Below are positions 1 through 64,000 of a stretch of 64,000 bases of DNA, in pieces. Each line of letters starts with the position of its first letter. Position 1 is the first letter of the stretch. A program made the translations under genes and the position numbers. The notes beneath the pieces were generated by a model. That model searched no databases. It was not told the DNA's origin and saw nothing but the letters and a program-made list of their open reading frames with translations. The stretch comes from Thermoplasmata archaeon (GTDB lineage Archaea > Thermoplasmatota > Thermoplasmata > Lutacidiplasmatales > UBA184), in assembly GCA_021809545.1 (NCBI GenBank), contig JAKAYL010000002.1:1-64000 (forward strand), read 5' to 3'.

Positions 1-394
1 TGTTCGCCTCCCCCACGAGGAACATGGTGAAGAGGAAGAGGAGAACGAACGAGTAGTACTGCTGAAGTCGGGGAAGATCGAGGGAATGGGGGCTCTTCTC
101 CTGTCCCAGGTAGTCCACGGAGTAGAGCAGGGAGGCGAGACCTACGACGCTGAGGAGGAGGAGAAGGAGGCCGGAGAGCGCATCCAGGTAGAGCATGCTC
201 GAGGGTGCGGGAGAGGTCCCGTTGCCCGAGAGGATCTGCCAGAGGATCGCCAGCACCGAGAGGAGGGACACGATCCCGGCCCCGACGGCCACCGAGTTCG
301 CCCCCCTTCGGCTCGGGGCGAGCTGGACGAGGCCCGCGCCCGCCGCGGGCGCCAGCAGGAGGACGATCGAGAAGGGGAACGTTCCAAGGTCCAT
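1..394 (-). CDS. Hyf/Mbh-like proton-translocating membrane subunit (HyfF/NuoL-M family), N-terminal part; runs off the left edge
   Basis: Reverse-strand reading from ATG at 394 gives MDLGTFPFSIVLLLAPAAGAGLVQLAPS...SMLYLDALSGLLLLLLSVVGLASLLYSVDYL, open to the window edge; sits just downstream of HyfE/C/B-like genes. Confidence 0.75.
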   Translation of the reverse strand, partial: MDLGTFPFSIVLLLAPAAGAGLVQLAPSRRGANSVAVGAGIVSLLSVLAILWQILSGNGTSPAPSSMLYLDALSGLLLLLLSVVGLASLLYSVDYLGQEKSPHSLDLPRLQQYYSFVLLFLFTMFLVGEAN

Positions 395-406
395 GCGATC
401 TGTACC

Positions 407-1063
407 TCATCCCTCCAGGGACCGGAGGGCGTCGGCGTCCACGGTGTCCAACGAGCCCTTCATCCGGTGTAGGAAGAGGCGGCTCACCACGGCCAGTATG
501 AAGAGATTGGCTGCGATGCCGAGCTCCAACAAGAGACCGAGTCCGTAGGTGAGGGCGATCCCGGCGAGGAAGACGCCGTTCTCCATCACCAGGATCCCGA
601 GGATCTGGGAGAAGGCCTTTCGCCGGGCGACCGTGGTGAAGAGACCGATGAGCACCACGGTCACGGAGATGGGGAGGAGGCCCGCCTCCGGAATCTCCGC
701 GACGGAGGTCAGGGGTCCGACCATGGCGACCGAAAGGAGTAGGCAGCCCAGCCCCGCAAGGGCGCTGGAGCGGACGGAGACGAAGAGGTTGGTCTCGGGA
801 GGGATGGAGAGCTCCCGCCGGATCCGGAGAAGGACCCACGGGATCGCCACGACGTTGAGCGCGAGCACGAGGAGACCGGTCAGGGCCAACAGGGGTGCGT
901 CGTACTGGTAGGCGACCAGGAAGGCGACGGCCGCGGTGGCCAGTGACTGGAACGAGTAGATGTGCACCAGGGCATCCAGCCGGCGATGCACGAGGGAGAG
1001 CCACGCGGTGAGCAACACCGCCGTGGCCGCGATCTCGAGGAGGAGCACCGGGAAAGTGATCAT
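407..1063 (-). CDS. HyfE-like hydrogenase-4 membrane subunit
   Basis: MITFPVLLLEIAATAVLLTAWLSLVHRRLDALVHIYSFQSLATA..., multi-TM; listed ORF trimmed to the ATG at 1063, which overlaps the end of the upstream gene. Confidence 0.75.
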   Translation of the reverse strand: MITFPVLLLEIAATAVLLTAWLSLVHRRLDALVHIYSFQSLATAAVAFLVAYQYDAPLLALTGLLVLALNVVAIPWVLLRIRRELSIPPETNLFVSVRSSALAGLGCLLLSVAMVGPLTSVAEIPEAGLLPISVTVVLIGLFTTVARRKAFSQILGILVMENGVFLAGIALTYGLGLLLELGIAANLFILAVVSRLFLHRMKGSLDTVDADALRSLEG

Positions 1064-2028
1064 GAACCGACTCCTACGAGGTAGGTGAGGGCGAGGGACC
1101 CGAAGGCCAGCGTGACGGCCAGTGTGGCGAGGTCCGTGAGCCGGAAGAGGCGCCACTTGGCGACCCGGGTTTCCAACTGACCGACGGCCCACGTTGCCGC
1201 CAGCAGTTTTGCGAGGAGGAGGGCGATGCCGACGAGGAGGGCGAGGACGCTGAGTTCGAGGGCCATCCCCCAGGGGAGGGCGACCGCCAGGAGGAGCCCG
1301 GTAAGGAGCACGAATCTGACCCCCTTCCCCAGCTCAACGAGGGCGAGGTCCCGGCCCCCGTATTCCAGCACCATCGCCTCGTGGATCATGGTGAGCTCGA
1401 GGTGGGTGGCGGGGTTGTCGACCGGGAGCCTCCCGGTCTCTGTGAGGAGCAGGAGGACAAAGGCGACGGTCGCCAGGATCGTGGCCGGGCTCAATTGGTA
1501 GACCCCGAGCGTAAGCCCATAGAGAGCGATGGTAGAGGCCTGGGTGGAGCCCGCCGGCGCCCCCCAAGCAAAGATCACGAGGAGGAACGTAGGTTCGGCA
1601 AGGGCCCCGATCCACATGTCGCGGCTGGAGCCCATCCCCCCGAAGGTGCTCCCCGCGTCGAGCGCTGCGAGCGCCGTCATGAAGCGCGAGAGCGCCAGCA
1701 GTCCCACGACCACGATGAGGTCGCCGGCGAACCCGAGGGGTCCGGGCAGGAAGAACCACGGGATGAAAGGCACGGCTCCGAGCAAGGCGGCGAGGGAGAT
1801 CCAGGGGGCGTACGGCGTCACCGCGCTCGAGCTCTCGGCGTACACGGTGCCCTTCGAGAAGAGCTTCCGGAGGTCGCGGTAGGGTTGCCAGACAGTGGCC
1901 CCCTCACGCCGCTGACTGCGGGCCCTCACCTTGCGCAGGATGCCGACCAGGAGGGGGCTGATCCCCAGGACGAAGGCGAATTCGGCGAGCAGCAAGAGAA
2001 GGGAAGAGAACACATCGAAGAACGTCAC
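1060..2028 (-). CDS. HyfC/HycD-like (NuoH-type) membrane subunit
   Basis: 322 aa; PLLVGILRKVRARSQRREGATVWQPYRDLRKLFSKGTVYAESSS typical of HycD/HyfC/EchB; 4-nt overlap with next gene. Confidence 0.82.
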   Translation of the reverse strand: MTFFDVFSSLLLLLAEFAFVLGISPLLVGILRKVRARSQRREGATVWQPYRDLRKLFSKGTVYAESSSAVTPYAPWISLAALLGAVPFIPWFFLPGPLGFAGDLIVVVGLLALSRFMTALAALDAGSTFGGMGSSRDMWIGALAEPTFLLVIFAWGAPAGSTQASTIALYGLTLGVYQLSPATILATVAFVLLLLTETGRLPVDNPATHLELTMIHEAMVLEYGGRDLALVELGKGVRFVLLTGLLLAVALPWGMALELSVLALLVGIALLLAKLLAATWAVGQLETRVAKWRLFRLTDLATLAVTLAFGSLALTYLVGVGS

Positions 2029-4121
2029 GGGAAGATCCCCCCGGCCACACGGACCGCGATGAGCAGTACGACGAGGGTCAGGATCATGTACCCGAGATAG
2101 GCGTGGATCCCTCCGGATTGCAAACGGCTAAAGCGTCGCGAAAAGCCGACGATCGACCTCGTGAGGGGGGAATATATCTGCTCGACCAGAGGGTAGCTCA
2201 CTTCCGTCTCAAAATGCCCCGTTGTGGCGAGGATCCCCGGTCGCGAACCTCCACGAATGGTGGTCTCGGCGTGCTCGCGGGGTCCGTAATAGGCCGAGAA
2301 GATCCGCAGGATGGGCTGGGCATAACCGCTCGCGGTGTACTCCATCCGGGGGGTGGGAGACTCCATTCCACAATCCCACATCGCCTCCCGGGGATCCGGA
2401 CGGGGGGCTCCGAGGCGCCGGAGGGCCCAAGCCACAAGAATCCCTGCGGCGAGAACCAGGGCAACTACTCCCAGCGCTACCGTACCCCCCGCACCGGAAG
2501 CGGAGGGGGAGGGTCGGGGAAGCGTCCCCAGCCAGCTGAGAGCAGAGTACGAGGGAAGCCCGGAGTGCACCAACTCCGTCAGGGTTCCCCCGAAGAGGGG
2601 AAATGCCAGGACGGGAATGATGCCGAGGGTGAGGCAGGTGCCCGCCATGAGTCCCATGCCCACCCTCTGGGCGAGAGGAGCGTCCCGGACGACCCCACGA
2701 GCCTCCGGGGAACGGGGCCGGGCGAGGAAGGTCATTCCGAAGGCCTTCACGAAACAGTACGCCGCGAGGCCGCTCGCGAGCGCCAGGACCGCCGCCGTCG
2801 CCGTGAAGGTCATCTCCGTGGCAAGGGAGCCGGTGGCGAAGGAGCCAAAAAAGGCCTGGAAAAGGAGCCATTCGCTGACGAAACCGTTGAAGGGAGGGAG
2901 GGCGGATATGGCCATGGCACCGACGAGGAAGGTCCCGGCCGTCCCAGGCATGGAACGGGCCAGGCCGCCCATCTTCTCCATGTTCCTTGTCCCCACGGCC
3001 CCCACAACGGCCCCCGCGCCGAGGAAGAGGAGCCCCTTGAACAGGGCGTGATTGAAGGTATGGAAAAGACCGGCTAGGAGGGCGAGCGCGGCCAGCACGG
3101 GCGATCCCAGGGCCTGGAAGACGAGCGAAGCTCCCAGCGCCATGAAGATGATGCCGATGTTCTCGACCGAGGAGAAGGCCAGGAGACGCTTGAGGTCGTG
3201 TTGGGCGATCGCGTTGAGGATCCCCACCAACGCCGAGACCGCGCCCAGGGTTATCAGCGTGAACCCCCACCACAACTGGCCCCCCCCGAGCACCAAGAAG
3301 ACGAAGCGCAGGATCCCATAGATCCCGATCTTGATCATCACGCCGGACATGAGGGCGGAAACGTTGCTCGGAGCCGAGGGGTGGGCCTCGGGAAGCCAGG
3401 TATGGAGGGGCACGAGCCCCGCCTTCGTCCCGAACCCGATCAGCAGGGCAACGAAGATCACATCCTGCCAGACCGGGGGAACGAGCGCCGCGGCGTGGCT
3501 CATGGGGACGAAGGAGAATTGTCCGGTGTCGACGGTGAGAAGGATCAGCCCCGCCAAGAGGGAAGCCGCAGCTGCATGGCTCATCACGAGGTAGGAGAGA
3601 CCCGCTTTCCGCACCTCCCAGGAGCCGTGCTCGTGCACCACGAGGAAGTAAGAGACCAGGGTCATTGCCTCCCAGCCCACGAGGAAGAGGAACGTGGTCT
3701 CCGCCAGAAGCACCAGAAGCATCGAAAGGAGGAAGAGTCCATAGAAACCGGCGAGCGTGGCGGGCCGTTCGTGCACGTACTCGGGTACGTACCCCAGGGA
3801 GGCGAGGGTGATCGCGAATCCCACGAATCCGAGCAGGAAGACGAAGAGCGCCGAGAGCGAATCCACGCCCAACCCGAGGCTAAGGCTGGGTGAGATCGTG
3901 GAAAAGCCCGGGAGAGACACTGGGAAAGTCACCCCGCTGCCCCCCAGCAAGACTCCTAAGGCGAAGGGCACCAGGAACGCGCAGCCCAGAAGGTCGAGGA
4001 GCAGGGATGCCCGGGCAAGCCGACGCGAAGCGGCGGGACCGGAAAAACCAAGGAGAGAACCGGTGAGAAAGCTCAGGAGGGCTGCCGCCAGAAGCGGCGT
4101 TCCCAATGTCCCGAGGTCCAT
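2025..4121 (-). CDS. HyfB-like proton-conducting membrane transporter (NuoL/MrpA-type)
   Basis: 698 aa; GWEAMTLVSYFLVVHEHGSWEVRKAGLSYLVMSHAAAASLL, LPEAHPSAPSNVSALMSGVMIKIGIYG, LLAFSSVENIGIIFMALG typical of proton_antipo_M proteins. Confidence 0.88.
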   Translation of the reverse strand: MDLGTLGTPLLAAALLSFLTGSLLGFSGPAASRRLARASLLLDLLGCAFLVPFALGVLLGGSGVTFPVSLPGFSTISPSLSLGLGVDSLSALFVFLLGFVGFAITLASLGYVPEYVHERPATLAGFYGLFLLSMLLVLLAETTFLFLVGWEAMTLVSYFLVVHEHGSWEVRKAGLSYLVMSHAAAASLLAGLILLTVDTGQFSFVPMSHAAALVPPVWQDVIFVALLIGFGTKAGLVPLHTWLPEAHPSAPSNVSALMSGVMIKIGIYGILRFVFLVLGGGQLWWGFTLITLGAVSALVGILNAIAQHDLKRLLAFSSVENIGIIFMALGASLVFQALGSPVLAALALLAGLFHTFNHALFKGLLFLGAGAVVGAVGTRNMEKMGGLARSMPGTAGTFLVGAMAISALPPFNGFVSEWLLFQAFFGSFATGSLATEMTFTATAAVLALASGLAAYCFVKAFGMTFLARPRSPEARGVVRDAPLAQRVGMGLMAGTCLTLGIIPVLAFPLFGGTLTELVHSGLPSYSALSWLGTLPRPSPSASGAGGTVALGVVALVLAAGILVAWALRRLGAPRPDPREAMWDCGMESPTPRMEYTASGYAQPILRIFSAYYGPREHAETTIRGGSRPGILATTGHFETEVSYPLVEQIYSPLTRSIVGFSRRFSRLQSGGIHAYLGYMILTLVVLLIAVRVAGGIFP

Positions 4122-4224
4122 TCGGTGCGAGTATCTCCGGCCCCCTGGTTCACGGCCCGTATCAGGGGCCTTCCAGGCAGACCGAGGGGGCCACTCAAAC
4201 CCGTGACTTCAACATATCGTACAG

Positions 4225-4247
4225 CTAATCAGTATAAGCCTGATTAG
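4225..4247. promoter_or_regulatory. Perfect 8-bp inverted repeat CTAATCAG-tataagc-CTGATTAG enclosing a TATA-like element; candidate operator for the Hyf-like operon
   Basis: Read directly; about 100 bp upstream of the 4121 start codon. Confidence 0.5.
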
Positions 4248-4622
4248 AAGCAGAATTCTGCGCCACGTCATGTCGGGACCACTGAGCCCCGCTGGGAGCC
4301 ACGACCCACCTCCGGCGAGCCAAATGATCCTGAGAGCACCTCCTGCCAAGGTGGCCCCTTGCCTGCGGAAGCCGCCGAACAGAAAGGTTCACCCACCCAA
4401 TTCTAGCCCCTCTTCTCCTGAGGACCCAGTCCTTGATCCTCTTTCCTCGAGGGGGAGGCCAGGTGGCTCGCTCTTGTCTACCCCCCGGGGAAACCTCATC
4501 GGAGGGTCGACGTGGCGAGTTCCAGACCCATCTGGAAGTTCGGCTCCCGCGCGCGATTCCTTGGGTCCTTTGCAGACCCTCAGAGACCTGTAAGGGATCC
4601 GTTCTTAGTCTGCGGTTTCGGA

Positions 4623-4656
4623 AATCTACATATATCTATCTGTATATGTTTAGATT
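4623..4656. promoter_or_regulatory. Imperfect AT-rich inverted repeat AATCTACATATA...TATATGTTTAGATT immediately upstream of vapB; candidate autoregulatory operator
   Basis: Read directly; ends next to the ATG at 4657. Confidence 0.5.
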
Positions 4657-4809
4657 ATGTCCTCCAAGACGCTCATGGTACGGAAACCGGTCTACGAAGC
4701 CCTCCGAAAGGAGAAGCGCCCCGGCGAGAGTTTCTCCCGGCTGATGGAGAGGCTTATGGCCAAACGACTGGGGCTTAGGGCGTGTTACGGCACGTGGAGG
4801 AAGCGGTAG
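4657..4809 (+). CDS. vapB: VapB-type antitoxin, DUF217-like, 50 aa
   Basis: MSSKTLMVRKPVYEALRKEKRPGESFSRLMERLMAKRLGLRACYGTWRKR; below the ORF-track length cutoff; stop TAG directly abuts the ATG of the PIN toxin. Confidence 0.8.
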   Translation: MSSKTLMVRKPVYEALRKEKRPGESFSRLMERLMAKRLGLRACYGTWRKR

Positions 4810-5205
4810 ATGAAGTGCCTGGATACCCCCATCCTCGAGGATCTTCTCCTCGGGCGACCGAGGGTGAAACGGTGGTTGGACAAGGTTGAATCCACCGAGG
4901 GGGAAGTCGCCACCACGGAGTTGAACATGATCGAGCTGGCCGTCCTGGCCAAAGCCCACGGCGGGGGACTTAACCGTAGATTGGATGCCTTGGGAGCGCT
5001 TCGTCGAGAGCTCACCGTCCTCCCCATGGATGCCGAGACCTACCGGGCCGCCATCTCTATCCTGAGGAAGAATACCGGCGGTGCACCCTACCCCGGACTC
5101 CTCGTGGCGGCGTCCGCCCTGGCCCACGGCGCCACCGTTCTCCTGACGGACAAGAAGCGGGCCCTTCCCAGGGATTTGGGGACCCTAAAGGTCCAAAGAT
5201 ACTGA
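4810..5205 (+). CDS. vapC: PIN-domain ribonuclease toxin (VapC)
   Basis: MKCLDTPILEDLLLGRPRV...ATTELNMIELAVLAKAHGG...DAETYRAAISILRKNTGG...PGLLVAASALAHGATVLLTDKKR; PIN-like acidic residues D5, E39 and a late D. Confidence 0.8.
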   Translation: MKCLDTPILEDLLLGRPRVKRWLDKVESTEGEVATTELNMIELAVLAKAHGGGLNRRLDALGALRRELTVLPMDAETYRAAISILRKNTGGAPYPGLLVAASALAHGATVLLTDKKRALPRDLGTLKVQRY

Positions 5206-5343
5206 TCCGGGGGGCAAGATGCGTCTGCGTTCATTCTCTTCAACCTCCCCCGAAGGGCCAGTTCGGACACTTAGATACTACATAACGCAAGACACGTTAC
5301 TCTAGAGCCTAAATAAACAATCTACCGAGGTGGACACCCCTTT

Positions 5344-5367
5344 GTCGTATAACTCGTGTTATACGAC
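5344..5367. repeat. Perfect 10-bp inverted repeat GTCGTATAAC-TCGT-GTTATACGAC in non-coding DNA
   Basis: Read directly. Confidence 0.75.
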
Positions 5368-6223
5368 ATTCCGGGCCGAAAGCGCCCGGAGTGCCGTTTG
5401 TCGCCGAGAATCCCCCGCATTTCCTGTGGAGCCTGCCATGGACATCCGCGTGTCAGGGCCAGATTACACCCCCCAGATCCCCCCCCTTCACCGAGAGATT
5501 GCCAGGGAAGCGGGGTCTGCCGCCGAACAATGAGGGTTGTTTTCAGGCCACGCTCTGTCAGGCCCCCCCGTTAATCGGGGAGAGCCTACCCCGAAGACAA
5601 TACCTCCCCCCCCGTTCCCCCTTGGCACCTGAAACCGGGACCCCAGGGCTCTACGGGACGGTTTTGGAATGCCGACTACAGCTGCTTGGGCCCCAGTACC
5701 TTCAGCACTCTGACCCTCAGACCTCTCCCGAACAAGAACCGGACCAAGTCAGGGTCCACGAGGAGGATTCGTGAGAAGAGAGACCCCAGTTCTTGAGGGA
5801 GACTACCTTGGAGATCCCTCGAAGGAGCATATCTCCTCCAGGAAAAGGGCGCCAAGTCCAGGCGGCTTCTCAAGGATTTTTCAGGCCCAGCAAATTTGTT
5901 GACTAAGTGAGTTCTGCGGCCGGACTGCTCATACATATTGATATACATATGTATAGACTTACCTTCCACGTTTAGAGCAGAGGTACCCAGACAGGACCCT
6001 AAGGGTCGGACCCAGGGGCCACCCACCAAACTCTGGCAGGGACCCCCAGCTTCCAGGAACCCCACCGAAGGGGTAAGCTCAGACAGGGAAGGGGAGTAAG
6101 AAACCTGCTCCAGACCGAGGGAGGATGGTGCGTCTTCGAGGAAAAGGGGGGGAAAAATGTCGCTGACCCGTACCGGTAGGAACCTATGGAGGCGGTGGCG
6201 GGCGGGGGAGGGAGTGGGGAAGG

Positions 6224-6436
6224 TCAGTCCTGCCAGTCGTACTTTACCCGTTCGGTGACGGCTTTGCGATCGTGAGGGTTCTCACTCCGGACCTTGGAGT
6301 CGATGGAGACATTGGAAAGAAGGGCTTCCAAGCGACTGACCCGCTCCTCGAGGTCGCCGACCCTCTTGGCCAGTTCAGCCCGGTCAGATTCTGCCAGTTG
6401 TAGTCTGCGCCGGAGCTCTTCGACCTGACCTTCCAT
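6224..6436 (-). CDS. Small coiled-coil protein
   Basis: 70 aa MEGQVEELRRRLQLAESDRAELAKRVGDLEERVSRLEALLSN; heptad pattern; downstream of nadB on the same strand. Confidence 0.5.
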   Translation of the reverse strand: MEGQVEELRRRLQLAESDRAELAKRVGDLEERVSRLEALLSNVSIDSKVRSENPHDRKAVTERVKYDWQD

Positions 6437-6469
6437 GGGCTCAACCCATATCCCTCATGCAGGGAAGAC

Positions 6470-8038
6470 TCATGAAGCCTTGGGGGAGAACTCGATGTGC
6501 ACTCGCCACTTCTCCCGGCGATGGGGGAAGTCTCTCCGGAAATGGCCGCCCCGGCTCTCTTCGCGAAGGAGGGCGCCCTTGGCCATGAGAAGGGCGGTGA
6601 GGACCTGATTCTCTTCCGAGGTGGGGTAGTCCCGCCCGCGCGAGGCGGCTCTCCGGGCGAGGTCCTCCTGGAACCGGTTGACTGCCTGGGCAAGGGGCAC
6701 CGCCTCCCGTACGATCCCCACGTTCCGCCAGAGGAGCTCGCCGATCTCGTTTCTTGAGAGAGGGGGATGGTGGAGCTTCCGTCCCAACGAGGACCCACGG
6801 GGGAAAGGGAGGGAGAAACGACGGGTGGGAATACTGCCACCTACCGAACCCCAGGGACGCCCGCTCGAGAGAACCCGCACCAGACGCTCTCCGAAGACAA
6901 GCCCCTCCATGAGAGAATTGCTGGCCAACCGATTGGCGCCGTGGACCCCGGTGGAAGTGACCTCGCCACAGGCATAGAGCCCCCGGACCGAGGTCTCGCC
7001 GTCCAAGCTGGTCGCTACCCCACCCACCATGTAGTGCGCGACCGGCGTCACCGGGATGAGGTCCTTTTCCAGCCGGAGACCGGCGCCTTCTAGGAAAGAG
7101 TAGACCGTGGGAAACCGATTTCGGAGCCGCTCCACGGGGATGGAAGTGGCATCGAGGTAGACGACCGGGTCTCCGAGCTTCTCCATGTGGGTCACGATGG
7201 CCCGGGCGACGATGTCCCTGGGCGCTAACTCGGCCATGGGGTGGTAACTTCGCAGGAAAGCCTTCCCTTGAGAATCCCGGAGGAGCGCCCCTTCGCCTCG
7301 CAGCGCTTCGGTGATGAGGAAGCGGGGTCGACCGGGGCCATAGTAGACCGTAGGGTGGAACTGGATGAACTCCATGTCCCGCACGGCCGCCCCAGCGTTG
7401 AGAGCGATCGCCACCCCCTCCCCCGTCGCCACTTCCGGGTTGGACGATTCTCGGAACAGCCGCCCTCCTCCACCGGTCGCAAGGACGACCTGGTCGGACT
7501 CCAGGGTCACTTCCCCTCGCTTTCCCCGGACAGCAAGACCCCTCACTCGTCCTTTCGAGGAGAGAATGGCAATCATTGTGCGCCCCTCCTGCACCTCGAT
7601 GGATCGATCCTCGACACACCTTTGGAGCGTCTCCTCGATCTGGCGCCCCGTGGCGTCTCCCCCCGAATGCAACACCCGGGACATGGAGTGGGCAGCCTCC
7701 CGCCCCAGCGCCACCTGACCATCAACCGTGTCGAACGGCACACCGAAGCGGACAAGGTCTCCGATTCGCTTCGGAGCCTCGTTGGCCAGGATCCAGGCCG
7801 CTTTCCGGTCGACCAGACCCGCGCCCGCCCTAACCGTGTCCCAAAAATGGAGACGGGGGGAGTCTTTCGTCCCTACCGCTGCCGCAATGCCTCCCTGGGC
7901 ATAGAGGGTGTTGGATTCTCGCAGAGAGGACTTGGTGATGAGGAGGGGGGTCAGGCCCGCTTCGTAGGCGCGCAGGGCGACGAAGAGCCCGGCGATGCCG
8001 GTCCCTACGATGATTACTCGTTTCTTTCGAGAGGGCAT
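6470..8038 (-). CDS. nadB: L-aspartate oxidase
   Basis: MPSRKKRVIIVGTGIAGLFVALRAYEAGL; YAQGGIAAAVG; VVLATGGGGRLF; EFIQFHPT; YACGEVTSTGVHGANRLASNSLMEGLVFGER. Start trimmed to ATG at 8038. Confidence 0.92.
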   Translation of the reverse strand: MPSRKKRVIIVGTGIAGLFVALRAYEAGLTPLLITKSSLRESNTLYAQGGIAAAVGTKDSPRLHFWDTVRAGAGLVDRKAAWILANEAPKRIGDLVRFGVPFDTVDGQVALGREAAHSMSRVLHSGGDATGRQIEETLQRCVEDRSIEVQEGRTMIAILSSKGRVRGLAVRGKRGEVTLESDQVVLATGGGGRLFRESSNPEVATGEGVAIALNAGAAVRDMEFIQFHPTVYYGPGRPRFLITEALRGEGALLRDSQGKAFLRSYHPMAELAPRDIVARAIVTHMEKLGDPVVYLDATSIPVERLRNRFPTVYSFLEGAGLRLEKDLIPVTPVAHYMVGGVATSLDGETSVRGLYACGEVTSTGVHGANRLASNSLMEGLVFGERLVRVLSSGRPWGSVGGSIPTRRFSLPFPRGSSLGRKLHHPPLSRNEIGELLWRNVGIVREAVPLAQAVNRFQEDLARRAASRGRDYPTSEENQVLTALLMAKGALLREESRGGHFRRDFPHRREKWRVHIEFSPKAS

Positions 8039-8054
8039 GGGACGTACCCAAGAT

Positions 8055-9020
8055 TCAGCGGGAAGCCTCCCAGATGTAGATGGGCTCCTTCTGGATGACC
8101 CGGAAGCCCGCCTTCTCGTATAGATGGATGGCCGCAACGTTTTCCAAGGTGACCCACAGAGCGACCTCCCGGATCCCCCGGGCGAGGAGGCCACGCAGGG
8201 CACGGGAAAGGAGAGCGTATCCCACCCCCCGGCCGCGGCTTTCCAATAGGAGGGCCACGTCCACGATGAGCGCGTTCCCAGGGGTGAGTTCCACGGAGAG
8301 CACGAAACCCAGGAGGCTCTCCCCTCCCCCATCGAAGACTTGGATCACGGAAGGGGAGCCATCCTTGAGGAAAGGGCTGAGCTCCCCGGCCAAGATGTCG
8401 GTCAGGATGCGCTCGTCCTCCTCCACGGATTCGGCCACGAGCCCTCGATCGGGGCTGTCCTCGAATGCCGAGAAATCCACGGCCGCCAGCAGGCTTACCG
8501 GGAAATCCGTGGCGGAGCCGAAGCGGAAGCCCGAAGGAAGGGGGGGCTGGGGAGGGGGTGTGGCCGAGTCCAACGTCCGGGACATACGCTGACGCTCGAG
8601 GAATCGGAAAGGTAACCCCCAGGTGGGGAATTGACGGCGGATCTCCTCTTCGGTCCGGGCCAGGACGGCGGAAAAAGTGAGGTCGATCCTACGGAGGTTC
8701 TCGGAATAGGTGGCGATCAGGGACCGGATCAGTGGGAGGGCGTCGAGTTCCGGATCGCCGACGGAGGTGAGGAAGAGGTGGGTGAACGCTCGACCCCGCC
8801 GCGTCGTGTGAATGAGGAGTCCGCCGACCCTCCCGTCGACCGCGGAGATGAGGGCGAGCATCCTACCCGAACGGAGGCTCTCCACCGTGTCCTCGACCCA
8901 GCCCACGGGGACGGCCTCTCCTTTGCGACGGAGAGCGTGCGCAAGTAGGACGAGGGGCCCCTCAAGGTCCCCAGAATACTCCTTTGCAGGGAGCAAGCTA
9001 CGAGAGGGCGTAGAGATCAC
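8055..9020 (-). CDS. GNAT-family acetyltransferase, possibly tandem GNAT domains
   Basis: C-terminal VDVALLLESRGRGVGYALLSRALRGLLARGIREVALWVTLENVAAIHLYEKAGFRVIQKEPIYIW; start uncertain (GTG at 9020 proposed). Confidence 0.7.
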   Translation of the reverse strand: MISTPSRSLLPAKEYSGDLEGPLVLLAHALRRKGEAVPVGWVEDTVESLRSGRMLALISAVDGRVGGLLIHTTRRGRAFTHLFLTSVGDPELDALPLIRSLIATYSENLRRIDLTFSAVLARTEEEIRRQFPTWGLPFRFLERQRMSRTLDSATPPPQPPLPSGFRFGSATDFPVSLLAAVDFSAFEDSPDRGLVAESVEEDERILTDILAGELSPFLKDGSPSVIQVFDGGGESLLGFVLSVELTPGNALIVDVALLLESRGRGVGYALLSRALRGLLARGIREVALWVTLENVAAIHLYEKAGFRVIQKEPIYIWEASR

Positions 9021-9340
9021 CTCCGGGCAAACCGGCCCGCGATATAGTTCTGAATCTGATGGATCCGGTTGGTGATTCGGTCGAGTTCCCCCGCGGTGGC
9101 AAGGATGGCCCGGTACGTGACGTTCAGCTCGTCCCTCCAAGGCTTGGCGAGGACCATGCGCCGCCGGAGCTCGCTGCGGGTACCTTCGTCGGCGGGTGCC
9201 TCCGGTCGCAGGCTGAGAAAACGCTCCTCCACGTCCCGGACCCGAGAAAGTTGGCCCTCCAATTCCTCCCTGAGCTGGGCATGCCGCTGGATGAGCTGAT
9301 GGAGCTCGTATTCGAGGCCGTTGTCCTCAGGGACTGCCAT
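9017..9340 (-). CDS. Small alpha-helical/coiled-coil protein
   Basis: MAVPEDNGLEYELHQLIQRHAQLREELEGQLSRVRDVEERFLSL...; start codon lies inside the 3' end of prs (14-nt overlap). Confidence 0.6.
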   Translation of the reverse strand: MAVPEDNGLEYELHQLIQRHAQLREELEGQLSRVRDVEERFLSLRPEAPADEGTRSELRRRMVLAKPWRDELNVTYRAILATAGELDRITNRIHQIQNYIAGRFARR

Positions 9341-10241
9341 GACCAACCACCAAACGCTCCTTGAGGATGGCCGCTATGTCGGGAGCCACGGAGCCCCGCT
9401 CCGCCGCGTTCTCCAGGGTGTCGGTGGAGAGAATGTCGCTCGCGACCCCTTTGATCCTCTCGAAAGCATCCTTAAGGAAGAGTCCATGGGTGCAGGCCGC
9501 GATCACGTTCTCGGCGCCCATCTTCTTCAGGAGCTGGGCGCTCTCCACGATGGTCCCGCCTGTGGAGATCACATCGTCCAGGATGGCCACGTGCTTGCCG
9601 GTGAGGTCCATGGCGTCGTCCGGGAGGGAGATCTCGACATGCTCGCTGTCGATCCGCTTCTTCTGGAGGGAGAGCCAGGGTTTGTGCAGGAGGTTCGCCA
9701 TCCTCTGGCAGCGTTCGACCGCGCCCTTGTCCGGGGATACGATCACGTCGACGGGCCGGCGGCGCAAGAGACGGGCGATGGCCGGGACCCCGCTGACTTC
9801 CCGCATCGGCTTCGTGAAGATGTCCCGGTTGAAGGGGCTGTGGAGGTCTACTGTGATCACCATGTCTGCGTCGACCTCGAGACGGCGGGCCATTGCGCGG
9901 GCGCTGACCGCTTCCCCAGGGAAGAAACGTCGGTCCTGCCGGGAGTACCCGAAATAGGGAAGCACGAGACAGAGGCTTTTGGCCCCACCCTCACGGACCG
10001 CATCCTCCAGCAAGAAGAGCTCGAGTATCTCCTCGTCCCGACGGGTGGACTGCACCAGGACGACGTCTTCCCCTTCGAACCTCCCTCCGATCCGGACATA
10101 GAGCTCCCCGTCAGGGAACCGCTTCCGGAAGGGAAGCGTGAAGGGACAATTGCCAAGTTCCCGCGAAATGCTCTCAGCCAGGGAAGTGGATGCACTACCA
10201 CCAATTACCAGCACGCCCTTATCACCCAGTAGGTAACGCAC
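9327..10241 (-). CDS. prs: Ribose-phosphate pyrophosphokinase
   Basis: FRKRFPDGELYVRIGG; YFGYSRQDRRFFPGEAVSARAMARRLE; VAILDDVISTGGTIVESAQLLKKMGA. Confidence 0.93.
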   Translation of the reverse strand: MRYLLGDKGVLVIGGSASTSLAESISRELGNCPFTLPFRKRFPDGELYVRIGGRFEGEDVVLVQSTRRDEEILELFLLEDAVREGGAKSLCLVLPYFGYSRQDRRFFPGEAVSARAMARRLEVDADMVITVDLHSPFNRDIFTKPMREVSGVPAIARLLRRRPVDVIVSPDKGAVERCQRMANLLHKPWLSLQKKRIDSEHVEISLPDDAMDLTGKHVAILDDVISTGGTIVESAQLLKKMGAENVIAACTHGLFLKDAFERIKGVASDILSTDTLENAAERGSVAPDIAAILKERLVVGHGSP

Positions 10242-10397
10242 CCATCCTGCCGGGGTATTTGACTATGCAGGTGAGCGCTGCCCACGGGAACCGACCCGAC
10301 CCCGGAGGACCTGGACCCCTTTCCTCCCAGGTGGGATTGCTTTCGTCCCGCACTCCGCCCCCCTATAAACTGGTGAAGTCTCGGGAGAGAACGAAAG

Positions 10398-11294
10398 ATG
10401 CGAGAGCCCCCAGCCCCCCAGCGTACTGTCCCGGAGCGCTTCCTGGAAGCGGACCGGTACCGGGCCCGGCGGGAGTGGCTCCGCTACGAGGGGACGCCCC
10501 AGAGGGAGCTTCTCCGAAGGACAAGGGAGATCTTCCTGGGGGCGGTACTGCGGCGGCGTCGAACCCCTTTTCCCCGTACCCTCGAAGTGGGTTCCGGCCC
10601 GGGGCGGTTCTCTCCGATCCTGATCCAAGGATCCCGGGAGACCGTCGTGCTCGATGCCTCCTCCGTAATGCTGCGGGAGGCGCGGCGGAGACTCCGAGGG
10701 ATCCGAGACCTCGCGGTCACGAGGAGTTCCTTGGTCCAGGGAGATGCCGGCGTCCTTCCCTTCCCGGCGGAGACGTTCCAACTGGTCGTGGCCCTCGGGA
10801 ACGTTGTGGGGTTCGCGGAAAAGAAGGCGGAACTCGTGCTCGAGGAACTCCTCCGGTGCGTTACCTCGAACGGAGTGGTCGTGATCGAGACGGTGTCCCC
10901 TATCTCCCGCGTTCCGCGATTCGTCGAGAGGACGGGACCGAGCCGCTGGGTCCGATTGTTGCGAAGCGACCCCGCGGAGACCCTGCCGGAACTGCTCCAA
11001 GACGGGTTCCAGGCGGTGCCGGTGCCCTCGGACTTCGGGAAGCCTGGAGAAAAGTTCGCGTTCTTCGGAGCGAAGGAGATTACCGATTATCTGGAAGAGG
11101 AAGGGTTCCGCGTCCAGGACCAGCTCGTCGCGGCACCGCTCACGGGTGGGGATCCGGATCTCGTCCGAGCGATCGCAAGTGCCGGCCCCGGCAACCTGGA
11201 AAGGCTGCTCCGGTGGGAGAACCGCGCGGGACGGAACGCTTCCCTTCGGACCGCGGGAGGCCACCTCTTGACGAGCGCCGTCCGGACCGGATAG
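10398..11294 (+). CDS. SAM-dependent methyltransferase
   Basis: LEVGSGPGRFSPILIQGSRETVVLDASSVMLREARRRL; DAGVLPFPAETFQLVVALGNVVGF; TATA-like CTATAAAC about 35 bp upstream. Confidence 0.8.
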   Translation: MREPPAPQRTVPERFLEADRYRARREWLRYEGTPQRELLRRTREIFLGAVLRRRRTPFPRTLEVGSGPGRFSPILIQGSRETVVLDASSVMLREARRRLRGIRDLAVTRSSLVQGDAGVLPFPAETFQLVVALGNVVGFAEKKAELVLEELLRCVTSNGVVVIETVSPISRVPRFVERTGPSRWVRLLRSDPAETLPELLQDGFQAVPVPSDFGKPGEKFAFFGAKEITDYLEEEGFRVQDQLVAAPLTGGDPDLVRAIASAGPGNLERLLRWENRAGRNASLRTAGGHLLTSAVRTG

Positions 11295-11694
11295 GACACC
11301 GGGTCACGCGACTCGGCGAAGGTGCTCCCACTTCAGCCTCCCCACATCTTCCTGACGGCCAAAAGCCACCCCCCGGACCTTCCCGCGGAGCCGATACTTT
11401 GGTGTCGGGATCGTGCGGGCGGTCCCTGGCTCGATGTTCTACGTGCAGACCAGGGGAATGATCGGCGGCTTGGGTGGCCCGCGGAGGGCTTGGATGGGTC
11501 GAAAGGCCGACCCAAGGAACTGTGGCGAACAGCTCCACCGCCAGTACCTGACAGGTCGATGTGGCCGAGTTCATGCCCTGACAGACGAAGACCTCACGCC
11601 CCGCCATCGGTCCCTCTAGGTTGCCCTGGGGGGGAGGAGCGGACCGGGATATAACCACTTATTCTTTGAGGGGAAATGGCTAAATAGTCGTGAT

Positions 11695-14600
11695 ATGTCG
11701 CGGCACGCCATGTTTTTCCGGAGGAATCGACGGAACGCGCAAGAAGGAACGTCACTGCCCGCACGGACGGAGCGAAAAGCGGCGGGATATCTGGTGGCCC
11801 TGGCGCTCTTGGTGGTCGTCCTCATGGCATTCTCCCCCGCCTACGCGAGCGTCTCCTCGGGAGTCTTCTCGGCCAAGTCCTCGGCGTCGTCCACGAAGCT
11901 CTCGGCCCAGGCTCCCTGGTCGATCCCTTCGGCACCTCACGCCCACTTCATGCCGATCAGACCAGCGAACTCGAAGGCGATCACGTACAACACCACCGGG
12001 TGCAATTCCGGATACACCCCTCCCTGCTCGCTTGCCTCGGGCGGTGGACCCGTCATGCACAATCCCCAAGTCGTCATCGTCTTCTGGCTGCCGTCCGGCT
12101 ACAGCTTTGATTCGACCGACACATCGACGATCAGCGCTTCGGACGCGATGTTCGAGCAGGTGATGAAAGGCTTCTTCATCAATTCCACCGGCAGTGGCTG
12201 GATGAGCATCGCCCAGCAGTATACCGACTCTTCTGGCGCTCCGGGTACCACCGTTACCCTGCTCAAGAGCGTCGTCATGACGAATGCATTCCCTTGCGGT
12301 ACGTGCAATTCCGTCACTTCGCCGCTCTCGGACGCAAATGTCCAGAGCGAGGTGTCGAGCGTGCAGTCCACCTACGGGACCCCGACGGGCTCCAACACGG
12401 AGTACTTCGTCTTTACCCCCCTCAACATTATCCAGTGCTTCAACAGTCCCGGACAGAGCGGTGGGTGCTCGGCGAACGCCCCGTCTGGGTACGCAGCATA
12501 CTGTGCGTACCACAACTCCTTCACCTCGGGCGCCAACACCTTCATTTACGCGGAGATGCCCGATGTCGGAACACTGCTCACCAGCTGCTCCACCTATGTG
12601 GATACCACGTATCCTTACGGGGCGAACGGGGACCAGTACGCCGACTGGGAGATGAATGTGGCTTCTCACGAATTCATGGAGAGCATCACGGATCCCGAGC
12701 CCTCGACCGGCTGGACGGATTCCGGGAACGGGGGAGCCGAGATCGGTGACCTTTGCGCCTGGGTGTTTCCCCCGGCGCCCGGGTACGACGACATGGCGAA
12801 CATCCTCCAGGACGTCCGCCCCTTCTATATCCAGCCGGAATGGTCCAACTCGGCCAACGCCTGCGTTCTTCCGACAGAGCCTGCCAAGGCGGTTCCCTCC
12901 TTCACCACGAGCTTCGCACCCACGGTAGCGGCCGGCGGGACGGAGAACATCTTCGTGAATGCGACAGATAGCGCGGCCCCCGCCGGATGGGCCAACGTCT
13001 CCGTCGAGTTCCCCTCCAACCCGTCGCTGGCCTCTCTTTCGGTCGTCTCGAGCACGTTCCCCGTGACTCCCACGGTCCTCGGAACCGGATCTGTGGTTGC
13101 CGGATGCTACTCGCTCTGCTCCCTCTCCGCAGGGTACCCGATCGTCGAGGCCCACGCCAACGCCTGGGCCGCGGGCACGACGTACTCGATGCAACTGGCC
13201 TTCACGCCTCCCGCGAATGGCAACTACACATTCTACGTGCACGACGTAAGCGCGGTCCCGGGCAGCGCCTTCGCCAATGCGTGGACCCCCCACAGCAACA
13301 CGGTCGTCGACCAACTGAACGAGAATGTTACGAGCTACACTTTCACGGTTGGCAGCGGCTCCTCCCCCCTCGCGGCGACGCTTACAGCCACCCCTTCATC
13401 GATCGCTTTGGGGTCGACCACGACCATAGCTACCTCGGCTTCCGGAGGGAGCGGCACGTACACCTATTCCTACACGGGACTCCCCACGGGATGCACTACC
13501 GCAAACCAGGTTTCCCTGAGCTGCACCCCCACGGCCCAAGGGAACTACACGGTGACCGTGAACGTCACGGATACCGCAGCACATTCGACCACGGCCACGA
13601 CCACTATCACCGTGGGTCCGGCCGGAGTCACGGGACCCACCATCTCGAGCTTCATCGTCTCCCCTAACCCCGTCACCCTGGGGAGCACTGCGGTCTACAC
13701 CGTTACCGCATCGGGCGGTACCGCGCCCCTTGCCTACGCCTATGCCGGGCTCCCAACGGGGTGCACCACAGCCAACTCGGCCACCCTGAACTGTACCCCC
13801 ACCGCGGCCGGTAACTTCTCGACCACGGTTACCGTCACCGATGCGAACTCGAAGTCGGCCACCTCGACGACCACGCTCTCCGTCACGCAGCCCCCGGGTC
13901 CCGTCGTGACCGCCTTCCTGGCGAGCCCCGCGATCATCACCCTGGGGTCGACCAGCTACCTCAACGCGACCGTGACCGGAGGGACGGCACCCTACACCTA
14001 CAACTATGTCGGGCTTCCCACAGGCTGCAGCAGCCAGAATCTGGCGAACCTGGTCTGTACCCCGACGGTCTCCGGTGCGTTCACCGTCACGGTGACGGTC
14101 ACGGACAGCAAGTCTCTCACGGCGTCCCAGTCGACGACCCTCACGGTGAACCAACCGCCCGCCCTCCTGATCTCCAGTTTCTCGGCCTCGCCGGCGAGCA
14201 TCCAACTGGGACAGAGCACGACCCTCTCGGTCTCTGCGAGCGGCGGAACACAACCCTACACCTACAACTATACGGGACTCCCCTCGGGATGCACTTCCCA
14301 GGACCTCGCCTCCTTCGCCTGCACACCGGCGGGGATCGGAAACTTCACGGTGACGGTCTCGATCACGGACCCCGCGGGCCAGTTGGCGACCCAGACGACC
14401 ACGGTTGCTGTGACGAACGCACCCGGCTCCCCCGTGATCAGCTCCTTCACCGCCTCCCCCTCGAGCGTAGTGCTGGGAGCAAGCGTAAGCTTCTCGGTCT
14501 TCGCATCCGGGGGAACGGCACCCTACACCTACGCGTACACCGGGCTCCCGGCGGGCTGCGTCTCCACGAACGCTGCCTCGTTCTCCTGCGTCCCGACCGC

Positions 14601-15444
14601 CGCTGGGAACTACACGGTGGTGGCGAAGGTCACGGACTCGAAGTCGCTCTGGACTTCCGCGGCCGCCACCATTTCGGTCACCTCGGCCAGTGGAGGGATC
14701 TTGATCTCCTCGTTCGGAGTGAGCCCGAGCACAGCGTACCTCAACTCCCAGGTCACGTTCTCGGTGTCCGCCACCGGAGGGACTGCCCCCTACTCGTACT
14801 CCTACACCGGGCTCCCCAGCGGATGTTTGTCTTCGAACCGGGCCACGCTCGCGTGCTCCCCGGCCCAGAGCGGGAGATTCACGGTCTCGGTCTACGTTTC
14901 GGACACCGCGGGCGGACGGGCCGCATCCTCGACCACGCTGACAGTGGACTCCTACTCCCAACTCGCGGCCTCGGCCACCCCCTCCGTCAACCCGGTCGCG
15001 GCGGGCTCCACCACGGTCATCACTGTGAGCGCCTCGGGGGGACAGTCTCCCTACAGCTACAGCTACACGGGGCTCCCGCAAGGCTGCACGAGCTCGAACA
15101 CGAACTCGCTCTCCTGCACTCCGTCCCAGGCAGGGAACTTCACTGTGATCATCGTGGTCTCGGATAGCTCCGGCCAATCGAAGACCCTCTCTATGGCGTT
15201 GAGCGTCACGGCCGCTTCGAGCAACAACTCCGGCACCATCCTGGGCCTGCCGAGCACCATCTTCCTCCTCCTGCTGGTCGTCCTCATCGTGGCCATCGTC
15301 GTGGTTGCGGTGGTGATCCGCCGGGGACGCACACGCCCCCCGCAGCCGCCCCCGCAGGTCCAGTCCTGGGCCCCACCCTCTCCCGGCTACCCCGCCCAGC
15401 CCGGCTGGCAACAGGGGCCACCCCCGCCCCCACCCCAAGGGTGA
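11695..15444 (+). CDS. Large secreted, membrane-anchored surface protein: putative metallopeptidase-like/EXORDIUM-like N-domain, seven Ig/PKD-like repeats, TM helix, Pro-rich cytoplasmic tail
   Basis: 1249 aa; VASHEFMESITDPEPSTGWTDSGNGGAEIGDLCAW motif; seven copies of YxGLPxGC...C unit; IFLLLLVVLIVAIVVVAVVIRRGR TM; PPPPPPQG tail. Confidence 0.85.
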   Translation: MSRHAMFFRRNRRNAQEGTSLPARTERKAAGYLVALALLVVVLMAFSPAYASVSSGVFSAKSSASSTKLSAQAPWSIPSAPHAHFMPIRPANSKAITYNTTGCNSGYTPPCSLASGGGPVMHNPQVVIVFWLPSGYSFDSTDTSTISASDAMFEQVMKGFFINSTGSGWMSIAQQYTDSSGAPGTTVTLLKSVVMTNAFPCGTCNSVTSPLSDANVQSEVSSVQSTYGTPTGSNTEYFVFTPLNIIQCFNSPGQSGGCSANAPSGYAAYCAYHNSFTSGANTFIYAEMPDVGTLLTSCSTYVDTTYPYGANGDQYADWEMNVASHEFMESITDPEPSTGWTDSGNGGAEIGDLCAWVFPPAPGYDDMANILQDVRPFYIQPEWSNSANACVLPTEPAKAVPSFTTSFAPTVAAGGTENIFVNATDSAAPAGWANVSVEFPSNPSLASLSVVSSTFPVTPTVLGTGSVVAGCYSLCSLSAGYPIVEAHANAWAAGTTYSMQLAFTPPANGNYTFYVHDVSAVPGSAFANAWTPHSNTVVDQLNENVTSYTFTVGSGSSPLAATLTATPSSIALGSTTTIATSASGGSGTYTYSYTGLPTGCTTANQVSLSCTPTAQGNYTVTVNVTDTAAHSTTATTTITVGPAGVTGPTISSFIVSPNPVTLGSTAVYTVTASGGTAPLAYAYAGLPTGCTTANSATLNCTPTAAGNFSTTVTVTDANSKSATSTTTLSVTQPPGPVVTAFLASPAIITLGSTSYLNATVTGGTAPYTYNYVGLPTGCSSQNLANLVCTPTVSGAFTVTVTVTDSKSLTASQSTTLTVNQPPALLISSFSASPASIQLGQSTTLSVSASGGTQPYTYNYTGLPSGCTSQDLASFACTPAGIGNFTVTVSITDPAGQLATQTTTVAVTNAPGSPVISSFTASPSSVVLGASVSFSVFASGGTAPYTYAYTGLPAGCVSTNAASFSCVPTAAGNYTVVAKVTDSKSLWTSAAATISVTSASGGILISSFGVSPSTAYLNSQVTFSVSATGGTAPYSYSYTGLPSGCLSSNRATLACSPAQSGRFTVSVYVSDTAGGRAASSTTLTVDSYSQLAASATPSVNPVAAGSTTVITVSASGGQSPYSYSYTGLPQGCTSSNTNSLSCTPSQAGNFTVIIVVSDSSGQSKTLSMALSVTAASSNNSGTILGLPSTIFLLLLVVLIVAIVVVAVVIRRGRTRPPQPPPQVQSWAPPSPGYPAQPGWQQGPPPPPPQG
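13370..15220 (+). repeat. Seven tandem coding repeats of about 86 aa (about 258 nt) with conserved Cys pair
   Basis: Repeated SxxLGxxTxxSVSASGGTAPYTYxYTGLPxGCxSxNxxSLxCTPTxxGNFTVTVxVTDSxSxSATxTTTLTV, counted as seven GLPxGC units. Confidence 0.85.
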
Positions 15445-15663
15445 GACTCCGTTCCGGAACCTCTCTTGTGCCCCCGCTCCTTCGGGTGACCCGGTCTCCA
15501 AGGAGTGGGGGAAGTACGCGGGGCGCCACGAGCCCGGAAGCTAGGGGCGATAGGGAAACCACCCACGGACCCGGGAAGCGTCTTCCCCGGGGACCTGCAG
15601 GGCCTGCCACGGCAGCTTAGCTGCGAACGCACAGATCAGAGACCCAATCGGACGAAATGATCA

Positions 15664-15713
15664 CCTGAGCAGGATAGGGGGCACGTCAGACCTGCCCTCC
15701 CACTCTGCTCAGG
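15664..15713. other. 50-nt structured hairpin candidate between convergent genes
   Basis: CCTGAGCAG...CTGCTCAGG perfect 9-bp outer arms enclosing GGGGGCA-cgtcagacc-TGCCCTC inner stem. Confidence 0.6.
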
Positions 15714-15869
15714 AGCGCATCAAAGTGCGGATCCCAACCACCACAACGCGCTCGCCTGACAACTCGCTCGTAGCACACCGGACCCCATCTCGGGAACCGG
15801 AACGGACCCGTTACGCGCGAGGAAGGGTTCCCAGGGAACGGCCCAGGGGCCGTCCCCTAGGGGGTTCGT

Positions 15870-17069
15870 CTAGAACGTGGTGAACTTCCCCGTGAGGAGC
15901 AGTTCGGGGACCGTGTTCGCCTTGGCGAGCCAGGCGTCGGCAACGGCCTCCGCGTTCTTCCGGACCTTCTCGTCGGATACACCGTCGGCAGGGAGGATGC
16001 TCAGGGTGGCAATCTGGGGCTGGTCCACCGGCTTCCCGATCTGGGAGAGGATCCGGGTATGGACCTCCTTGATGTTCCCGGCGGCTTCCTTCACGATGTC
16101 GGCCGAGATCTGGTTGGCGAGGACATTGTAGATCTTCCCGACGTGGTTCACGGGGTTCTTCCCGCTCGCCGCCTCGAGGCTCATCGGACGGTAGGGAGTG
16201 ATGAGACCGTTGGCGCGGTTGCCGCGGCCGGTGGATCCATCGTCCCCGTTCTCCATGGAGAGTCCGGTCACCGTGAGGTAGTAGACCCCGCGCTTCTCAT
16301 CGTCACCGGTGTTCACGTTCACGGCGACCTGGCGCTTTGCGATCTTGGCCGCGTTGTCGAGGACCTTCTGGGCGATCTCCTCCTTTACGCTGTGATACTC
16401 TTTCGGGTCCTTGAGCTCGCCACCCACCAGGGCGGCGGCGATCGTGAGGGTGATCTTGTTGCCGCGGCGGCAACCCATGACCTTGACGTCTTCCCCCAGC
16501 GCCGGGAGCTTCTTCTTGTACTCCGTGGTGAGGAATTTCTCGGTCTGCAGCACCAGAGTCTCGGTCTCGGAGAAAGGGGCAAACCCGCAGCCGAAGGAAG
16601 TGTCGTTGGCAAGGATCCCCTCGCCCGCAAAGACCCCGCGGAGGTCGACGGACCCTTGGCCCAGCCGGCACTCGAGCTTGAGGTCCTTCTCAACATCCAC
16701 GTGAGAAACGACGCTCTTGAGATAGTCGGTGGCCGCCTTCATGGCGACCTCCTTGTAGGGGAGGGATTCTCCGTCGACCTTCGTCGTGGCTCGGCCGACG
16801 AGTACGACCGTGGCCGGGGAGATGATCTTGCCGCCGCCGAAGGCGGGTTCTGCCTCGCCCCCGATGACGTGCGTTTCATCGGTGTTATGATGGAGGATGC
16901 GCCCAAAGCGGTCCTTGTACATACGGGACAGGGCTCGGCTCACCGACTCGGAGATTCCGTCGCAGATGCTGTCGGGGTGGCCGATACCTTTCCGCTCGAC
17001 AAGCTCTACGGGTCGGTCCTCGATGTATCCAATCTTCAGAGGCTCTGCCTCTATGTTCCGCTTAGCCAT
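15870..17069 (-). CDS. mat: S-adenosylmethionine synthetase, archaeal type
   Basis: MAKRNIEAEPLKIGYIEDRPVELVERKGIGHPDSICDGISESVSRALSRMYKDRFGRILHHNTDETHVIGGEAEPAFGGG; GRGNRANGLITPYRPMSLEAASGKNPVNHVGKIYN. Confidence 0.96.
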   Translation of the reverse strand: MAKRNIEAEPLKIGYIEDRPVELVERKGIGHPDSICDGISESVSRALSRMYKDRFGRILHHNTDETHVIGGEAEPAFGGGKIISPATVVLVGRATTKVDGESLPYKEVAMKAATDYLKSVVSHVDVEKDLKLECRLGQGSVDLRGVFAGEGILANDTSFGCGFAPFSETETLVLQTEKFLTTEYKKKLPALGEDVKVMGCRRGNKITLTIAAALVGGELKDPKEYHSVKEEIAQKVLDNAAKIAKRQVAVNVNTGDDEKRGVYYLTVTGLSMENGDDGSTGRGNRANGLITPYRPMSLEAASGKNPVNHVGKIYNVLANQISADIVKEAAGNIKEVHTRILSQIGKPVDQPQIATLSILPADGVSDEKVRKNAEAVADAWLAKANTVPELLLTGKFTTF

Positions 17070-17197
17070 CGGTCAAAGCACCAGGGGCTCCATTTGGGTT
17101 GCCCTTTAAAGGCTTTCGTAGCGGAGACCTCTTCACCCAGGGACCCATCGGTCCCTTTCTCGCTAAATACGCTTTGCGTTTGCGCTGGGGACGAGGC

Positions 17198-17270
17198 GCC
17201 ACTGTAGCTCAGTTGGCAGAGCAGCTGATTCGTAATCAGCAGGCCGAGGGTTCAAGTCCCTCCAGTGGCT
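17198..17270 (+). tRNA. tRNA-Thr(CGT), intronless, no encoded CCA
   Basis: Cloverleaf GCCACTG-TA-GCTC..GAGC-A-GCTGA-TTCGTAA-TCAGC-AGGCC-GAGGG-TTCAAGT-CCCTC-CAGTGGC-T; anticodon CGT. Confidence 0.95.
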
Positions 17271-17290
17271 CATTACGGCTAGGAAACCGT

Positions 17291-18109
17291 TCAAGCCCCG
17301 CCGAGCGTCACCAGGAAGTCCGTGAGGACCCCCAGGATGAACCCGACGACCACGAAAAGGATCACAACGTCGCGCGTGGCCGGAGCCAGCATGGGCCGGG
17401 ACATCTGGAGCACCACGTAGAGGATGGCCCCGGCCGCAAGCCCGTAGAAGAGCACGGAAAGTACGTCCGAGGAGTAGAGGCTACCGACCAGCGTGCCCAC
17501 GAACGTCGGGCCCCCCCCGATGAGGCCCAGGGCAAAGATCCGGCGGAGGGAATACCGGCTCCCGGCCATCATCCCCGGGGCCAGGATCCCGAAACCCTCG
17601 GTCGAGTTGTGTGCGGCGAAGCCGATCACCAGCACGATCGCGAGGGGAAGTCCCGCGGCATACGAGGCCCCGATGGCGAGACCCTCCGAGAGATTGTGCA
17701 TCCCGATCCCGACGGCGATGATCGTGGAGAGGTGCAAGGGCTGGAGCGCACCATTCCCCTGGGTTGCGTCCCCTGCGGCGGCCCGGACCCGGCGAGTGAA
17801 GAGCTTCTCGAAGTAGAGGAGGGAGAGAACGCCCCCGGAGAAACCCACGAGCAGGACGACCAGATCCAGGGCTGCTCCGGCGCTCGCGGAGAAAGATCCG
17901 GTCACAACCCCGCTGGCGACGATCTCATGGGCGTTCGAGAGGACGTCAACGAAGAGGAACAGGAGGATCCCGACGGCCAGGGCAGAGAGGGCGGCACGCG
18001 TGCGGTCCGATAACCCCCGGGCCCGGGCCAGCGGCAGTCCCAGAAAGATCGTGAACCCCGCGAACGCTCCGAGTACGAAGATTTGCCACTCTGCGGGAGA
18101 TGTGCTCAC
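17291..18109 (-). CDS. ZIP-family metal transporter
   Basis: 272 aa; GIGMHNLSEGLAIGASYAAGLPLAIVLVIGFAAHNSTEGFGILAP matches ZIP HNxxEG signature. Confidence 0.87.
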   Translation of the reverse strand: MSTSPAEWQIFVLGAFAGFTIFLGLPLARARGLSDRTRAALSALAVGILLFLFVDVLSNAHEIVASGVVTGSFSASAGAALDLVVLLVGFSGGVLSLLYFEKLFTRRVRAAAGDATQGNGALQPLHLSTIIAVGIGMHNLSEGLAIGASYAAGLPLAIVLVIGFAAHNSTEGFGILAPGMMAGSRYSLRRIFALGLIGGGPTFVGTLVGSLYSSDVLSVLFYGLAAGAILYVVLQMSRPMLAPATRDVVILFVVVGFILGVLTDFLVTLGGA

Positions 18110-18152
18110 GGGAACTTCCCCCGAGAAAGACCCCGAACGGTATTTAAGCGGA

Positions 18153-18189
18153 CTGTTTGTGAAGAAACTAAGTAAGTGTTCACAAACAG
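18153..18189. promoter_or_regulatory. Perfect 11-bp inverted repeat CTGTTTGTGAA-15nt-TTCACAAACAG upstream of ZIP transporter; TATA-like CTTAAATA (minus strand) adjacent at about 18140-18148
   Basis: Read directly; position overlaps the expected BRE/upstream region of the minus-strand promoter. Confidence 0.7.
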
Positions 18190-18286
18190 AACACGGACCA
18201 CGGCCTCCGCGCCGGGGAGGTTTTCAGGGAGAAGGTTCCTCTTCGCAACTACGAAAGATTAACTTCCCCTGTGTATTCGGTGAGAC

Positions 18287-18865
18287 GTGCCCAAAGGAAG
18301 AAGGGCGGTCAACCAGCCACCGAAGGAATTCGCCGTGAACCGGAAGCTCGAGGAGGGGAGGCATCCCCTCCGGTCGGTGTTTCCCGGACTCGAGGATATC
18401 CCAGCGTTCCGGGCCGTGGCCCAGAAGGATCCCCGAGGAACGGCCGAACTCGCGAAGTCGGAGATCGAAGTGGTCGCCGCGGACGTCTGGATGTACGTTG
18501 CTCCCGCCACCGAGAAGGAGATTGGGGGACGAAGGGAAGGATGGACTCCCGTCTTCTCCGGGGGGAAGGACGTGATCGTCGTGGGCAGGAACCACCTGGT
18601 CGAGAGCCCCGAGATCCTGCTCTACCTCGACATCCTCCACGAGCTCTGCCACATCACCCAGCGTCACCGGGGGCTCTCACTCTGGGACCAGGAGTATGAT
18701 TACGTGGACCGGCCCACGGAACTCGAGGCCTACCAGTTCGTGATTGACGAGGCCCGGCGGCTGGGGGCCACCACCCCCTTCCTCCAGGAGTACCTGAAGG
18801 TGGAGTGGGTCTCGGATGAGGATTATCTCCGTCTGTTGGAGAAGATGGGACTTTCTTCGAAATGA
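18287..18865 (+). CDS. Putative zinc metallopeptidase-like protein (HEXXH)
   Basis: ILLYLDILHELCHITQRHRGLSLWDQEYDYVDRPTELEAYQFVIDEARRLG; HELCH plus downstream E. Confidence 0.7.
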   Translation: MPKGRRAVNQPPKEFAVNRKLEEGRHPLRSVFPGLEDIPAFRAVAQKDPRGTAELAKSEIEVVAADVWMYVAPATEKEIGGRREGWTPVFSGGKDVIVVGRNHLVESPEILLYLDILHELCHITQRHRGLSLWDQEYDYVDRPTELEAYQFVIDEARRLGATTPFLQEYLKVEWVSDEDYLRLLEKMGLSSK

Positions 18866-19875
18866 CACAGACCAAGTCGCCCCGGTCAAAGGGGGAGTAT
18901 CTCAGCTCCCGCAGCCACAATCGCAGGGAACGGATGCGGCGCATCATGAAGTCGCCCCTCTTCGAGCCCCTCGTGGCCGTCGCCGTCATCCTCCTGATCG
19001 TGACCTCGCTCTTCGCCTACACCGGCACCTGGCCGCCGATGGTGGTCATCGAATCCCAGAGCATGCAGCACGGGTACAACGATGTGCCCGGCATCATCAA
19101 CACGGGGGACATCGTCCTTGTCAAGCACGAGGTCAACACCCAGGATCTGACGACCTACGTGGAGGGTGAGGTCAACGGTTTCTCGACCTATGGGGAGTAC
19201 GGGAACGTCCTGCTCTACATCCCCCACGATGCCCTAGGGGACGTCCTGAGCACCACCCCTGTCATCCACCGGGCCATCGTTTACCTCCAGTACGACGGGG
19301 CCTCGGGATACTCCTTCCCTTCGGTCTTTGCGCTGAATTGTCCCACCCAGTATGTGGTGATCAATCCCGTGGGAGTGCGTACGTGCCCGACCTACCCGTC
19401 GGAACCCGAGCTCGGCCAGCTCGTCCTCTACGGGGTCGGCTGGCAGGGGGTCACGGTCGACATCAATCTCAACGCCCTGATTCAGCAACGGGAGACCTAC
19501 TCGGGGTACATCACGATGGGGGACAACAACATCAACTACGGTTCGAACCCCGCTTCGGGGGAATACGATCAGCAAGGGGGATGCCTCATCTCCTGCCTGG
19601 TGCAGCCCAGCTGGATCGAGGGCGTGGCCCGGGGGATGATCCCCTGGTTCGGGGCGCTGAAACTGTGGCTGGAGGGGAACAGCGGCGAAGTGCCATCCCA
19701 GACGTGGGTCTATCTTGCCGTCTCGATCCTGGCGATCATCGCTATTCCCCAGGTTCTTCCCTGGACCTACCGACGTCTTCGGGATAAGCTTCAGAGCCGG
19801 CATGGGGGGCGAGATTCGGAAGATGAGGAGGCTTCCCCGCCAGATAGCCGTCCACCCAAGACAGGCCCTCCTTGA
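18862..19875 (+). CDS. Signal peptidase I-like (S26) membrane protease
   Basis: PMVVIESQSMQHGYNDVPGIINTGDIVLVKHEV around the catalytic Ser; N- and C-terminal TM segments; ATGA overlap with preceding gene. Confidence 0.82.
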   Translation: MTQTKSPRSKGEYLSSRSHNRRERMRRIMKSPLFEPLVAVAVILLIVTSLFAYTGTWPPMVVIESQSMQHGYNDVPGIINTGDIVLVKHEVNTQDLTTYVEGEVNGFSTYGEYGNVLLYIPHDALGDVLSTTPVIHRAIVYLQYDGASGYSFPSVFALNCPTQYVVINPVGVRTCPTYPSEPELGQLVLYGVGWQGVTVDINLNALIQQRETYSGYITMGDNNINYGSNPASGEYDQQGGCLISCLVQPSWIEGVARGMIPWFGALKLWLEGNSGEVPSQTWVYLAVSILAIIAIPQVLPWTYRRLRDKLQSRHGGRDSEDEEASPPDSRPPKTGPP

Positions 19876-21334
19876 GAGCCAACGGCAACTGAGAGAGGAT
19901 GTCCGAGGCCCGGATCCCGTAGCTCTGCTTTTCAAAGAGCCCTAGGGAGGCGTGGCCGATCCAGTAGGAGCTCAGGCGAGCCGCCTGGAAGGCGGTCAAC
20001 CGGCGGGCCATGAGCGAAGCGGCGAGGCCCGAAAGGACGTCCCCCGCACCCCCCACGACGAGCGAGGGGTGATGGGTCGTGTTCTCCCGGAGGTCGTGAC
20101 CGTCCGTGATGACGTCGATGTCGCTCTTGTAGAGCAGCGTGGCCCCCAACTGGTGGGCAAGCTTGCTGAGTTGCTCCCGGCGCTCGATCCGCTTCACCGA
20201 AACGTCGTAGCCGACGATGCGGTAGAGCTCGCGACGGTTAGGGGTGAGGAGGAGCTTCTCGTGGACGTCCCCAAACAGGGGACGGGTCTCCCGGATCGCG
20301 GCGAGCCGGGTGCCGTCGGCGTCGAGCACCACGGGGATCCGAGGAAGGCTCCGCTCGAGGAGCGCCGAGAACGCCTGGACCGTACCGTGGTCGAAACCGG
20401 CGCCGTTCCCGACTAGGAGTGCGTCGGGGTGAAGGCTCTCCACGGTCTTCCAGAGCTCGTCCGAATCTCCGGCGGAAAAGGTCCCGTCCCGGCCGACGCT
20501 CCGGACGATGAGATCCGGCGAATATCCGCGGATGATCGTGGCCGCCGGCTCGGGCGCCACGACGAACACCATGTCGACACCCGCGGAGAGAGCGGAAAGG
20601 GCCGCCAGCGCGGGAGCCCCGGTGTAGGGCCCGCCCCCGACGACCACGAGCCGGCCGCTGTCCCCCTTCGAGGTCGACTTCCCGGGTCGGGGAAAGAAGA
20701 GGTACTCCCCAGGACCGGTCTCCTCGAGAGATTCCCTGGGGAACCCGATGGAACGGATCACGACCTCCCCTACATCGGCGTGGGTCATGCCTTCCTTCGG
20801 AACCTCGAGCGCGACCGTCCACCGGGGACGGAGCGCGGTGGAAGTGCCCAGACCGGTCGGAAGATCCACCGAGAGCACGTCGACCCCGGACTCCCGGATC
20901 GCTTTCACGGCGGAGAGATACGGCTCCCGGAGCTCATCCCTCCCCCCGGTCCCGATCATGGCATCGACGACGACGTCCAACTCCTTGAGCTTCGAGACGT
21001 CGGGAACCCCGATGTTGATCCCGGGGAAGTCCACGATCATCTCGAAGCGGCGCCGGGCCGCCCGGGTGCGGATATCACGCCGGTGGACGATGAGCCATAG
21101 ATCGACGGCGTAGCCCTTGCTACGGAGGTAGAGAGCGGCGGCGAACCCGTCGCCCCCGTTATTGCCCCCTCCGCAAACGATCCCGATCCGACCCTCGGGA
21201 GGAGCCCGGGCATGCTTGGCCGCTTCCTCGGCGACGGCACGCCCCGCGTGGTCCATCAGGTTGTCAATGGTCGCCCCCCGGGCGACCGCGTTCGCCTCGA
21301 GGACGGCGACGTCAGCGAGCCCGTACGGCCGCAT
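19742..21334 (-). CDS. nnr: Bifunctional NAD(P)HX epimerase/dehydratase
   Basis: IGIVCGGGNNGGDGFAAALYLRSKGY (epimerase); LLTPNRRELYRIVGYDVSVKRI, HPSLVVGGAGDVLSGLAASLMAR (dehydratase). Start trimmed to ATG at 21334. Confidence 0.9.
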   Translation of the reverse strand: MRPYGLADVAVLEANAVARGATIDNLMDHAGRAVAEEAAKHARAPPEGRIGIVCGGGNNGGDGFAAALYLRSKGYAVDLWLIVHRRDIRTRAARRRFEMIVDFPGINIGVPDVSKLKELDVVVDAMIGTGGRDELREPYLSAVKAIRESGVDVLSVDLPTGLGTSTALRPRWTVALEVPKEGMTHADVGEVVIRSIGFPRESLEETGPGEYLFFPRPGKSTSKGDSGRLVVVGGGPYTGAPALAALSALSAGVDMVFVVAPEPAATIIRGYSPDLIVRSVGRDGTFSAGDSDELWKTVESLHPDALLVGNGAGFDHGTVQAFSALLERSLPRIPVVLDADGTRLAAIRETRPLFGDVHEKLLLTPNRRELYRIVGYDVSVKRIERREQLSKLAHQLGATLLYKSDIDVITDGHDLRENTTHHPSLVVGGAGDVLSGLAASLMARRLTAFQAARLSSYWIGHASLGLFEKQSYGIRASDILSQLPLALKEGLSWVDGYLAGKPPHLPNLAPHAGSEAYPEDVGRSREEPGE

Positions 21335-21771
21335 TATGCGCGTTTGGCCCCCGCATCTCCCTCGAGAGGAACCTGGCCGAAGACGTCCATCGTCTGGGGG
21401 AGAAGCTTTCTCCGGCTCAGGTACGCCGCCTGGGTGCGTGTATAGCGGAACATGATGTCGGCCTTGCCGGACTGGAACTCCCAGGGGCTGACGACGAGGA
21501 GGTCCCCCTCGCGGATCCACATCTTCTTCTTGAGACGTCCGGTGATTCGGCCCATGCGGGAGACGTTGTCCTCACAAACGACCCGGATCCTTCCCGCGCC
21601 CAGGAGCTGGTTGGCGATGGCATAGATCTGTCCCTTGTCCCTGCGAGGGAGCGGGAACCGGCCGACGCCCTCCCCACCATCGACGGTGGTCTCGGTCTGG
21701 ACGGGCGCTTCCTCCTCCTTCTTCTCGGGGGACTTCCCCTCATCAGGCGCTGGAGTAGGTTCGTCTTCCAC
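21334..21771 (-). CDS. Translation initiation factor aIF-1A with an N-terminal acidic extension
   Basis: GVGRFPLPRRDKGQIYAIANQLLGAGRIRVVCEDNVSRMGRITGRLKKKMWIREGDLLVVSPWEFQSGKADIMFRYTRTQAAYL; probable GTG start. Confidence 0.88.
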   Translation of the reverse strand: MEDEPTPAPDEGKSPEKKEEEAPVQTETTVDGGEGVGRFPLPRRDKGQIYAIANQLLGAGRIRVVCEDNVSRMGRITGRLKKKMWIREGDLLVVSPWEFQSGKADIMFRYTRTQAAYLSRRKLLPQTMDVFGQVPLEGDAGAKRA

Positions 21772-21799
21772 GGTGAGGTGCCCAATCGTCGAATCTATT

Positions 21800-22390
21800 T
21801 CAACTAGACCAAGGGCGGCCCGACTTTCCCAACCAATCGGCGAGCCGGGAGAGGTCCGACTGCCAGCGCTCGGCGTACGCCTTACGTCGGAAGGTCGCGG
21901 CCGGATGGAGCAGGGGCACGAGCGGGCGCTGCTCCCAGGAAAGAAGGGAACCCGCAACCTCCGTCACCCGTCCGACCTCGGGAAGGAGTGCGTGGAGGGC
22001 GTTGTCGCCCAACGTCACGACAAACCGGGGGTCGAGCAGATGGAGCTTCAGTCGGAGCCAATCGGTGCACGCCGTGGCGGCCTTCCGGTCGAAGACGTTC
22101 GCTTCGGGCCGGCACATGATCACGTTGGTGATCCCGTACTCGTCCTCGGTGAGGCCGAGGCGGGCTATGGCCGCGGAGAGCGTCTTCCCCGCACGCCCGA
22201 CGAAGGGGACACCGAGCCGGTCCTCCTCGGCCCCCGGAGCTTCTCCGAGGAAGAGGAGCTTGGGTGTCGGACTTCCCCGGTAGATCACGACGTGGTTCCG
22301 GGATCGGGAGAGGTGGCAACGGAGGCAGCCGGACATTTCCTTGGACGCGGCGTCCCAGGACCGCTGCCGGTCCTCCCGGAGGGGGTTCAA
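21800..22390 (-). CDS. Uracil-DNA glycosylase (family 4/5-like, Fe-S)
   Basis: CLRCHLSRSRNHVVIYRGSPTPKLLFLGEAPGAEEDRLGVPFVGRAGKTL; YGITNVIMCRPE; VVTLGDNALHALL; LLHPAATFRR; TTG start at 22390 overlapping upstream stop is inferred. Confidence 0.87.
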   Translation of the reverse strand: MNPLREDRQRSWDAASKEMSGCLRCHLSRSRNHVVIYRGSPTPKLLFLGEAPGAEEDRLGVPFVGRAGKTLSAAIARLGLTEDEYGITNVIMCRPEANVFDRKAATACTDWLRLKLHLLDPRFVVTLGDNALHALLPEVGRVTEVAGSLLSWEQRPLVPLLHPAATFRRKAYAERWQSDLSRLADWLGKSGRPWSS

Positions 22391-23688
22391 AGCTCCTTGT
22401 AGGCCGCGTAGAGGTCGCGCAGCATGCGGATCCGGCCGACCTTGCCCCGGGCGACGGCCTTCTTCACGATCTCGCCCGTGTGGAGCTTCGGCTGGCTCTT
22501 CTCCGTCATCATATCGTGGAACGCCTGGGTCATGACCGCCGGGTACTGCGTGTAGATGCGCTCGTTCCACTTGACCTTCCCCACCTTCCGGAACTTCCGG
22601 AAGTCGGGTAGGATGCTGGCCTCCTCGAGGCGCGTCCCGTACGAAGCAAGGGTGGCGGCGGAGAAATCCTTCTTCTTTTGGGCTTCGAGCCCCGTGTCGG
22701 CGGCCAAGATCCCGCTGCGGATGGCGTAGTTCATCCCCTGGATGAGGATCCCGTTGGAGAAGACGAAACCCGCGGCGTCTCCGGCCACAAGGAACCCGTC
22801 CCCCCAGAGGAGATCGGGAGCGCTCGCTTGCCCGTCGGCGATGAGCTTCGCCCCATACTCCACCAGTTCGGCGCCCCGGAGGTAGGGGGCGATCGCGGGA
22901 TGGGACTTGAACCGCTCTATGAGGTCGTGCGAGGCCAGTTTCTGTCCCTTGAGCGAGGCGATGTTCACGATGATGCCCAAGGAGAGAGTGTCGGCGTTCG
23001 TGTACAGGAAGCCTCCGGCCATGATGCCCGGGGGCAGGAAGCCTAGGACCCACTCCTGGGCCCGGCCGCTACCGGGGGCGACCTGGAACCGGTCGTCGAT
23101 CGCTTCCCGGGAGAGCTTGAAGACCTCCTTGACGCCGAGCTCGGTGTGGTGCTCGTCCAGGCGCGGCCGCTTGCGGATGAAGGTGCCCAGGGTGATGCGG
23201 GAGTTCGTGCCGTCACAGATGATCGTGAGCGGGGCCCCGACTACCTCCCCTCCCTGCACGACGCCGTGCACGCGGCCGTTCTCGATATTGAGCTTCTCGA
23301 CGGGGACCTGGCTGATGACCGTCGCCCCCGCCTCCTCCGCTTTCTTGGCGAGCCAGGAGTCCGTGCGCGCCCTCAGGACGCTGTGGGCGTTGTACGGCGG
23401 CTTCGCCCAGTCCGCATCCTCGTACTCGAAGGAGAGCGCCCGGTCCGGGGTCAGAAAGCCGAAGCGCTTGGAGACGATGTGCCGCTCGAGGGGCATCTCC
23501 TCCCGCCATTTCGGGACCAACGCATCCAGATCGTGACCCCAGAGAATTCCCCCGGAAAGATTCTTCGCGCCGGGTTCTTCCCCGCGTTCGATCAGGAGGA
23601 CATTCGCTCCTCCCTTAGCAAGCCGGAGCGCGGCGGCGCTCCCCGCCAGCCCCGCGCCAACTACGATGACGTCAAAATCGTCGGCCAT
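22387..23688 (-). CDS. FixC-like / geranylgeranyl reductase-family flavoprotein
   Basis: MADDFDVIVVGAGLAGSAAALRLAKGGANVLLIERGEEPGAKNLSGGILWGHDL; DGFLVAGDAAGFVFSNGILIQGMNYAIRSGILAADT. Confidence 0.85.
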   Translation of the reverse strand: MADDFDVIVVGAGLAGSAAALRLAKGGANVLLIERGEEPGAKNLSGGILWGHDLDALVPKWREEMPLERHIVSKRFGFLTPDRALSFEYEDADWAKPPYNAHSVLRARTDSWLAKKAEEAGATVISQVPVEKLNIENGRVHGVVQGGEVVGAPLTIICDGTNSRITLGTFIRKRPRLDEHHTELGVKEVFKLSREAIDDRFQVAPGSGRAQEWVLGFLPPGIMAGGFLYTNADTLSLGIIVNIASLKGQKLASHDLIERFKSHPAIAPYLRGAELVEYGAKLIADGQASAPDLLWGDGFLVAGDAAGFVFSNGILIQGMNYAIRSGILAADTGLEAQKKKDFSAATLASYGTRLEEASILPDFRKFRKVGKVKWNERIYTQYPAVMTQAFHDMMTEKSQPKLHTGEIVKKAVARGKVGRIRMLRDLYAAYKEL

Positions 23689-23697
23689 CCCCGGAGA

Positions 23698-24369
23698 TCA
23701 CCGAGACGTGGGAGCAGGAGTCGGCTGGGGACGCGTCACTCCCGCGAGGCGTTCCTGGTTGTCTTCCACGAGCTTCTGGAACTTCGTCGGCTTGGGGAAG
23801 CCGGGCCAAAGCTCATTCCCGAGGGAGTTCGCCGCGCCGGATTCCGCGCTCAACCGGATGGTCCCGTAGCCAAGGGCCCTCTGCCCCAGGGATTGCTTGA
23901 CCTCGATCCCGCGGATCTGACGGAGCTGAACCTCATCAAAGTCCTTGGAGACGATCCCCTTCTGACGGATGAACCGGGTGTTCGTCAGGGCGTACACGGT
24001 GGCGGCCCTCCGGAACCAGCGCTCCGCAAGGAACAGGATGGCGATCAGCAGGAGGACCAGTGCGACGATGACCTGCCAGGATTCGACCGACGTCGCTCCG
24101 ACGAGAAAATTGAGCCAGGACGGGATCGTAGGAAGGTAGCTCGAGACCTGTGCGTTCAAGGCCCGGGAAAGGGAGTCGTACACGAGGAAGTCGTAAACGA
24201 GCACCAGGAAGAGGAAGAACAGCGGAGGAGGGAAGTAAAGGAAGCCGGAAGGACGCCCTTCCCAGACGAATTCCTCCTCGGAGCCGAGGAAGGTGGCCGT
24301 CATGAGGTTGGGCAACTTCTTGGGGGCCGCCACGGGCTTGCTCTGGGTGTCAGCTACCTTACGGGCCAT
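23698..24369 (-). CDS. Membrane protein with bacterial PH-like (DUF304-type) domain
   Basis: Two TM segments then TVYALTNTRFIRQKGIVSKDFDEVQLRQIRGIEVKQSLGQRALGYGTIRLSAESG. Confidence 0.75.
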   Translation of the reverse strand: MARKVADTQSKPVAAPKKLPNLMTATFLGSEEEFVWEGRPSGFLYFPPPLFFLFLVLVYDFLVYDSLSRALNAQVSSYLPTIPSWLNFLVGATSVESWQVIVALVLLLIAILFLAERWFRRAATVYALTNTRFIRQKGIVSKDFDEVQLRQIRGIEVKQSLGQRALGYGTIRLSAESGAANSLGNELWPGFPKPTKFQKLVEDNQERLAGVTRPQPTPAPTSR

Positions 24370-24708
24370 AGGTCTTCCTTTCGGGGGAAACCTAGGGAAG
24401 ATATATATTGGGGGGGTCGAGCGGACAGGACAATTAGGGGCCCTTGGCGACCGGAAAGAGGCCCCCCGCTCATTCCGTGAAGTTTCCGGTGCCGGATCTC
24501 CCAACGCAGACCGACTCGCCCACCGCAAAAGTCATGGCCATCAATGGGCCTGAGGACTTCACGCGGGATCTTTCCAAGTTGCGGGTCGGAGCTCGCGAAG
24601 ACGACTCGGGTCACGTTCCTCGATAATTGAAGTGGATTTCCGAAGGATTGCCCATGGGGGCAGGTTCGCGTCCCGGAGAGAAGGTCAGGCTCCGGTCGAC
24701 TGGGGCTG

Positions 24709-27081
24709 TTACTGTTCTTCGGATGGAGGAGTGTCTCCCGAGGAGGCATCGGAGGACTCCGACGCGTTCCCGGAGGAAGAATCATCCGAGTTCCCCTCGC
24801 CACCGGAGTTCTCCGAGGACGGGGTCCCGTCAGGGGCCGCTTCGGTGGTCATACCTGAGACGGCGCCTGCGGCCGCGGCGTAGCGGGCTTGCCGCTCCAT
24901 CCTGCGCCGCTTCCGGAGCTCTCGCTTGCTGAGCTTCTCGGGAGGCGGGGAAGCGGGGGCGGGGTCAGCAACGGAGGGCTCAGAAGAAGGGGGCGCCTCC
25001 GGAGCCGCTTCGGGAGCCGACGGCTCGGAAGTAGATGGCTCCGGGGATGTTTCCGGTTCTACAGGGGGTGAGGATACGGGCTCTTCGGGCGCGGCGGCGG
25101 GCTCGGCCGCCGGGGGTTGAGGCTCGGCAGGGGCTTCCGCAACCGCGCTTCCCACTGCGACGGCGGCAACTCCTGCCTCAAGTTCCGAGGGGGGAACCCC
25201 CGAGGGTCCGGTGGGGCCCGAAGGGGCCGGCGCCGACATCGCCTCCTCAGGCTCGCCCTTCTTGCGGCGCCGGATCGCGACCAGCAGGACGAGGAGGACG
25301 ATGAGGAGGAGTAGGACGAGGAGAATGAGCCACAGATAGCTTCCGATCACATTGGTCGGCTGGGGCGCGGAGGTCGTGATGGTCACGGTGTGCGTCACCT
25401 TGTAGCTCGCTCCCGCGGAGTCGTTGACCCAAACGGAGATCGTGTAGGTCCCGGCGCTGGTCCAGGTGTGGGACTCGTTCGCCAGCCCGTTCGCGACCAG
25501 CGTCCCATCTCCAAAGTCCCAGGTGTACTTGTAGGCGGGGACTCCCCCGGTTGCACTGACGGTGAAACTGAGGGGGGTGCCTGCGCTGCCGTTGGAGGGC
25601 CCTGTGAGCGTTGCCACCAAGGTGGGCGGGGGAGGTGCCTGGGTCACCTTCACGACGACCGAGCTCGTGGCCGTGACGTTGTAGAAGTCGGTGACGACGA
25701 CACTGAACGTGTAGCTCCCCGCGGCGGAGAGGGTGTCGTTGAAGGTGTTGCCCGGCTGGACCTTGAGGACGGTGCTCCCAAGCTTGAAGAGATAGCTGTA
25801 AGGGGAGAAACCGCCCTTTGCCGTGGCCACGAGCTCGGTGGTGAGCGGGGCATTGCCACTGACCTTAGAGGCGGCGAGAGCGACCGTCACGGAGGGGACC
25901 ACCGGGAGGACGAGGCTCGTGCTGGCGGAGATCCCGGTCGCATTCGTACCGGTGACGTTCACGGTGTAGTTCCCGGAGGCGGTGTAGACATGCTGCACCG
26001 TGGCCGAGGAGGTGGGTCCGAGAGAGGTCGTGTCACCGAAGGAGAAGAGGTACTGGAGTGCGGTCGACGATCCCGAGACGGTGGCCGTGAAGGAGGTGTT
26101 GGCCCCGACCTCGCTGGGGGAAGGATTCGGGAGGAGAGAGATCGTGAAGCCCACCGACACGGTCAGGGAGTAGATGGGGGAATCTACCCGATAGTTGCTC
26201 GTCGCGTTGAAGGCCGTGACGTTGAAGGAATAGGTGCCAGGACGCTGGTAGGCGTGACCAGCAACATTGGTGCCGGGGGCCGTGAGTCCGGAGTTGTTCC
26301 CATCTCCGTAGGTGAAGAAGTAGCGCCAACCCGCACCGGCGGGGGAGAGCACTGCGGTGAAGTTCACCGTCTGCCCTGCCTTGGGAGCGGGAGGCGACCA
26401 GACCATCGTCAGCGATGGGATGGCGAGCACCGTGACGGGGCTCGTGGCATTGGCAGAGGTGTTCCCGGCAGCGGTGACGGTCACGTTGGCGGGGAAGGTC
26501 CCTGCGCTCGCGTAGGCATGGACGGTGGTATTGATGGAGGTCGTCAACAACGGGGAGCCGTCCCCGAAATTCCAGAGATAGGAGTACGGGGGCAGTCCAC
26601 CCCGGGTGGTGGCGGTGAGGGTCACGTTCTGGCTCACGTACGCGGGGGTGGGAGTGACGGAGAGCGCGACCGTGAGATTCTGCGCCAGAAGGGTCACGTT
26701 GCACCAGCTGCCAGGGTACTTGGTGTTGACCGTCGTGTTGTTGGTTCCATGGGCGCCAAAGTAGTTCGCCGTTACGGTGACTAGATCCCCGTTCGTCGAA
26801 TTCGTCAGGCTGCTGACCTGGTACTCTCCGAGCGAGTCCGTGACGGTGCTTTGAGAGGTGTTCGCAGTGGTGTCGTTGACGTAGACTTGGGCACCGGAAA
26901 TGTGCGTGCCGTTCTTGAGAACGACGAACCCGTACACGTAATAGGGGCTGGGAGGGGGCTTGGCGAGCGCTACCCCGCCGTTACCGAGGAGGGCCAGGGA
27001 GAGGGATGTCCCGAGGATCAGCAGCGTTGCGATCAGCGAAAGGATTTCCCTACTATTCTGTCCCTTAATTCTCACGCCCAC
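24709..27081 (-). CDS. Surface protein with CarboxypepD_reg-like N-module, PKD domains, TM anchor and long low-complexity cytoplasmic tail
   Basis: 790 aa; PYYVYGFVVLKNGTHISGAQVYVNDTTANTSQSTVTDSLGEYQVSSL; repeated YLWNFGDGSP-type PKD motifs; SYLWLILLVLLLLIVLLVLLVAIRRRKK; GTG start. Confidence 0.82.
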   Translation of the reverse strand: MGVRIKGQNSREILSLIATLLILGTSLSLALLGNGGVALAKPPPSPYYVYGFVVLKNGTHISGAQVYVNDTTANTSQSTVTDSLGEYQVSSLTNSTNGDLVTVTANYFGAHGTNNTTVNTKYPGSWCNVTLLAQNLTVALSVTPTPAYVSQNVTLTATTRGGLPPYSYLWNFGDGSPLLTTSINTTVHAYASAGTFPANVTVTAAGNTSANATSPVTVLAIPSLTMVWSPPAPKAGQTVNFTAVLSPAGAGWRYFFTYGDGNNSGLTAPGTNVAGHAYQRPGTYSFNVTAFNATSNYRVDSPIYSLTVSVGFTISLLPNPSPSEVGANTSFTATVSGSSTALQYLFSFGDTTSLGPTSSATVQHVYTASGNYTVNVTGTNATGISASTSLVLPVVPSVTVALAASKVSGNAPLTTELVATAKGGFSPYSYLFKLGSTVLKVQPGNTFNDTLSAAGSYTFSVVVTDFYNVTATSSVVVKVTQAPPPPTLVATLTGPSNGSAGTPLSFTVSATGGVPAYKYTWDFGDGTLVANGLANESHTWTSAGTYTISVWVNDSAGASYKVTHTVTITTSAPQPTNVIGSYLWLILLVLLLLIVLLVLLVAIRRRKKGEPEEAMSAPAPSGPTGPSGVPPSELEAGVAAVAVGSAVAEAPAEPQPPAAEPAAAPEEPVSSPPVEPETSPEPSTSEPSAPEAAPEAPPSSEPSVADPAPASPPPEKLSKRELRKRRRMERQARYAAAAGAVSGMTTEAAPDGTPSSENSGGEGNSDDSSSGNASESSDASSGDTPPSEEQ

Positions 27082-27093
27082 ATCACCTGTTGT

Positions 27094-30000
27094 TCATTCC
27101 GTGAAGGTCCCGCTCGCGGTCGTCCACACGTATACCGCAGAACCCGTAGGTATGTTAAAGTTGTAGGTAGGGTCGGAGAAGCCCACGATGTACGTTACCC
27201 AGGTCTGGGTTGCGGAATCCCACCAGCAGATGGCCTGCGCTCCAGGAATGGATGCCGCGAGAGTGGAGGCGTTCTCCGCGGACGTTGACGACCAGCCGAT
27301 CCCGGACCAACCGGGACCGAAGGCGACACCGGAGACCGTGGATGACGCATTCCCCCAGATCGTGATCGAAATGGCCGAGCTCACGTTGATCCAGATCCCG
27401 TTCCCGGGGCTGATAGCGACAGAGCCGTTGAGCGAGTTCCCCGGGCGGGAGTAATTGGTCTCTCCCGTCCCGACGAGGACCTGGAGGTAGGAGAAGGGGG
27501 CGCCCATGAGGACCGAGAGCTCGTACGCCGTGTACGCGTTGGCGATGAGGGGCAACGCCACGAGGTTCCATCCCTTGACGAGCGAGAGCTGGGCCGAGGC
27601 CGACCCCCAGACCGTGAGCGAATAGCTGGCGGTGCTCGTGTATCCCAGGGCGTCCGTCACCGTCAGCGCGATGGTGTACGTGCCCGGTTTGTAGTAGATC
27701 TGATTCGGTGGCGTGACCGCGGTGGAGGTGTTCCCGTTGCCGAAATTCCAGGCGAGCGTGAAGGCACCGTGCCCGTAAAGGCTCGTGTTCGCGAAGGTCT
27801 CATTGGCCGGCACAACGGGATGGGTCGAAGAGACGGTGAACGCGGCTTGGACGTGCTGGTAGACGGCGATCGTCAGCGAGGCCTTGCCCGACACGGTGTT
27901 CTTCGAACTGTTCACGAAAAGGGTCATGCTCGAAGAAGTGGGCGTGGTGTAGATGTGGCAGCCCGTGACCGAGGTAGCGCTCGTGGAAGCCGAGGTCTTG
28001 GTACCGTCCCCCCAGGTCCAGTTGAGGTAGAAGGGAGCGGTGACCTTGGTTGCGGTGAAGCTGGTGTTGAAGCACAGGGCATAGTTGGTCTCTCCGGTCG
28101 CCGTCCGGTTGGCCACGATCGGATTCACAGTGATCGAACCTGCAGAGGCGATCACGTCGACGTTGAAAGGAGTGGCGCAGCCGAAGGTCTTGCTCAGGTT
28201 CCCGGTGGTGGCCCAGGCAGAGAGGTTGTAGGGGCTCCAGGAGTTACCCTGGTTCCTGTCCGTCGCCCAGACGCAGTACTGCAGCGTGCCGGTCGTGGTC
28301 AGGCTGGCCGCGGGGATGCTCCCGGTCCAGGTGCCGGAGGTGGAGCTTCCTGAGGAGAGCGTGAGGGTCGTGTTCTGCCACGTTCCCCCGGGAGCGAGGT
28401 AAGAGACATTCACGTAGTTGACGGACTGGATGTCGTTCACGGTGGCCGTGATCGGGTAGCCAGCTCCCACGGTGGCCCCACCCTCGGGGTTCGTTGCGAC
28501 AAAGGGCTTCCCGAGGTCCTTAGAGAGGTTCAGGGCCATGGGGATCCCGTATCCCGTGGAGGTGTTGTAGTCCTGCGCCCCATTGAAGTAGGCGTTGCTC
28601 CCGTTGTTAACGAAGTAGACCGGGTCGAGCAGGTTGTTGGGTTGCTTGTAAAGGTACTGGAACATGAGGCCGTAGAACGCAGGATCGAGCTGGCCGAGCT
28701 TGTGGCCCAGGTAGACCATCATCGCCCCAGTGAGTCCTGCGGTGGCGGGCGAGGAGAAGCTGGTCCCCCCATAACCTGTCAGCCAAGCGCCGCTGTGCCA
28801 GGAGGCCATGTTGGCTCCCGGTCCGGACCAATCCGGAGCCGGGCGGGCCGACGTGGTGGACCAAGGGGCCCCTCCATCGGCGGTGGTCGTGGTGATGGCA
28901 TTGCCCATGCTGGAGTTGACCGCGTAGCCGATCTGGTACCAGGCTTTCGGGAAGGCGGTGCTGACCCCTCCCTGGCTCCCGGCGAAGGTGGTGGAGCTCT
29001 GACACCAGTTCCACACGTCATTGCCATAGTTGTCGGAGTACGTGGTGGAGGCAGCCACCATGTTCGCGGATCCGCCCACGCTCATGACGTAGGGAGAAGA
29101 TCCCGGGAAATCCAACCCGGGCGTCCCAGGATTCGTGCAAGTGCCATGGGAGGCGATGCTCCCGTCCCCATCGGCGCTGGAGGCAAAGAGCGAGATGCCC
29201 ATGGAGGTCGCCTGTTGGTAATCCTGCTCATAGGTGGCCTCGAAGGAGCCAGCGGTCATGTTGACATCGTTACCTCCCCAGGACTGCGTGATGACATCGA
29301 GGTTCGGAACGTTGGTCAACAGCCAGCTGAGCAGAGCTTCCAAGGCGGCGTTGGAGCTGGAGCTCACCCACGTCGGATCGAGATAGGCACCGGGGGCGTC
29401 CGTCCCCGAGTACTGCATGTCGAGGGTGAGCTCGATGTCCCCACAGGTGCCCGTGCCGGGCGCCGAGGTGGTGTAGCCAGGTACCGAGTAGTGAGGCTGG
29501 ATGGTGGGCTTGGGGAGACCGCTCCAGTACCCATCGCTCAAGTTGAAGAACTCGTTCATGTCCGTCAGGGAGTAGCCGCAGTCGGACTTGGAAGAAGCCC
29601 AGAGGGTCTGGGCGATCTTCACTCCCTGCGCGTAACTCGCCACCACACCGTGGGAGGCGTTCCCCGTGGAGTTGTACATCTGGTCGAGTTGGAAGATCTG
29701 GTGCATGTAGGTGGGGTAATCCAAGACCCCGGATCCCGGGCTCGCCATGGGTCCCATCTTCGAGTTCTGAACGAAGTTGGTGTGCACCGAACTGGGCAGG
29801 TTGTTGAGCCCCTCGACCCCGAGGATCCAGGGGGCAAGCTGGGCCGGGAGGGTAGGAGTGCCCGAGGGAGCCCAGTACGAACCGTGCACCGCGTCGCGGT
29901 AGGTGGCGAAGCTGACACCGAAGGCCTTCGATAGCTCGGATGTCGTGCCCGTGGCCTCGATCGTCAGATGGTCCGAGGAGACGTACCGAACCTGAAGGCC

Positions 30001-30459
30001 GGAGCTCGAGAGCCAAGAAGCGACCGCGCTCGTCTCCGAGGCCGGAGGTGAAAACGCTTCGGTGAACTGTTGCAGCGTCAGGAAATGCGCGTAGAGAGGG
30101 GAGGAAGGATCGGATACCTGCTGGTCGAAAAGGGCCAGCATCGCGGGATTGTTCACCGACATCGTCACCACGATCTGGGCCGAGGTGGAGGGACCGACGG
30201 GACCCACCTCGTGCCCTCCGAGGCCCGATCCGGTGAGGGCCGAGACGAGGGCGACCCTCCCCACAGGGGTGGTGAGGGTCTGGGGAGAGGCCCCCGAAGT
30301 TACGGTGACCTGGGAAGAGAAGGAAGTGGCGCCCAAGGGGAGCGCGTTCGCGGGCACAGAGTACGACAACACACTGAGCAAAGTGATCCCCAATGCCCAC
30401 CAGGCCAGGTACTGTCCATTCCTTCGGCCAAGACCTCCTTTCCAACGGTATCCTACCAT
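27094..30459 (-). CDS. Secreted S53 (sedolisin/kumamolisin-like) protease with propeptide, PKD domains and double-GWN C-terminal module
   Basis: 1121 aa; propeptide DPSSPLYAHFLTLQQFTEAFSPPASE..LSKAFGVSFATYRD; ELTLDMQYSGTDAPGAYL; GGTSFSSPATAGLTGAMM; PKD LAWNFGNGNTS. Confidence 0.87.
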   Translation of the reverse strand: MVGYRWKGGLGRRNGQYLAWWALGITLLSVLSYSVPANALPLGATSFSSQVTVTSGASPQTLTTPVGRVALVSALTGSGLGGHEVGPVGPSTSAQIVVTMSVNNPAMLALFDQQVSDPSSPLYAHFLTLQQFTEAFSPPASETSAVASWLSSSGLQVRYVSSDHLTIEATGTTSELSKAFGVSFATYRDAVHGSYWAPSGTPTLPAQLAPWILGVEGLNNLPSSVHTNFVQNSKMGPMASPGSGVLDYPTYMHQIFQLDQMYNSTGNASHGVVASYAQGVKIAQTLWASSKSDCGYSLTDMNEFFNLSDGYWSGLPKPTIQPHYSVPGYTTSAPGTGTCGDIELTLDMQYSGTDAPGAYLDPTWVSSSSNAALEALLSWLLTNVPNLDVITQSWGGNDVNMTAGSFEATYEQDYQQATSMGISLFASSADGDGSIASHGTCTNPGTPGLDFPGSSPYVMSVGGSANMVAASTTYSDNYGNDVWNWCQSSTTFAGSQGGVSTAFPKAWYQIGYAVNSSMGNAITTTTADGGAPWSTTSARPAPDWSGPGANMASWHSGAWLTGYGGTSFSSPATAGLTGAMMVYLGHKLGQLDPAFYGLMFQYLYKQPNNLLDPVYFVNNGSNAYFNGAQDYNTSTGYGIPMALNLSKDLGKPFVATNPEGGATVGAGYPITATVNDIQSVNYVNVSYLAPGGTWQNTTLTLSSGSSTSGTWTGSIPAASLTTTGTLQYCVWATDRNQGNSWSPYNLSAWATTGNLSKTFGCATPFNVDVIASAGSITVNPIVANRTATGETNYALCFNTSFTATKVTAPFYLNWTWGDGTKTSASTSATSVTGCHIYTTPTSSSMTLFVNSSKNTVSGKASLTIAVYQHVQAAFTVSSTHPVVPANETFANTSLYGHGAFTLAWNFGNGNTSTAVTPPNQIYYKPGTYTIALTVTDALGYTSTASYSLTVWGSASAQLSLVKGWNLVALPLIANAYTAYELSVLMGAPFSYLQVLVGTGETNYSRPGNSLNGSVAISPGNGIWINVSSAISITIWGNASSTVSGVAFGPGWSGIGWSSTSAENASTLAASIPGAQAICWWDSATQTWVTYIVGFSDPTYNFNIPTGSAVYVWTTASGTFTE

Positions 30460-30545
30460 GTTTCAGTTTCCAGAGATAGGTGATCCCCAAGATTCAGGTA
30501 TAGAAGCCACATTCCCCCAAATAAGCATTGTGGTGTGATAGCACC

Positions 30546-33506
30546 TCACTCTATCATGGAGGTACTCGAAGGTACCCACACCAGCACGCCCGTGCCATCG
30601 GACACCGCGAAATCATACGAGGGGTCGGAGAAGCCGACGATGAACGTCACATAGGACTGGGTCGTGGAGTTCCACATCGAGATCGCCGAGGCGTTCGGAA
30701 CGAGTGCCGCGAGCGCCGAGGCGTTGGTCGCTCCGCTCAACGACCAGCCCACATTGTTCCAGCCGCTCTGGAGGGAAAGCGCAGGGAAGAGGGGCCCCGT
30801 CGTGAGGTTCCCGGAGAGCGTCACGGTGAGCGCGAGGGACACGTCTACCCACACCCCGCGTCCCGGCGCCACCGCGTACGTCGCTGCGTAGGCACCGCCT
30901 CCCGGATAGGAGACGTTCCCGGCTCCTGTCACGTTCTGAACGGTGACGGACGTCGTGGCGGCCGAGGAGCCGTAGATCGCGGTCAGCACGTGGAAATACG
31001 CCCAGAGGGAGTAGCTCTCGTTCGTGGTGGGGGAGGCGACCAGGTTCCATCCCACGTTCAGGTGGAGCGTCGTGTTGACCCCGGAAACGAGGAAGGTCTC
31101 CGTGACGAGGAGATGATCGGAGACGTTGTCCTTGACCAGGAGGTGAACGGTGTACCGACCCGAATTCCAGTAGGTGGTCACCGGTGAGTTGGGTCCTGTC
31201 AGACCGTTCGCCACGTTACCGTTGCCGAAGGTCCAGTTGTAGGAGACGTAGGTACCGCTGCCACCGGACACGAGGGCGTGGAAGGTGGCATTGACCGGCG
31301 GGTTCAGATTCCCGGTAAGCGTACTGTTGGTGAAACTTGCCCCGAGGTCGGGATAGATGAACAGCTTCAGCGAGACTGAGACCGATTCTCCCTGGGTATC
31401 GTTGACCGTCAGGTTGACCGACGTGTTGGTGACCACTGAGTAGGTCTGGAACTCCTGGTTGAGCGCCGAGGTCGAGAGACCCGCGACACTGAGCGTGTTG
31501 CCGTTACCGAACTGCCAGGCGAAGGTGAGGCCCGGCACACCGCCCGTCACCGAGGCGTTGAAAGCGACGGAAAGGCTGACCTCCCCGGCGGTGCGGTTGG
31601 CGACCAAGGTGGGGGTTGCGAGCGCGTTGTAGACGGTCAAGGGGGCGGAGCTGGTCCCCACCACCCCGACCGAGTCCGTGACGTTCACCCGGAGGGTGTA
31701 GGTCCCGGCCACACCATAGATATGGGTCGTGGAGACATTGCACCCACTCGTGGTGCACGAGGCGAGGAAGAACGACCCGCCTCCAAAGGAGATGTTGAAA
31801 CTGAATCCGGGAGTCCCGGTGCCTGCGGTCATCTGTGCCTCGACGGTCAGTACCTCGCCGACGTACGCTGACGAGGTTGCGGGCCCCAAGTATCTGTAGA
31901 TCGTCAGGTTCACCACGGGGGTCGAGTTGACGACGAGGAGTCCCATCGAAGAGAGGTTGCTCGTGCCGACGCTGTCACCGGCCCGGGCCGTGGGATGGTA
32001 CGTTCCGGCGACAGGGTAGGACACACCCGACAGTGTGTAGCTCAGGACGGAAGGCAGCGAGTTCGTGAAATTGCTGTACGTGCCTGCGCCGGTGGTGATG
32101 TTGAAGTAGAGGTAGGGCAGAGTTCCACCGGAAGCGGTGTCGGTCAGTGCGACCGGCGAATTGATGTCGGTGTAGGTCACGTTCGAGGAAATGGCGGCGT
32201 GGAGCGGAGCATTCACGGTGATCCCAAGGACCGCGGCCACGGAGACGGCCTGGGCCGAGTTCGTGACGCTGTTGGTGGCGGTGTCGTTCAGGAGCAGGGT
32301 GACGATGTACGATCCCGAGGAGGCGTACGCGTGCGTAACGGTGCAGATCGCGGTCGCCAAACACGTGGCGGTCTGCTTGGCCCCGTCCCCGTAGGCGAAG
32401 AAGAAGGTGTAGGCCGCACCACCCGAGCCGCCCTGGGCGTCCGCGGTGATCGTGACCGTCTGGCCCGCATCGGCGGGATTGGGGGTGGCGTGGAGGTCGA
32501 TGAGATACACCCATACCGGCACATGGGAAGGTCCGGCCGTCTTTGCGGCGGAGTCCGTGACCGTGAGGTTCGCCTCGTAGCTCGCGTTGCTCGGGGCAGT
32601 GTAGGCGTGGGTGGTGGAGTTCGTGGCAAGGGAGGACGAGAGGGACACGCTAGCGCCGGCCTGTCCGAACTGGTAGTTGTAGGTGTAGGGTGCGGTTCCC
32701 CCGCTGACGGAGGCGGTGAACGACACCGATTGGCTCTCGTTGACGGCCTGGGGAGTGTCTGTGAACGAAGAGATCGAGGGGGGAGCGTTGGAGGTGATGG
32801 AGAGGCACGGGGTCTGCCAGGAGTCCCCGGCCGAGTCATTGACGACGAGCTGCGCGCAGTAGGGACCTCCCTGGGAGTAGTTGTGATCGATGTACGGATG
32901 GGCTTGGTTCCATAGGCTGGGAGTGCCGTCTCCGAACTTCCAACCAAATACGTAGGAGCCGTTACCACCGAGGGTGGGGGCGGCGGTCCGGTTGTTGAAG
33001 AGGTGGACCCAGAGGGGGGCTTCCCCCGAGGTGACGTTAGCGGAGAGGTGGGGCGTCAGTTGCGGATAGACGAGGGAGAGGTTGAGCCAACTGCCCGGTT
33101 TTGACGTGACGACCGTCGTGGAGTTGGTCCCGGTGGCATTGCCGTACTTGTGCGAGGCCCCGACCAGCGCATCGCCGTTCTTGTATCCGGGGGCGAGCGA
33201 GCTCACCTGATACTTGCCAGCGGAATCCGTCACTGCGGTCTGGGAGGCCGAAGGGTTGGTAGTGTCGTTGATCCATACCGTGACCCCGGCCGCGGCGACC
33301 GTGGAGGTATTGGTGTGGATCTTCACGTATCCATAGACATAGTATGCCGGAGCGGGGGGCGGAGCTGCAATGCCCTCCGGCGAGACCTGGGAGGAGGCCG
33401 TGCTGGCCAGGAGCGCGGCGGAACCCGAGGAAAGGATGAGACCCCCCAGCACCACCGTAAGAATCAAAATATTCAGTTGTTCCCCAACACCCCAAGACCC
33501 CAGCAC
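30546..33506 (-). CDS. Secreted surface protein with CarboxypepD_reg-like N-module, multiple PKD-like domains and double-GWN C-terminal module
   Basis: YYVYGYVKIHTNTSTVAAAGVTVWINDTTNPSASQTAVTDSAGKYQVSSL; FGWKFGDGTPS; NWTFGNGNVANG; start uncertain (GTG at 33506 proposed; ORF extends to 33593). Confidence 0.8.
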   Translation of the reverse strand: MLGSWGVGEQLNILILTVVLGGLILSSGSAALLASTASSQVSPEGIAAPPPAPAYYVYGYVKIHTNTSTVAAAGVTVWINDTTNPSASQTAVTDSAGKYQVSSLAPGYKNGDALVGASHKYGNATGTNSTTVVTSKPGSWLNLSLVYPQLTPHLSANVTSGEAPLWVHLFNNRTAAPTLGGNGSYVFGWKFGDGTPSLWNQAHPYIDHNYSQGGPYCAQLVVNDSAGDSWQTPCLSITSNAPPSISSFTDTPQAVNESQSVSFTASVSGGTAPYTYNYQFGQAGASVSLSSSLATNSTTHAYTAPSNASYEANLTVTDSAAKTAGPSHVPVWVYLIDLHATPNPADAGQTVTITADAQGGSGGAAYTFFFAYGDGAKQTATCLATAICTVTHAYASSGSYIVTLLLNDTATNSVTNSAQAVSVAAVLGITVNAPLHAAISSNVTYTDINSPVALTDTASGGTLPYLYFNITTGAGTYSNFTNSLPSVLSYTLSGVSYPVAGTYHPTARAGDSVGTSNLSSMGLLVVNSTPVVNLTIYRYLGPATSSAYVGEVLTVEAQMTAGTGTPGFSFNISFGGGSFFLASCTTSGCNVSTTHIYGVAGTYTLRVNVTDSVGVVGTSSAPLTVYNALATPTLVANRTAGEVSLSVAFNASVTGGVPGLTFAWQFGNGNTLSVAGLSTSALNQEFQTYSVVTNTSVNLTVNDTQGESVSVSLKLFIYPDLGASFTNSTLTGNLNPPVNATFHALVSGGSGTYVSYNWTFGNGNVANGLTGPNSPVTTYWNSGRYTVHLLVKDNVSDHLLVTETFLVSGVNTTLHLNVGWNLVASPTTNESYSLWAYFHVLTAIYGSSAATTSVTVQNVTGAGNVSYPGGGAYAATYAVAPGRGVWVDVSLALTVTLSGNLTTGPLFPALSLQSGWNNVGWSLSGATNASALAALVPNASAISMWNSTTQSYVTFIVGFSDPSYDFAVSDGTGVLVWVPSSTSMIE

Positions 33507-33554
33507 GCGGAATCCAGACTTCGTACTTCCACCCCTCTGGGCTGTTATGACATG

Positions 33555-33565
33555 GCAAGTATATA
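33555..33565 (-). promoter_or_regulatory. TATA box-like element (GGATTATATACT on minus strand)
   Basis: Located 50-60 bp upstream of the proposed start of the 1015-aa surface protein. Confidence 0.4.
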
Positions 33566-33644
33566 ATCCGTTCTCAGGAATCCGCCGGGCCAAGGACGAG
33601 GGTCGGTCCCGTTCCGGGGGAACTTCTCCCCGTGAGGGGCCGGT

Positions 33645-34319
33645 CTACTTCCAGAGGAGAAGTCCGCCACGGAAGGCGTTCGCGTTGTTTCCCCGACGGC
33701 AACCGGACGGCAGACGGGGGAGCAAGCGGACGTTGCCGCCGCCGATCACCACATAGTCGGGTTCAAGGGCAGCCCGCAGGTCCTTGACGATCTTCCGGAC
33801 CTCGGCCCTCCATCGGGAGGGCCCCAGATGTTTCAACCCGTGCTCCCCGAGATAGTCCTCGTAGGTCTTGTGGTGACGGTAGGGAAGGTGGCCGAGCTCC
33901 ATCGGCTCAAGGACGCCCGAGACGATCATCGCGGTCCCGAGACCGGTGCCGAGGCCGAGAAAGAGCATCCGCCCTCCCTCGTAGCTGCCGAGAGCCTGCA
34001 TCGCTGCGTCGTTCAGGAGCTTGACGGGGCACCCGAAGGCCTTCTCGAAGTCAAAACCGACCCACCCGTGACCGAGGTTCACGGGATCCTTGACCGGTCG
34101 ACCGTGGAGGACGGGGCCCGGGTAGCCGATAGAGACCCGGTCGAAAGGGTGCCCCGCCGTCTGCGCCTTGAGTTCCTGGACCATCGCCCGGGCGGTCATG
34201 TGACGGCCCGAGCGGAACTTGACCGGCTCCTCCAACCCGGGTACCATCGCCTTGATGTGGGAGCCCCCCACGTCGACGACGAGCACCCGCTTTCCCTTGG
34301 GCCGCGGGGATGACTTCAC
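33645..34319 (-). CDS. ROK-family / polyphosphate glucokinase-like sugar kinase
   Basis: KRVLVVDVGGSHIKAMVPG; DRVSIGYPGPVLHGRPVKDPVNLGHGWVGFDF; KLLNDAAMQALGSYEGGRMLFLGLGTGLGTAMI. Confidence 0.83.
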   Translation of the reverse strand: MKSSPRPKGKRVLVVDVGGSHIKAMVPGLEEPVKFRSGRHMTARAMVQELKAQTAGHPFDRVSIGYPGPVLHGRPVKDPVNLGHGWVGFDFEKAFGCPVKLLNDAAMQALGSYEGGRMLFLGLGTGLGTAMIVSGVLEPMELGHLPYRHHKTYEDYLGEHGLKHLGPSRWRAEVRKIVKDLRAALEPDYVVIGGGNVRLLPRLPSGCRRGNNANAFRGGLLLWK

Positions 34320-35086
34320 GAGTCGACCTCGGCCGAGAGGGAGGGGAGCAGTTCCTGCGATCGGGAGGCCGCCGGGGCATCCAGATACCAGGTGAGGTTT
34401 CCTGCCGAACGGATTTGGCTCACGGGAAGGTTGGGATCTCCCGAGGGAAGGGACCGAAGGACCTGGGCCACGCGTTCCGCTTTCTCGGAACCCGTTACCA
34501 GTACACCGACCTCACGGGACGAGGAAAGGCACGTCCGGGTCAGGCTAACCCGGGGGACGAACGGAGGTTGGCCGGGATGGGGGACCGCCACCGTGCGACG
34601 GCCGGGCTCCCCTTCGAGCGGCTGCCCCGGGAAGAGGGAAGCCGTGTGCCCATCCTTTCCCATCCCGAGGAGAACGTAATCGAAGTCCGGGGTCTCGCTC
34701 CCTAGGGATCGGGAGAGCTCCTCCTCGTACCGCAGGGCGGCCTCCTCGGCCGTGGGTGCCTCACCGGGGATTCGATGGAGGTGGTCCCCAGGGACCGGGA
34801 CCTTGTCCAGGAGATCCGCTCTCGCTTCCCGATAATTGCTCTCCGGGTCCTGGGGAGGCACACACCGCTCGTCTCCCCAGAAGACCTCGACCTCACCCCA
34901 CGGAAGCCCTCCGGGTCCTTGCCCGGCGAGTAGCCGGTAGAGAGGGCGGGGCGTGCCCCCTCCGCTGAGCACCAGCCGGAACCTGCCCCGGGTGCTCCGT
35001 GCGGCGCGGGCTCCCTCGGACAGGTCCGCCGCGAGCCGACGGCAGATCGCATCGGGATCCTTTGCGACCCGCACCCTCAGCGTCAT
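34316..35086 (-). CDS. pgl: 6-phosphogluconolactonase
   Basis: RLVLSGGGTPRPLYRLLAG; VEVFWGDERCVPPQDPESNYREARADLL; FDYVLLGMGKDGHTASLFPG. Confidence 0.92.
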   Translation of the reverse strand: MTLRVRVAKDPDAICRRLAADLSEGARAARSTRGRFRLVLSGGGTPRPLYRLLAGQGPGGLPWGEVEVFWGDERCVPPQDPESNYREARADLLDKVPVPGDHLHRIPGEAPTAEEAALRYEEELSRSLGSETPDFDYVLLGMGKDGHTASLFPGQPLEGEPGRRTVAVPHPGQPPFVPRVSLTRTCLSSSREVGVLVTGSEKAERVAQVLRSLPSGDPNLPVSQIRSAGNLTWYLDAPAASRSQELLPSLSAEVDS

Positions 35087-36540
35087 AGGTCATTCCACCG
35101 GTAGCCGAGTTCCCCCGTGAGTTGGGAAGATTCCGCCGGACCCGCGCTGCCCGGCGAATACTTGTGGACCGGGGGAGGGTGGGAGAGGATAGCGTCGTAG
35201 AGGCGCCAGGACTCCTCCACCTCGTCGGCCCGGACGAAGAGGGTCTGGTCCCCGGAGAGCACGTCGAGGAGCAGCGTCTCGTAGGCGTCCCGGATCTCTC
35301 CGAAAACGTCCGAGTAGCGGAACTTCATCCGGTGGGTCTGGGTCCGGGTCGCCTCTCCGGGCACCTTGATCTCGAAGGCAAGATCGAACCCCTCGTCGGG
35401 CTGAAGGATGATGGAGAGCCGGTCGGGGTTCACCTCGTACTCCTCCGATAGCTGGAAGAAGGAGATGGGGGGAGCCTTGAAGGTCACGGTGATCCGGGTG
35501 GACTTCCGGGGCAAGCGCTTTCCCGTCCGGAGGAAGAACGGGACGCCGTGCCAGCGCCAGCTTGCGACCCGGAGACGGATCGCGGCATAGGTCTCCGTCG
35601 TGGAATCGGCCCTCACCCCGGGCTCCTCACGGTAGCCAGCGACGTCCTTGCCGTCGACCTTCCCCGAAGTATACTGCCCGAACACCACGTCCGATGGGCC
35701 GGGTCGTTCCACGGAGCGCAGGACCTTGACCTTCTCGTTGCGGATCGCATCCGCTTCGAAGGCCCCAGGAACTTCCATCGCGATGAGGGTCAAGAGCTGC
35801 GTCAGGTGGTTCTGCACCATATCCCGCATCGCCCCCGCCGTATCGTAGTACTCTGCGCGGCCCTCCACCCCCAGGGACTCCGAGACCGTGATCTGGACGT
35901 GCTCCACCCACTGCCGGTTCCAAAGGGACTCGATGAACAGGTTCGCGAAACGGAAGACCAGCAGGTTCTGAACGGTCTCCTTGCCCAGGTAATGGTCGAT
36001 GCGGTAGACCTGTTCTTCCTTGAAGGATTGGTGGATGTCGCGATTGAGGGACTCCGCCGAGGCGAGGTCCCGCCCGAAGGGTTTCTCTACGACCAGGCGG
36101 GTCCACCCGGGTCCCCGGGAAAGGCCGGCACTGCCCAATCCCTCCATCGCCGGGTGCAGCGCCCCCAAGGGCAGGGCCAGGTAGAGCACGCGGTTGCCCG
36201 GGAGCCCGCGGGCGGCTTCGATCTGCCGGATCCGCTCCGCCAAACGTTGATAGTCCTCCGGGCCCCCCTCACCGAGGCATTGGTAATGGAGGACCTCGCG
36301 GCACCACGGCTCGAGGCCTTCGGTCGTCCCGGCCTTCTCTTCGACGAGATGTTGGAGACCGAGCGCACGAAACTGATCCTCCGATATCGGTTTCCGGGCC
36401 GCCCCCAGGATGACGCTCGGTGAGACGATCTCCCCCTTCTGGTAGAGCTTGTGCAGGGACGGAAGCAACTTCCGCATCATGAGGTCACCCGTGGCGCCGA
36501 GGACGACGAAGAGGTGCGGGGGCGTGGTCGGCGTGCTCAC
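35083..36540 (-). CDS. zwf: Glucose-6-phosphate 1-dehydrogenase (bacterial Zwf type)
   Basis: FVVLGATGDLMMRKLLPSLHKL; RLVVEKPFGRDLASAESLN; EEQVYRIDHYLGKETVQNLLVFRFANLFIESLWNRQWVEHVQITVSE; GTG start at 36540 overlapping gnd stop. Confidence 0.95.
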   Translation of the reverse strand: MSTPTTPPHLFVVLGATGDLMMRKLLPSLHKLYQKGEIVSPSVILGAARKPISEDQFRALGLQHLVEEKAGTTEGLEPWCREVLHYQCLGEGGPEDYQRLAERIRQIEAARGLPGNRVLYLALPLGALHPAMEGLGSAGLSRGPGWTRLVVEKPFGRDLASAESLNRDIHQSFKEEQVYRIDHYLGKETVQNLLVFRFANLFIESLWNRQWVEHVQITVSESLGVEGRAEYYDTAGAMRDMVQNHLTQLLTLIAMEVPGAFEADAIRNEKVKVLRSVERPGPSDVVFGQYTSGKVDGKDVAGYREEPGVRADSTTETYAAIRLRVASWRWHGVPFFLRTGKRLPRKSTRITVTFKAPPISFFQLSEEYEVNPDRLSIILQPDEGFDLAFEIKVPGEATRTQTHRMKFRYSDVFGEIRDAYETLLLDVLSGDQTLFVRADEVEESWRLYDAILSHPPPVHKYSPGSAGPAESSQLTGELGYRWNDL

Positions 36541-37451
36541 TTTCCCTGCTCCTTCTCGAACGCGTGGCCCCCGAACTTGTTCCGCATCATCGCCAGAAGG
36601 CGCTCCGAAAAGGGGTCGACCTCCCGCGAGCGGATCCGCGCCTCGAGCGCCAACGTGATGATGGGGACTGGGACATCGAGCGCCAGGGCCTCGGCCACGG
36701 TCCACCGGCCCTCTCCCGAGTCCGCCACCCAGGGCTTCACTCCCTTCAGTTCCGGGCTCTCCGTCAGGATCTGCTCTACGAGCTCGAGCAGCCAAGAACG
36801 GACGACGCTGCCGTACCTCCAGATGCGGGCGATCTGAGCGAGGTCCAATCCGAACTCCTTCTTGGCCTCGAGGACCGAAAAACCCTCCGAGTAGGCCTCC
36901 ATCAGCCCGTATTCGATCCCGTTGTGCACCATCTTCACGAAGTGGCCGGATCCGACGGGACCGACGTGGCCCCATCCCCGGTCCGCCGCCGGGGCAAGGG
37001 ACTCGAGGACCGGCCGCAGCCGGTCCACGTCTTCCTTCTCGCCGCCAACCATCATGCTGTACCCCTCGGTCAACCCCCAGATGCCGCCGCTAGTGCCGAC
37101 GTCGACGTACCGGCACCCCCAGGAGCGCACCAGCTCGGCCCTGCGGAGGGTATCCTTGTAGAAGGAATTCCCTCCATCGACCACGAGGTCCCCCGCCGAG
37201 AGGTTCGGCTTCAGCTGGGAAAGCACCTCATCGACCGCGGCGCCCGAGGGCACCATGAGCCACACCACCCTGGGAGAAGGGAGCTTGGCCATGAGTTCGG
37301 GGAGGGAGGCCGAGCCCACCATCCCCTTCGAAACAAAGCTGGCGACGAGTTCCGGCCGTCGAGCGAAGCCCACCACCCGGTGCCCTCCTTGGATCAGCCG
37401 TAGCACCATGTTCCCGCCCATCTTCCCCAGTCCTATCATTCCTAGTTCCAT
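36537..37451 (-). CDS. gnd: 6-phosphogluconate dehydrogenase, decarboxylating (short GndA/YqeC type)
   Basis: MELGMIGLGKMGGNMVLRLIQGGHRVVGFAR; LVVDGGNSFYKDTLRRAELV; VDVGTSGGIWGLTEGYSMMVGG; GHFVKMVHNGIEYGLMEAYSEGF; strong SD AGGAGGT upstream. Confidence 0.94.
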   Translation of the reverse strand: MELGMIGLGKMGGNMVLRLIQGGHRVVGFARRPELVASFVSKGMVGSASLPELMAKLPSPRVVWLMVPSGAAVDEVLSQLKPNLSAGDLVVDGGNSFYKDTLRRAELVRSWGCRYVDVGTSGGIWGLTEGYSMMVGGEKEDVDRLRPVLESLAPAADRGWGHVGPVGSGHFVKMVHNGIEYGLMEAYSEGFSVLEAKKEFGLDLAQIARIWRYGSVVRSWLLELVEQILTESPELKGVKPWVADSGEGRWTVAEALALDVPVPIITLALEARIRSREVDPFSERLLAMMRNKFGGHAFEKEQGK

Positions 37452-37481
37452 CGTTTTACCTCCTTAGTTGGATCCTCAAGA

Positions 37482-38090
37482 TCATACCACCCCGGCCGTG
37501 GCGAGCTCCTCCCCGAGCATCTCGGGGTTCCGCACCAGGAGCGTCTGCATCCCCAGACGGGAGGCAGCCGTAACATTCTCCGGGCGGTCGTCAAGAAAGA
37601 GGCACTCTCCGGGCGCCCGTTGGGTGACCCCCAGGGCCACGCGGAAGGCTTCCGGTTCCGGCTTCCTCCATCCCGTGTAGCACGAGCTGAAGAAGAGGGA
37701 GAAGAACTCCCGTAGCCCGAACCGCTCGATACGGAACTCGTTCAATTCCTTCGACTCATTGCTCAGGGCAGCCATCGTGTAGCGGCCGCTCCGGGCCAGC
37801 TTGCGCACGCTTTCCAACGCCGAGGGATGAGGGGCAGACTGCCCGAAGAAGAACTCGCGGAAGTCTTTTTGGGAGAGGGTGGAAGCATCCGTGTCGAGAA
37901 CCTCCCGCAGGTAGTCCTCAAGGGAGAGATGACCGCGTTCGAAGGAATCCACGAGACGGGCATGCCGCGCCTCAAAGCGAACGGGATCCAGGCCAAACCG
38001 CTGGCAGGCCTTGAGCCGACGGTCGCGGTCCCAAGCATTGGAAAGCAGGACCCCACCGATGTCGAAGAAGAGCGCGGAGATCTCAGCCAT
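37482..38090 (-). CDS. HAD-superfamily phosphatase
   Basis: ISALFFDIGGVLLSNAWDRDRRL; AALSNESKELNEF; FFSSCYTGWRKPEPEAFRVAL; CLFLDDRPENVTAA. Confidence 0.87.
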   Translation of the reverse strand: MAEISALFFDIGGVLLSNAWDRDRRLKACQRFGLDPVRFEARHARLVDSFERGHLSLEDYLREVLDTDASTLSQKDFREFFFGQSAPHPSALESVRKLARSGRYTMAALSNESKELNEFRIERFGLREFFSLFFSSCYTGWRKPEPEAFRVALGVTQRAPGECLFLDDRPENVTAASRLGMQTLLVRNPEMLGEELATAGVV

Positions 38091-40830
38091 GGAGCAGCTC
38101 CCGGAACGATCCGAGCCCCTGCGCCGACTCACGGCCGATATCGATCCGCAAGATCCGCCGCCCCTTCGACTGGAGGGCCAAGTAATCTCCGACCGATTGG
38201 GCCTGCACGATCTGTCCGAACGAGTAGTTTTCCCCGGGGACGGGTTCGTCCTCCCCCGGAGGGTCGACGATCTGCAGGAAGACCCCCGTGGGCGGGCCCC
38301 CCTTGTGCAATTGTCCCGTCGAGTGCAAGAAGCGGGGACCGTAGCCCACCGTGGTCGCCAGGTGGTACCGTAGGAGAAGATCCCGGCGGATCCCTTGAAG
38401 GAGAGCATCGTTGGACGGTTCGGGGGGAAGGAAGGCCTGCAAGGCGATGTAGTCTCCCGCGTGCGTCGTTCCCATCAGCGCTTGGAAGGCGGAACGCAAG
38501 GGAGCGGGCTCGTTGACCGGAACTGTGCGCACGGCTTCCCCGCGGTCCTTGCCTGGGCTCGCATCCATGGCTTTGCGGGCCAGTTGTTTGGCCAGCTCAA
38601 CGTCCGGCTGGTCGTAGGGATCGATCCCCAGGACGGTACCGGACAGTGCGACGGCCACCTCCCACCGGAAGAACTCCTGTCCGAGGTTCGCGAGCTCTGA
38701 GAGACGTACCCGCACCACGGGATGGCCCGCGGTCTCGAGGGCCGAGAGGTGACTCTCCAAGGCTTCCGTTCCCCCTTCCGGGCCGGAGAACGAGACGAAG
38801 ACACGATCGGGGCCGTAGCACTCGGGACCCGCCAGGGGCTCGTCGACCACGGGGAGGATCCCCCGCCCGTTCTTCCCAGTGCTCTCCGCGAAGAGCTGCT
38901 CCAGCCAGACCGGGAATGCCGCCAGGCGCCCGGTGCCATAGAGGGTCAGCTTGTCCCGCCCGTGCAAAGCGAGTTCCCCGAGGGCGGCTCCGAGCCGGAT
39001 CCCTGGGTTCTCTTCGGGAGGGACGCAGGCGGCACATCCCTCGGCCATGGCCCATGCCTGGCCGAGCACGCGCCGCACGTCGACCCCCGTGAGCGCCGCA
39101 GGCACGAGCCCGAAATGCGTGAGGGCCGAGTACCGGCCTCCCACCGTGGCGACCGCGTGAAACACTTTCCGGAATCCCTGTTCCGTGGCCAGGGTCGAGA
39201 GGGGCGTGCCCGCGTCCGTGATCGCCACGAAGTTGTGGTCGGGAGAGGAGGACTGCTTCCCGACCTTCTCCCGGAAGTACCGGTAGAAGGACAGCGTCTC
39301 GAGAGTGGTTCCCGATTTGCTGGAGACCAGGAAGAGCGCGGCGGCAGGGTCGATGGATGCGGCCAGGGAGCGCACCGCCAGCGGATGCGTGCTGTCGAGG
39401 ACGGCGAGAGAGGGAAACCCCGGACGGGATCCGAACACTCCTTGAAAGACCTTGGGGGCCAGGCTCGAACCGCCCATGCCCAGGAGGACGATGTGCTTCG
39501 TCCCTTCCTGCCGGACCTCGTCGGCAAACCGCTCGAGAGTGGTCAGCTCCTCCTGCATGTCCGCCGGGAGATGGAGCCAGCCGGTCCGCTCCCGCACATC
39601 CTTCGCAGGAGCTGCGGGCCAGAGCGACGGGTCCGGGTGCCAGAGTCGAGCGGAGACCTGCTGGGAGCCCCACGTCTTCAGACGCTCCTCAACGGTCGCG
39701 GAATAAGTTCCAAGATGGAGGGAGAGGGGATCCTCTTCCTCGGTGAGGATCTTCCGGCGCTTCGCCTCCAGCGCCTCCAAGAGCAGTCGGTAGGATTCCG
39801 CGAAGTCGGCGAGTCCCTCGACCTGGAGACGCTCGAGGATCGGTTCGAGCTCGACACCCAGGGCTTCCGTCTGGCGAAGGATCCTCTGGGCCTCTTCCAG
39901 TCCCGACTCCACGGCGCCCGACTGCAGGATGCCATGGTCTTCGAAGGCCGAAAGGGTCCGGGGGGGGATGGTGATGACCGTCTGGGGACCGATCAGCCCT
40001 TCGACGTAGTAGGTGTCGCGGCCGGAGGGGTCCTTCATGCTCACGCTGGCCCAGAGGATGCGCTGCGGCCGTCCTCCCCCCGCAGTGCCCGAGGGGCCCG
40101 AAGCGAAGATCTCCCGGTACCGTTGGTAGATGCCCTTGGCGTACGCCACGGCGACCTTTCCCTTCACCTCGGCGATGCGGGGATCCGTCCGGCCGTCTAG
40201 TTCGCGGGCAACGGCCGCGTCCACGCGGCTCACGAAGAGGGAGGCCACGGAAGCGACGGGATGGGAAGTCCCGGAATGGGAGCGTCCGCGGAGGTAGGCC
40301 TGGGCCACGGCCTCGTACTGAGATCGGGAGAAGAGCAGCGTCGCGTTGACCGGGATCCCTTCCCCGACAAGTCGTTCGAGGGCCATCGCCCCTTCCTTGG
40401 TGCTGGGCACCTTGATCATCACGTTGGGACGGCCGACCGAATCCCACAGATGGTGGGCGGCCCGCACCGTGCCCTCGACATCGTGCTCGAGGCCCGGGGC
40501 CACCTCGAGGCTCACATAGCCGTCCTCTCCCCCGGTCCGGTCGAAGACGGGGCGCAGGAGGTCCGCGGCTTCCCGCACATCCTCGACCGCCAGCCGCTCG
40601 TACAGCACCGAGGCGGGGAGGGAAGGGTCCTTGGAAAGGAGGGCGCGGAGACCCTCATCGTAGTCCTTGCTACCGACGATCGCCTTCTCGAAGATCGTCG
40701 GGTTGGACGTGACGCCGAGGATCCCCTGGGAGATCTGCTGCACCAACTCTCCGCTGCGGACGGAGCCTCGTCGGATGTAGTCCAGCCAGGGGGATTGTCC
40801 TGCGTTTCGGAGGGCGACCAGGGACGTCAC
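38083..40830 (-). CDS. Bifunctional transaldolase / glucose-6-phosphate isomerase fusion
   Basis: 915 aa; N-half [69 protein letters not shown] (transaldolase); C-half [36 protein letters not shown] (SIS/PGI). Confidence 0.94.
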
Positions 40831-42839
40831 GGCACACCCTCCGACGAGGGACCCAACAGTCTCTGTATCACCTCCTCAACATGTGAGGCGCTCATTCCCA
40901 AGTGCTCCGCTACCTTGTTGCCGGGGCCTGAGGCACCGAACCGATCGATCCCCAGTGCGACTCCCCGGTCTCCCACGTACCGGGACCAACCCATCGTGGA
41001 GGCCGCCTCCAGGGAGACGCGGGGGAGGTGGGGGAGGAGAACGGCGCCACGATACTCGGGCGTCTGCTCCTCAAAGAGTTCCCACGAGGGCATCGAGACG
41101 ACCCGGAGGCCGATCCCCCGGGTGGCCAAGTTCTTCTGGACCGTGAGGGCGAGCACGACCTCGGAGCCCGTCGCCAGCAGGACCGCGCGGGGTGCTGCCC
41201 CTGCGGGTTCCGAGAGGACGTACGCGCCGCGGGCCACCCCTTCCTGGGCCTTCGACCCGGTCCCTTCGAGCACGGGAAGCTTCTGTCGCGAGAGAACGAG
41301 GGAGACCGGCCCCTTCCGCTCCAGCATCACCCTCCATGCGGCGGAAACCTCGTTCGCGTCGGCCGGACGGATCACCGTCATGCCCGGCATCGCGCGCAAG
41401 CTGGCGAGGTGCTCGATGGGCTGGTGGGTCGGACCGTCCTCCCCTACCCAGACACTGTCGTGCGTGAAGATGAAGAGGGAATGCACTCCCATCAATGCGG
41501 AGAGCCGAAGGGAGGGCCGGGCGTAGTCCGAGAAGACGAAGAAGGTGGCACCGTACGGGAGCAGCCCCCCGTGGAGCGCCATGCCGTTGACGATGGCTAC
41601 CATAGCATTCTCGCGTACCCCGAAGTGGAGGTTGCGGGCCCCCTCGGTCTTCCCATCGAAGCTACCCATCCCCTTGAGGAGTGTCTTCGTGGACGGGGCC
41701 AGATCGGCCGAGCCGCCGATGAGGAGCGGAACGGCGGCCGCCACCGCATTCATCACCTTCTCGGAGGCCTCGCGGGTCGCGAGCGGGGGATCGCCCACTG
41801 CAAAGGCGGGCAGCGCTCGCGACCAGTTTTCGGGGAGGCGGCCTCCGATCGTGCGCTCGAACTCCTCCGCCTCGGATGGAAAACGCGACTGGTAGGTGGA
41901 GAAGAGCTCGTCCCAGGCCGCTTCCGCCGCGCGCCCGCGTTCCAGGGCCTTGCGCAAATGGGTGCGGGCCTCCTCGGGAAAGTAGAAGGGGGGTTCGACG
42001 GGGAAGCCGAGAGCGGTCTTCGTGGCCCGTGTGTTCTCCGGGCCGAGCGGCTCCCCATGGGCTTCCTTGGTGTCCTGCCGGGGGCTCCCGTATCCGATGT
42101 GCGTGCGGACCTGGATCAGGGTGGGACGGTCCCGACGTGAGGTGGCCTGCTGCAGGGCGGCATCGAGCGCTTCGACGTCGTTCCCGTCGGCGACACGAAG
42201 GACCCTCCAGCCGTAGGCCTCGAACCGGGCCGGAACGTTCTCGGTGAAGGAGAGCTCGGTCGATCCCTCCAACGAGATGTGATTGTCGTCGTAGAGATAG
42301 ACCAGCTTGCCGAGCCCCAGATGGCCGGCCAGGGAGGCCGCCTCCGAGGCGATCCCCTCCATGAGGTCCCCGTCCGAGACGAGGCCATAGGTGAAGTGGT
42401 CGGTCAACGGGAATCCTTCGCGGTTGAAACGGGCGGCGAGGTGCTCCTCCGCAAGGGCCATCCCGACGCCCATGGCGAATCCCTGACCGAGCGGACCGGT
42501 GGTCGCTTCGACCCCGGGGGTGTGCCGATATTCGGGATGTCCGGGAGTGCGGCTGCCCATCTGACGGAACTGCTTCAGGTCCTCGAGGGTCAGGTCATAT
42601 CCCGTGGCGTGAAGAAGGGCATAGAGGAGCGCGGACCCATGGCCCGCAGAAAGGACGAACCGATCCCGGTTCCACCATCGGGGGTTGGCAGGGTTGTGCC
42701 GTAGCCGTCGGTCCCACAGCACGTAGGCCATGGGGGCGGCGCCGAGGGGAAGCCCCGGGTGTCCCGACCGGGCCTGCTCCACGGAGTCCACCGCCAGGAA
42801 GCGGAGGGAGTTGATGCAGAGCTGATCGAGATCACTCAT
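40827..42839 (-). CDS. tkt: Full-length transketolase
   Basis: 670 aa; [118 protein letters not shown]. Confidence 0.96.
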
Positions 42840-42950
42840 CGTGCCTATGTCAAGCAGCGACCGTATTTCTACTTGCCGAGGCGTGCAGAGGAATGCGATC
42901 CACCGGGCGAAGGCGACGCGTGCCCTGTCCGGGGTACGGACCCTCGGCCC

Positions 42951-43505
42951 TCAGTAGGGAGTTCCGCACTTGTTGCAGAACTTGCTGTCGGGGGAGACCC
43001 TCGGGGAGAAGCACTTGGGGCAGCTTCCGGTAGGGACCGCGGCGGCAGCGGGCGAACGAGCGGGCACGTTCGGAGAGGAAACCTCGGTGGGCACCACCGA
43101 GGGTTCGGGAGCGCTCCCTGCGAGGGGGACGAGCGCCTCCCGGGCCCGGTCGAGGAAAAGCCCCGGTACGATCCCGCCGAAGAGGAAGGCGAGGAGGAGA
43201 CGGCTCCCCCCGAGCACGGAGCGGCTCTGCGCGTAATTCCTCTTCTTCCAGAGGAGCAGTTGGCCGGCGCGGACGGTGAACGCCAGGTAGAGGTCCACGG
43301 CACCGCCGATGGCCAGAAGGCCGAGCGCGACGACGGGCAACCCTTCCCACGGGAAACGCGGGGTGACGTAGATGGTGTACCCTATCCATGCGGCGAGGAC
43401 AACGAGAACCGCCCCGATACCACCGGCGGCCGCGGTCATACGCTTCAGTTCCTGATCCGCCACCTCGGCCTCGACCGGGAGCGGTTCCTGCCTTTCGCTG
43501 CTCAT
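42951..43505 (-). CDS. Membrane protein with C-terminal zinc ribbon
   Basis: TM helices then SCPKCFSPRVSPDSKFCNKCGTPY at the C-terminus. Confidence 0.7.
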   Translation of the reverse strand: MSSERQEPLPVEAEVADQELKRMTAAAGGIGAVLVVLAAWIGYTIYVTPRFPWEGLPVVALGLLAIGGAVDLYLAFTVRAGQLLLWKKRNYAQSRSVLGGSRLLLAFLFGGIVPGLFLDRAREALVPLAGSAPEPSVVPTEVSSPNVPARSPAAAAVPTGSCPKCFSPRVSPDSKFCNKCGTPY

Positions 43506-43527
43506 GCTTGCTGTCCTCATCTTCTCC

Positions 43528-44082
43528 TCACAGCGGGCACGTGTGGGCGTGACCGTCCATGGCGTAGACCGTAGTGAGGAATGTGCTGCTGCCATCGAGG
43601 ATGACTCCCTCCTGCCAGGCAACGAAATTGATCCCGTACCCGAAGCTCAGGCAATCGTACTCGGAGGCTGTGAGCCAGGTCGAGTTGACCGAGGCCCCGT
43701 CCAAGCCGCGGGCGAGGCTGTAGTTGAGCAGGTGGACGGGTTCCGAGAGCTCGATGTACGAGCTCAGGGGAGAACCCCCGGAGACGTTCGCCGTGGCGAC
43801 GACGAAATCCGACGTGACCTCGATCGAATAGGCGTGCCCCGAGATCTCGGCAGGGAGTTGGACCCCGACGAAACTATGGTTGTAGAAGAAGGGCTGCGAG
43901 ACGCTCGCCCCCACCCCTTCGATACGGTCGATGTGGTCCGCCACGAGCGAGGCCACGTTCCCGAGCCCGATCCCGAGCGCATAGTTGTTCTCGGCCGAGG
44001 CAAAGATCACGTCGGCAGTGACCACGAGGCCCAATACCAGGATCGACACGATGCCGAGGGAGATCGCCCAATCGTAGATCAT
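43528..44082 (-). CDS. Pilin-like secreted/membrane protein of filament operon
   Basis: MIYDWAISLGIVSILVLGLVVTADVIFASAENNYALGIGLGNVASLVADHIDRIEG; N-terminal hydrophobic helix; 4-nt overlap with upstream gene. Confidence 0.65.
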   Translation of the reverse strand: MIYDWAISLGIVSILVLGLVVTADVIFASAENNYALGIGLGNVASLVADHIDRIEGVGASVSQPFFYNHSFVGVQLPAEISGHAYSIEVTSDFVVATANVSGGSPLSSYIELSEPVHLLNYSLARGLDGASVNSTWLTASEYDCLSFGYGINFVAWQEGVILDGSSTFLTTVYAMDGHAHTCPL

Positions 44083-44618
44083 GGGAGGATCTTGACCTCC
44101 ACGAAGGTCTTCGCGTAGGTCGAGGGGACCCCGCAGAGGGGCGAGCCCAACTCCACCTTGGTGAAGCCGAGGGTGTAACTCCCGGACGGGAGCGTGAGCG
44201 GGAGCGAGGTGGGATGGCCCGCCTGGCAGGAGAAGTTGCTCGCGTAAACGAGGGTCGCCCCGTTGTCGAACTGCACAAGGTACGAATGCCCCCCGATGAG
44301 GAACGTCACGTACGTGGCGTTGGGGTTGAGAGTGCTACCCTGGAAGAGCGCGGCCCCCACCAGGATCTTGCCCTGCTGGTTCACCGTGACTCCGAGGGTG
44401 AGGGTCGTGTTCGCGCCCCCGTCGTAGGTCTCCACCACGGTATTCGCGATCGAGGAGGCCTGTTGCTGGAGCGCCAAGAATTGCTGGCTGGTGAGGTAGG
44501 TGGCGAGCGCGCTCACCATGATGGGGATGACGATGAGCAGGATGATCACGATGATGATGAGCTCGAGAGGGACGTCGGTGACCCCCCGGCGGTTGCGCCG
44601 CGCGTGCCTTCCCCTCAT
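44079..44618 (-). CDS. Prepilin-like protein with class III-type signal
   Basis: MRGRHARRNRRG-VTDVPLELIIIVIILLIVIPIMVSALA; ATGA overlap with upstream gene. Confidence 0.7.
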   Translation of the reverse strand: MRGRHARRNRRGVTDVPLELIIIVIILLIVIPIMVSALATYLTSQQFLALQQQASSIANTVVETYDGGANTTLTLGVTVNQQGKILVGAALFQGSTLNPNATYVTFLIGGHSYLVQFDNGATLVYASNFSCQAGHPTSLPLTLPSGSYTLGFTKVELGSPLCGVPSTYAKTFVEVKILP

Positions 44619-45115
44619 GTGACGATCACCAGCGAGGTCGAGTAGGTCTGCGAGGAGGAGCCACCCAGGGCTCCCGGGGGATCGTAGAGGGCCGAGATGG
44701 GGAGGACACAGCTGTTCGAGTGCGCCGGGAGAGTCGGGATCGGGAGGAGGAACATCGCGGTCCCGTTCGAAAGCGTGTGCTGGATCTGGTCGATCCCGCA
44801 CCCGTCGACCGTCACCGTGACCCCGCCTAGGGTGCCTCCGGACTGGGCCCAGGCCGTGGCGAGGAAGAGGAGGGGCTGCTTCCAAGCCCCGAAGACGTTC
44901 TCCCCCGCGAGAGAGCCCGAGGGGGTGGCCAGAGACAGGGAGTTGAGCGTGTGGGCACGGGAGTAGACGAAGAGCTCGAGGAGTATGCTGGTCCCGACGG
45001 CGATGAGGAGCATCGAGATGAGGAGGGTGAGCGGCAATCCCTCGAGGACCCCCCGGCGGCTGCGAAAGAGCCGGGCGCGGCGCCCGTGGCCCGATGATCC
45101 CCTTCTTCCCGACAT
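44615..45115 (-). CDS. Prepilin-like protein with class III-type signal
   Basis: RARLFRSRRG-VLEGLPLTLLISMLLIAVGTSILLELFVYSRA. Confidence 0.7.
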   Translation of the reverse strand: MSGRRGSSGHGRRARLFRSRRGVLEGLPLTLLISMLLIAVGTSILLELFVYSRAHTLNSLSLATPSGSLAGENVFGAWKQPLLFLATAWAQSGGTLGGVTVTVDGCGIDQIQHTLSNGTAMFLLPIPTLPAHSNSCVLPISALYDPPGALGGSSSQTYSTSLVIVT

Positions 45116-45133
45116 GCTTTGCCTGCCTCCGTC

Positions 45134-47248
45134 CTAACCGATGACGCTCACCACATAGACGCCGAGGGCCGATGCGAAGAGGAACACGAGTACGGCCACC
45201 CAGAGGTACTTGCCCAACATCATGCGGAGCGAGATGGGGTCCCCGCCCGACTCCACGCCCGTCGTGAAGAAGCTGATGACCGCCACCATCTCGATGAGGA
45301 AGGATCCTAGAACGACGAAGAAGACGGGGATGGACACGGAGAGCAGGCCGCCCGCGATCGTGTTCGACAGCAGCAGGTAGAGCGCTCCCGTCATGCCGAG
45401 CACCATGGGCGAGAGGCTGAAGGCGGTGGCCTTCATCATCGAGGTCGTGGGCTTCAGGGCGTTCGTCAACGTCCGGTCGACCTGGCGGATCTGGTTGAGA
45501 TAGTCGGCCATGGGCACCACGGTCCGCCCCACGGCCTCGGGTCCCTTCGAGGTGGCCTCAAGGAGGGCGCGCATCGAGACCTTGACGAGGCGCGAAGGAT
45601 AGAGCTCGATGAGGCCCGGACCCTTGGTCCCCCCGAAGATGACCTGGTCAGCCGGGGCTCCCGTCACCCGCATCGAGTGCACGATCCTCCGGAAGAAGAC
45701 GGCGACCTCGGCGCCCGACATCGACTCCGCGGTCCGCTCGAGGGCGCGTTCCATCGACATCCCTTCGGTGATCCGGTTGCCCACCTGGAAGAGGGCGTCC
45801 GGGATCTCGTTCTCGAGCTTCTGGAGGGCGCGCATCGCCGCGTACGAGTCCCGGTTGTTCAGGAAGAAGTAGGTGGAGAGACCGCAGCCGACGCCTGCGA
45901 CCAGCGGGAGGACGTAGAGCGGTTCGAAGACCGACCCGATCCATCCCGCGTAGAACGGGTAGGCAACGGCACCGACGAGAGCGCCGACGAGGAGGGAGAG
46001 AAGGGTGACCGTCGTCGCGGGGAGCGTCTCCTGCACCTCCCCGGGATGGGGGGGCTTGATCGTCCCCGGTCGCTTCGAGAGCACCTGGGCAGAGTAAAGG
46101 TAGGCCATGAGGGGGAAGAGGACCCCGATCAAGAGGATGAACCCCACATTCACGACCAGGATCTCGGACGGAGGCAGCGGCTGGGAGGCCAGGGACCCCG
46201 TGGTCCCGGTCGCCTGGAGCGCGGAGGGGGCCCCGAAGGTGTTGAGGTTGGCGAGGAAGATGAGCGGGAGCATGGCCCCGATGATCATGGGAAGGAGGAT
46301 CCCGAAGGCGAAGAGCACGGTCGTCGGGCTCTGCATGGCCACGGCGAACTCCTCGATCTTCTTCTGCGTGCTGGTGAGGATCGTCTCGAGCCCCTTCTCC
46401 AGGCTCTTGGCAAGACCCTCGTCAGTGTGCTCCATCGGGGCCATTCGGATGGAGTACATCGCCCGCTTGAAGTCCTCGTTCCAGTGCCCCCACTCGTCGG
46501 CGAAGGACATGAAAGCGTCCTCGATGGAGGACTTGACCTTGGTGTGCACATCCCAGAGGACCTTCTTCAGGCTCCCCGCCAGCGGCTCGTCCACGTTCTC
46601 GCTGGCGTAGCGCACGGCGAGGTCGAGGGAGGGGTTGAGCCGCATGGACATGACCATGTAGTAGACGGTCTCCGGGGCCCGTCCCAGGGCCTGGACCCGC
46701 AGGCGGTTCGAGAGCCAGAAGGGGTAGTTGTAGAGATAGATGTAAACCAGGAAAGGAACGGAGATGATGCTGACCGCGAGGAGACCGCTGAAGATCCCTA
46801 TGATGAAGGCGGAGAGGGCCAGGGTCACCACGAAGACCGCGAGGAGGACGGCGGCGGTGAGGATCGTGCCGACGATCGCCGTTGCGTACACCTCGTGGGG
46901 TGTCACGTCGAGGCCGGAGAAGTACAGCTCGCGCTTGAGCTGCACCTGGTTCACCACCTTGTCGAGGTAATCCACCCTCTGCTTGAGGGACCTTGCCCGG
47001 GACTTCAGGCGTCGCATCTCCTGGGTGTGGGAACCCTCGAGAAGCTCGGTACGTGCGAGGGAATCCTCCACCTCCCGAAGCTCGGTCCGGGCCTTGTCGA
47101 GCCGCTCCGCCTGAACCTTCCGGGATTCCTCCGAGGCCAGCTTCCGGGAGTACCCCTGGCCGATGTGATGGCACAACCAGACGTACCAACCGCCCTCGGC
47201 CTCGTCGTCCATGACGGGGTCGGGGGCCCCCGGTCCGTTCATGGGCAC
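45134..47248 (-). CDS. FlaJ/TadC-like type II secretion system F-domain membrane protein
   Basis: 704 aa; ALGRAPETVYYMVMSMRLNPSLDLAVRYASENVDEPLAGSLKKVLWDVHTK; second copy LENEIPDALFQVGNRITEGMSMERALERTAESM; many TM segments. Confidence 0.86.
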   Translation of the reverse strand: MPMNGPGAPDPVMDDEAEGGWYVWLCHHIGQGYSRKLASEESRKVQAERLDKARTELREVEDSLARTELLEGSHTQEMRRLKSRARSLKQRVDYLDKVVNQVQLKRELYFSGLDVTPHEVYATAIVGTILTAAVLLAVFVVTLALSAFIIGIFSGLLAVSIISVPFLVYIYLYNYPFWLSNRLRVQALGRAPETVYYMVMSMRLNPSLDLAVRYASENVDEPLAGSLKKVLWDVHTKVKSSIEDAFMSFADEWGHWNEDFKRAMYSIRMAPMEHTDEGLAKSLEKGLETILTSTQKKIEEFAVAMQSPTTVLFAFGILLPMIIGAMLPLIFLANLNTFGAPSALQATGTTGSLASQPLPPSEILVVNVGFILLIGVLFPLMAYLYSAQVLSKRPGTIKPPHPGEVQETLPATTVTLLSLLVGALVGAVAYPFYAGWIGSVFEPLYVLPLVAGVGCGLSTYFFLNNRDSYAAMRALQKLENEIPDALFQVGNRITEGMSMERALERTAESMSGAEVAVFFRRIVHSMRVTGAPADQVIFGGTKGPGLIELYPSRLVKVSMRALLEATSKGPEAVGRTVVPMADYLNQIRQVDRTLTNALKPTTSMMKATAFSLSPMVLGMTGALYLLLSNTIAGGLLSVSIPVFFVVLGSFLIEMVAVISFFTTGVESGGDPISLRMMLGKYLWVAVLVFLFASALGVYVVSVIG

Positions 47249-47302
47249 CCCTCCTTGGGGACTCCCGGGACGGCCGTACCTGCGGATCGCTCGACCACGG
47301 AT

Positions 47303-49264
47303 CTATCGACCACCATGCACTGCCTTGGCGAACCAGGACCGCCATTCCGACAGGACCTGATCGTAAGAAAGGGTGTGCGCCCGCTGCTCGTCCTTGTGGC
47401 GCTCCATGATCTCCCAGAAGACCGTGTTCGAGGAACTCACCCAGTTCGCGCCGAGCAGGTCGGGACGGTTGTGCTCGGCAGAGAAGTTCACGATATCCTC
47501 CCGGTACTTCCCGCGGACGCTGATGTTCTGGAGGGCCTCCTCGTAGGACATTCCCCACGAGTCGGCGATGGTACGGATCCGCTGCGAGGCCTTCGCCATG
47601 CGCTTCCCCATCTCCATCGAGTCGGTCTCCTCCTGGTACGACATGAGATCCTCGAACACCCCGAGGTCCGGCGCGTTCTTGTCGAGCTCTGCGATCTGGG
47701 TCACCCGGCGGGACTGGGTCCGCACCGAGCCGCCCAGATTCACAAGGCCGGAGATGACCACGATGTCCGTGGCGTTGAAGGAGGTGGGAGCGATCCCGAG
47801 GTCGTGCACGACCCGCTCGTAGACGGAGTGGGCGCTGTTCCCGTGGATCGTCCCGAGCACCGCGCTGCCGGCGGTGCCGGCCCGCATGGCCTCGTAGAGG
47901 GTCTTCGCCTCGTGACCCCGCACTTCACCCAGGATGATGGCGCTCTCTCCGAGACGGAGGGAGACCTTGAGGGCGTCGTCCACGCTGAGCTCGCTCTGCT
48001 GTCCCGCCACCGCGCTCCGCACGAAGATGGTCTGGACCTTGTAGCCCAGCCGCCGCATCTCGATGGTCGGGAGCTCGAGCGTATCCTCAACGGTCAGGAT
48101 GCGTTGGCTCTTCGGGAACTCGAGCATGAGGGCCCCGACGAGCGAGGTCTTTCCAGCCCCTCGCGCCCCCGAGACCAGCATGGCCGAGCGGCCATCCACG
48201 AGGAAGGAGAGAAGGCCGGCGGCCTCCGGAGTGAGCGATTTCATGCTGATCAGCTTGAGGAGGGTCCAGGGATCCGTCGCATGCCGCCGGAGGGTGATGG
48301 CGATCCCGTCGGGGGAGAGCGGTGGCCCGATGACCGAGGCCCGAGTGTTGTACTCCTTGAGGTCCGTCTCGAGGATCGGCATCGCTTCCGAGTAGGCCCG
48401 GCCGCTCTCGATGCGGAGGCGGGCCAGGATCGACTCGGCCTCCTCATCGGTGAGGATGATGTTGGTCAGCGCCTTGTCCCCGATCCGGGCGTCGGGATAC
48501 CCAGTGATCCTCAGATGGATCCGGTTCTCCGAGGCGGGCGCATCGATGTAGACATCCTGGATGTGCGGATCCTGCAGGAGGAGCTGTACGACACCGAGGC
48601 CGGTCACGTGCCGTGAGAGGATCTCCGAGAGTTCCTTGAGCCGGGCGAGCGTCGCGCTCGATGTGCTCCCGAGGCTGATCCCCAGCTCCTTCGCCCGCTT
48701 GTAGAGCAGCTTCTCGACCACATCCTCGACGTACTGCCGGGTCTGCTCCATCCGCACGAGCTTCACGTGCTTCGGATACCATTGCAGGAGTTCCTTACGG
48801 ACGGAATCGAGCAGGTGGATGTGCTGGGGGGTGAGCTTGTAGTCGGACAGGTCCAGATGATAGAGGGTGTCGATCTCGTTGGGGAGCTGGTAGATGGAGA
48901 CCCGGCTGCGGCCGAGGGCGTACTGGTGGAGGAGTACCCCGTTCTCCGGGTGAGCGCTCGCGATCCAGCAACCCGAGAAGCCCGGGCGCGTCCGGACATC
49001 TCTCTGGAAGATGTGGCGGATCCCTTCGTTCATCCGAACGGAAGACACCGCCTCCAGGTTCCGCAAGGCGAGGATGGCGGGGGGCAGCGGGGCTGCGGAC
49101 CGGGCAACGGGGGGAGTCGCCGATGCCGGTCGGGGCGGGGGTGCGGCGGCAGGGGTAGATTTCGGCAAGGCCTTCCCGCAGGAGCTGCAGAAGGCGCTCC
49201 CATCGGGGCTCGCTCGCCCGCAGTTCGTGCATCGGGGGCTGTGGGCTCCGGTTCCAGCGATCAT
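47303..49264 (-). CDS. FlaI/TadA/GspE-family secretion ATPase with N-terminal zinc ribbon
   Basis: Walker A SGARGAGKTSLVGALMLEFP; RILTVEDTLELPTIEMRRLGYKVQTI; LRLGESAIILGEVRGHEAKTLYEAMRAGTAGSAVLGTIHGNSAHSVYERVVHDL; N-term CTNCGRASPDGSAFCSSCGKALP. Confidence 0.93.
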   Translation of the reverse strand: MIAGTGAHSPRCTNCGRASPDGSAFCSSCGKALPKSTPAAAPPPRPASATPPVARSAAPLPPAILALRNLEAVSSVRMNEGIRHIFQRDVRTRPGFSGCWIASAHPENGVLLHQYALGRSRVSIYQLPNEIDTLYHLDLSDYKLTPQHIHLLDSVRKELLQWYPKHVKLVRMEQTRQYVEDVVEKLLYKRAKELGISLGSTSSATLARLKELSEILSRHVTGLGVVQLLLQDPHIQDVYIDAPASENRIHLRITGYPDARIGDKALTNIILTDEEAESILARLRIESGRAYSEAMPILETDLKEYNTRASVIGPPLSPDGIAITLRRHATDPWTLLKLISMKSLTPEAAGLLSFLVDGRSAMLVSGARGAGKTSLVGALMLEFPKSQRILTVEDTLELPTIEMRRLGYKVQTIFVRSAVAGQQSELSVDDALKVSLRLGESAIILGEVRGHEAKTLYEAMRAGTAGSAVLGTIHGNSAHSVYERVVHDLGIAPTSFNATDIVVISGLVNLGGSVRTQSRRVTQIAELDKNAPDLGVFEDLMSYQEETDSMEMGKRMAKASQRIRTIADSWGMSYEEALQNISVRGKYREDIVNFSAEHNRPDLLGANWVSSSNTVFWEIMERHKDEQRAHTLSYDQVLSEWRSWFAKAVHGGR

Positions 49265-50070
49265 GCTTCCCCCTTCGCGTCGGCGGCAGGCTCCGCAGGC
49301 TCGCCTTCGGTCCGGCCCGACAAGCGCAGGTGGGCCTCCAGTTCGACGAGCTTCTCCGAAAGTGCCACAAAGTCCGAGGCGGAGGAAGCGAGGCATCGGC
49401 TGCAACCTTCCTCCTTCGTGCCCCGAGAGAGCGCGAGGGCCTTGGCACGGAGATCGGAATCGAAACCGCTGTATCCGGAGAGCAACGCCCGGTTCATCGC
49501 CGGGAACATGGTCCTAGGATTGTACGGACAGTTCGGGCAGTCCAGGTGCCTTACGACCCGAAGGATGGCGGCACGCTCCGACCGCAGGTGGCGGGCGACC
49601 TCGGCCGCATGCTTTGGCCCCGAGATCCGGAACGTGGGGTCGGCCGAGAGCAACGGACCGGGGAGCACTCCCGGGCCCGAGGCCATCGCCTCCAGCTCTG
49701 CGATGACGCCATCCACCTGCCCGTCAGGGAAGATGAGCCCCGCAGTGAAGGGGTGAGGCGACCGTAGGGAGAACTGCTCGATGAGCTTGGTGAGCGCGAC
49801 GAGGGTCTTCAGGAAACGGACCGAGTCCCCGACGTACTGCCGCTCCATCGCCCCCGTGATGGTGATGGTGTCCACGTAGGGCTCCGTGGTGAGGATGTGG
49901 GTGACGACCGACATGCATTGCGAACTCAGTATCCCGGAGGGCCCTTCGCAAGCCGCGCACTTGAGGACGAGGTTCATCGACCGGCCCTCGGACTTGATCT
50001 CGTAGGTGAACTGCGGAAGTCGGTTGGCGTAACTGGTGGCCTCTCCTTTGGTGTTCTTTGCTTTCGTCAT
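49261..50070 (-). CDS. Cysteine-rich protein of unknown function coupled to the secretion ATPase
   Basis: MTKAKNTKGEATSYANRLPQFTYEI...LKCAACEGPSGILSSQC...CPNCPYNPRTMFPAMNRALLSGYSGFDSD...CSRC; ATGA overlaps on both sides. Confidence 0.75.
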   Translation of the reverse strand: MTKAKNTKGEATSYANRLPQFTYEIKSEGRSMNLVLKCAACEGPSGILSSQCMSVVTHILTTEPYVDTITITGAMERQYVGDSVRFLKTLVALTKLIEQFSLRSPHPFTAGLIFPDGQVDGVIAELEAMASGPGVLPGPLLSADPTFRISGPKHAAEVARHLRSERAAILRVVRHLDCPNCPYNPRTMFPAMNRALLSGYSGFDSDLRAKALALSRGTKEEGCSRCLASSASDFVALSEKLVELEAHLRLSGRTEGEPAEPAADAKGEA

Positions 50071-51800
50071 GTTTCGCTCCCCCGCTGACGGGAAATGGTC
50101 CTCCAAGCGACGTAGGCTACTGCGCCCGCGACCACGAGGCCGATCGACCCGTACTCGAGATAGACGAAGGGGTCGAGGGCGGGCGGTGCGGCTGCGGTGG
50201 TCACCACGATGGCCACGGAGGTGGACGTCCGCTGTCCCTGGAAGGCCGAGATCACGACAGTGACGGTGTAATTGGTGGAGAAGCTCAGCCCTCCGACGGT
50301 CACCGGCCCGGGAAGGGCCACGGAGAAGTCCTTGGGGAGCACGGAATTCCCGCCTGGGACCTGGGGAACCACGCTGAGCGATATCCCGGTGAATCCCACG
50401 ACGGTCGAGGGGAGGGACCAGGTCACCGAGAGGGAGGCGGTGGGGTCTCCCGCCGAGGGAGAGAGAGCGACCGCGGAGGTCAGGGCCGCCGGTGGGGTCG
50501 GGATCCCCTCATCCGGGGCAATGGTGAGTTCCCAGGAGTTGGCCGAGACCTGATAGGCCTGACCGACGGCGAGCGTGGCCTCGTTGGCCGAAAGCGCGAC
50601 CGAGAGGATGGCGCCAGAGGTCACCAGGGAGCGGAAGTCCGCCGTGGAGCTCTGGGGCATCCCCGGGTAGAGGTAGTACCATCCCACATTGCTGGTCGAC
50701 CAAGAGACCTCGAAGTAGTCGGGAGAGGAGGCGGCAAGCACCGCGCTCGTGATCCCCGCCGGGAAGACCGTGCTCCAGGAGATGGCGTACGAGCTGCACC
50801 CTGCGGTGGCGGAAGCGTTGAGGTAGGTCACCCGGGTACCCGCGGCCACCAGCACCTGGCAGCCGTTGGTGGAGGAGGAGACCGAGAGGGCGTCAATGAA
50901 CGTGTTGCTGGTGTCCCCGTCGAGGGCGCTCTGGGAGGCGACGGTGGCCGCGAAGAAGCCCGTCACAGCGGTCGCGAACATGTGGCTCCCGTCTCCGGAG
51001 ATCACGGCATCGCTCAGCCTCTCGGCCGGACCCGGATTGGGCAACCCTCCGATGGGGCTCCATTCCGCCGTATAGGAAGCCTTCTGGCCGCCGCTTCCCT
51101 GGTTCCCGGAGAAGACGAAGACGGCGCCGTTCCCGTTCGCGTCGTTGGAGCCGACCACGAACCAACTGCCGTCCGTGTCCATCGAGAGGTCGGTGAAGCT
51201 CTGCCCCGTGACGACGGAGTAGAAGGCGAGCTGGGGAGAGGAGAGTGGGTTGGTATAGTAGGAGACGTTGAACCCGGGGAGATTGGTGCCGGGATCGACG
51301 AAGGTGGCGACAACCACGAGCGCGTTGCCGTCCTGGGAGATCGCGGCGTGGTCTACCGAGCCCTTGACGGCGGACCCGTCCCCCTTGTAGTTGGAGCCGG
51401 TCCATATCGGGGAGGCCCCCGAGACGGAGTAAAGGTACGCGGAGTTGTTCGCCGTGAGCAGGACCTCGGGCGTTCCGGCCGGTCCCGACAGGGAGATCAT
51501 GGTAGAGGTAGCATTACCCGGAAGAGACCAGTTCTCCAGCGGCGTGGACGAGCTCGTGCCGAAGAGGTACGCATGATCCCCTGTGGAGGTGGCGACAACG
51601 TAGGAGCCGTCAGGAGCCGTCGCCACGTGGGCGACCCCGGTGGGGGCTGGGGTCGAATAGTTGATCAGAGCGGGAGGCGCGGTGAGGGGATGTACGGCGA
51701 AAACGGGCCCGGCGGAGGAATGGGCGGAGGAGGGAAGGGCGGTGAGCAACAGGGGGACGATGACCAGAAGGGGAAGTACCTTGATCCAGCTCATCCCCAT
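50067..51800 (-). CDS. Secreted beta-propeller-like + Fn3-like protein with C-terminal TM anchor
   Basis: Signal MGMSWIKVLPLLVIVPLLLTALPSSAHS; repeated blade-like segments (VAHVATAPDGSYVVATSTGDHAYLFG; DHAAISQDGNALVVVATF; FTDLSMDTDGSWFVVGSNDANGNGAVFVFSG); TM near YGSIGLVVAGAVAYVAWRTI. Confidence 0.7.
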   Translation of the reverse strand: MGMSWIKVLPLLVIVPLLLTALPSSAHSSAGPVFAVHPLTAPPALINYSTPAPTGVAHVATAPDGSYVVATSTGDHAYLFGTSSSTPLENWSLPGNATSTMISLSGPAGTPEVLLTANNSAYLYSVSGASPIWTGSNYKGDGSAVKGSVDHAAISQDGNALVVVATFVDPGTNLPGFNVSYYTNPLSSPQLAFYSVVTGQSFTDLSMDTDGSWFVVGSNDANGNGAVFVFSGNQGSGGQKASYTAEWSPIGGLPNPGPAERLSDAVISGDGSHMFATAVTGFFAATVASQSALDGDTSNTFIDALSVSSSTNGCQVLVAAGTRVTYLNASATAGCSSYAISWSTVFPAGITSAVLAASSPDYFEVSWSTSNVGWYYLYPGMPQSSTADFRSLVTSGAILSVALSANEATLAVGQAYQVSANSWELTIAPDEGIPTPPAALTSAVALSPSAGDPTASLSVTWSLPSTVVGFTGISLSVVPQVPGGNSVLPKDFSVALPGPVTVGGLSFSTNYTVTVVISAFQGQRTSTSVAIVVTTAAAPPALDPFVYLEYGSIGLVVAGAVAYVAWRTISRQRGSET

Positions 51801-52471
51801 ACCCCGAGAACCACCGTGTCGAAGGAAGACGCGTTCCCGGTGACGGTCAACGTCGCCGAGGCGGAGTAGACGGTGCCCGATGTCCCCGCAGCCCCAAAGC
51901 CAGCGTAAACGCACGCGCTCGAGATCGAGCAGGGGACCGACGGCACGGAAGTGTTCTGGTATTCCAAGTAGTATTCCTGGAAGGTCTGCGCATTCGCACT
52001 CGAGGGAGAGCCCATGGCGACCTGTGATGCTGTATCATTTATCACGTATCCGACCCACCCAGGGGACTCCAGGAGCTGCTCCAACTGCGCCCGCGCAGGG
52101 CCAGGGGCCACGGCCTGGAGCAGGCTCAGGTGAAGCACGATCAGCTGACCCATGGAATAGTCCTGGACCGTCCCCGTGCCCCAATCCGAATTGAAGGCAT
52201 GGCAGGGGTCCGTGGGCAGGGAGGGGGTGACGTTCCCAACACAGAGGGTCGCGTTCGGCGCCGTGGCGAAGAGCAGGGATTGGAGCGCGCTCGATGCGTA
52301 CGCGGTCCCCCCGTAGTTCTGGTCAACGATGACCGGGTTGATCGAGAGCATGGCGTAGAGGAAGAGGGTGGCCACCACGAGCAGGGGGACAAAGAGGACG
52401 ATATCGAAGGCGGCGACCTCGCCGCGCCGGTCGCTCCCGCTGCGCTGCCGTCCCCGTGCCCGCCGCCGCAT
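51791..52471 (-). CDS. Prepilin-like membrane protein
   Basis: GRQRSGSDRRG-EVAAFDIVLFVPLLVVATLFLYAMLSINPVIVDQNYGGTAYASSALQSLL. Confidence 0.65.
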   Translation of the reverse strand: MRRRARGRQRSGSDRRGEVAAFDIVLFVPLLVVATLFLYAMLSINPVIVDQNYGGTAYASSALQSLLFATAPNATLCVGNVTPSLPTDPCHAFNSDWGTGTVQDYSMGQLIVLHLSLLQAVAPGPARAQLEQLLESPGWVGYVINDTASQVAMGSPSSANAQTFQEYYLEYQNTSVPSVPCSISSACVYAGFGAAGTSGTVYSASATLTVTGNASSFDTVVLGVWG

Positions 52472-52472
52472 C

Positions 52473-53003
52473 TTAGTTCCAGATCTCCACGGAAAGGGTG
52501 GCGGTGTGGTACTCCCCGTACGGCACGCCCGGGAACCAGATGTCCACGGGGGACACCGAGGTGACGAAGCCCTGCTTGAGACCTGAGGGGTTCGTGGGCG
52601 GAACCGCGGTCTCGACCACCTTTGGCTGGGTCAACCAAGCGTGCGGGTAGGAGGAAATATCCGTGATGACCACCCGGTATTGAAAGGAGGGATGGAAGTC
52701 GTAGGAGATATTGGACGTCGTGAGGTTGAGCACCTTGAAGACATCAAAAACACCCACCTCGCCCTGGTAGGTCAGGTTCTTGTAATCCCTGAGGTCCGAG
52801 AGCAGAAGGGGAGCCTGCTCCGCGAACGTCACGTTCTGTTGCCGCCGTTCGAAACTGTTGAGACCACTGAAGAGGGCGGCAAAGAACAGGAAGAGCGCCG
52901 TGATCACGATCCAGGCGGCCGGCACTTCCTCAAGGAAGCCAGCAACGCCACGACGTCCCATGCGATGCCGCATCAGCGATGCCAGAGATGCCCCGTCACT
53001 CAT
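52473..53003 (-). CDS. Prepilin-like membrane protein
   Basis: MRHRMGRRG-VAGFLEEVPAAWIVITALFLFFAALFSGLNSFERRQQ. Confidence 0.65.
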   Translation of the reverse strand: MSDGASLASLMRHRMGRRGVAGFLEEVPAAWIVITALFLFFAALFSGLNSFERRQQNVTFAEQAPLLLSDLRDYKNLTYQGEVGVFDVFKVLNLTTSNISYDFHPSFQYRVVITDISSYPHAWLTQPKVVETAVPPTNPSGLKQGFVTSVSPVDIWFPGVPYGEYHTATLSVEIWN

Positions 53004-53162
53004 AAGCCCTTTGCCGGCCTAATGAGCGTGCGGGGAAAGGCACCCGCCTTAAGCGACCCCCCGTCGGGAGGTGAAAGTCGGGCTCACCTCCGCCTCCGGC
53101 GCCCTTCAGAACCCTGACGACAAGAGTCGATTCCTTTCTTAGAGCCTTCCCCAGAATACCGA

Positions 53163-53675
53163 TCAGGGGGCGTCTGGGGAACCGCTGGCGACCCGCTCCA
53201 GCAGGTGGACGTCGATGCGCCGGCCAAACTTGCGCCCGACCTGGTGCATCACCCCGACGGGGACGAAACCGAAACGCGAGTGAAGTGCGAGGCTCGCCGG
53301 GTTCCCGTCGGCTATCCTTGCAAGGAGCACGTGAAGACCGGCCTCCTCGGCGGCCTGGACGGTCGTCTTCAGAAGGCTCCGGCCGATCCCTTGTCCCTGG
53401 TGTTTGGGCTCTACGTAGACCGAGACTTCGGCCGTGTCCGCGTAGGCTCGTCGGTCGGACCACGGAGAGAGTGAGGACCATCCGATGACCTCCCCCTCGG
53501 CATCGGCGACGAATACGGGATGGCGTTCGTCATGCCGTCGCAACCAATCGATCTGGGCGGGGAGCGAGCGAGGCTCCGTGTCGAAGGTGGCGATCGTCTC
53601 CATCACGGCCTGATTGTAGATCCCCGCGATGCGCGCTGCGTCCTCCTCCGTGGCGTGCCGAACATGAACGACCAT
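53163..53675 (-). CDS. GNAT acetyltransferase, phosphinothricin acetyltransferase-like
   Basis: VRHATEEDAARIAGIYNQAVMETIATFDTEPRS; EVSVYVEPKHQGQGIGRSLLKTTVQAAEEAGLHVLLARIADGNPASLALHSRFGFVPVGVMHQVGRKFGRRIDVHLLER. Confidence 0.87.
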   Translation of the reverse strand: MVVHVRHATEEDAARIAGIYNQAVMETIATFDTEPRSLPAQIDWLRRHDERHPVFVADAEGEVIGWSSLSPWSDRRAYADTAEVSVYVEPKHQGQGIGRSLLKTTVQAAEEAGLHVLLARIADGNPASLALHSRFGFVPVGVMHQVGRKFGRRIDVHLLERVASGSPDAP

Positions 53676-53677
53676 GT

Positions 53678-56600
53678 TCAACGGGAGCGGAAACGGTCCC
53701 GGCTCCCGAGCATCCCTGGTTTCGCCGTGTTTGTGAGGCCCTTGTTCCTCCGTCGGAGGAGGAGAACGATCACCAAGACCACCACGACCACAGCGGCCAC
53801 CGCGAGGAGAATGAGGGCTAGGCTTCCCGAGGAATTACTGCCATTGCAGTTCGAGGTGCACGTTGGCGGAGGGCTGGTGGAGCCGGCCGACACCTGGACG
53901 ACCTGCGTCTGGGAGACCTTGGCCCCGGAGGCATCGGTCGCGTTGACGGTCACGGTGTAGTTCCCGGCCGATGCGTAGGTGTGGGTTGCGGTCCCGGTGG
54001 AGGGTTCCCCGGTCAAGACCGCGCTGGTGTCCCCGAAGTCGACCGTGACCCCCCCGTACGGGGTCGCCCCGCCCGTTACGTCCCAGGAGACCTTGACCGA
54101 GAGCGGAGCCTTCCCGCTCGAAGGGGTGACCCCGAGGCTAACGGCGAGCGGGGGCAAGTTCGAGGTGACATCGATCGTGACGGTTTGGCGGGCGGTCCCC
54201 CCGATGGAATCGGTCAGGTTCACGGTCAGGTTGTACGTCCCGGGACTGGAGTAGACGTGGGAAGCGGAACCCGTCGCGGGCTGGCCTGCGAGGGAAACTG
54301 AGCCATCGCCGAAGTTGACGGTGACCCCGCCATACGGTGTGACGCCGCCCGTAGCGTTCCAGTTCGCCGTGACGCTGAGGGGGGCGGTCCCGTTGATCGG
54401 GCTGGCCGATAGGGAAACGGAGAAGTGCGAGTAGAGAACCTCGGTTCCGGTAAGGTTGAGCGGGACGCCCGCCTGGTCACGGAAAGAGACGTTGACCGTG
54501 TAGCTGCCTCCGGTGGTGAAGTTGTAGGTCACCGGGGAACCCGACTGCGAGGGGAGCCCGGACACGTTCCAAGCGAAGGAGCCGTAGGGCGGAACTCCCC
54601 CGGAGGCCACCACAGAGAACTGGATGCTCGCGGGGGCATCGACCAGCGTGGAATTGGAGTAGAGCGTCGCCTGGAGCGGAGGAGCGGTGTAGTCGAAGCT
54701 GAGCGTCCCGTTCAGGTTCAACCCGACGATAACGAAGGGGCCCCCCGCATAGAGGACGGCGGCCGCCGGGTACCAGGCACCCCCGAGGAGCGGGGTGAGG
54801 TCGTTCAGGACCGCTCCGGCCGTTCCCGAGTAGACGACGGGCACGTTGGTCCGATTCGCGGACTCATTGCCGGTCCCCGAGACGAGCACGCTCGAGCCCC
54901 AAACGGCGATGGAATTCAGCGCGGAGGTGGGCACCGGGAATATGAAGTAGGGCTGTCCGGAGAAGAACGACCCGGGGACCCAGGTGTAGGGTTGGCTACC
55001 GTTCAGCACCCAAAAGGCCGACCCGTTCCAAGCGACCGTGCCCGGGTTGGGCACGTCGAGACTGAGGCCGAAGGTCGTGCTCACGTTGAGGAACCCGGAA
55101 GAATTGTAGTACCAGAGATCCCCGGAAAGGGTTCCGCTCTCTCCCCCCAGCAGTGCGTCCCCGGGAGCACCGGGGATGATCGCGGTCACTCCGAGGGTGA
55201 TCGACGTCACCTGGGAAGAAAGGTTCGTCCAGTTGCCCGTAGCGGGGGCGTAGGAAAAGAGACCACCACCACCGAGGGGGAGAATGCCTCCTGCCCAGAG
55301 CGAGGAGTTCACCCACCCCAGGCTGAAGAGGGTCTCTGCCGGGGAGGGGAGGGTGCGGAACGCCCCGGTGGAGAGGTTGTAGCTGAAGACCCGGGCAGAG
55401 TCCGATAGGTAGAGCGTGTCCGGGCCGAACGCGGCGGCCGAGAGGAGTCCGGTCCCGGACGGGATGAGGGACTCGAGGTTGGTGACATTGCGGGTGCTCA
55501 GGTTCACGAGGAACCCGTCACCCTGGGTTCCGTTCCATCCACCCATCCAGACCCGCCCGTCCCCGAAGACGAGGCTCCCGCCCGAGACGAATCCTGTGGG
55601 CAGGTCCACGGCCGAGGGAGAAGCACCGGGAGTCCAGGAGGTGAGGAATCCCCCCATCCCATTGCGGTAGCCACCGACCACGAGGGCTGAGCCCATCCAG
55701 AGGAGGGCCAGAGGATTCGTGGTGTTGGTCCACGGGGCGGAGAGAGACAAGGGGGAGACCGTAGAGAGCGCGGCATCGAGGTCAGCTGCGCCCGAGGGAG
55801 AGGCGAGCGTGAAATTGGTCCCCGCCACGCGGGAGTCCGCGGCGAAGGCCGAGGGGGTACCAAGGACGGAGGTGATCTGGGAGGTCACGTCCACGAAGGA
55901 GCCGGTCGCCAGATCGAAGACGCCCCAGTGGTAGGTGAAGGAGGAGGACTCCAGGCTCTGGAGGAGCACGTAGTTCCCCGTCACGGCCAGCGGCACGGCC
56001 GGCGAGGTGAAGGCCGACGCCGCGGGGAGATACCCCGAGAGGTTCTGAAAGGTCCAGCCCGAGGTAGAGTTGTACGAGAGGATCCCGAAGGTGTTTTGGG
56101 AGCGGTTCGTGGTCAACAGGAAAGCGCCTCGCGAGCCCAGGGCGTGGGAAGGGACACCGAACGTGGCGGGGATCTTGCCGCTCAGGTTCTGGAACCCCGA
56201 GCTTGCGTTGTAGGAGAAGAGCAGCGTCTCAGGCCCCGAGAAGCTCAGGTTCTGCCCCACGAGGAGGACCGAGCTTCCGTCCGAGGCGCCCCCGTAGAGC
56301 GTGCGAAGGTCGGGCGGTAGGGAAAGGTTCGCCGCCGCGCCGGTCGTAGGGTTCTGCGCCCAGACCCGGGACGGAGGGCTGAGCACGTTGAAGGAAGCGT
56401 CCCAGTAGTAGGCGGTCGGGGTGGGGGAGGAAAGTTCCCCGATCCCGAAGGATTGCCCGATCACGTACTGGGAGGCGACGCTCACGTTGACCGTGGACAA
56501 GAAACCGGAGGAGGTGTCCGAGAGGGCGACCGGGGGACCCAAGCTGAGCGTTCCGGTCTTCGGCATCTGCGTGCCGTTGTCCGTCCCTAACACGGCGACC

Positions 56601-56869
56601 TGGGTGCCCGAGAGGGGGAGAAGACCTGTGACCTCGGACCAGGAACCCCCGGGAAGGGAGGGGATTCGGGAGGTCAGGTTGACGGGGGGCTCCGCGACCG
56701 ACCCGGTGTCGAGAGGGCATTGCGTGCACCCGGCCGCGGGAACCAGGTCGGGTGCGGATCCCACGCTCCCGCTTCCGTGGCCCGGTAGAGTCGGGGCACC
56801 GGCGAAGGCCGCGGGCACCGAAAGCCCGAGGCAGGCAAGAAGGACAAGGACCGCAGGGACGCTACGCAT
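53678..56869 (-). CDS. Secreted kelch/beta-propeller-like + PKD surface protein with C-terminal TM anchor
   Basis: Signal MRSVPAVLVLLACLGLSVPAAFAG; propeller-like repeats; PKD units ANWNATGGVTPYGGVTVNFGDGSVSL and VSWDVTGGATPYGGVTVDFGDTSAVL; LALILLAVAAVVVVVLVIVLLLRRRNKG TM. Confidence 0.78.
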   Translation of the reverse strand: MRSVPAVLVLLACLGLSVPAAFAGAPTLPGHGSGSVGSAPDLVPAAGCTQCPLDTGSVAEPPVNLTSRIPSLPGGSWSEVTGLLPLSGTQVAVLGTDNGTQMPKTGTLSLGPPVALSDTSSGFLSTVNVSVASQYVIGQSFGIGELSSPTPTAYYWDASFNVLSPPSRVWAQNPTTGAAANLSLPPDLRTLYGGASDGSSVLLVGQNLSFSGPETLLFSYNASSGFQNLSGKIPATFGVPSHALGSRGAFLLTTNRSQNTFGILSYNSTSGWTFQNLSGYLPAASAFTSPAVPLAVTGNYVLLQSLESSSFTYHWGVFDLATGSFVDVTSQITSVLGTPSAFAADSRVAGTNFTLASPSGAADLDAALSTVSPLSLSAPWTNTTNPLALLWMGSALVVGGYRNGMGGFLTSWTPGASPSAVDLPTGFVSGGSLVFGDGRVWMGGWNGTQGDGFLVNLSTRNVTNLESLIPSGTGLLSAAAFGPDTLYLSDSARVFSYNLSTGAFRTLPSPAETLFSLGWVNSSLWAGGILPLGGGGLFSYAPATGNWTNLSSQVTSITLGVTAIIPGAPGDALLGGESGTLSGDLWYYNSSGFLNVSTTFGLSLDVPNPGTVAWNGSAFWVLNGSQPYTWVPGSFFSGQPYFIFPVPTSALNSIAVWGSSVLVSGTGNESANRTNVPVVYSGTAGAVLNDLTPLLGGAWYPAAAVLYAGGPFVIVGLNLNGTLSFDYTAPPLQATLYSNSTLVDAPASIQFSVVASGGVPPYGSFAWNVSGLPSQSGSPVTYNFTTGGSYTVNVSFRDQAGVPLNLTGTEVLYSHFSVSLSASPINGTAPLSVTANWNATGGVTPYGGVTVNFGDGSVSLAGQPATGSASHVYSSPGTYNLTVNLTDSIGGTARQTVTIDVTSNLPPLAVSLGVTPSSGKAPLSVKVSWDVTGGATPYGGVTVDFGDTSAVLTGEPSTGTATHTYASAGNYTVTVNATDASGAKVSQTQVVQVSAGSTSPPPTCTSNCNGSNSSGSLALILLAVAAVVVVVLVIVLLLRRRNKGLTNTAKPGMLGSRDRFRSR

Positions 56870-57034
56870 GCTCGGCGGTCCACGGAGGCCCCCCCTCCTT
56901 AAAAGCGTTCGCGCGCAAGGGCCGCAACCCTCTCGGGGCAACGGTCCCTGAGCAACTCTGCTCTCGGAGATCGGGAAGGGGACAGAGGAACCACGCACCA
57001 CGCCTTCCCTCTCCGGGTCCGACCGATCGATCCT

Positions 57035-60000
57035 CTACGGCGCCTGCGGCGCGGTGCCGAACCGAGAGGGCGGGGAGGCAGCGACCATCAGGACCGGGAA
57101 CCCCATTCCCAGGTTCTCCAGCGCCGGATGCGTGGTGTGCAGGGCGATCGTAACGGGAGAGATAGCGTGGTAACCCGAGCCAGAGATGGGAGTGGCGGGG
57201 GGTTGCCCATTGTAGGTGACGTGCACCAACCAGACAGAGGCGGCCGAGGACATCTCCCAAGAGACGCCGTTCTGGGAATCGGTATGGGCATCCACCAGGA
57301 TCCTTCCTCCCGAGGTGCTCACGATCACGGCGACATGGTCGACGTTCCAGATGTTCGTGCCGGTAACGTCGTTCCAGTTGTAGCCGATGAAGTCTCCCGG
57401 CTGGAGCTGCGAGAGCTGGGCGGAGGAGACCGAAGTGGCGGGGACGAGACCGTTCGTGACCGAGGTCGCCCACTTGGCGTTCAACATGTCCCCGACGAGA
57501 TGGGGTGCGGAGGGAATGCCGTAGGGGCCGCCGCTCGTGGCATCGGGCAGCTTCTCGATCGGCACCCCGCCTCCACCATCGTCACCGATGGCGCTGCTCA
57601 CGAAGTGGGCGCAGTCGCACCCGTTGTTGTTCTCGTAGCTCGTGATGGTTGCGCCCGGGCCGCCATCCTGACTGGGGGAGAGGAGCCCGCCGCAGAGCCA
57701 GAAGTACCCGTCCTTGTTGACCTCGTTCCAGTACGTGTTCGCGTAACTTACCGCCGCGTTCCGGTTGTAGGCGCCCGATCCCGGACCGCCCCCGCTGCTT
57801 CCCGTCGTGCACTGGTCGTTCGGACAAACGGTGGACCAGGGCAGATTGGCCTGATTCTGGTTGTAGCCGGAGCACCGGACTGAGCCGGTGCCGGTGAACC
57901 CGTTCGGAGCCCATTTGCAATAGGCGCCCGAGATGTAACTGCCCCAGAAGCAGGAGAAGCTGTTCCCGCAATCCTGGTACTCCGCGTAGGACCATTCGAA
58001 CGCGCAGGTGGGGTTGAAGTAAACCCCACCCCAGTCCGTAGCCCCGGAGCACTGGGAGTAGGAAGGGTACCCGGTGATCGGGCTGGGCTCACCCTGGGGC
58101 ACCGGCTGGGGCTGGAGACATTGTCCCGACGGGGAGGTCTGGGCCGGATGACCCAGCTGAAGGATCCCGAGTGCCTGGCATCCCGAGTTGGGGGCAACGG
58201 TGGAGCAGGCCCCGCTGCCGCCCTCGATCGCCCCGGGGCAGAAGGTGCTTTCTTGGTACGCCATGGAAACGACCGTGATCACGAGCGCGCTTGACGGGAA
58301 GCCCCCGTTCATGGCGCAGTCCACCGCGGCCTGAAGGTTGAGGGAATGACCGTTCTGATAGTAACTCTGATCGGGACACCCGGCCCCGGCGCCCCCGCCT
58401 CCGCCACCGCCGCCACCACCACCACCGCCTCCCCCGCCTCCACCGCCGCCGACGGCGGGAGGGTGCTCGAGGGTGTAGAGGAAGTTCCAGAACTCGGTGT
58501 TGGGGATGGCAGCTCCACCGTCATCCAGGGCGAACCACCCTAGGTTCTGGAGATGGTGGTAGACGCTCCAGTTCGCCTCGGACTCCATCGCGGGCAGTGC
58601 GTTCGGGCTCCCCGCACAGTTGACGGAGCTGAGCAGCGCCCCCAACTGGTTTCCCGTAAGGCCCGCGGCCTGGAGGGTTTGGATGGCCTGCTCGTAACCC
58701 GTGACCGAGCAGGTGAAGTCCTTGAGGTACCAGGTGACGCCCGCCCCCGCCATGGCGGGGAGGAACCAGAAGTCACTGCCCGAGTTGCCGGTCTCCCAGA
58801 GGCTGGAGGAGCCGACGAGGGCATCCAATTGGAGTCCCTTGGCCTTGAGCGCGGAGGCGAAGCTGTGCATGAAGTTGCCGAAGAGAACACCCTCGCCGCT
58901 CGAGACGCCGACCCCGTCACAAGGAGTGGGCTCGAAGTCCACGACATAGCCCTTGTACCCGCTAGCCTGGGCGACCCCGACAGCCGACTGGATGAAATGG
59001 GCCTGGGCCCCTGCTCCGGAGGAGAGGAAGGTCTGCAACGATGCGGCGGGGCACCCCCCCGCGGTAATGGTTGCGAACACCGGGAGACTGTTCTTCTGAC
59101 CCCAGGAAGTGAGGTTGTTCTGGGGGTTGAGGAACCAGGAGGCGGGCTCAAAGCCGCCAGACGGAGTGAGTTCGTAACCGTACTCCGCGAGGTCCTGCAT
59201 GTCGGGAACGAGAGCGGTGTAGGTCGAGGAGAAGGCCGAGGCATTTCCGATCCAGGCACACGACTGGCAGACGACCGGGAGGAAGTATGCGGGCGGCGCA
59301 GTGATGGCCACGGCGATCACCGAGGTAGCGGTCGTGCCCTGCCCGTCCGTCACGGTGAGGGTGGCGGTGTAGCGGCCCTCGGCGGAGTAGACGTGAGCGG
59401 GGTTCTGAGAAGTGCTCGTACTTCCGTCGCCGAAGTTCCAAGAGTAGGCATAGGGTGGGAGCCCTCCCGCGGCGGCTCCTTCAAATTGGAATGTCGTGGC
59501 CGATGCTTCCCCGCTTCCGGGGGAGACGGACGCCCTGGCGGTGAGCTTCGGCACCTTGACCGTGATGGCGAAGGTATTCGACACCGAGTTCCCGGCGCTG
59601 TCCCTGACGGTCAGGGTCGCCTGGTAGTTGCCCTGGGCGGTATAGTTGTGGGACGTCGCCGAAGAGTAATTCAACGCACTATTGTCCCCGAAGTTCCATG
59701 TGTAGTTGTAGGGAGGGCTGCCGCCCGAGGGGGTGGTGGCGAAGTTGACCTGGAGCGGAATGTTCCCACTCACCGGACCGACCGTGTTGCTCACCTTCAG
59801 GGGTCCGCCGATGCCACCTCCCCCTCCTCCGGCGCATCCCGCAGGATACTGCCATAGCATCCATTGCTGGCTATAGAGGGTCACGACCAGGTTGACGTCG
59901 ACCGTGAGGCTGAGCCCCCAGAACTGGAGACCGATCTTCTTCAACCCGGCGACGACCTGCAGCCCCACCGAGAGCGAGAGACAGTACTTGAACGAGGACA

Positions 60001-61213
60001 AGGTGGCGGTCAGTTGTCCCTGGAAGTCGAGGTAGGGGCGGATGTAGAAATAGGGCCCGACGATGGAATAGTAGAATTTCGTGTCGACCTTCGGCACGTC
60101 GGCGTAGGCCCATACATCGAAAGAGGCCTGCAGGGTCGGGGCGGTGACCGTCGTAGTGTTACTATACTTGCTGATCGGCTGCCATCCGTTCGCGGAGCTG
60201 TACTCGAATCCCGCCTCCGCGGTGAAGGTATAGTCGATGGAAGCGCTCACTTGTGCGTCGACCGTGACCTGGACCCCCAGCACGATCTCCGGGGTGATGG
60301 AAATCTCCACGGGGACCGGGCCGATGTCGAACCAGAGGTTCCAGGTGGTCAGCGGGTAGGTCACGCTCGCCTGGTAACTCACCTTGTCGGAGATCGAGGC
60401 GGAGAGAAGGGCATCGTTGGTCATCTCGAGCTTGACCGAGAACTGGTTGACATTGATCCCGCAAGGGACGAAGAGACACCACTTGAGGGAAACGTCGAGG
60501 TAGGCCTTGAGCTCGACATCGAGGGAGTCCGTGGCGGAGATCGAGATCGTGACCACGTTCGACCCACCCTTGAAGTGGGTGGTGGTCTTCCAAGTGTACC
60601 CGTACGTCTGCGACCAAGAGAGGAGAGTCACGGTCCCGCCCGCGCTGATATCCGTGGTGACGTGCCCATACTTGGCCACCGCCTGGGAGTACTCCATCGG
60701 ACCGTCGATCCACACCTTGCCCTGAAGGATGACGTTCGTGATGGAAGCGTTCGTTGTGTTGAGGATGTATTCTCCGTTCGCAAAGAGCTTCTGCGTGACC
60801 ACCCGGAAGACCCCCGGCTGCTGGATGCTCACAAGGACGGAACCGGGCTGTACCCCCTGGATCTGGGTGGCCGTGTATCGGAAATAATAGACAGAGCCTT
60901 GCACCGCGAGGAGCTTTCCCATCGTGGAGGGCCCCAAGACCATGACCTGTTTGTTGATGTAGACGCCCTGGGTCTGCACAACGTACCCATTGCTGAAGTA
61001 GGTGCCGTTCGCCACGGAGGTGGCATAGTTGTTGATATCACCGACCTGGGAGGTCGTGGAGGGGACGGCCTTCGCAGAGACCGGAGCTGCCACGTTCCCC
61101 GGGGCTATCTGGATCGCTGAAGCACCGGAGGAAAGGACCAGGATGCCCAGTACGAGGAAGACGTAATGTGCGGGGTGGCTCCTCAGGCTCCACAGATCCT
61201 GCCACAGCGCCAT
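57035..61213 (-). CDS. Large secreted multidomain enzyme candidate: N-terminal beta-rich region, two PKD domains, GH18-like barrel, Gly linker, lysozyme/SLT-like domain, Amidase_6-like domain
   Basis: 1392 aa; GYKGYVVDFEPTPCDG; SMAYQESTFCPGA...SGCQALGILQLGH; AYNRNAAVSYANTYWNEV...GCDCAHFVSSAIGDDGGGG...NVDHVAVIVSTSGGRILVDAHT. Confidence 0.75.
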   Translation of the reverse strand: MALWQDLWSLRSHPAHYVFLVLGILVLSSGASAIQIAPGNVAAPVSAKAVPSTTSQVGDINNYATSVANGTYFSNGYVVQTQGVYINKQVMVLGPSTMGKLLAVQGSVYYFRYTATQIQGVQPGSVLVSIQQPGVFRVVTQKLFANGEYILNTTNASITNVILQGKVWIDGPMEYSQAVAKYGHVTTDISAGGTVTLLSWSQTYGYTWKTTTHFKGGSNVVTISISATDSLDVELKAYLDVSLKWCLFVPCGINVNQFSVKLEMTNDALLSASISDKVSYQASVTYPLTTWNLWFDIGPVPVEISITPEIVLGVQVTVDAQVSASIDYTFTAEAGFEYSSANGWQPISKYSNTTTVTAPTLQASFDVWAYADVPKVDTKFYYSIVGPYFYIRPYLDFQGQLTATLSSFKYCLSLSVGLQVVAGLKKIGLQFWGLSLTVDVNLVVTLYSQQWMLWQYPAGCAGGGGGGIGGPLKVSNTVGPVSGNIPLQVNFATTPSGGSPPYNYTWNFGDNSALNYSSATSHNYTAQGNYQATLTVRDSAGNSVSNTFAITVKVPKLTARASVSPGSGEASATTFQFEGAAAGGLPPYAYSWNFGDGSTSTSQNPAHVYSAEGRYTATLTVTDGQGTTATSVIAVAITAPPAYFLPVVCQSCAWIGNASAFSSTYTALVPDMQDLAEYGYELTPSGGFEPASWFLNPQNNLTSWGQKNSLPVFATITAGGCPAASLQTFLSSGAGAQAHFIQSAVGVAQASGYKGYVVDFEPTPCDGVGVSSGEGVLFGNFMHSFASALKAKGLQLDALVGSSSLWETGNSGSDFWFLPAMAGAGVTWYLKDFTCSVTGYEQAIQTLQAAGLTGNQLGALLSSVNCAGSPNALPAMESEANWSVYHHLQNLGWFALDDGGAAIPNTEFWNFLYTLEHPPAVGGGGGGGGGGGGGGGGGGGGAGAGCPDQSYYQNGHSLNLQAAVDCAMNGGFPSSALVITVVSMAYQESTFCPGAIEGGSGACSTVAPNSGCQALGILQLGHPAQTSPSGQCLQPQPVPQGEPSPITGYPSYSQCSGATDWGGVYFNPTCAFEWSYAEYQDCGNSFSCFWGSYISGAYCKWAPNGFTGTGSVRCSGYNQNQANLPWSTVCPNDQCTTGSSGGGPGSGAYNRNAAVSYANTYWNEVNKDGYFWLCGGLLSPSQDGGPGATITSYENNNGCDCAHFVSSAIGDDGGGGVPIEKLPDATSGGPYGIPSAPHLVGDMLNAKWATSVTNGLVPATSVSSAQLSQLQPGDFIGYNWNDVTGTNIWNVDHVAVIVSTSGGRILVDAHTDSQNGVSWEMSSAASVWLVHVTYNGQPPATPISGSGYHAISPVTIALHTTHPALENLGMGFPVLMVAASPPSRFGTAPQAP
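58390..58452 (-). repeat. Poly-glycine coding low-complexity linker
   Basis: Plus-strand ccgcc/acc runs encode more than 20 consecutive Gly between two domains of the 1392-aa protein. Confidence 0.85.
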
Positions 61214-61480
61214 TCCTTCTTAGTGCCCCGCTCTCCCGAAAGTGACTGCGCCCGACGGCGCATCGTGTGATATATATTGGCATAGTACCATATATTCCTT
61301 CCGGTAAGAGACGGCAAAGCGACGCCCAGAGATTGAGAAAGGCCCCGACGGACGGTCCGGTAGATTTCGCTTCAGGAGGGGGAGGGGTCCCCATCTGGGA
61401 AGTCTCCCCCAGATTCAAGAGACCGGGCGAAAGCCTTTTAGCCCCGCCGAGGTTGCTACGCCAACTCACGGGGCTGGAAA

Positions 61481-62038
61481 ATGCGAACGAGATACTTGCG
61501 GGGGAATCGCCGAGGTGCGTTGGAAGGAGTGCCGTTGTACCTGATCATTCTGATCGTCATTGCAGCGATCGTCGTGGTGATCCTGCTGGGCTGGCTCTCT
61601 AGCATTCAGCATCCCACGATAGGATCGGTCGCGACCACCGTCGGTGGTTCGAGCACCATGACCATCAGCGGGACGACCTCCTGTTCGGGAACGGCGTACT
61701 GGTGCTTCACACCGGACAACGCGACCGGAGGATGCCGCTACACCTACCTGCAGTCCGCAACCCAACCCGCCGTCCAGATCCAGGTCCAAGACAGCCACGG
61801 GAATCCCCTCGGAGGGGTCACCGTCACGCTCACGGCGAACTCGGGAGTGAACATCACAGGGGCCAACATCGCCAACACCGGGTCGAACGGGATCGCCGCC
61901 TTCTCCACGCTCACCGGTTCCGTTAACGCCAACACGCAGAGCGCCACGATCTCGGTATCGGCGTCCTACGGTTCGGGCGGAACCCCGAGCACGGATGGCG
62001 GTGGCACCATCATCGTAGACCCACCGGCTGGCTGCTGA
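61481..62038 (+). CDS. Prepilin-like protein with C-terminal Big_1-like Ig domain
   Basis: MRTRYLRGNRRG-ALEGVPLYLIILIVIAAIVVVILLGWLSSI; VQIQVQDSHGNPLGGVTVTLTANSGVNITGANIANTGSNGIAAFSTLTG. Confidence 0.75.
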   Translation: MRTRYLRGNRRGALEGVPLYLIILIVIAAIVVVILLGWLSSIQHPTIGSVATTVGGSSTMTISGTTSCSGTAYWCFTPDNATGGCRYTYLQSATQPAVQIQVQDSHGNPLGGVTVTLTANSGVNITGANIANTGSNGIAAFSTLTGSVNANTQSATISVSASYGSGGTPSTDGGGTIIVDPPAGC

Positions 62039-62070
62039 TCGGGGCCACCCCCCCGACGTGAGAGGGAGGC

Positions 62071-64000
62071 GTGCGCAGGATCTCCCGGCGGGACGGAAGG
62101 ATACCCTATTCTTTCGTCGCCGTCGTCATCCTCGCCAGCATCTTTCTCCTCGTGGCCTCCCTGGAACAGGTCTCCATCGCCACCACGACCCAGAACGCCT
62201 ACGATGTTCCGGGCGCCACGCAGAACGCGCTTGCCCTGGTCGAGTCGGACATTTCCTCCGCCGCGCAGTACGACCTCATGCGCTCGGAGGCCAATCTCCT
62301 CGCCGGCACGGTCAACCCTTCCCTGAATCTCCTCAACGGATCCCTCAACACAGCCTTCACCACCTCGATGGCCGCCCTGGGCCTCTCCTCGCCTCAGGGG
62401 TTAACTGAGGGTACGGTCGTAGTCAAGGCGAGCGGCTGGGGGATCAATGCCACCTTCGCCGAGGGGCAAGTCATGGACGGCACCCCGGCGGTCACGCTGA
62501 CACCGGGTCCGACGAATCCCTACCTTCCGCTCCCGAACGAGGTGAACCTCGCGCAACAGACCACGTGGTCGTTCACGACCGAACCCATCTATCCCATGGC
62601 GACCGGTCACGTCGTCCTGACCGCTTTGGACGGTAACAGTGGGCAGACCCTGACCCAGAGCTACAGCTTTTCCGTGAGCGTGCAAAGCGAGCTCGGCCTC
62701 CTCGAAGCGAAAGCAGGCCAATTCCGGGATGCCCTCACAGGGCCCTCGGGCAGCCTCTCCGAGCTCGTGAAGTACCTTGTCACCACCCTGGGAGAGCTGC
62801 GGGCGCTCTCGGGGTACGGCTCCGGTGGGTACCCGGGGCCCACCTCCGGGACCGTGATCTCGGGGGCGACGAACAACTCCGTCCTGTCCCAGTCGGACGT
62901 TCGCGATGCCGTCAGTCTGGCAATCCTGCTCGATTCCCTGAGGTACTTCCGTTCCTTCGACGCCGGCGCCGTCACCTCCTTCCTCAGCAGCATGCCGCCG
63001 GGCGCCTATCAGCAACTCCTCGAACACTACGTCTTCAATGGCACCATCGACCCCGCTACGCTCTTCCTGCTCTTCCTCGACAGCCAGGGAGGGTGGTCCG
63101 ATGGCTGGGTCGCGAGCGGTGAAGGCCTGGCAAGCGCCATCTATGGGTTCGCGGATCGCTTCAAGTTCGATCTCCTGCAGCACTTCTGGGGTGCCAATGT
63201 TGTGGATCCCACCTTGACAGAGCCCGTGGCCAGTTGGTCGACAGTACAGAGTCAGGGGACCTCGTACGCGATCTCGATGCTCTCTCAGTGGCTCTGGGAC
63301 TACGGAACCTGGCTGGGGGTGACCCAGAAGTCCCTCCCGGCCTACAACAACACGGCGACCATCCCGGCGATGACGGCGACGGTGGCGGGATGTACGTACG
63401 TGCTTTTCCCAGGGGGTAGCATCCAGACGAGCGACCCCGGTGTTCCCGATCTTGCGAGCCTCATCTTGGGGACTCCGTACTCAGAGACGATCACGCTCCC
63501 GAATAACCAGCAGGTCACGCTGATGCTTGCCCCGGACAACTACCAGATCTGGGAGAACGTCTCCATCGACAACCCCGGTTCACCCTACTACTACGCCCCG
63601 AACTACTGGATCGATTTCAACGAGAACGCGACGTACATCACGACGAACCAATCCCTTCTGTGGCTCTTCAACCCACAGGAGTTCAGCTCCTATGACCCTG
63701 GAGCCTACGACCGGACGCTCCACACGGTCATGGTGGACCTCTCCAACTCGATGCAGCACAAGTCCGCTACGGCGGGGCTGGTCGGGGACAAGGGGTACCT
63801 GGATTACGTCGGGTACCAGGGTGACCTGAGCGGCGCCAACACCACCCTGACCGGAGCGGGGCTTCCGAACCTCAGCACCCCCGCGGGCAGGAATACCGCG
63901 CTCAACACCTCCTACTCCTTCCTCACCAACGGCACCACCTCCCTTTTCCAGGGACCTTTCTCGCGCACCCTCGCAAACTTCAGCCAGCGGGCGGCGAACC
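62071..64000 (+). CDS. Large prepilin-like/membrane-anchored extracellular protein, truncated by the right edge
   Basis: Manual translation from GTG at 62071 (SD gagggagg): VRRISRRDGRIPYSFVAVVILASIFLLVASLEQVSIATTTQNAYDVPGATQNALALVESDISSAAQYDLMRSEANLL...; no stop through 64000; absent from supplied ORF track. Confidence 0.75.
   Translation, partial: MRRISRRDGRIPYSFVAVVILASIFLLVASLEQVSIATTTQNAYDVPGATQNALALVESDISSAAQYDLMRSEANLLAGTVNPSLNLLNGSLNTAFTTSMAALGLSSPQGLTEGTVVVKASGWGINATFAEGQVMDGTPAVTLTPGPTNPYLPLPNEVNLAQQTTWSFTTEPIYPMATGHVVLTALDGNSGQTLTQSYSFSVSVQSELGLLEAKAGQFRDALTGPSGSLSELVKYLVTTLGELRALSGYGSGGYPGPTSGTVISGATNNSVLSQSDVRDAVSLAILLDSLRYFRSFDAGAVTSFLSSMPPGAYQQLLEHYVFNGTIDPATLFLLFLDSQGGWSDGWVASGEGLASAIYGFADRFKFDLLQHFWGANVVDPTLTEPVASWSTVQSQGTSYAISMLSQWLWDYGTWLGVTQKSLPAYNNTATIPAMTATVAGCTYVLFPGGSIQTSDPGVPDLASLILGTPYSETITLPNNQQVTLMLAPDNYQIWENVSIDNPGSPYYYAPNYWIDFNENATYITTNQSLLWLFNPQEFSSYDPGAYDRTLHTVMVDLSNSMQHKSATAGLVGDKGYLDYVGYQGDLSGANTTLTGAGLPNLSTPAGRNTALNTSYSFLTNGTTSLFQGPFSRTLANFSQRAAN

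What the first reader, a model, noticed from the sequence alone, without database searches (positions are those of the whole stretch)
27094..31080. Shared double-GWN C-terminal module on two adjacent secreted proteins
The S53 protease (27094-about 27590) and the 1015-aa PKD protein (30546-about 31080) end in homologous modules: GWNLVALP...G.GIWINVS...GPGWSGIGWS...TQTWVTYIVGFSDPTYNFNIPTGSAVYVWTTASGTFTE and GWNLVASP...GRGVWVDVS...QSGWNNVGWS...TQSYVTFIVGFSDPSYDFAVSDGTGVLVWVPSSTSMIE. Neither has an obvious C-terminal TM, unlike neighbours with TM anchors. Inference: a non-covalent surface-retention or sorting domain.
Basis: partly seen in the sequence, partly recalled or inferred. Interest (0 to 1): 0.65.

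Follow-up and report, generated by a model that had tools for sequence, protein, structure and literature searches.

The report
C-terminal anchor-replacing module in archaea
Two neighbouring exported proteins of a Thermoplasmata archaeon end in the same unnamed double-repeat domain, which across this archaeal phylum sits at the very C-terminus of exported proteins in place of the usual membrane anchor and so is probably a previously unmodelled way of holding proteins on the cell surface.

Summary
The S53 protease (27094-30459, minus) and the PKD protein (30546-33593, minus) end in homologous modules of about 165-175 aa, each made of two diverged copies of one unit of about 80 aa. No Pfam, NCBIfam or PDB model matches it, yet it is a large family in Thermoplasmatota: 78 of 300 class genomes, up to 17 copies. 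Of 70 distinct intact copies, 65 end within 12 residues of the stop codon.

In the window's genome 29 of 32 other intact PKD/S53 proteins end in a TM anchor, against 0 of 2 with the module. A same-genus species has the closest module-less S53 homologue with a C-terminal TM instead. Most tellingly, in related families the module sits on oligopeptide ABC-transporter binding proteins (SBP_bac_5): 0 of 10 with the module have a C-terminal TM against 53 of 59 without (Fisher 2.4e-8), and three lie beside permease genes. Such proteins must stay at the membrane, so surface retention is the best reading. The ligand, and whether retention is non-covalent, are not shown. Occurrence outside Thermoplasmatota was not testable.

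The parts
27097..27597 (-). double-GWN module of the S53 protein (aa 955-1121), ending at the stop codon
   Evidence: homologous to the module of the PKD protein, E 2.8e-30
27340..27597 (-). unit 1 of the S53 protein's module (GWNLVALP...GNGIWINV)
   Evidence: two-fold repeat
27097..27339 (-). unit 2 of the S53 protein's module (PGWSGIGWS...GSAVYVWTTASGTFTE)
30549..31076 (-). double-GWN module of the PKD protein (aa 840-1015), ending at the stop codon
30798..31076 (-). unit 1 of the PKD protein's module
30549..30797 (-). unit 2 of the PKD protein's module; AlphaFold2 model pLDDT 86, strand-strand-helix-four strands
27094..30459 (-). gene A: sedolisin (S53) protease with propeptide, PKD and module; candidate catalytic residues E343, D347, D430, S567 by motif
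29800..30213 (-). pro-kumamolisin activation domain (PF09286) of gene A
27610..27768 (-). PKD domain directly before the module in gene A
30546..33593 (-). gene B: PKD-repeat protein with module
24709..27081 (-). gene C: PKD protein with C-terminal TM anchor and long tail; third gene of the conserved B-A-C series (12 bp after A)
25273..25329 (-). approximate TM anchor of gene C (hydropathy 3.89)

Best explanation
The module is a C-terminal cell-surface retention domain that takes the place of a transmembrane anchor. The protein is exported by an N-terminal signal sequence. The two homologous units of about 80 aa fold outside the cell at the very C-terminus and bind a shared component of the envelope (S-layer or membrane glycoprotein, glycan, or a membrane partner such as gene C), so the enzyme or binding domain stays on the cell without a TM helix. 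Shown: homology, internal duplication, C-terminal position, anchor substitution. Inferred: that it retains the protein, that it does so without a covalent bond, and every candidate ligand.
For: C-terminal position: 65 of 70 distinct intact modules end within 12 residues of the stop. Own genome: other intact PKD/S53 proteins have a C-terminal TM in 29 of 32, module proteins in 0 of 2, Fisher 0.018. Swap between homologues: in a same-genus genome (G004) the closest module-less S53 homologue, about 44% identical over aa 1-799, has no module but a C-terminal TM at aa 2794 of 2840; the intact more distant S53 homologues of the family also carry a TM after the catalytic domain. SBP_bac_5 proteins in 11 genomes: 0 of 10 with module have a C-terminal TM, 53 of 59 without do, Fisher 2.4e-8; the module-bearing ones whose N-terminus is complete show no obvious lipobox cysteine. 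Three module SBPs lie next to same-strand BPD_transp_1 permease genes (G089:C1:3662, G089:C1:1079899, G029:C74:23412). Partner domains are diverse but typical of exported proteins: S53, PKD, fn3, beta-helix/NosD, FG-GAP, SBP_5, metallophosphatase. No match to any catalytic family.
Against: No localisation or binding data. Three modules (L046, L050, L052, all one genus) are followed by a linker and a TM, so module and TM are not strictly exclusive; two others are followed by further domains. The own-genome test rests on two module proteins. The genome tests are not corrected for shared ancestry among paralogues. TM calls are from a simple hydropathy window. At least one module SBP with long flanking sequence (G082:C1:522627, single-contig genome) has no permease gene nearby.
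Confidence: 0.62

Rival explanations
1. The module is a C-terminal sorting and processing signal: a dedicated machinery recognises it, cuts it and attaches the protein covalently to lipid or glycan, in the manner of type IX secretion C-terminal domains or archaeosortase tails.
For: Strict C-terminal placement on many different cargoes. Of 51 class genomes with an exosortase-family gene, 40 also carry the module, against 78 of 300 overall.
Against: The window's genome has no PF09721 hit and no genome of its family appears among the positives, although several carry the module. The module is a large folded double unit with no TM or basic tail, unlike archaeosortase substrates. No T9SS or PGF-CTERM model matches. 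The exosortase association follows families and may only mark envelope type.
Confidence: 0.13
2. The module is a binding or adhesion domain for an external target (polymer, particle, other cells); the proteins are released or bridge to a substrate, and lack of a TM reflects free secretion.
For: A secreted acid protease and a PKD stalk protein could plausibly be released; aromatic GWN/GYW motifs could form a glycan-binding face.
Against: Does not explain its presence on ABC-transporter binding proteins, some beside their permease genes, whose paralogues are TM-anchored. Cargo diversity argues for a common cell-borne ligand.
Confidence: 0.14
3. The module is a structural C-terminal cap or oligomerisation domain with no role in localisation.
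For: Folded beta-rich repeat at chain ends; predicted unit is compact. Three proteins combine it with a TM.
Against: The strong inverse association with TM anchors is not expected of a neutral cap.
Confidence: 0.11

Closest known systems
GW modules of Listeria InlB/Ami (non-covalent cell-wall anchors; from memory)
   Same: About 80-aa units with a Gly-Trp motif, in tandem, at the C-terminus of surface proteins without TM or LPXTG
   Different: Bind teichoic acids of Gram-positive walls, which archaea lack; SH3-like fold; no Pfam hit to that family in the module; predicted unit here contains a helix between strands
PGF-CTERM / archaeosortase anchoring
   Same: C-terminal, exported archaeal proteins, surface attachment
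   Different: Needs a short motif, a TM helix and a basic tail; none of these here, and no exosortase hit in the window's genome
Type IX secretion C-terminal domains
   Same: Folded beta-rich domain at the C-terminus of varied cargo, including proteases
   Different: Bacteroidota outer-membrane system; no T9SS model matches
C-terminal TM anchors of archaeal exported proteins (PMC2910488)
   Same: Same position, same protein types; evidently the state that the module replaces
   Different: Hydrophobic helix with basic tail, not a folded soluble domain

Membership tests
Listeria-type GW module | Match to the Pfam model of the family | tested here: not met
   No such hit among members at E up to 1 or 0.1
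Listeria-type GW module | Tandem units of about 80 aa at the C-terminus, no TM | tested here: met
Listeria-type GW module | Non-covalent binding to an envelope polymer | not testable with these tools
   needs a binding assay
PGF-CTERM / archaeosortase substrate | C-terminal motif + TM + basic tail | tested here: not met
   Both proteins end with the module; no C-terminal TM
PGF-CTERM / archaeosortase substrate | Archaeosortase gene in the genome | tested here: not met
   0 matches in G000
Type IX secretion C-terminal domain | Match to the NCBIfam/Pfam T9SS C-terminal models | tested here: not met
Double-GWN family (defined here) | Two homologous units, C-terminal, exported protein | tested here: met
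S53 sedolisin (gene A) | Pro-kumamolisin domain and E/D/D/S catalytic motif | tested here: met
   PF09286 2.4e-26; E343, D347, D430, GTS567 by motif; activity not tested

The most novel reading that the evidence does not exclude
A phylum-wide soluble anchor of Thermoplasmatota: one folded double-unit domain that archaeal proteases, stalk proteins and ABC-transporter binding proteins exchange for a TM helix, docking on one common envelope component, possibly with its own partner gene (gene C in the window's lineage).
Probability: 0.4. Interest if true: 0.75.

Novelty: new variant of a known kind. Interest (0 to 1): 0.6.

Why it matters
How proteins are kept on the surface of archaea that lack a rigid wall is known mainly for TM helices, lipid anchors and archaeosortase. 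A widespread folded C-terminal module that replaces TM anchors, with no model in Pfam or NCBIfam, would let many unannotated Thermoplasmatota proteins be assigned to the cell surface and would make its envelope ligand a findable target. If it holds transporter binding proteins in place, it also bears on peptide uptake in uncultivated acid-environment archaea.

Tried and rejected
The first own-genome search used a partly invented query and found nothing; it was replaced by the true sequence. No relatives in plasmids, phages or viral contigs. PDB sequence search: one chance-level phage tail hit at 0.018, not supported by the wider profile. The full-module AlphaFold2 model was poor (pLDDT 57) and was not used for fold search; the half-unit model is good (pLDDT 86) but has no significant match in PDB (best E 0.25, TM 0.44, a cupin) or BFVD. 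Paper search for the GWN strings found nothing. Rejected: catalytic domain (no family match), T9SS or archaeosortase substrate (features not met). Distribution outside Thermoplasmatota could not be tested with the searches left.

Full report
What is there. The window lies in a 1.96 Mb, 83-contig genome. Named relatives of the module are mostly Thermoplasmata MAGs, so the host is a Thermoplasmata archaeon; a finer name was not established. Gene B (30546-33593, minus) encodes a PKD-repeat protein and gene A (27094-30459, minus) a sedolisin with a pro-kumamolisin domain (2.4e-26) and the expected E/D/D/S motif residues. Both start with hydrophobic signal-like segments. Gene C (24709-27081), 12 bp after A, is a PKD protein with a TM anchor.

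The module. The last 167 and 176 residues of A and B are homologous (E 2.8e-30) and are the only copies in the genome. Profiles of the two halves align with probability 99 and score 89, against at most 14.6 for column-shuffled controls, so the module is a tandem duplication of one unit of about 80 aa. The second unit of B is modelled with pLDDT 86 as two strands, a helix and four strands; Foldseek finds no significant match in solved structures. No Pfam, NCBIfam or PDB sequence model covers it.

Distribution. A profile finds it in 78 of 300 genomes of the class and, with a wider profile, in 59 of 293 of a phylum-wide sample, up to 17 copies per genome. It is absent from many well-completed genomes of about 1.5 Mb. 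Whether it exists outside the phylum was not testable here.

Position. Of 70 distinct intact modules, 65 end within 12 residues of the stop codon, three are followed by a linker and TM (one genus), two by other domains. In the window's family the final residue is a conserved Glu.

Test of the anchor idea. (1) In the window's own genome every PKD or S53 ORF was fetched. Leaving out two cut by contig ends, 29 of 32 without module have a C-terminal TM, 0 of 2 with it (Fisher 0.018). (2) In G004, same genus, two tandem large ORFs hold the closest module-less S53 homologue; they have a C-terminal TM and no module; the intact distant S53 homologues in the family likewise have a TM after the protease domain, while intact module-bearing S53 proteins in G006 and G016 have none. 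(3) Pfam scans showed the module on SBP_bac_5 proteins. In the 11 SBP-bearing genomes of 12 searched, 0 of 10 intact module SBPs have a C-terminal TM, 53 of 59 others do (Fisher 2.4e-8). No lipobox cysteine is evident in those with a complete N-terminus. Three of the ten sit beside same-strand permease genes. An exported protein with a class I signal and no C-terminal TM is normally released (PMC2910488), and a binding protein that feeds a permease has to stay near it. This is the strongest argument that the module retains its protein at the surface. The six TM-less non-module SBPs include some with a strong N-terminal hydrophobic segment that may anchor them.

Limits. Paralogues share ancestry, so the Fisher values overstate independence. 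TM segments come from a hydropathy threshold; one S53 protein (C2) counted as TM-less probably has a weak TM as its orthologues do. Nothing here shows the ligand or excludes covalent attachment.

Gene order. B-A-C is conserved in G016 (L055, L209), and parts of it in G001, G002, G006 and G011, with the next two downstream genes of the window also kept in G001. Gene C could be the membrane partner of the two modules; this is conjecture.

Known systems. It works most like the tandem GW modules of Listeria (from memory) but is not a member by sequence; it lacks the features of archaeosortase or type IX substrates. Lutacidiplasmatales genomes, also Thermoplasmatota from acid settings, are reported to be rich in extracellular S53 peptidases (PMC9287336), which fits the setting but does not name this organism.

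Noticed in passing
L185:1116-9635 and L186:845-9478 (G004 contig C69): Two tandem very large S53 ORFs (2840 and 2878 aa) with the same match score in their protease part: a recent duplication or an assembly artefact.
   Followed up: no
class-wide search: Exosortase-family genes and the module co-occur (40 of 51 exosortase-positive genomes have the module), yet no genome of the window's family is among the exosortase positives. Likely linked to envelope type or phylogeny.
   Followed up: partly
24709-33593: Conserved B-A-C gene series of two module proteins and one TM-anchored PKD protein.
   Followed up: partly
57035-61213: Large PKD protein (1392 aa) without C-terminal TM and without the module.
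   Followed up: no
L073, L074, L075, L082: Some phylum members carry more than two units of the repeat, so unit number varies.
   Followed up: no
G000:C2, G002 (L192), G003 (L193): S53 proteins with long lysine-rich C-terminal tails after the TM; others in the family end in zinc-ribbon-like CxxC motifs.
   Followed up: no
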